Positions 1 to 22,333 of a stretch of 22,333 bases of DNA are shown in pieces (position 1 is the first letter of the stretch; every line of letters begins with the position of its first letter). Below the pieces are notes generated by a model, which saw only the letters and a program-made list of their open reading frames with translations, was not told the origin of the DNA and ran no database searches. Location: the IMG/VR virus record IMGVR_UViG_3300032331_000359, positions 1 to 22,333 of that record. One strand, given 5' to 3'. Source of the DNA: a virus. Made by a program: the position numbers and the translations under genes.

Positions 1-42
1 AGCATGACCGTGCTGGCGAGGGACAAAAGCGGTTTACCTTGA
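1..42 (+). CDS. C-terminal fragment of a small conserved phage protein (partial, second copy of the 1480 gene)
   Basis: Frame 1 reads SMTVLARDKSGLP and then stops. It matches the end of the 64-residue protein at 1480-1674, which finishes SMMIARDK. The DNA also shares an exact 12-mer (GCGAGGGACAAA at 16-27 and 1660-1671). The simplest reading is that the window opens inside a second member of that small family. Frame 3 is also open, from base 3 to a stop at 90-92, reads like normal protein and could be the true partial gene instead. Only the C-terminus is present, so no function can be given. Confidence 0.35.
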   Translation, partial: SMTVLARDKSGLP

Positions 43-88
43 CCAAGGGGAACGGGTACGCGAGTGTGACGCCACAAGCGATAAACGG

Positions 89-154
89 GTGAATAGGCTG
101 ATGAGAGACGTCAGGCATGACGGTAAACATGACCCGATAAATAAAGCAGCGTAA
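89..154 (+). CDS. possible 21-residue ORF with GTG start
   Basis: A GTG at 89-91 overlaps the frame 3 stop (GTGA) and opens a 21-codon frame rich in Arg, His and Asp, ending at TAA 152-154. The overlap resembles translational coupling, but there is no convincing Shine-Dalgarno site. The ORF also covers an inverted repeat at 109-122, so the sequence may be structural rather than coding. It is listed because it is the only open frame in this part of the leader. Confidence 0.15.
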   Translation: MNRLMRDVRHDGKHDPINKAA

Positions 155-201
155 CACATTACTAATGTGGACAGCCAACGGCTGAAGTATCAGGCATGAC
201 T
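95..201 (+). repeat. imperfect direct repeat GGCTGA-n-TCAGGCATGAC with CTGA/TCAG arms
   Basis: Two units share GGCTGA followed by TCAGGCATGAC, one ending near 121 and the other near 200. The spacer is 9 bases in the first and 4 in the second. In both units CTGA can pair with TCAG, so the pairing is kept while the loop differs, as expected of a conserved RNA or DNA hairpin. A related TTCAGGCATGG lies at 2470-2480, just before the gene at 2530. The role is unknown: protein-binding site, leader RNA or replication element are all possible. Confidence 0.4.
109..183 (+). other. cluster of three short inverted repeats in the leader
   Basis: There are three perfect short palindromes in a row: CGTCA/TGACG with loop GGCA (109-122), CACATT/AATGTG with loop ACT (155-169), and AGCC/GGCT with loop AAC (173-183). 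The middle one (6-bp arms, 3-base loop) could be an operator half-site pair or a hairpin. None is followed by a T-run, so they are not classic terminators. They lie upstream of the candidate promoter at 263-291. Confidence 0.4.
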
Positions 202-249
202 CATCATCATCCCTATACGTAGCCCTTGCTATTGTCAAAAGAAAGAGAG

Positions 250-324
250 GTGAAAAAAGATATTGAACATAATCCAAATAATGTATATAGTCCTACTGTA
301 TTTCCTAACCATCTAAAGGGGTAA
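250..324 (+). CDS. possible 24-residue leader ORF ending at the RBS of the next gene
   Basis: GTG at 250-252, preceded closely by an AGAG purine run, opens 24 codons starting VKKDIEHNPNN and ending HLKG at TAA 322-324. The stop lies inside the ribosome-binding region of the gene at 328, an arrangement seen with leader peptides. Against it, the candidate promoter at 263-291 lies within the frame, so a transcript starting there would lack the start codon. It is either a small gene read from upstream or chance. Confidence 0.18.
   Translation: MKKDIEHNPNNVYSPTVFPNHLKG
263..291 (+). promoter_or_regulatory. candidate sigma70-type promoter for the early operon
   Basis: A -35-like TTGAAC (263-268) is separated by 17 bases from a -10-like TATAGT (286-291). 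The surrounding sequence is AT-rich, and the predicted transcript start is about 30 bases before the ATG at 328. The match is 4/6 for the -35 box and 5/6 for the -10 box. It would drive the recombination operon that follows. Confidence 0.5.
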
Positions 325-327
325 ATC

Positions 328-573
328 ATGAGTACACCAAAGTTGTGTATTGATTGCAAGCATCAGAAAGACCGTTCCTGCTATCACAGCTCTTACGTCA
401 TAGATTTAGTTGACGGCAAACGACTGTATGAAGCGTGCGCGATGATGCGTCTAGAACATTTTCCATGTAAGCCAGAAGCAATCTTGTTTGAACCAGTAGA
501 GCCTGTCATCTATGACATAGGTGACCTATTTCCAGAAGTAAAATTTCCTAACTTGATAAGGACAGAGCAATGA
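328..573 (+). CDS. small Cys-rich phage protein, possible zinc binder
   Basis: This 81-residue protein has Cys spaced C7-x2-C10, then C18, C37 and C47. The N-terminal CIDCKH pattern and a later PCKPEA segment suggest a small metal-binding or zinc-ribbon-like fold. Similar short CxxC...C proteins are common in phage early regions, but none has a role I can name. The start is supported by AAAGGGG seven bases upstream of ATG. Its stop overlaps the start of the exonuclease gene by four bases (ATGA), so it is the first gene of the operon. Confidence 0.8.
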   Translation: MSTPKLCIDCKHQKDRSCYHSSYVIDLVDGKRLYEACAMMRLEHFPCKPEAILFEPVEPVIYDIGDLFPEVKFPNLIRTEQ

Positions 574-1469
574 ATAACCAAGATGATTTCGCACCAGAAA
601 TACGCAATTCTGCGTGGTGGAGCGGTGACTCACGCAAAGCAGCCAACGGCAAAGGCAACGAAGCTGTCCTAGAGAAGCTAAACTTGAAGGAGCGGCCTGA
701 CTTGTCTCAAGTTGAAGCGGTACAAATGGGTCACGTTATGCAGCCGTTAATTGGCAGACTAGCGCAGGACAAATTGAAGATTGAATTAAAGGATGCAGAC
801 TATGCGCTTACACACTCCAAAGAAGGATGGTTACGTAGCCATTTCGATTTCATCTCTGCGGACGGTCAAACGCTGGTTGAAGCTAAAAACTACAATGCGG
901 CGGTACGCAATAAGTTCGACGCGGAATCAGGGATTATTCCGGCTGCGGACATGGCGCAGCTTATCCATGAGGCGGCTTGTCATAATGTACAAAAAATTGT
1001 ACTCGCCGTCTTGTTCGGAGGCCAAAACTTTGAAATATTTGAATTTTCAATTATGGAAGCTCAAAAAGAGGAACTAATCAAAGATATGGCTAAGTTTTGG
1101 GGTGCTGTAGCCACTAAAACCCCCCTAGAAGCCGAAGATACAGACCAGACCAAGCTCATCTATGCCCAAGACAATGGAACGTCTGTAGTGGCTATCTCGC
1201 AGATTGAGAAGGCAGCCGAAGCTCTGAAGCATATTAAGGAACAGCGCAAGATGCTAGAGGAGCAAGAAGACCGTCTGGCTACTGTCATTCAATCTCATAT
1301 GGGCTTTTGTAGCGAATTGCTGACGTTTGACGGCAAGATTTTAGCTACGTGGAAAAACAGCAAGGCATCTGATAGATTTGACTCTAAGTTATTTCAATCA
1401 ACGATGCCGGAGGTTTATGAGAAGTTTGTCACGAAAACGGCAGGTTCTCGCCGCTTCTTACTTAAATAA
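570..1469 (+). CDS. YqaJ-type (lambda-exonuclease-like) viral recombinase nuclease
   Basis: This 299-residue protein is predicted to resect double-stranded DNA ends and expose single strands for the annealing protein encoded downstream. It shows the PD-(D/E)XK core of the YqaJ family: a helix QMGHVMQPLIGRLAQ (52-66), D93 in SHFDF, then E104-x-K106 in VEAKNYN, and a helix with Q130. A charged helical segment near residues 212-245 looks like a coiled coil and is followed by a C-terminal tail. The start overlaps the previous stop (ATGA). The catalytic residues look intact, and pairing with a RecT-like gene is the usual arrangement. Confidence 0.88.
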   Translation: MNNQDDFAPEIRNSAWWSGDSRKAANGKGNEAVLEKLNLKERPDLSQVEAVQMGHVMQPLIGRLAQDKLKIELKDADYALTHSKEGWLRSHFDFISADGQTLVEAKNYNAAVRNKFDAESGIIPAADMAQLIHEAACHNVQKIVLAVLFGGQNFEIFEFSIMEAQKEELIKDMAKFWGAVATKTPLEAEDTDQTKLIYAQDNGTSVVAISQIEKAAEALKHIKEQRKMLEEQEDRLATVIQSHMGFCSELLTFDGKILATWKNSKASDRFDSKLFQSTMPEVYEKFVTKTAGSRRFLLK

Positions 1470-1479
1470 TGGAGGATTT

Positions 1480-1674
1480 ATGTACGCATTTCCTAACGTC
1501 CACAACCCTTTAACCGGAACCCAAGAGTCCGGCATGACCTTGCGGGATTACTTTGCTGCTGCTGCTCTTACAGGGATGCTTGCTGAAAATGGTGGCGGTG
1601 CCTTACATAACCAAGACCTAGCCGAATTTGCATACGCACTTGCAGATTCCATGATGATAGCGAGGGACAAATGA
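1480..1674 (+). CDS. small conserved phage protein (64 residues)
   Basis: ATG 1480 follows GGAGG at 1471-1475, a strong ribosome-binding site, so I choose it over the upstream in-frame ATG at 1378, which lies inside the exonuclease gene. The product begins MYAFPNVHNP and has a helical core TLRDYFAAAALTGML (residues 20-34) and a C-terminal helix FAYALADSMMIARDK. Proteins of this type are frequent in phage early operons, but I know no demonstrated function. Its stop overlaps the RecT-like start (ATGA). A fragment at 1-42 appears to be a paralogue. Confidence 0.8.
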   Translation: MYAFPNVHNPLTGTQESGMTLRDYFAAAALTGMLAENGGGALHNQDLAEFAYALADSMMIARDK

Positions 1675-2468
1675 CAGCCTTAGTACCGATTAATGAAATA
1701 CGCGAGATGGCTGAAGTTGCATCTAAAAGCAAGATGTTCGGCTTTAAATCAACTGAGGAAGCAATGGCAATTATGTTGCTCTGTCAGGCTGAAAATATGC
1801 ATCCTGCCATTGCAATGAGAGATTTTCATGTCATACAGGGACGTCCAGCATTGAAGGCTGACGCCATGTTAGGACGCTTTCAACAAGCTGGTGGTTCAGT
1901 CAAATGGGAGGAATACACCGATGAAAGAGTGGCTGGAACCTTTAGTCATCCTAATGGCGGCTCTGTTACTGTCGTTTGGACATTCGAGATGGCTAAGAAA
2001 ATCGGGCTTACCGGCAAAGACAATTGGCGCAACTACGCCAGAGCCATGCTTAGAGCCAGATGCGTCAGCGAGGGCGTTAGAACAGTCTATCCGTCTTGCG
2101 TGGTCGGAGTTTACACGCCTGAAGAAGTCGAAACATTCAAGACGCCTAGCCCGACTGTCAAGGATATGGGCGAAGCGGAAATCGTTATTGAGGAACCGGT
2201 AAGCGAGTATCAACTATTCCTGCCTGACGGTAGTGTTTACGCTAATTGCACTGGCTGGCAAGACTACATAGAGCGTTATGTAGCCATGTTGGACGCTATC
2301 GAGAATTCGCCGAAGTTAAAGAAGGAAGAAAAGTCAGAAAAGCGAAAAACTTGGGAGGCGGGGAACGCTGATGCAATTAAGCGCATGGATGCTGTGACCA
2401 AGACACAATTTATAGCAGCCAAACAAGGTGTAGATACCTTTGCAGACTTGGAGGACGCTATTGAGTAA
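1671..2468 (+). CDS. RecT-like single-strand annealing protein
   Basis: This 265-residue protein is predicted to bind and anneal single-stranded DNA made by the YqaJ-type exonuclease. The N-terminal half carries the RecT-family pattern: EEAMAIMLLCQAENMHPAIA (29-48), then DFHVIQGRPALKADAML (51-67) and FQQAGGSVKW. A second conserved block is WRNYARAMLRARCVSEGVR (119-137). The C-terminal part (about 180-265) is charged and helical and not recognisable. The ATGA overlap with the upstream gene indicates translational coupling. It could alternatively belong to another annealing-protein family, but context and motifs favour RecT. Confidence 0.75.
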   Translation: MTALVPINEIREMAEVASKSKMFGFKSTEEAMAIMLLCQAENMHPAIAMRDFHVIQGRPALKADAMLGRFQQAGGSVKWEEYTDERVAGTFSHPNGGSVTVVWTFEMAKKIGLTGKDNWRNYARAMLRARCVSEGVRTVYPSCVVGVYTPEEVETFKTPSPTVKDMGEAEIVIEEPVSEYQLFLPDGSVYANCTGWQDYIERYVAMLDAIENSPKLKKEEKSEKRKTWEAGNADAIKRMDAVTKTQFIAAKQGVDTFADLEDAIE

Positions 2469-2483
2469 TTTCAGGCATGGACA

Positions 2484-2507
2484 GCCCCAAAGCATCGGGG
2501 CATTTTT
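2484..2507 (+). terminator. GC-rich hairpin with T-run, possible weak terminator or attenuator
   Basis: GCCCC (2484-2488) pairs with GGGGC (2497-2501) around an 8-base loop and is followed by ATTTTT (2502-2507). The stem is only 5 bp, so termination would probably be partial. It lies between the RecT-like gene and the gene at 2530, inside what otherwise looks like one operon. Confidence 0.45.
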
Positions 2508-2529
2508 ACCCAAAATTAAGGAGCCGCAA

Positions 2530-2811
2530 ATGGCAGAAGCAAAAGAATATACAAAGTTCATCCCACAGGAATTAAAGGGACGTATTACGCACAACAAATA
2601 CAAGCAAAAGGATACAGACCCTGATTTAAAAGGCACTCTCTGTGTCAAAGGTCAGATAGTGAACTTTGGTATTTGGAAGAATGATGGCCCTCATGGTGAG
2701 TATTTCAACATCAAGGTATCTGACCCTGATTGGAAGGATAAGCAGAAGGACGCTCAGTATCCGAAAGAGGTAACGCCAAAATCTAAGATGGCTGGCGACA
2801 TTCCTTGGTAA
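2530..2811 (+). CDS. small hypothetical protein in the recombination operon
   Basis: ATG 2530 has AAGGAG six bases upstream (2518-2523). An upstream in-frame start at 2440 would lie inside the RecT-like gene and is rejected. The 93-residue product is charged and soluble, with KGTLCVKGQIVNFGIW (about residues 37-52), a beta-rich core, and a Lys/Asp-rich C-terminal tail ending GDIPW. Its position between an annealing protein and RusA suggests a DNA-metabolism accessory, perhaps single-strand-DNA-binding, but no diagnostic motif proves this. Its stop overlaps the next start by one base (TAATG). Confidence 0.75.
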   Translation: MAEAKEYTKFIPQELKGRITHNKYKQKDTDPDLKGTLCVKGQIVNFGIWKNDGPHGEYFNIKVSDPDWKDKQKDAQYPKEVTPKSKMAGDIPW

Positions 2812-3194
2812 TGCACGTATGGCTTGAGTTGCCGTTCCCACCTTCAATGAATACTTATTGGAGGAACTTTAGAGGGAGAACTATTCTCTCAAAGAATGGA
2901 CGGCAATTCAAATCAGACGTTCAAGACTACATAATTGAAAAAAACATTCCTAAGTTTGAGGACAAGAAATTGAAGATAACAATGATTTTGCGTCCTAGAG
3001 ATAAGAGGAAAATTGACATCGACAACAGGATTAAAGCCGTCCTAGACAGCTTACAAGATGCTGGTGTTTTCGATGATGATTTTCAGGTTGACCACATTGA
3101 GATGATTCGAGGAGAACCAATCAAGGGTGGCCTTATACGGGTGCTGATTGAAGAATTGCCAGACCTCCGTCAACTGGAAGGCGAGTCCCTCTGA
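2811..3194 (+). CDS. rusA: RusA-family Holliday junction resolvase
   Basis: This 127-residue protein is predicted to cut Holliday junctions and branched DNA as a homodimer. It begins with a PFPPSMNTYWR strand (residues 8-18), typical of RusA. It contains KIDIDNRIKAVLDSLQDAG (67-85), in which D69 and D71 match the RusA metal ligands and K75 the conserved lysine, then an acidic DDD at 88-90 supplying the third Asp. Length is normal for the family. I choose ATG 2811, which overlaps the previous stop as TAATG, over an upstream TTG. Together with the exonuclease and annealing protein it completes a recombination module. Confidence 0.92.
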   Translation: MHVWLELPFPPSMNTYWRNFRGRTILSKNGRQFKSDVQDYIIEKNIPKFEDKKLKITMILRPRDKRKIDIDNRIKAVLDSLQDAGVFDDDFQVDHIEMIRGEPIKGGLIRVLIEELPDLRQLEGESL

Positions 3195-3213
3195 GGACAG
3201 TTAGGAACGGTAC

Positions 3214-3236
3214 GGGGCACCGATTCCAGTAGCCCC
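3214..3236 (+). other. GC-rich hairpin between RusA and HNH genes
   Basis: GGGGC (3214-3218) pairs with GCCCC (3232-3236) around a 13-base loop. No T-run follows, so this is not a standard intrinsic terminator. Its arms are those of the hairpin at 2484-2501 in reverse order, so the two regions could also pair with each other in one mRNA. Confidence 0.35.
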
Positions 3237-3256
3237 ACTAATTTAAAGGGATAAAA

Positions 3257-3721
3257 ATGCAAACGAAATTAGACATAACCAAGGAACGCATAGAAAGCAA
3301 GGTTGAAAAAATACCTGAAGCTGGATGCTGGATTTGGATGGGTGCAACGCAAATCAGAGGTTACGGTGAGCTTATTTCTCACGGAAGAAAACACTTTGCT
3401 CACAGAGCTTCTTATCAAGCGTTTGTCGGACAAATACCTGAAGGCATGAATGTTTGTCATTCATGCGACAACGTGTATTGCGTCAATCCTGCTCACTTAT
3501 TTCTAGGCACTCAAAAGCAAAATCTTGAGGATATGGCTAAGAAAAAAAGAAGCACTATTGGTGAGCGTAACCCAAGAGCAAAACTTACAAACGACGAAGT
3601 TGAAAGAATAAGGTTTGGAGTAAGTTTGGGAGTTTCTGACCCAATGTTGGCAACATTATTTAATGTTTCACGGCAAACAATTCAATCAATCAGAACTAAA
3701 AAAAGGTGGAAAAATGTCTAA
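3257..3721 (+). CDS. HNH endonuclease with C-terminal helix-turn-helix, probable homing endonuclease
   Basis: This 154-residue protein has an HNH nuclease core: AHRASYQAF (48-56), then VCHSCDNVYCVNPAHLFLGT (66-85), with H68, N77 and H80 as the HNH residues and C70 and C75 as likely zinc ligands. A second part (about 108-151) contains a helix-turn-helix DNA-binding segment, SDPMLATLFNVSRQTIQSIR. This two-domain layout is typical of free-standing phage homing endonucleases that cut sequence-specifically. AAAGGG lies upstream of ATG. No intron or intein is visible around it. It overlaps the next gene by 8 bases, so it may have inserted between RusA and the glycosyltransferase. Confidence 0.85.
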   Translation: MQTKLDITKERIESKVEKIPEAGCWIWMGATQIRGYGELISHGRKHFAHRASYQAFVGQIPEGMNVCHSCDNVYCVNPAHLFLGTQKQNLEDMAKKKRSTIGERNPRAKLTNDEVERIRFGVSLGVSDPMLATLFNVSRQTIQSIRTKKRWKNV

Positions 3722-4457
3722 TAAACACTTGTTTGTGGCGAGTCCAATGTACGGAGGAATGTGTTTTGGCTTTTACACGCAATCGTGCTTACAGCTTCAA
3801 ACGCTATGCAAGGACGCTGGCATGACTGTGAGCTTTTCTTACTTGTTTAATGAGTCTCTCATTCAACGCGCTAGAAATTTACTAGTGCATTACTTTTTAA
3901 AATCTAATGCTACGCATATGATGTTTATTGACGCCGATATTCGGTTCAATCCAAACGACATATTCCCGATGATGGAAGCCGACAAAGACATTATTTGTGG
4001 CATCTACCCAAAGAAGGAAATCAACTGGCAGACTGTCCGTAATGCGATTGATGCTGGTGTTACTAATGACCAGCTAAAACACCATACAGGCGCATTTGTG
4101 GTCAATCTGGTGGATTATCAAACTCAAGTAACAGTTCCAGTTAATCAGCCAGTTGAGATTTGGAACGGTGGCACGGGTTTCATGCTGATTAAGCGCGAAG
4201 TGTTTGAAGGTTTAATCGGCAAGGTTCCAATGTATTTGAATAACGTGCTGGACTTGCAAAACAACCAGAACGGCGAAACCATTCATGAGTTCTTTGCGAC
4301 TCAGATTGAGGAAGAATCCAAGTTATTGCTGTCTGAGGATTACGACTTTTGCAAAAAGTCTAGAAATAACGGTTACAAGGTATGGGCTGCACCGTGGGTT
4401 CAGCTTGCTCACGTTGGAACCTACCCATTTGAAGGCCAGTTGCTACAAACGCCATGA
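3714..4457 (+). CDS. GT-A type glycosyltransferase
   Basis: This 247-residue protein is predicted to move a sugar from a nucleotide sugar onto an unknown acceptor in the host cytoplasm, perhaps DNA, virion protein or a cell-surface precursor. It shows an N-terminal SPMYGG strand (10-15), the metal-binding D73-A-D75 in THMMFIDADIRFNP, then CGIYPKK (95-101), a WNGGTGFMLIKREVF acceptor-site strand, and SEDYDFCKK with a later H in AHVGTY. ATG 3714 is chosen over the upstream ATG 3663 because AAGGTGG sits just before it. It overlaps the HNH gene by 8 bases. Confidence 0.82.
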   Translation: MSNKHLFVASPMYGGMCFGFYTQSCLQLQTLCKDAGMTVSFSYLFNESLIQRARNLLVHYFLKSNATHMMFIDADIRFNPNDIFPMMEADKDIICGIYPKKEINWQTVRNAIDAGVTNDQLKHHTGAFVVNLVDYQTQVTVPVNQPVEIWNGGTGFMLIKREVFEGLIGKVPMYLNNVLDLQNNQNGETIHEFFATQIEEESKLLLSEDYDFCKKSRNNGYKVWAAPWVQLAHVGTYPFEGQLLQTP

Positions 4458-4807
4458 TGCGCGACAAGTATGCTCCCCATGTTGATTTTGGGGAGCTGTC
4501 AGGCTTACTTGGCAAGGTAGTGCCGTCTAATCTGGACATGGTTCTGGAGCGCAAGGAACACTTCTTGTTCGGCGAATGGAAGCGAGACGGGGAGAAGATA
4601 AGCAAAGGCCAAGAAATCCTCTTAAAAGCCCTCTCAAGGCTTCCTAAGACCACGGTTTTAGTGGTCTCTGGAGATACTGATAACGGAATGCGCGTAGGAA
4701 ATTTTTGGCGCATCATGCCGGACGGCAGCTACGTCCAATCCGGCAAGGGTTTGATAGAGTTTAAGGACTACATAACCGAATGGTACTTAGTCTCTGACTT
4801 TACTTAA
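4454..4807 (+). CDS. small PD-(D/E)XK-like nuclease candidate
   Basis: This 117-residue protein has the order D28, E41-x-K43 and Q53: LDMVLERKEHFLFGEWKR followed by ISKGQEILLKAL. That spacing fits the PD-(D/E)XK or VRR-NUC-like nuclease fold. A strand TTVLVVSGD and an RVGNFWRI segment follow. It is short for a nuclease and may be a single-domain resolvase-like or nicking enzyme. It starts with ATG overlapping the glycosyltransferase stop (ATGA). Its end overlaps the methyltransferase gene on the other strand by 8 bases. Function is inferred from motif spacing only. Confidence 0.55.
   Translation: MMRDKYAPHVDFGELSGLLGKVVPSNLDMVLERKEHFLFGEWKRDGEKISKGQEILLKALSRLPKTTVLVVSGDTDNGMRVGNFWRIMPDGSYVQSGKGLIEFKDYITEWYLVSDFT
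4647..4667 (+). other. perfect 7-bp inverted repeat inside the nuclease-like gene
   Basis: AGACCAC (4647-4653) and GTGGTCT (4661-4667) flank a 7-base loop, GGTTTTA. It lies about 140 bases before the convergent end of both operons, where no ordinary terminator is visible. It could slow or end transcripts entering from the - strand, or be an accident of coding sequence. Confidence 0.3.
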
Positions 4808-5315
4808 AGCCCCAAAAGTACAGGTCTTTAGCGTCTTCATTCGTGCTGAATTCGTAGTAATAGAACTGACCTAAGTCGCAATCCCTACGAATATCTTCTT
4901 CCGTTATGTTGCGGTAGTAATCGTGAGCCGTGAACGGGGAGTCCCAAGGGTTTGTTTTGGTAGTGCCATGCTCCGGTCTGCCGGTAGTAGCGCACGTAAA
5001 GAACACTAGCTTGGATGACATCCTAGCCATGTTGTTGAATATCCTAGCCCACTCAGGAGTATGCTCAAAGCACTCACAAGAGGCTACAACGTCAAAAGAA
5101 CCATCGCTATAGGTTAAGTCTTCACCTTTAGCTACAACGTCCACACAATCACCTCTATCTAAGTCTACGCCGATATAGGTGCATTGCTCAAAAAAGTCTC
5201 TTATTGTGCCATTGACGTTCAAACTGCCCACTTCTAGGACAGACTTACGCACAAACATATCAGGAAAGCGTTCCTTAACGCTGGCTATAAAAGCCAGTTG
5301 TGCTGGATGTGACAT
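4800..5315 (-). CDS. class I SAM-dependent methyltransferase
   Basis: This 171-residue protein is predicted to transfer a methyl group from S-adenosylmethionine to an unidentified substrate. Motif I is SVLEVGSLNVNG (25-36), an unusual form of the glycine loop. The acidic end of strand 2 is YIGVDLD (47-53), and GSFDVVASCECFEHT (72-86) matches the post-motif region of methyltransferase type 11. No DNA-methylase (N/D)PPY motif is present, so it is probably not a DNA adenine or cytosine-N4 methylase. AGGGG precedes ATG 5315. It is the last gene of the - operon. Nearness to a glycosyltransferase hints at glycan modification, which is only inference. Confidence 0.75.
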   Translation of the reverse strand: MSHPAQLAFIASVKERFPDMFVRKSVLEVGSLNVNGTIRDFFEQCTYIGVDLDRGDCVDVVAKGEDLTYSDGSFDVVASCECFEHTPEWARIFNNMARMSSKLVFFTCATTGRPEHGTTKTNPWDSPFTAHDYYRNITEEDIRRDCDLGQFYYYEFSTNEDAKDLYFWGFK

Positions 5316-5335
5316 AGTTATCCCCTATGATTTGA

Positions 5336-5491
5336 TTAACGACGGCGACCTTTTCGTGCCGTCTTTGCTGCTCTTTTGAAGTTTGCTGCTGTCGGCGCAC
5401 CTTTGCTGCCAACTTTTCTCATGCGCTCACCAGAACCCTTGGCTATGCGTCTGCGCTTGGCATGAATATTTGCGTATAAACCGTCACTCAT
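5336..5491 (-). CDS. 51-residue basic phage protein
   Basis: ATG 5491 to TAA 5336-5338 encodes 51 residues starting MSDGLYANIHAKRRRIAKGS, with GERMRK, KGAPTAANFKRAAKTA and a KGRRR end. The sequence is very rich in Arg and Lys, and the product is probably nucleic-acid binding or virion-associated. Short proteins of this pattern are common in uncultured tailed-phage genomes. GGGGGTG lies upstream. The start overlaps the preceding stop (ATGA), which supports translation. Confidence 0.8.
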   Translation of the reverse strand: MSDGLYANIHAKRRRIAKGSGERMRKVGSKGAPTAANFKRAAKTARKGRRR

Positions 5492-5712
5492 CTACACCCC
5501 CAACGCCGTCTAGCTGCTTTACCTCTCTCACCCTTCCAGTTCTTAGACCTAGCGCAGAAAGACTTGTGCCGTGGTCCTGATTTGGTTGGAGCCTTTAAGT
5601 TACTGCCGGTAGCACGGTTGTACTTCTTGCGGCCTTTAGCGGTCAATCCACCGCCAGACCTGACAGAGAGCTTTTCACCCCTACCAACGGAAAGATTAGT
5701 TGATTTAGACAT
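5488..5712 (-). CDS. 74-residue basic conserved phage protein
   Basis: I use ATG 5712 (MSKSTNLSVGRGEKLS); the frame is open further upstream, but that part lies inside the endopeptidase gene. The product is strongly basic, with GGLTAKGRKKYNRATGSNLK in the middle and SFCAR-x-KNWKGERG near the end. This is a widespread small phage protein family with no function I can state. The neighbours are the endopeptidase gene (8-base overlap) and the 51-residue basic protein (4-base overlap). The two basic proteins may act together, perhaps on packaged DNA. Confidence 0.82.
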   Translation of the reverse strand: MSKSTNLSVGRGEKLSVRSGGGLTAKGRKKYNRATGSNLKAPTKSGPRHKSFCARSKNWKGERGKAARRRWGCR

Positions 5713-6043
5713 TGCGTTCAAAGTGAGGACAATCAACGAGGCTTTTAAAGTTTCCGCCCCAACGGTTCTTAGGATACAAAGATTCCCAATAAGCACCTAA
5801 CGGAGCAAGAATCGCTTTGTCCCAAATGATTTTTCCGTCTTTGAAGAAGTTTAAGTCAATTGCACACCGCTTCAAATGAATACTGTTCATGGTCTTAGAG
5901 CGACCTGTTTTGAAGTAAATGGCTTGCTGTTCTGGTGTACGTGCTAACTCACCTCCAGTTACTACAAAGCCCTGCTCAGTAGCGTATTGAATGAGTTTGC
6001 AAGCGTCTAGCAAAAAAGCTGCTTGTTCTTGTGCGAGACTCAT
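5705..6043 (-). CDS. M15-family peptidoglycan endopeptidase (endolysin)
   Basis: This 112-residue enzyme is predicted to cut peptide cross-links of peptidoglycan at the end of infection. The metal site is visible: H56 and D63 in SIHLKRCAIDLNF, and D104-x2-H107 in DCPHFE, matching the HxxxxxxD and DxxH patterns of the L-alanyl-D-glutamate peptidase-like M15 group. There is no signal peptide, so it would need the holin encoded just upstream. It is a single catalytic domain without a cell-wall-binding domain, as usual for Gram-negative hosts. Its start overlaps the holin stop (ATGA). Confidence 0.88.
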   Translation of the reverse strand: MSLAQEQAAFLLDACKLIQYATEQGFVVTGGELARTPEQQAIYFKTGRSKTMNSIHLKRCAIDLNFFKDGKIIWDKAILAPLGAYWESLYPKNRWGGNFKSLVDCPHFERNV

Positions 6044-6558
6044 TTTTCCCCCTTGTTACGCAGCTCCATAACCTTTTCAACCGTCCTGCCGCCAAAATAA
6101 GCAGTCATCACTAACATACCCCATTGACCTAGCAATGAAACATACGATTCTTGGACGTTAATCCCTGCCGCACTTAAACCAGCAAACAGAAGGTACGCCG
6201 TCAAAATGTAAACCAAAGTCATGGGGCGAATGTTCTTAGACAACCAAGAATCAGACGCCATGTCAGCTTTCCAGCGGTCACTGACATTGTTTTCCTGATT
6301 AGCTTGTGCTTCTAGTAAAGCCTTGAGTTCTTCCTGTTCTATCTTTGCTTTCTCAATACCAAGCTCTAATAGTCTTTCTTCATGTTCGTATTGCAGTTGA
6401 CGCAAACTCTCAATGTCAGCCGGTGTTGGGTTGTCAGGTATTTTTACACCCAACTTGTCCTCAACAATTTGCTTTCCTTTGGCTTGAATTGCACTAGAAA
6501 GTAGGGTCAGACCATTTTCAGCTAACGTGCCAAGTAAGGCACCAACAATAGGAATCAT
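6040..6558 (-). CDS. holin-like membrane protein
   Basis: This 172-residue protein has an N-terminal hydrophobic stretch, IVGALLGTLAENGLTLLSS (3-21). A charged coiled-coil-like region follows (about 60-95), then two hydrophobic segments, LVYILTAYLLFAGLSAAG (about 114-131) and LLGQWGMLVMTAYFGGRT (about 141-158). The WLSKNIRPMTL segment before the first of these, and the FGGRTVEK end, are typical of the three-TM holin family of phages and gene-transfer agents. It lies directly upstream of the endopeptidase, so it would form membrane holes for its release. Confidence 0.78.
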   Translation of the reverse strand: MIPIVGALLGTLAENGLTLLSSAIQAKGKQIVEDKLGVKIPDNPTPADIESLRQLQYEHEERLLELGIEKAKIEQEELKALLEAQANQENNVSDRWKADMASDSWLSKNIRPMTLVYILTAYLLFAGLSAAGINVQESYVSLLGQWGMLVMTAYFGGRTVEKVMELRNKGEK

Positions 6559-6815
6559 CTCTTAGCTCTTTCTTCCATTAGTTTGATGCGAACCTGTAAA
6601 TCATGCAGGTCTTTGTAAATGTCTTCTTTTAGCTTGTGCCTAGCCTCTGCACTTAACGGACTGTCAGTTGGCACCCCTTGCGGCGTAATCAACGCTGGCA
6701 TCTGGCCTTCAATCTTGGTCAGTCTGGTATTGAATGAGCCAACCTCGCCGAGAAGCCAAGCTAGGCTGGCAACCACTATCGGAATAATCGCCTTTAGTGC
6801 GTCAGCCCAACTCAT
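6555..6815 (-). CDS. small membrane-anchored coiled-coil protein of the lysis cassette
   Basis: This 86-residue protein has one N-terminal membrane segment, AIIPIVVASLAWLLGEVG (9-26), then a soluble helical part with a C-terminal coiled coil (KLKEDIYKDLHDLQVRIKLM). Size and topology fit an inner-membrane spanin or an anti-holin, but no lipobox partner gene is nearby. It overlaps the holin start (ATGA) and follows the gene at 7156 with a TAATG junction. The role in lysis is inferred from position. Confidence 0.65.
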   Translation of the reverse strand: MSWADALKAIIPIVVASLAWLLGEVGSFNTRLTKIEGQMPALITPQGVPTDSPLSAEARHKLKEDIYKDLHDLQVRIKLMEERAKR

Positions 6816-7156
6816 TACAAGCCCTCACCCGGAGTTACGTAAATAGTTCCTGTGCCACTAGCAATAATGGCTGATACATACAACACGGCTGTATTTGTCG
6901 ATTGTTTAGGCGCAGTAAAAATATTCGTTGCATTGTTATGCACAACAAAACCATAGGCAGGAGTTCCAGCCGTAGGAATAACAACGTCATCCGTACTAGC
7001 CGTGCCTAAACGAACAAATATTTCAGCCGCAGTTCCGTTATGAATCCTTACTTGATTAGCAGGGCTGTCAGACAGAATAGCAACTGTGTTTGCTGACGTT
7101 GTGACATTTATCCGAGTGGTTTTACCCATCGGTTGAAACGGAATGTTATTAGCCAT
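6815..7156 (-). CDS. small beta-rich virion or fibre-type protein, paralogue of the 17616 gene
   Basis: This 113-residue protein is rich in Thr, Ala and Val with no membrane segment. It contains NQVRIHNGTAAEIFVRLG (34-51) and ends GTGTIYVTPGEGL. The product at 17616-17945 has NQYRVINNGSVTVFLGYG at the matching place and ends GNATIYITPGDGL. They therefore look like paralogues, probably small decoration or fibre-associated beta-barrel proteins. Oddly, this copy sits beside the lysis genes rather than with the tail genes. No function is proved. Confidence 0.7.
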   Translation of the reverse strand: MANNIPFQPMGKTTRINVTTSANTVAILSDSPANQVRIHNGTAAEIFVRLGTASTDDVVIPTAGTPAYGFVVHNNATNIFTAPKQSTNTAVLYVSAIIASGTGTIYVTPGEGL

Positions 7157-7362
7157 TAGTACACCTTTGTGCCGCCACCTGTAGTTGGGCTGCGTTTAGT
7201 CTGCTCACCATTACCAAAATCCCAAACAGAAATAAAACCTGATGGCATCTTGTTCGTGTTGTTTTGACCGTCTCTGCTGCCGTCTCTTGGCAACTGTGGA
7301 CGAACTGACTTAGCAACCTGCTGATTTACGTCACTAGGACGCTTGCACGGATTCTTTTCCAT
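7156..7362 (-). CDS. small hypothetical protein (68 residues)
   Basis: I choose ATG 7362 (MEKNPCKRPS) because AAAGGA lies six bases upstream; ATG 7365 is an equal-frame alternative. The protein is polar and basic, with low complexity and many Asn, Gln and Gly, and a SGFISVWDFGNGEQTKRSP segment near the end. It is probably a small soluble virion protein. The first bases overlap the end of the membrane protein gene upstream, and its stop shares a base with the next start (TAATG). I do not recognise a family. Confidence 0.6.
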   Translation of the reverse strand: MEKNPCKRPSDVNQQVAKSVRPQLPRDGSRDGQNNTNKMPSGFISVWDFGNGEQTKRSPTTGGGTKVY

Positions 7363-7555
7363 CATCTTTCCTTTCTTCAACCTTAACTAGAAGGTAACTG
7401 AATAGTACAAATATCGCTAGGGTTGTCACCCGTTCCCATTTCGGGTCCCACATTGTCCAACATCCTAAACCAAACGATGTCAGTAGTGCCAAAATCGTGA
7501 TGAGCCGGTTTGAGATGACGCGCAAAGCAATAGTGACTAAAGTAACTCCGTCCAT
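7334..7555 (-). CDS. two-TM small membrane protein
   Basis: This 73-residue protein has two hydrophobic segments, LITILALLTSFGLGCWTMW (about 18-36) and TTLAIFVLFSYLLVKV (about 44-59), and then a charged tail, EERKDDGKES. It could be a second holin or anti-holin, or another membrane-acting late protein. AGGGG lies before ATG 7555. It ends 29 bases inside the next gene, a longer overlap than elsewhere. A second frame open over the same DNA (7383-7583) is less protein-like. Confidence 0.65.
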   Translation of the reverse strand: MDGVTLVTIALRVISNRLITILALLTSFGLGCWTMWDPKWERVTTLAIFVLFSYLLVKVEERKDDGKESVQAS

Positions 7556-7586
7556 GAATATCCCCTAAATGTAAGAGATTCACAGT

Positions 7587-7796
7587 CTAATCCTTATCAT
7601 CCTCATCGTCTACACCAAAGCCAGAACCCCACTCATCGTCCGACAACTTCAACTTAATTGCCTCCAGCTTTAACGCCCTATCCAAAACCTTTGTCTTGTC
7701 TGTAATGGACGCCATTGGGTCATTCATTACAGTAATTAACATTTGAGCAATTGCTGTCTCAAGTTCTGGATTTATCCCTTTTTGTTTCTTAGCCAT
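7587..7796 (-). CDS. small acidic conserved phage protein (69 residues)
   Basis: The protein is helical. It starts MAKKQKGINPELE, has DPMASITDKTKVLDRALKLE (27-46) and then KLKLSDDEWGSGFGVDDEDD, so a basic start leads to a strongly acidic tail. The DKTKVLDRALKLEAIKLK-type helix is seen in small proteins of many tailed phages, but I know no proven role. It is coupled to the 906-residue virion protein by a one-base TAATG overlap. Confidence 0.72.
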   Translation of the reverse strand: MAKKQKGINPELETAIAQMLITVMNDPMASITDKTKVLDRALKLEAIKLKLSDDEWGSGFGVDDEDDKD

Positions 7797-10516
7797 TATT
7801 TACCTAGTAGCGTTGACATCGTATCAAACGGATTCGTAATGTAAGACAAACCCCTGGCAGCCTCTCCTGTTACCGCATTGGTTATCAAGCGAGTCAGCAA
7901 CCTAGTCTTTTCTGGACCTTCAACCGTCTGGTTAATCCGGTTAATTTCTGCTTGCAGGTTAGCCAGTTGACGTCCAGACAGCAATCCGGTTGATTCCATT
8001 GCTGGACGTATGCGTAAGTTAAACGCCTCTACAGCAGCCCTTGGCGACCTAACCACAGCGTCAGCCATAACCTGACCTAACGCATCGCCAAACGCTTTCT
8101 TAGCTTTTGGGTCACTAGCAATAATAGGTCCGACTTCTTTCCACAAGCTAGGCTTGCCTTGCATAATCAACTGTTGAATACGTTCAGCAGGGAAAGCATC
8201 ACCAAGAATCTGCTTCCTGATTTGTTCACCTTCAGCAGACAGCTTGCCAGCTTCACCGCGAAGTCTTGCGGCATCACGCTCTGCCTCTGTCATGCCTTTT
8301 TGAGCCGCACGTTCAGCTTCAGTCTCAATACGTCCTCTCTGACGCTCTACGGCTTTGCCTGACGCTCTAGCTTGAGCTTCTGCTTCTGATATAGCACCAG
8401 CAGCTTCACGACCTGCCGCTGTCTCTAATCTTGTTGCTTCAGCTTCTTGACGGCGAATAGCATCGGCTTCAGCTTTGCGTCCTTGAGCTTCTAATCTAGC
8501 CGCTTGCTTCTCTGCGTCTGATTCAATACGACGAGCTTGAGTTGCTGCTTTTTCAGGCAACCCTCTAGCTTCCGTGCGTAAAGCGGTTGACACTTTTTCA
8601 CGACGTCCACCAACACGTTCAGCTTGAGCCATACGTTCAGCAGCGTCTTTTAGCTGTCTTTCAATAGCAGGGAACTGCGGCAACCAATCACGCCACTCAC
8701 CAATCTTCTTCAACACTTGAGATGAATTAGCTGCCCGTAGTTGGTCAGCCACATAGCCTCTAGCAATCTTTTCAGCTTGTGATACATCACCGCCAAGTAA
8801 TGTCACAAGGTCTTTGACGCCTGTCTCAGACTTAAAGAACTTGCTGCCAAGTGTTGCCGGGTCCGTAGCAAACCTAGCCATGTCAAATTCTTCTTTTCCG
8901 ACAATGGCTTCACCGAGCTTGGTTTTGAACACTCTCAAAGGTTCAGAATCTTTACGGTACTGCTCTAAAAACTTACCAATACCGGGAGAAAACTCCCTTT
9001 GAATACCTTCAACCATGTCAGCCAGCTTACCGGCCTGTATTTGATTGATAGAGTCAAAACCTTCCGCTGGCAATCCGTATGAACGGTCACGCAAGAAACG
9101 ACGTACTTGCTCAAGGCTTTCAAACTTAGCTGGCTGTCCAACAATTACACCTTCAACCTCTTTAACAGGGTCAAGAGCGTTTCGTATGCGTTGTAAAGGT
9201 GCCTTAATGTCAGACAACGTAGTGTCAGAAATTAATTTGTCTAATTCAGCCATGCCTTTTTTAAAGGCTTGCGTGTCTTTAGGTAACTGGCCTTGAGCTT
9301 CTTTAGTTGCAGCAAAAGAAAAAGCATCGCCTTTGTTCTTCTCAGCGTTTTTAGCCCGAACATCTTTTAACTTGTTAAAAATTGGCGTAACAGCGTCACG
9401 AATAGATGAGCCTGTTTGCGTAGGCGTTTGAGCCTCACCAACTCTAGTAAGTTGACCTGCTGCTTGCTCTGCTCTAGCTGTAGCTGTAGTTCTAGCCTTG
9501 CTTGCTACATCACGTAAACGATTAATCTTTTGGTTAGCGTCAGCAACTACTCTGTCGGCTTCAGACCTAGCGTTCTTCAACATATTCTGGACTTCAATTT
9601 CCTGAATCTGTCGCGTCTGTGGGCTTACAGCGTTCCTACGCATTTCTTCAGCTTTGGTTGCTGCGTTCTTTAAGATAGCGTCAGCACGTTGACGTCCTGC
9701 ATCCGTTAAATCTTTGGCTGCTTTTTCAAACTGGCTTTGCAACGCAGATACTTTGTTAAGTGCTTGCTGTGTGCGTACCGTGTTAGCTGCTTGAGTTGCG
9801 TCAATTAAGTTTTGAGCTTGAGACTCAAGAGTTGCTGCTTGACGATTAAACTTATCAACAACCTGTTCAGCACCTTTCTCTAATGCGCTGTAAACAGTCT
9901 TAGCAAAGTCTTGTGTAGTTGCGCCACCGCGAATACGTTGAGCTACTTCTTCAATGTACTTGCGCTGAGATGGAGTTAGCTGTCTTTCGTCTATGCCAGC
10001 ATCTTTAGCTAGAGCAGACACCAGCCCTTGCAAATCTGTTTTGGTCACAATGCCGGTCATGCCAACCAGCTTGCCAGCGGTGTATTTAACTAGGTTAGCT
10101 AGTTCAGGTGTTACAGCACCACCAGCTAAACGCCACAATTCTTCTTTGTATTTAGGTTGTTCGTAAGCCTGAGCAGTTTGACCGGCTACTTCTTCACCGG
10201 CACCAGACAACATACCCAATCCAACTTGAGCTAAACGTGAGCCTTTCATGCTGCTGCCAAGAGCCATCAAAGGAGGGCCAGCAGGAGCAGTCAAAGGAAA
10301 CGCTGATGCAGCCATACCTGCAACTTGAGTTAATTCAGGAGCAAACGCACCAATAACGCCACCAGTTAAGGTTGATTCAGCAACGTCTTTAGCTCTGTCA
10401 AACAAACCCTTTTTCGGCTTTTCTGTTAAATCCATCCTTGGAGCAGCAGAAGTTTGGGAGGCGTCCCATTGAACTTTTTCTTCAGCAGGTTCCCATTGAA
10501 TTTGTTCTTTAGCCAT
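7796..10516 (-). CDS. large coiled-coil internal virion protein candidate (906 residues)
   Basis: The N-terminus has Trp-rich repeats (QWEPAEEKVQWDAS, 6-19). A long Gly/Ala hydrophobic stretch (about 48-115) that could insert in a membrane follows. Two long Ala/Arg/Glu/Gln-rich coiled-coil arrays, about 190-360 and 625-770, surround a mixed middle part. The C-terminal 100 residues look globular and helical. Large helical proteins of this kind encoded after the tail genes of podoviruses are commonly inner-core proteins ejected with the DNA to build a channel through the host envelope. No lytic transglycosylase motif is seen. The assignment rests on composition and context. Confidence 0.6.
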   Translation of the reverse strand: MAKEQIQWEPAEEKVQWDASQTSAAPRMDLTEKPKKGLFDRAKDVAESTLTGGVIGAFAPELTQVAGMAASAFPLTAPAGPPLMALGSSMKGSRLAQVGLGMLSGAGEEVAGQTAQAYEQPKYKEELWRLAGGAVTPELANLVKYTAGKLVGMTGIVTKTDLQGLVSALAKDAGIDERQLTPSQRKYIEEVAQRIRGGATTQDFAKTVYSALEKGAEQVVDKFNRQAATLESQAQNLIDATQAANTVRTQQALNKVSALQSQFEKAAKDLTDAGRQRADAILKNAATKAEEMRRNAVSPQTRQIQEIEVQNMLKNARSEADRVVADANQKINRLRDVASKARTTATARAEQAAGQLTRVGEAQTPTQTGSSIRDAVTPIFNKLKDVRAKNAEKNKGDAFSFAATKEAQGQLPKDTQAFKKGMAELDKLISDTTLSDIKAPLQRIRNALDPVKEVEGVIVGQPAKFESLEQVRRFLRDRSYGLPAEGFDSINQIQAGKLADMVEGIQREFSPGIGKFLEQYRKDSEPLRVFKTKLGEAIVGKEEFDMARFATDPATLGSKFFKSETGVKDLVTLLGGDVSQAEKIARGYVADQLRAANSSQVLKKIGEWRDWLPQFPAIERQLKDAAERMAQAERVGGRREKVSTALRTEARGLPEKAATQARRIESDAEKQAARLEAQGRKAEADAIRRQEAEATRLETAAGREAAGAISEAEAQARASGKAVERQRGRIETEAERAAQKGMTEAERDAARLRGEAGKLSAEGEQIRKQILGDAFPAERIQQLIMQGKPSLWKEVGPIIASDPKAKKAFGDALGQVMADAVVRSPRAAVEAFNLRIRPAMESTGLLSGRQLANLQAEINRINQTVEGPEKTRLLTRLITNAVTGEAARGLSYITNPFDTMSTLLGK

Positions 10517-12168
10517 TATTTGTACTCCTTAGTCCCATCGGAATACTCAACTACGGTTTTACCTTCATTGGGTCCAGACGTAACTTTACCTTGACGAAGA
10601 ACGGTTTTTCCAGAAGCTGGTGCTTGACCAGTATCAACAGGAAGGTCAACGCCACCCTGAGGTGTAGCCAAGTTTTCAAATTCTTTGCTAATGGTCATTT
10701 TTGAACCTCTAGCGGCATCAAGAACATTTTGAACACTAAATGGAATTGCTTTATTTACGTCGTTATAGTATTTGTTTACTTTAGCCGTCATTTGTTCATT
10801 CGCTCCGGGATGAGCAGAATACACATCAGCAAAGATTCCAAGTTCTTGTTTAAACCTAGCAAGGAACAATGCGCGACTAGCCATCGAATCGCCTTCTCTT
10901 GATATTTGTTGTTTGTATGCTTCAATCGAATGTTTAGCACCAGAGTTGGCATAACCGCCGCCCAAGGTACGGGCCATGTTTTGGTCAAGGCCAGCAACTA
11001 ATTGAGCAAACATACGAGAGTCTTGGTCTGTCACTTTTCTAGCAAAAGCAGCAGTTAAACCATTCTTTATCGAATCTCCAGACTTACCAGCCAATTCAGC
11101 AAAGTTACTCATGACCGTTCCAGCAGAAAGCTGCGTGACATTAACTAAGTCTTGAGCGGCTTGAGAAAATGCTTCAGCCATATTGAACGCATAACGTATG
11201 TTTGCTGAACTACCCTGACCTTTAGGCTGTGATGCTTTTATTGCAGCTAAACGCTCACGTTGAGCATTATCTTCTCTGTGACGCCGTTCTCTGCCAGCTT
11301 CTAATCTGTCATCACGCTCCCTTTGTTCTTTTGCTCTGGCTTCATCTCTTATTCTTTGAGCTTCAGCTTTACGTTCTTCTCTTTTATCTCTAGCAGCCTC
11401 AGTTTCAGCAGTTTCTAAACTTTTACGAACGCCATCAAGATAAGTAAAGTAACGCTCAATACCTTGTTTCTCTAATATTTGCTTTCCTACTTGACCGCCG
11501 AGTTTGGCAACAGATTGAGCAGCTAAAGCAGAGGCTTCTTCACGGTTATAAGCTAATGCTTTGTAAGCACGGTCAGCATCTTTGTAAGCATCTTCAAGAA
11601 CAGCTTTAGTTCTAGCCATTCCTTTATCAAATTCTGCTTTTTCTTTTTCCCATAAATCTTTGCGTCCTTGTTGCCAACCCTTCATCATCCCTGACATAGC
11701 GTTCAGAGAATTCATGGCTGACATTTTCCCTGTACCGCCCATAGCAACACCAATCACGCCAATTAAGCTAAACAAGGTTGCGATGCTCTGCATATTTTCT
11801 TGTGTTGGATGAAATTGTGGGTATGGAAACTTTTCTCGAATAAGGTCTAAATCAGCCTCAATGTTTTGAGATTGTTCTCTGCTTTGTCGAGCAATTTCTG
11901 CTTGAGCTGTTGCTTTATATTGTTCTCCGGCTTGTTGAGCTTCCATAATAGGAGCTTCAACTTGTTCTAATTTTCCAAGCTGTTTTTCTTGTTCAGCAGA
12001 CGCTTCAGCAGAAGTTTTTAATTTTGCACGTTTAGAAGGAAATTCAGAAACAGTAGGAGTTCCACCTAAATTTGCATTAAGGGCAGACAACTCAGGAACT
12101 GGTGGCAACGTAAATGCTTTAGGTTGTTTAGCTAAAGCCTTTGCTTCAGGCATCATTGGGTCAGCCAT
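10516..12168 (-). CDS. second coiled-coil internal virion protein candidate (550 residues)
   Basis: A Pro/Ala-rich start precedes coiled-coil segments at about 58-110. A hydrophobic Gly/Met-rich stretch, SIATLFSLIGVIGVAMGG (about 127-144), leads into MSAMNSLNAMSGMMKGWQQG. A very highly charged helix of mostly Arg, Glu and Ala follows at about 250-315. The C-terminal third is mixed and soluble. The pattern of coiled coils with one hydrophobic segment fits a DNA-ejection protein. It is coupled to the genes on both sides (TAATG downstream, TAATAATG upstream). Confidence 0.6.
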   Translation of the reverse strand: MADPMMPEAKALAKQPKAFTLPPVPELSALNANLGGTPTVSEFPSKRAKLKTSAEASAEQEKQLGKLEQVEAPIMEAQQAGEQYKATAQAEIARQSREQSQNIEADLDLIREKFPYPQFHPTQENMQSIATLFSLIGVIGVAMGGTGKMSAMNSLNAMSGMMKGWQQGRKDLWEKEKAEFDKGMARTKAVLEDAYKDADRAYKALAYNREEASALAAQSVAKLGGQVGKQILEKQGIERYFTYLDGVRKSLETAETEAARDKREERKAEAQRIRDEARAKEQRERDDRLEAGRERRHREDNAQRERLAAIKASQPKGQGSSANIRYAFNMAEAFSQAAQDLVNVTQLSAGTVMSNFAELAGKSGDSIKNGLTAAFARKVTDQDSRMFAQLVAGLDQNMARTLGGGYANSGAKHSIEAYKQQISREGDSMASRALFLARFKQELGIFADVYSAHPGANEQMTAKVNKYYNDVNKAIPFSVQNVLDAARGSKMTISKEFENLATPQGGVDLPVDTGQAPASGKTVLRQGKVTSGPNEGKTVVEYSDGTKEYK

Positions 12169-12170
12169 TA

Positions 12171-13310
12171 TTAACCTCTATATTGTTGAGGGTTGTAGCC
12201 GTATGTGCCACCACCAGCAATTTGAGCTAGTTGCGTGTAGAACTGTTGATTAGCTTGAGCAAGCTGCTGGTCAAGTTGCATACCCGTTCTAATAGCACCC
12301 AAAGCAATGTTGTCGCCAATTTGAGCAACCTGCAATCCAAGGTTGTACTGGTTTTGCAATAAGTTTTGACGCAACGCTTCTATCTGAGCTTGAGCTTGAG
12401 CAACTCCAACACCACCTCTAGATTCAATGCCTTGCATTAATTGCGCTCTTGCGGCTTGCAAAGATTGCTGTCCTTGTGGCGTCAACTCTCCAGACATTGC
12501 GGCACGTTGTAATTCTTGTCCTGTCTTTTGATACGGCGCACCCAAGTTCTTTTGCTCTTGAGTTGCTTGCTGTATTTGTTTAGCGGCTTCTTTGGATTGC
12601 TGTCTACCAAGAAGTGCGCCAGCTCCTGCGCCACCAATACGCAGAATGTCCGAGCCGGTTAAGCCTGTAGCGTCTTTAAATGCTTTTAAAGGGTCAGTTA
12701 CGTATTTCTGTAATGCTGATGGGGCAGTACCAACAGGTCCTTCTCCTCTTTGCTTCATAAATTCTGCTTCGCCGGGACGTCTCCCATATAGAGCTTGACC
12801 AGCCATATAAGCGTCAGCAGGATTTCTCATAGCCTCATCAGCAGAACCTGAAGGAATATCAGCCATATCTCCATATTGCTGTTGCATTTGATAGAAGTAA
12901 GGGTCAATGTCAGATGGAGTTAATTGTTGTGCAGGGGCATTATAATCAACCGTAAATGGACTTACCGGAGCTGCTTTCTCGGCTTCTCTAGGAGCCTCAA
13001 AAGTTTGTATATCCCCGTAATCAGAACCATAAGAATACTGTTGAGGAATTTGATATGAAGGTGTTTCAAATACCGTTCTATCCATTGAATCATAATAACT
13101 ATAGTCATCATAAAATTCCATCAATCCAGTTTCAGGATTAATTGTTCCGGCACCGCCAGCTTCTTTTAGTAAACTGACTTCTTTCGGAGTTATATGAGCG
13201 AGAATGGTGTCACCACCTCGACCTTTACCGGCAAGCATCTTAGCGATTGACTTTAAATCGCTAGTTTCCTGAATATCAGCCTTTAACAGCCGTGCTATTT
13301 TCTTGCTCAT
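12171..13310 (-). CDS. Gln-rich virion protein candidate (379 residues)
   Basis: The N-terminal 70 residues carry GRGGDTILAHITPKEVSLLK (31-50) followed by a GGAGTINPETGL segment. I recognise this GRGGDT..AH..P.E pattern from many phage structural proteins. A disordered Tyr, Pro and Gln-rich middle (about 70-190) follows, then a short Gly-rich hydrophobic patch, GGAGAGALLG. The C-terminal helix array is rich in Gln and Ala (about 235-365). Likely an internal virion or ejection protein next to two others of the same kind. The ATG directly follows the upstream gene's stop (TAAATG). Confidence 0.6.
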   Translation of the reverse strand: MSKKIARLLKADIQETSDLKSIAKMLAGKGRGGDTILAHITPKEVSLLKEAGGAGTINPETGLMEFYDDYSYYDSMDRTVFETPSYQIPQQYSYGSDYGDIQTFEAPREAEKAAPVSPFTVDYNAPAQQLTPSDIDPYFYQMQQQYGDMADIPSGSADEAMRNPADAYMAGQALYGRRPGEAEFMKQRGEGPVGTAPSALQKYVTDPLKAFKDATGLTGSDILRIGGAGAGALLGRQQSKEAAKQIQQATQEQKNLGAPYQKTGQELQRAAMSGELTPQGQQSLQAARAQLMQGIESRGGVGVAQAQAQIEALRQNLLQNQYNLGLQVAQIGDNIALGAIRTGMQLDQQLAQANQQFYTQLAQIAGGGTYGYNPQQYRG

Positions 13311-14267
13311 TTAAGCCTCCGAATCACCCATATATCGTAACGACCCTACGTTCCAACCTGCTTTCTTACCTTCTTCCTTATCGCCCCCAAACACCGGCGC
13401 ACCAGCATCGCCGACACGTAATGCTTGACCTAAAGCCGAGCTTCCAACAGAAGACGCTGTTTGTGTTGGGCCAGTTGGCTGTGCTGTTGTTCCTGTGCCT
13501 GTGCCTGTAGGAACTGGAGCAGGAGCAGACAACGGACGATTACGTTGACCAAACAATGAGCTATATACTGTTGGAGCTAAAGCCTTTGAAAGAAGCTCTC
13601 TCTCCGTTGGCAAATCAACGTAATACTGTGGCTTCTCTAAATTTGAAGCAGCAGACATTCCAGTAGGAAACTCTTGTTCCGTTGTTAATCCTGTATCGCC
13701 TCTGGTTGCAAGCGTGCCACCAGTAGAGCGTTCTTCAACCGGAGCTGGACCGCCTTTAGGAGATATAAATTCAATAGCACCAGAAGTAAGTCCGGCAGTA
13801 ACTCCGGATTGCGCTCCTATTGTTAGTGCATCACCTAATGATTTTCCTTTGCCTAAAGCAGTTAATGTTCCTTGTACAGATGAACCAGTAGAAGACGCAG
13901 CAATTTGACCAATAATTCTTGAATTGGAAGCAGATTTTGCCGCATCACCGGCTGCTCCTCCTGCTTTTTGTCCTATGTATGCAGTACCGGCAGAAATAGC
14001 AATATCTCTAACATTACCTCCGTTAGCCGCAGTTACTGCCGCGCTTGCAATAGTAGAAGCTGACGCAGCAGACAGTCCATAACCAGCAGGACCAAGAGCA
14101 TAAGTCAAAGCAATTGTTTCTATAACTGGCAATGGATTTTTAATAATGTTTTTAACAGTATTTACAGCACCCCTGCCTACTTTTTCAACACTTTTTATAA
14201 CTCTTTTCCCGGCACGGGATGCTTGACCAGAGGCTTTTCTCCAAGTTTTTCTTGTGTATCCGCCCAT
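13311..14267 (-). CDS. Ala/Gly-rich virion protein candidate (318 residues)
   Basis: I choose ATG 14267 (MGGYTRKTWRKAS) because GGAG lies eight bases upstream; an in-frame ATG at 14288 would overlap the previous gene and has no ribosome-binding site. A basic N-terminus leads to a Gly/Ala-rich hydrophobic region (about 50-130) with several possible membrane-active helices, then a Pro/Thr/Gly-rich disordered tail with low-complexity TGTGTGTT. It is probably an internal or ejection protein, being first in a run of four large genes of similar character. I recognise no catalytic motif. Confidence 0.58.
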   Translation of the reverse strand: MGGYTRKTWRKASGQASRAGKRVIKSVEKVGRGAVNTVKNIIKNPLPVIETIALTYALGPAGYGLSAASASTIASAAVTAANGGNVRDIAISAGTAYIGQKAGGAAGDAAKSASNSRIIGQIAASSTGSSVQGTLTALGKGKSLGDALTIGAQSGVTAGLTSGAIEFISPKGGPAPVEERSTGGTLATRGDTGLTTEQEFPTGMSAASNLEKPQYYVDLPTERELLSKALAPTVYSSLFGQRNRPLSAPAPVPTGTGTGTTAQPTGPTQTASSVGSSALGQALRVGDAGAPVFGGDKEEGKKAGWNVGSLRYMGDSEA

Positions 14268-14268
14268 G

Positions 14269-14754
14269 TTAGAACTCCACCATGCCAATCATTTCTGGAG
14301 TAACTCCGTCTTCCATTAAACCGCCAGAAGGAGACATACTTACGTTTCGTCCAGACATTTTTATAGCTTTAATAATTTGTGGATTATTAATATCAAATTT
14401 TGCTGATTTGAACCCACACTTTTTCATAGCGTCACAAAATTGCTTTAAACTATTAATTAAATCTCTTGGTGAATCAGCAGTTTCCATACTTACGTCAACT
14501 GTGCCATCTCTATTGTTGTTGTAGATAAATAAACTGTTGTTGGCCCTCATCACTCTAAAGTCAGGGTCGTTATTTACTAAATCAGCTAAGGTGTTGTACA
14601 AACCAATTGCTTCTTCTTTGTTTTCAGAAACCGATTCTAAAATCTGAATCACATCCATCGGCTCTGCTGGCTGACGTTGCTTTCTCACCTGCTCCATAAC
14701 TGGTTGATTTTTTTGAAACTCAGAAACCTGATTTTTTTGGGGGACGGGGAGCAT
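14269..14754 (-). CDS. hypothetical protein, probable virion-associated (161 residues)
   Basis: A Gln/Lys-rich N-terminus is followed by a mixed alpha/beta domain: ILESVSENKEEAIGLYNTL, then DFRVMRANNSLFIYNN, LKQFCDAMKKCGFKSAKFDI and a KAIKMSGRNV segment. The order (helix, two strands with a hairpin, helix, GFKSAKF strand, MSGR loop) looks like a small compact enzyme-like or adaptor fold, but no family is recognised. It stops two bases before the next start. Confidence 0.65.
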   Translation of the reverse strand: MLPVPQKNQVSEFQKNQPVMEQVRKQRQPAEPMDVIQILESVSENKEEAIGLYNTLADLVNNDPDFRVMRANNSLFIYNNNRDGTVDVSMETADSPRDLINSLKQFCDAMKKCGFKSAKFDINNPQIIKAIKMSGRNVSMSPSGGLMEDGVTPEMIGMVEF

Positions 14755-14756
14755 TT

Positions 14757-15095
14757 TTAGAGTCCTAAAGAAGCGGCAATTTGTTCATGAATAAATAAAT
14801 GGCTGGCTACCCAATCGTAAAAATCAGACTCATTATTGAAGTCAACGTCCAACATATTGAACGGATTATTCAATCCTAAGAGGCTTGCAAACGATTGATG
14901 CTCGACTTGGTGAGCCAATAACCAGTCATCTAGGTTGTCTGTTTGAGCGTCCATAATGGGGTAAATAGGCACTGAAATGCCGCTATCCATGAATGTTTCT
15001 TGGAATAGCTTATGTTGCAACCCATTTTCAAACAAAAACTCTCCCAAGGAATCATTGTTCCCGTATTCAACAATGGAGAGAGCGTTCATATCCAT
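14757..15095 (-). CDS. small protein with three W-x3-H-x3-H-type helical repeats
   Basis: This 112-residue protein holds three related units: residues 15-35, 54-75 and 91-112. Each has an aromatic residue, then x3, a polar residue, x3 and His: F20/N24/H28, W58/H62/H66 and W95/H99/H103. The last two end SLLGL and ASLGL. The two complete units could coordinate metal. It is not recognised as an enzyme; context suggests a virion or assembly protein. It is coupled to the upstream gene by a TAATG overlap. Confidence 0.7.
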   Translation of the reverse strand: MDMNALSIVEYGNNDSLGEFLFENGLQHKLFQETFMDSGISVPIYPIMDAQTDNLDDWLLAHQVEHQSFASLLGLNNPFNMLDVDFNNESDFYDWVASHLFIHEQIAASLGL

Positions 15096-15316
15096 TACTT
15101 GTCTGCCTTGTTATCTAAGCGGTCAAATATCTTGCTTAACATTCCTTTAATTTCAGTAATGTCTGTTTTGTAATCATCTTTGCTTACGTAAATGTGCGGC
15201 ATATCACGAATATCATCATCTAAACGATTAAGCGTTCTTGTAATGTTGTTTAGCGTCCAGCCGCCAAAAAAAGCAGCTATGCCAACTACTAAATTAAACA
15301 AAAATTGCCCGTCCAT
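15095..15316 (-). CDS. small TM plus coiled-coil protein (73 residues)
   Basis: One N-terminal membrane segment, FLFNLVVGIAAFFGGWTL (5-22), is followed by a helical cytoplasmic or periplasmic part, LNRLDDDIRDMP, then IYVSKDDYKTDITEIKGML and KIFDRLDNKADK. This layout is a common phage small-protein type (TM, then a YV.KDDY..DI.EIK segment). A role as holin regulator or spanin-like protein is possible; here it lies among virion genes. ACGGAG lies before ATG 15316. Confidence 0.68.
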   Translation of the reverse strand: MDGQFLFNLVVGIAAFFGGWTLNNITRTLNRLDDDIRDMPHIYVSKDDYKTDITEIKGMLSKIFDRLDNKADK

Positions 15317-15341
15317 TTAAACTCCGTAAAACTGTGCAATA

Positions 15342-17066
15342 TTAAAAAAACTCTAAAAAGTTACCGTAGTTAATAATAACTGGAGCTACATACGTATACG
15401 TAAAAACAATTAATCCGCCGCCAGAAGAATCAACTCCATTTCGCGCCCCAAATCCTTGGGAACCGCCAGATACGTATCCACTAAGGGTGCTATTAAGGCG
15501 CGAACGTCCACCCGCACCACCAGCAACACCGTACACATTTCCTGTTGTAGTAGTCCAAATATTTTCAACCCCGCCGCATCCAGCAAGAAGAAGTATGCTA
15601 TTTGTTGTATTAACCGAACCACCACCGCCGCCAGCACCGTTTGTGCCGTTAGTTGCATTTATTGTTACATTTGCTCCAGAACCAGCACCAGAACCTAACC
15701 TATTATTTCCACCTGCTCCGCCAATACGTGAAGCATAACTTCCTGAGGCAGCACCAGCTGACCCGCCATTTGTTGCACCACCACCACCACCAATACCATT
15801 GTTACTAGATACATTGCCTGTTCCTCCATTGGCACCGGCTCCATTGGGGCCAGCCGCGCCACCGTTACCAGCAACATTAATCGTTACGGCTGCGTTACCG
15901 CCTGAAGCTGCCGTTGAACCAAAAGAAGAACCGGCAGCACCGCCTGTTGTTGTAATCGTTCCTTTTGCTAATACCGTATTAGTTGCTGATGATGGTTTGC
16001 CTGACGATGGATTAACCCACGTATCAGGGTCAGCGCTAGTTACGGTTGAGCCAGCATTTAAATATAATGGGCCGCCCGGAGTCAACGTCAATGTTCTAGT
16101 TGCGTAAGCACCGCCGCCCATAGTTATATTTGTTGGATTTGATGCCCCAACACATTCAACTTTTAAGCTGCTAACACCATAAGGTATGTACCAATACCCT
16201 AAATAAGCATATACGTTATTGTTTACTGTAGTTATAAAAGGAGCTGCGTCAACAAAACTTGCTGACGCGCTTCCTGTAGTATAGGTAAGGACAATTAATC
16301 CTTGAGAACTAGCACTTGTTCCTACATCAGATGTTCTACAAGCACCACCGCCGTATCCTTGACCACCAGTTTGGTTTACTATATTATTACCGCCGCCACC
16401 ACCGCATGGCCCCCATTGCACACCAGCAAAATCAGTCCATATTAAATCTGGGCCACCAGAGCCAGCGGAAGTGGACGGAAAAATAGCTCCACCACCACCA
16501 CCACCATTTGAACCATTACCAGATGCACCGCCGCCAGAACCTCCGCGACCGTTACCGCCAGTAGTTCCAGAACCAGTGCTACCACCATTTGCGCCGCCAC
16601 CACCGTTATCAGGGAAAGCTCCCGCACTTGCTCCAGCACCATTTGGCCCAGCTGCACCACCGCCACCGCCATATACATCAGGAGGTCCTGAAACATAAGT
16701 ACCGCCATTTCCACCTGAATATTTAACATCACCGACACCAGCTGAAGATTGTCCTCCGGGAGCTAGGTCTACGAGAGATGTTACTGGCGTTCCTGCTTTA
16801 GCCAAACAACCATCAGTAGTAGAAGTTGGTGCTACGTTAGATGTTTTGTTAAACCATGTATCAACACCAGAATTACCTACTTGAATATATACAGTCTGTA
16901 GCGGATTAACTGAAATTGCAGTTGTTTTAGAATACGCACCACCACCTGAATTGGCTTGACCACCGGCACCAACACATTCGACTTGCAAAGTACCGCCCGA
17001 TGGAAAATCCGCTGGTATCAAAAATGAACCAGTTCCAGTAGGGATAGCAATGACTGTCGTTGGCAT
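15342..17066 (-). CDS. glycine-rich tail fibre or adhesin with two-fold internal duplication (574 residues)
   Basis: Two related halves (about 12-260 and 292-565) each start with a strand block ending VECVGA, pass a GGGAY motif and a DTW motif, then run through a long glycine-rich region. Each ends in a GLIV(F/L)TYT strand. Such glycine-rich domains in phage fibres are proposed to form packed polyglycine helices that contact host receptors. It is encoded on the late strand after other fibre genes, so it is probably a receptor-binding protein or fibre tip. Antisense open frames over this region are shadows of its GGN-rich codons. Confidence 0.72.
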   Translation of the reverse strand: MPTTVIAIPTGTGSFLIPADFPSGGTLQVECVGAGGQANSGGGAYSKTTAISVNPLQTVYIQVGNSGVDTWFNKTSNVAPTSTTDGCLAKAGTPVTSLVDLAPGGQSSAGVGDVKYSGGNGGTYVSGPPDVYGGGGGAAGPNGAGASAGAFPDNGGGGANGGSTGSGTTGGNGRGGSGGGASGNGSNGGGGGGAIFPSTSAGSGGPDLIWTDFAGVQWGPCGGGGGNNIVNQTGGQGYGGGACRTSDVGTSASSQGLIVLTYTTGSASASFVDAAPFITTVNNNVYAYLGYWYIPYGVSSLKVECVGASNPTNITMGGGAYATRTLTLTPGGPLYLNAGSTVTSADPDTWVNPSSGKPSSATNTVLAKGTITTTGGAAGSSFGSTAASGGNAAVTINVAGNGGAAGPNGAGANGGTGNVSSNNGIGGGGGATNGGSAGAASGSYASRIGGAGGNNRLGSGAGSGANVTINATNGTNGAGGGGGSVNTTNSILLLAGCGGVENIWTTTTGNVYGVAGGAGGRSRLNSTLSGYVSGGSQGFGARNGVDSSGGGLIVFTYTYVAPVIINYGNFLEFF

Positions 17067-17069
17067 TTT

Positions 17070-17606
17070 TTAAGCCTGTACAGTTACAGCAACAACGTCC
17101 CATCGGGTGTTAGTTGCGTTATATATAGAACCAACATATATGGTTTTACTTGCCGTAGTTGTGGTCGGCAAAGTTACTCCAATATTTGTATACGTTGCGT
17201 TCCAAGTTACTGAGTAAGAACTTGTGTTGCCAGTTATTCTTATTATTAATTTATTGCCGTCTACTGGAACGCCAGTAGGAGCAGCAATAGTTAAAGCCTT
17301 GTCTTGAGCAGTCAGATTATATTGGTCATACGACGAAATATCTGGTGTTAATGTTGTTGCGTTTGCTGCGCTTAAAAAACGAGGATTAATTCGTTTATTT
17401 GTTAATGTTTCTGCGCCGGTATACGTAGTAATATTTGCAGCAACAAAAGATGTATTCCCTGTGCCGCCATTAGCTATATTTAAAACACCGCTCAAAACAA
17501 CATTGCCGTTTGATGCTGTGTTAGGAGTTAATCCGGTAGTTCCACCACTAATAGTAACAACACCAGAACCACCTCCACTAGAAACGCTACCCGCTGTCTT
17601 TAACAT
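17070..17606 (-). CDS. tail fibre protein with GGTG motif (178 residues)
   Basis: AAGGAG lies five bases before ATG 17606. The N-terminal part has SSGGGSGVVTISGGTTGL (9-26) and LSGVLNIANGGTGNTSF (38-54), the GGTG-T/S repeat found in many phage tail fibres. A TGAETLTNKRINPR segment (65-78) follows, also typical of tail fibre proteins. The C-terminal half is beta-rich. It probably forms part of a trimeric fibre or a fibre-attached domain beside the glycine-rich protein. Confidence 0.75.
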   Translation of the reverse strand: MLKTAGSVSSGGGSGVVTISGGTTGLTPNTASNGNVVLSGVLNIANGGTGNTSFVAANITTYTGAETLTNKRINPRFLSAANATTLTPDISSYDQYNLTAQDKALTIAAPTGVPVDGNKLIIRITGNTSSYSVTWNATYTNIGVTLPTTTTASKTIYVGSIYNATNTRWDVVAVTVQA

Positions 17607-17615
17607 GACTACTCC

Positions 17616-17945
17616 TTATAGGCCATCGCCGGGCGTAATGTAAATTGTTGCATTGCCACTAGCGGTTATGCCAGTAAAGTAAGCGTTTGGCACAAACGTC
17701 AAAATCTCATCCGTGCTTGGCAAGAGAGGAAACGACGGGCCCGTAGTAGTCACAACATTCGCATTAGTTGTTGCGTTAGCCGCATCTTGACCATAGCCAA
17801 GAAACACTGTTACAGAGCCATTGTTGATGACACGATACTGGTTGCCACCCAATGTAGTAGAAACGCATTGAACGGGCGTAGGAGCCGCTACGTTAGCCGT
17901 AAACGCTACTGTATTGCCGGTTTTTGTAAACGCATTAAGACCCAT
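17616..17945 (-). CDS. small beta-rich fibre-associated protein, paralogue of the 6815 gene
   Basis: This 109-residue protein is rich in Thr, Val and Asn, with NQYRVINNGSVTVFLGYG (35-52) and the C-terminus GNATIYITPGDGL. The same pattern and end are seen in the protein at 6815-7156, so they are probably paralogues from a duplication. It is likely a small beta-barrel domain that decorates the fibre or capsid. It lies between two tail fibre genes and overlaps the gene at 17935 by a few bases. Confidence 0.7.
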   Translation of the reverse strand: MGLNAFTKTGNTVAFTANVAAPTPVQCVSTTLGGNQYRVINNGSVTVFLGYGQDAANATTNANVVTTTGPSFPLLPSTDEILTFVPNAYFTGITASGNATIYITPGDGL

Positions 17946-18309
17946 TTGTTATCTCCGTCCATGATGTTGTTTGTTCATCCCATAAATATGCTTTTCCATC
18001 TATAGGCATAGGAATTGGTGGTTGCCATAAAAAGTTACTGTCTAGCATCCAGCTTTGATACGGCTGCGGAGAAACAAAAGCATCTATATCTTCACGGTAT
18101 GTATAGCCAATTCCAGCATAATTTCCTCGGAATGGTGTTCCACCATTTCTGTGAACATTTCCTACCGTGTTATAACTTGTACGTTTACATACTTGACCTT
18201 GAAACTCGCCATACCATTGTTCCCAATCAATGCCGTCTTCACCCTCATTTTTACCGGGGATTACTCCAGTAACAATATTATTTTCATCAAGAAATGCGTA
18301 ATAAGCCAT
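17935..18309 (-). CDS. cyanophage-type conserved virion-associated protein (124 residues)
   Basis: The start is ATG 18309 (MAYYAFLDENN); the upstream TTG in frame is not used. The protein contains DWEQWYGEFQGQ-x-CKRTSYNT, then GNYAGIGYTY, PQPYQSWML and WDEQTTSW near the end. I recognise this Trp/Tyr-rich pattern from a conserved protein encoded near the tail or structural genes of marine T4-like and other cyanophages, function unknown. Here it sits within the fibre gene cluster. GGTGA upstream overlaps the previous gene's end. Confidence 0.78.
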   Translation of the reverse strand: MAYYAFLDENNIVTGVIPGKNEGEDGIDWEQWYGEFQGQVCKRTSYNTVGNVHRNGGTPFRGNYAGIGYTYREDIDAFVSPQPYQSWMLDSNFLWQPPIPMPIDGKAYLWDEQTTSWTEITNGS

Positions 18310-18314
18310 GTCAA

Positions 18315-19202
18315 TCACCAAGAAATATTTCCGGTTCCAGCCGTAAACGTATAAATAGTATTTCCACCGCTAGTAGTTTTTGTATAGGTTAATCCAACAG
18401 CAATTGAAGCCAAATCAGAATTTGTTGATGGATAGGCAATAATTACAACGCCAGAACCTCCATTTGCACCAATAGCGTTAGAACCAGTATTACAACTTCC
18501 TCCACCACCGCCACCGCCAGTGTTTGCATCTCCATCATCTCTAGCGGTTGGGTCTTTTGTTCCGTTACCACCGCCACCAGTGCCGCCATTTCCATTTGTG
18601 GTTCCACCAGTGCTGGTAGCACCACCACCACCTCCGGCATAAGTTACCGATGAACCAGTAATTGATGATGCAGTTCCATTTCCGCCATTGCCGCCAATAG
18701 TTGAAGCACCGTCAGAACCTACAGCACTAGCACCACCGCCGCCGCCAGCACCTAAAGCACCATTACCGCCAGCACTACCTTGACTTGGACTTGTGCTAGG
18801 AGTATTTCCTGCTCCAGCCGTACCAGACCTTGTTCCACCGCCGCCAGAGCCACCAGCTACGCCATTGTTGTCAACAGCATTTTGACCTTTTGCGCCACCG
18901 CCACCACCAGCAGAAGTGATTGTGCTAAAAACAGATGCGTTTCCACTGCTTCCAGTAGCAGCAGATACGGCAGCTCCACCAGCACCTACTGTGACTGTAT
19001 AGTTTGTGCTAGGCGTAACGCTAAATCCTGTTCCCGTTCTAAAACCACCCGCACCACCACCACCACCACCAGAACTATTAGAACCATTGTCTAATCGACC
19101 GCCACCAGCTCCACCGCCAGCAACCACTAAGTAATCAACAGCAGAAGGAGCGGCTCCTCCTTTTTTGTATGACGCTATAAGTGATTGAAGTATTCCACTC
19201 AT
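18315..19202 (-). CDS. glycine-rich tail fibre adhesin (295 residues)
   Basis: A 20-residue helical start is followed by VDYLVVAGGGAGGG (23-36). A very glycine-rich domain then runs to about residue 245, with several GGGGG blocks separated by short Ser, Thr and Asn segments. The end is GVVIIAYPS and a beta strand region. Proteins with LVVAGGGAGG and polyglycine blocks are known as phage tail fibre adhesins whose glycine helices bind host surface molecules. It is encoded just after another fibre gene, so it is probably a receptor-binding protein. Confidence 0.78.
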   Translation of the reverse strand: MSGILQSLIASYKKGGAAPSAVDYLVVAGGGAGGGRLDNGSNSSGGGGGGAGGFRTGTGFSVTPSTNYTVTVGAGGAAVSAATGSSGNASVFSTITSAGGGGGAKGQNAVDNNGVAGGSGGGGTRSGTAGAGNTPSTSPSQGSAGGNGALGAGGGGGASAVGSDGASTIGGNGGNGTASSITGSSVTYAGGGGGATSTGGTTNGNGGTGGGGNGTKDPTARDDGDANTGGGGGGGSCNTGSNAIGANGGSGVVIIAYPSTNSDLASIAVGLTYTKTTSGGNTIYTFTAGTGNISW

Positions 19203-19705
19203 TAGGTCAACCCGTTACCAGAAATAATCCAAGTAGTAGAAGTCATCTTTACAGCAGTTGCTATTCCATACTGAGCAAGCGTTCTATTGCCTGTAGTACC
19301 AGCAGAAGACAAATACATCGTGTCAGTGGTAACGGAAATAGTTACCGCATTAGCAGACATATTAATAAACGTAATAGCCGCACCTAAACCAAATGCTACG
19401 TTAGAGTTGGCTGGTATTGTGTACGTTGCAGCAGCTTGTCCGGTAGGGTGATACAAATGCCTACCACTATCTGCTAACACTACGTTGTAACTAGCGTTTT
19501 GTGAGTTTTGAGGAATCGAAAGATAACCAACAGTATTGCTGCCGTCTACCGTGCAATTTCCAATAGTAATGTTGCTTAACGTAGTAACAGTATTTCCAAG
19601 TTGAATGGATGTGTTACCAAGAGTTATAGTTGAAGCAAAGTTGCTGTCTAATTGCGACAACGGAATAGCCGATGTAGCCGTAGCAAAAGTATATGGAACC
19701 GTCAT
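19202..19705 (-). CDS. tail fibre protein (167 residues)
   Basis: It starts MTVPYTFATATSAIPLSQLD and continues with NF-type and TLGNTSIQLGNTVTTLSN repeats (28-45), a pattern I recognise from many phage and prophage tail fibre proteins, where it precedes the distal domain. A beta-rich C-terminal half (about 60-167) includes YTIPANSNVAFGLGA, which resembles small fibre-tip or collar domains. Here it is a short separate gene directly after the nozzle-like protein, so it may anchor the fibre to the tail. Confidence 0.78.
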   Translation of the reverse strand: MTVPYTFATATSAIPLSQLDSNFASTITLGNTSIQLGNTVTTLSNITIGNCTVDGSNTVGYLSIPQNSQNASYNVVLADSGRHLYHPTGQAAATYTIPANSNVAFGLGAAITFINMSANAVTISVTTDTMYLSSAGTTGNRTLAQYGIATAVKMTSTTWIISGNGLT

Positions 19706-19706
19706 C

Positions 19707-21692
19707 TTAGAACCTCACTCGCAATTCATGTTCGTATTCAAAACCGTTGTAAACAATTCCGGGACCGGATGATGTAACGGTCATACCTAAATATTTTCCG
19801 TATTGTTTTGCGTCTGTTTTATATAAAGTGTAACCACCTGTACCGCCAGACCAAGGTATTTCAACACTGCTATTGTTTGTCCAAGGAATAATAGTAGAAA
19901 AATTATTAATCCATTCAATAGTTGTTCCCAAAGAAACGCTATTGCTTGAACCAGTTTCGGAATCTATCGTTACATTAATAGTTGCCGCATTTTGCAATGT
20001 GGCTTCAATACCAATCTTTAACGCTTGCTTGGTCCGAATTGGGTCTTTCATTGGGTTCAAAGAAGTCTGAACATAACTGTTTATTGATGCCGTTGTGTTC
20101 GCGTACATCTTCACGCATGAAGTACCATCGGTTCCGTACAGAGTAATCCTTCCACCGACCGGAACAGATACTACATTTTTTAAACTGTTTCCCGCGCTTG
20201 TGAAGAACCATTTCTTTTCAAAAAATATAGCTTGTATGTATCTGTTATCACTAGATGTTCCTAAACCACCCGTGTATCTAAAATTAAACGCAGAACACAA
20301 GATGTTATTTAAAAGAACCTGACCGCCAGTAGTAGTGCCAGTAGTAAAGTCAACATTAGGAAATATGCCGTCCAAAGAGTCAGAAATCTTTGACGTCGTA
20401 GAGCCAACAAGCGCATAAACACCGTAATCATTCATAAACAGCACAGAACGGAAGTACGGGAAAATGGCATACGCCAATTTAGTACCTACCGATGCGCTGA
20501 CGTTAGTGTTAGTAAATAAGGTAAGACCAGAAGACGTAACACGAACATCAGAAAACACGTTGATGCTATCGTCGCCAAAAATGTATAAAAAGTTATTAGC
20601 TGACAATAACTGAATAATGTTTCCGTGCAATGTAGCGTCTGTTAAAGACACACCACCCGCAGACACCGTCACAAAGTCATTGTACGAACCTGCCGCTGAA
20701 TAATAAATAGTCCTGCCGTTAGCTATCCAAACACGACCAGAGAACGACTGAATAGCAGAATTGGTTCCTGTGTTAATGATGGCTTTAGCCGTAGCGTTAG
20801 AACCGCCACCGCCAGTAATAGCTACGGTGATGTTTGCTTGGTTTGTATAATTAGAACCATTGTTTGTCATTACGACTTGAGTAACAATGTTTCCAGCAAT
20901 AATTGCTTGACCGGCTGCGTTTGTTCCACCGCCACCAGTAATGGTTACAACAATGTTAGAAGCATTTGTATATCCAGTTCCAGTGTTAGTTACCAAAACC
21001 GATACAGTTCCTTGAGCAAAGGTTGTTGTGGAAGCCACCGCATTTGCATTAGCTCCACCGCCACCGTTAAAAGTTACCGTTGGAGAAGACGTATAACCAG
21101 AGCCAGTTTCGGTCAAAGTTATAGAAGAAACGGCATTAGCTGTAATCGTAGCAACGGCTGTAGCTTGTATTCCGTTTGTCTGATTTGGTGCAGAAATAAT
21201 TACTGCTGGAGCAGACGTATAACCTGTTCCGCCTCTAACTATACCTATGGTTCCCACAGAACCAATTGAAATTAAATTAACAGCATCCCACGTAAAGTAA
21301 CCTTTAACTGGGTCAATAATCAAAACCCTGTCATTTTTCCACTGACTAATATTTATGCCGCCAGTAGTTGTAAATGTTCCAGCAGCAGCTAACGTGCCTT
21401 TGACATTGGTTGTCAGGTTTACGTATTCGCAGCTTCCATCATTTTGGAAAGCAATTAAATAATCAGTAATGCCAATGTTTGCTGAAAAGAAATTTACAAC
21501 TGTATTAGAAAACGTAACGCTTCCAACAGCATCATAAGTAGGCGTAATCTTTAAATTGCCATAGCCAATAGGCATAGCATTTTCAAGCCAGAAGAATTCA
21601 TCGTTATCAATAGCCGTGCGGTTAGCTTTCGTGTTGACGCCACGAAAGTTCTTAACGACTTCATACGATTTTTTTTGTTCTGCCGCTGCCAT
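19707..21692 (-). CDS. tail nozzle or stabilisation-like protein with tandem repeat insertion (661 residues)
   Basis: The N-terminal part (about 10-145) has FRGVNTKANRTAIDNDEFFW and ENAMPIGYGNLKITP, then a TDYLIAFQNDGS and NDRVLIIDPVKGYFTWD segment, as in podovirus tail proteins of the beta-propeller type. The C-terminal part (about 314-661) continues with GRVWIANGRTIYYSA, NNFLYIFGDDSINVFSD and LFMNDYGVYALVG. Residues about 148-305 are four extra repeats. It probably forms the lower tail tube through which DNA leaves. The exact family (nozzle or P22 gp10-like) is not certain. Confidence 0.7.
   Translation of the reverse strand: MAAAEQKKSYEVVKNFRGVNTKANRTAIDNDEFFWLENAMPIGYGNLKITPTYDAVGSVTFSNTVVNFFSANIGITDYLIAFQNDGSCEYVNLTTNVKGTLAAAGTFTTTGGINISQWKNDRVLIIDPVKGYFTWDAVNLISIGSVGTIGIVRGGTGYTSAPAVIISAPNQTNGIQATAVATITANAVSSITLTETGSGYTSSPTVTFNGGGGANANAVASTTTFAQGTVSVLVTNTGTGYTNASNIVVTITGGGGTNAAGQAIIAGNIVTQVVMTNNGSNYTNQANITVAITGGGGSNATAKAIINTGTNSAIQSFSGRVWIANGRTIYYSAAGSYNDFVTVSAGGVSLTDATLHGNIIQLLSANNFLYIFGDDSINVFSDVRVTSSGLTLFTNTNVSASVGTKLAYAIFPYFRSVLFMNDYGVYALVGSTTSKISDSLDGIFPNVDFTTGTTTGGQVLLNNILCSAFNFRYTGGLGTSSDNRYIQAIFFEKKWFFTSAGNSLKNVVSVPVGGRITLYGTDGTSCVKMYANTTASINSYVQTSLNPMKDPIRTKQALKIGIEATLQNAATINVTIDSETGSSNSVSLGTTIEWINNFSTIIPWTNNSSVEIPWSGGTGGYTLYKTDAKQYGKYLGMTVTSSGPGIVYNGFEYEHELRVRF
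20778..21251 (-). repeat. four tandem G(T/S)GYT repeats in the nozzle-like protein
   Basis: Residues about 148-305 contain four units of about 40 residues with GTGYTSAP, GSGYTSSP, GTGYTNAS and GSNYTNQA near their starts. The units then run through V-x-I or V-x-F strands, and the last three carry a GGGG turn. The repeats look like small beta domains inserted in the beta-propeller-type protein between WDAVNL and SGRVWIANG. They may face outward and bind glycans, which is inference. Confidence 0.72.
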
Positions 21693-21695
21693 GAC

Positions 21696-22333
21696 CTAGT
21701 ACGCTCTAGAGTATGGGTCTGACATCCTTCTAGTGTAGATGGACGCCTGAACCGCTTGGATTTGTTGTTTGTACTGCCCTAAATAAATCTCAGCCTCACC
21801 AAACGACTGTTCATAATATTTAGCAAGATAAGCAGCGTAAAACTTGACGGTACTAGAAAACGGTTCGTTAATCGAATCAGCGTCAGATAGATTCACTAAA
21901 TCTGTTGGCAAGATAACCGTATCTAAGTCAATTACATAAGCTATGTCAGGAACGGGTCCAATATATATTTGAGATTGCCCATAAATACTAAAGGCAACCG
22001 GCGTTCCGATGCGGTTCTGCCAATAACGCAACTGTGCGTTAAAGTCAGTCCAAGGCATATACCGCAACGGTATTCTGGAATTTCCCCAATAGAGATTAAT
22101 GTTGATGACGTCTAGAGTTAAGTTTCCAGACGGCAAGCAAGAATAATTAATTAATTCTGACGGACCGGCATACTGAACTGTAGCCGTGCCGCTAGTAAAC
22201 GGTGTGCTAGGTGGGTAAACATTGTTTGCGGAAGGATAATTAGGAGCATCACTTAAAACACCGCCAACAGTTACCGCATAAATAAAGATATTGGAAAATA
22301 CGTAATCACCCGCACTTACAGTTAAGCCGGATG
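21696..22333 (-). CDS. tail adaptor-like or head-tail connector protein (partial, 5' end beyond the window)
   Basis: The frame is open from the window end down to TAG 21696-21698, about 211 residues, so the true start lies beyond 22333; a TTG at 22136 is only internal. The segment includes LRYMPWTDFNAQLRYWQN, then GTPVAFSIYGQSQIYIGPVPD, and ends with KFYAAYLAKYYEQSFGEAEIYLGQYKQQI. A Trp/Asp-rich block, a Tyr-Gly...PVPD strand and a final helical part are typical of small podovirus connector or tail adaptor proteins. Lying just before the nozzle-like gene supports that. Function is inferred. Confidence 0.6.
   Translation of the reverse strand, partial: SGLTVSAGDYVFSNIFIYAVTVGGVLSDAPNYPSANNVYPPSTPFTSGTATVQYAGPSELINYSCLPSGNLTLDVININLYWGNSRIPLRYMPWTDFNAQLRYWQNRIGTPVAFSIYGQSQIYIGPVPDIAYVIDLDTVILPTDLVNLSDADSINEPFSSTVKFYAAYLAKYYEQSFGEAEIYLGQYKQQIQAVQASIYTRRMSDPYSRAY

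Follow-up and report, generated by a model that had tools for sequence, protein, structure and literature searches.

What a tandem repeat block contributes to a phage tail protein is the question raised by this locus. The window, that is the whole stretch of DNA that was analysed, is a 22,333-base record of a freshwater virus of bacteria, and a gene on its minus strand encodes a 661-residue protein interrupted by four repeats of the motif GxGYT. The gene order in the window is adaptor, nozzle, fibre-like, and the SU10_adaptor gene and the fibre-like gene directly flank the nozzle gene. The matches in the genome collection were three metagenome-bin contigs with the labels Saccharibacteria, Bacteroidetes and beta proteobacterium, and thus indicate no host. 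The features on which the argument depends are the following.

21696..22331, minus strand: tail adaptor gene upstream of the nozzle gene, its 5' end beyond the window (Pfam SU10_adaptor PF24175, 34.1 bits, cut-off 27)
19707..21692, minus strand: tail nozzle protein gene, 661 aa (open reading frame; predicted P22 gp10 / T7 gp12 / SU10 gp17 fold)
21255..21692, minus strand: N-terminal platform strands and, by strand count, propeller blades 1-2, residues 1-146 (AlphaFold2 strands; aligned to repeat-less nozzles after removal of the insert)
21135..21260, minus strand: GxGYT repeat 1, residues 145-186 (repeat alignment)
21012..21134, minus strand: GxGYT repeat 2, residues 187-227 (repeat alignment)
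20889..21011, minus strand: GxGYT repeat 3, residues 228-268 (repeat alignment)
20766..20888, minus strand: GxGYT repeat 4, residues 269-309 (repeat alignment)
19707..20756, minus strand: residues 313-661 and the stop codon, by strand count propeller blades 3-7, with the C-terminal platform (AlphaFold2 strands, profile comparison, alignment)
19202..19705, minus strand: fibre-like gene downstream of the nozzle gene (N-terminus conserved in relatives, length highly variable)

Elsewhere in the window two far-apart proteins of about 110 aa (6815-7156 and 17616-17945) were found to have a common C-terminal motif, in which 13 of 21 residues are identical. Two large glycine-rich proteins are also encoded (15342-17066 and 18315-19202); the second matches Gly_rich_2 (95.4 bits, cut-off 24.3), and the internal halves of the first are alike by eye.

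The initial annotation had called the 661-residue product a tail nozzle-like beta-propeller protein and had suggested structure prediction of the whole chain. The AlphaFold2 model (pLDDT 79.3, with ten-residue blocks of the insert at 86-93; pTM 0.78; 40 aligned sequences) agrees with this assignment, since its predicted fold is that of a nozzle. Compared with the solved nozzles by VIA-align it gave Z scores of 15-21 over 401-473 residues, namely 20.7 for the Pa223 tail protein (439 aligned, rmsd 3.0), 19.2 for SU10, 18.9 for VP1, 18.8 for crAss001 and 18.6 for P22 gp10, and a Foldseek search with the full model agreed with the podovirus tail nozzle match. P22 gp10 and the Pa223 tail hub (head closure Hc3), with 471 and 512 residues respectively against the 661 of the window nozzle, are counted as the best structural matches of the core. 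Within the viral structure library the closest entry was A0A6J5L2T0, a protein of an uncultured Caudovirales phage named Bacteriophage P22, Gp10, DNA-stabilising, which belongs to the same family by its 48% identity and full-length structure match; with 738 aa it is longer than the window nozzle, a length that suggests six repeats. Sequence-only matches to named nozzle families were weaker than the structure match: the C-terminal half weakly matched phrog_578, head closure Hc3, in PHROG (E 0.0022), profile comparison with four gp10-like proteins reached E 7e-5 (probability 63), and the PDB sequence search with the whole 661-aa protein returned chance matches only. Based on the predicted structure, the protein is a podovirus tail nozzle with the fold of P22 gp10, T7 gp12 and SU10 gp17. 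Its core would be composed of a seven-bladed propeller and a platform, the blades being counted from the strands of the model.

The repeats themselves are well defined. The GxGYT anchors begin at residues 155, 197, 238 and 279, the units are about 41 aa long, and the identity between the four of them is 24-51%. Their all-pairs alignment score, summed, was 411, whereas 1000 within-unit shuffles gave a mean of 185 (sd 15) and a maximum of 252, thus the four repeats of about 40 residues first annotated at 20778-21251 are borne out. Those coordinates correspond to residues 148-305, and the true block extends a few residues further at both ends. The repeat spacing, the glycines of GxGYT and the tyrosine are conserved across the relatives, and the insert modelled alone gave regular strands with a mean pLDDT of 92.8 and a pTM of 0.85.

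Whether the block is an insertion or a part of the propeller was addressed with four distant nozzles as the repeat-less comparison set (MW202554, the IMG/VR contig L167, HMO-2011 and CRP-207), against which the repeat profile gave no match below E 0.02. Upon deletion of residues 147-312 the alignment to these nozzles covered 444 columns instead of 313, with a score of 57.6 instead of 53.5, and it runs end to end through the junction, with a difference of five residues there. When 17 distinct deletions equal in length to this one were compared, those at residues 146 and 151 scored highest (57.6). The gain from the exact cut was modest, as near-full-length alignments were likewise obtained, with scores of 53.6-53.8, from cuts that overlap the insert on its N-terminal side. 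In the AlphaFold2 model the insert is preceded by two four-stranded groups and followed by five groups, and by strand count, rather than by coordinates, the insert would be placed between propeller blades 2 and 3. As the repeat-less nozzles align across the empty site, the repeats do interrupt the protein between conserved segments, as had been claimed, and the block as an integral propeller blade is rejected. The description of the repeats as extra is only partly right: they are an insertion relative to the distant nozzles, but not extra among close relatives, where 298 of 298 carry the block. It had also been envisaged that all relatives might have the same repeats as an integral part of the propeller, and half of this was found, the block being always present in close relatives and absent only in the distant nozzles.

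The relatives analysed were the best 80 of 535-596 confirmed places per scan, and other repeat numbers are possible in more distant ones. Altogether 308 loci were collected, 303 had a nozzle ORF, and the 298 with a recognisable start were counted (L103, L275, L280, L281 and L294 were left out); some loci are the same contig twice, and the unique proteins numbered 242, with 241 having the full C-terminus (206 four-repeat, 35 six-repeat). The repeat number, which the initial annotation had proposed to determine in relatives, was four in 254 and six in 44 of the 298 among the matches listed, and an odd number was found in none of these 298. The insert is accordingly either 178-192 or 258-266 aa long in the 285 proteins with both anchors. 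A recent accessory of one phage is rejected, because every counted relative carries the block. On the tree of the C-terminal core (228 proteins, 193 with four and 35 with six repeats) the repeat number changed at least six times, and three of these changes are forced by well-supported branches. The extra units of most six-repeat forms match the repeats in the order 1,1,2,2,3,4, an order that simple duplication of one pair would not produce. In six-repeat loci (L099, L125 and others) a pair seems to have been placed within the first one.

The mean distance among the relatives was 0.391 for the insert, 0.375 for the N-terminal part and 0.287 for the C-terminal part, and the distances of the insert correlated with those of the C-terminal core at 0.81, compared with 0.90 between the N- and C-terminal parts. 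By these sequence distances the insert is co-inherited with the nozzle and not hypervariable, unlike a swapped receptor-binding tip.

Domains inserted in a nozzle propeller are known from other phages. Four Ig-like nozzle domains stand between blades 2 and 3 in SU10 (PMC9509320), the Ig-like domain IG1 is situated between the same blades in crAss001 (PMC10172136), and the nozzle tip of T7 arises from a loop of blade 3 (PMC6702177). SU10 gp17 (Kuravirus) is similar to the window nozzle in its fold and in the insertion between blades 2 and 3 (here by strand count), but its Ig-like inserts are devoid of the GxGYT repeat, the best independent E value with the repeat profile being 0.58. T7 gp12 and the crAss001 muzzle gp44 are likewise seven-bladed propellers, into which additional domains are built at blade 3 or at blades 2/3; the T7 insert is a beta-barrel tip and those of crAss001 are Ig-like and crass-fold domains, and neither consists of GxGYT repeats. 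The nozzle-tip reading of the block was adopted because SU10, crAss001 and T7 carry inserts at the same or a nearby site. Taken as a whole, the explanation that the block is the tip module of a podovirus tail nozzle, made of a pair domain that serves as a general building block of phage virions, seems probable to us. The fold class, the insertion site, the fixed presence in close relatives, the even repeat number and the shared pair domain were all obtained by computation.

According to this explanation the nozzle would form a ring under the adaptor, probably a hexamer as in SU10 and T7, which closes the DNA channel. The polypeptide would leave the propeller after blade 2, fold into two beta domains of about 80 residues with two GxGYT repeats each (three domains in the six-repeat relatives), and re-enter the propeller at blade 3. 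At the distal side, the six copies might lengthen, shape or close off the tail channel, and the insert domains may be some of the earliest parts to contact the cell envelope, roles that are also proposed for the inserts of SU10, T7 and crAss001. The hexamer, the location at the tip and the contact with the envelope are drawn from the structures of these three phages. The earlier statement that the insertion would project from the tail has the same precedent in its favour, as such inserts are found at the distal tail tip in these phages (PMC9509320, PMC6702177, PMC10172136).

The insert could alternatively be a dock holding the fibres encoded next to the nozzle, a function that had been suggested from the gene neighbourhood; the fibre-like gene does adjoin the nozzle gene in the window. 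Nozzle domain 4 of SU10 touches a short tail fibre (PMC9509320) and T7 possesses a separate fibre dock (PMC6702177); the main docks are, however, other elements, a blade-1 loop in SU10 and a separate domain in T7. Furthermore, the N-terminus of the fibre-like protein, shared by 184 of 192 proteins in one cluster that includes the window copy, is conserved beside four-repeat (157 of 184) and six-repeat (26 of 184) nozzles alike, thus repeat number and fibre anchor do not vary together. We consider a fibre dock unlikely.

The same fibre-like protein bears on the suggestion that the insert binds glycans, i.e. that it is a receptor-binding domain projecting sideways from the nozzle and helping to choose the host. 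Exposed tandem beta domains at a tail tip would be plausible binders, and the insert is, by the small margin given above, the most variable third of the protein. Nevertheless, its distances follow those of the C-terminal core and lack the hypervariability of swapped receptor-binding tips, and the next gene is a better candidate: with its conserved N-terminus and a length between 143 and 983 aa it would pair a constant anchor with distal parts that are exchanged, as expected of a swapped receptor-binding tip. Pfam and NCBIfam searches with the insert gave no match and hence no carbohydrate-binding family, and its fold matches were weak, with a best Z of 2.8. Glycan binding by the insert is therefore rather improbable in our judgement.

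The preferred reading, a nozzle-tip module, includes the proposal that the repeats occur as a domain in other virion proteins as well. The tail sheath of Stenotrophomonas phage IME-SM1 has exactly two repeats, with 53% identity over 80 aa to nozzle repeats 1+2, which is higher than the 34% between repeats 1+2 and 3+4 within the nozzle itself; the alignment score of the sheath pair, 191, was not approached by any of 2000 composition-preserving shuffles, the highest of which reached 79. A pair in the tail-fibre-like protein of cyanophage S-RSM4 showed 55% identity over 64 aa. The carriers in IME-SM1 and S-RSM4 contain the same two-repeat unit, but these proteins are unrelated to nozzles. The sheaths of IME-SM1 (L309:2272-4326) and Xanthomonas phage X1 (L313:2254-4230) have one pair each, apparently as an inserted domain, and separate pairs occur in the fibre or wedge proteins of S-RSM4 and S-H9-1. 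A neck protein of cyanophage SynMITS9220M01 (L315:2154-3593) has three to four repeats, which fits a match to phrog_460, head closure Hc2.

As a PHROG query the repeat block hit 14 families at E 1e-3 or better, mostly called structural, baseplate or fibre, where the weak matches are possibly compositional, the repeats being rich in G, T, A and S. With tblastn at E 10 the insert found 143 records, mostly cyanophages and with weak E-values, 11 of which were checked with the repeat profile; the 23 arrays in these 11 loci consist of two repeats (12 arrays), five (3), six (3), seven (2), one (2) or three (1). On this sequence evidence, the GxGYT pair appears to be a promiscuous phage virion domain, present in sheath, neck, fibre and baseplate proteins of unrelated phages. 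That the repeats are low-complexity sequence without specific structure, domain-like in appearance only, could be argued from their richness in G, T, A, S and N and from the filtered tblastn at E 1e-5, which gave only the two closest GenBank phages, but this is very unlikely and we reject it in view of the repeat score, the confident regular strands of the insert model, the conserved spacing, glycines and tyrosine, and the sheath pair score far above its shuffles.

The folding unit is probably a pair of repeats, about 80 aa, since the nozzles have even repeat numbers only, the covariation pattern points in this direction and each weak structure match spans one pair (residues 5-81 or 86-169 of the insert model). 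Among the top 84 covarying pairs from 206 four-repeat inserts, 16 linked repeats 1-2, 14 linked repeats 3-4 and 4 linked repeats 2-3, and both intra-pair values were above 2-3 in 20 of 20 subsamples; the covariation is weak, however, with 11 each for repeats 1-3 and 1-4, which blurs the pair signal at an effective number of 46 sequences. The six-repeat forms (36 sequences, effective 9.8) are too thin to use in this respect. While the repeat number is even in the nozzles of close relatives, the cyanophage arrays include odd sizes, so that the restriction to even numbers either does not hold in general or was obscured by degenerate units that escaped recognition.

Additional searches were carried out for a known family, fold or description. 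PDB sequence searches with the insert and with the pair profile produced chance matches only, a Foldseek search with the isolated insert gave E values of 0.63 or higher, and the best VIA-align rows, some of them to Ig-like chains, exclude no fold. In the literature on the motif, on nozzle inserts, on Menderavirus sheaths and on cyanophage repeats, of which figures were not covered and PMC only partially, no published description of a GxGYT repeat was found. We regard the chances as even that the pair is an undescribed virion domain, some 80 residues long and with a fold of its own, which moves among nozzle, sheath, neck, baseplate and fibre proteins like the Ig-like domains of phages, and that, with two repeats as one folding unit, nozzle inserts grow by whole domains only, from four to six repeats.

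The architecture, domains inserted in a nozzle propeller, is already known, and what differs here is the GxGYT filling. Additional domains seem commonly to enter phage nozzles at the opening between blades 2 and 3, where unrelated modules are found in SU10, crAss001 and T7 (at blade 3 in the latter), and the family of the window adds another kind of module at this site. The fixed even repeat number of the nozzles makes the folding unit directly testable. If the pair domain is indeed common to sheath, neck, baseplate, fibre and nozzle proteins, it would provide both a name and an object for testing to a repeat that is annotated only as 'structural protein' in many cyanophages.
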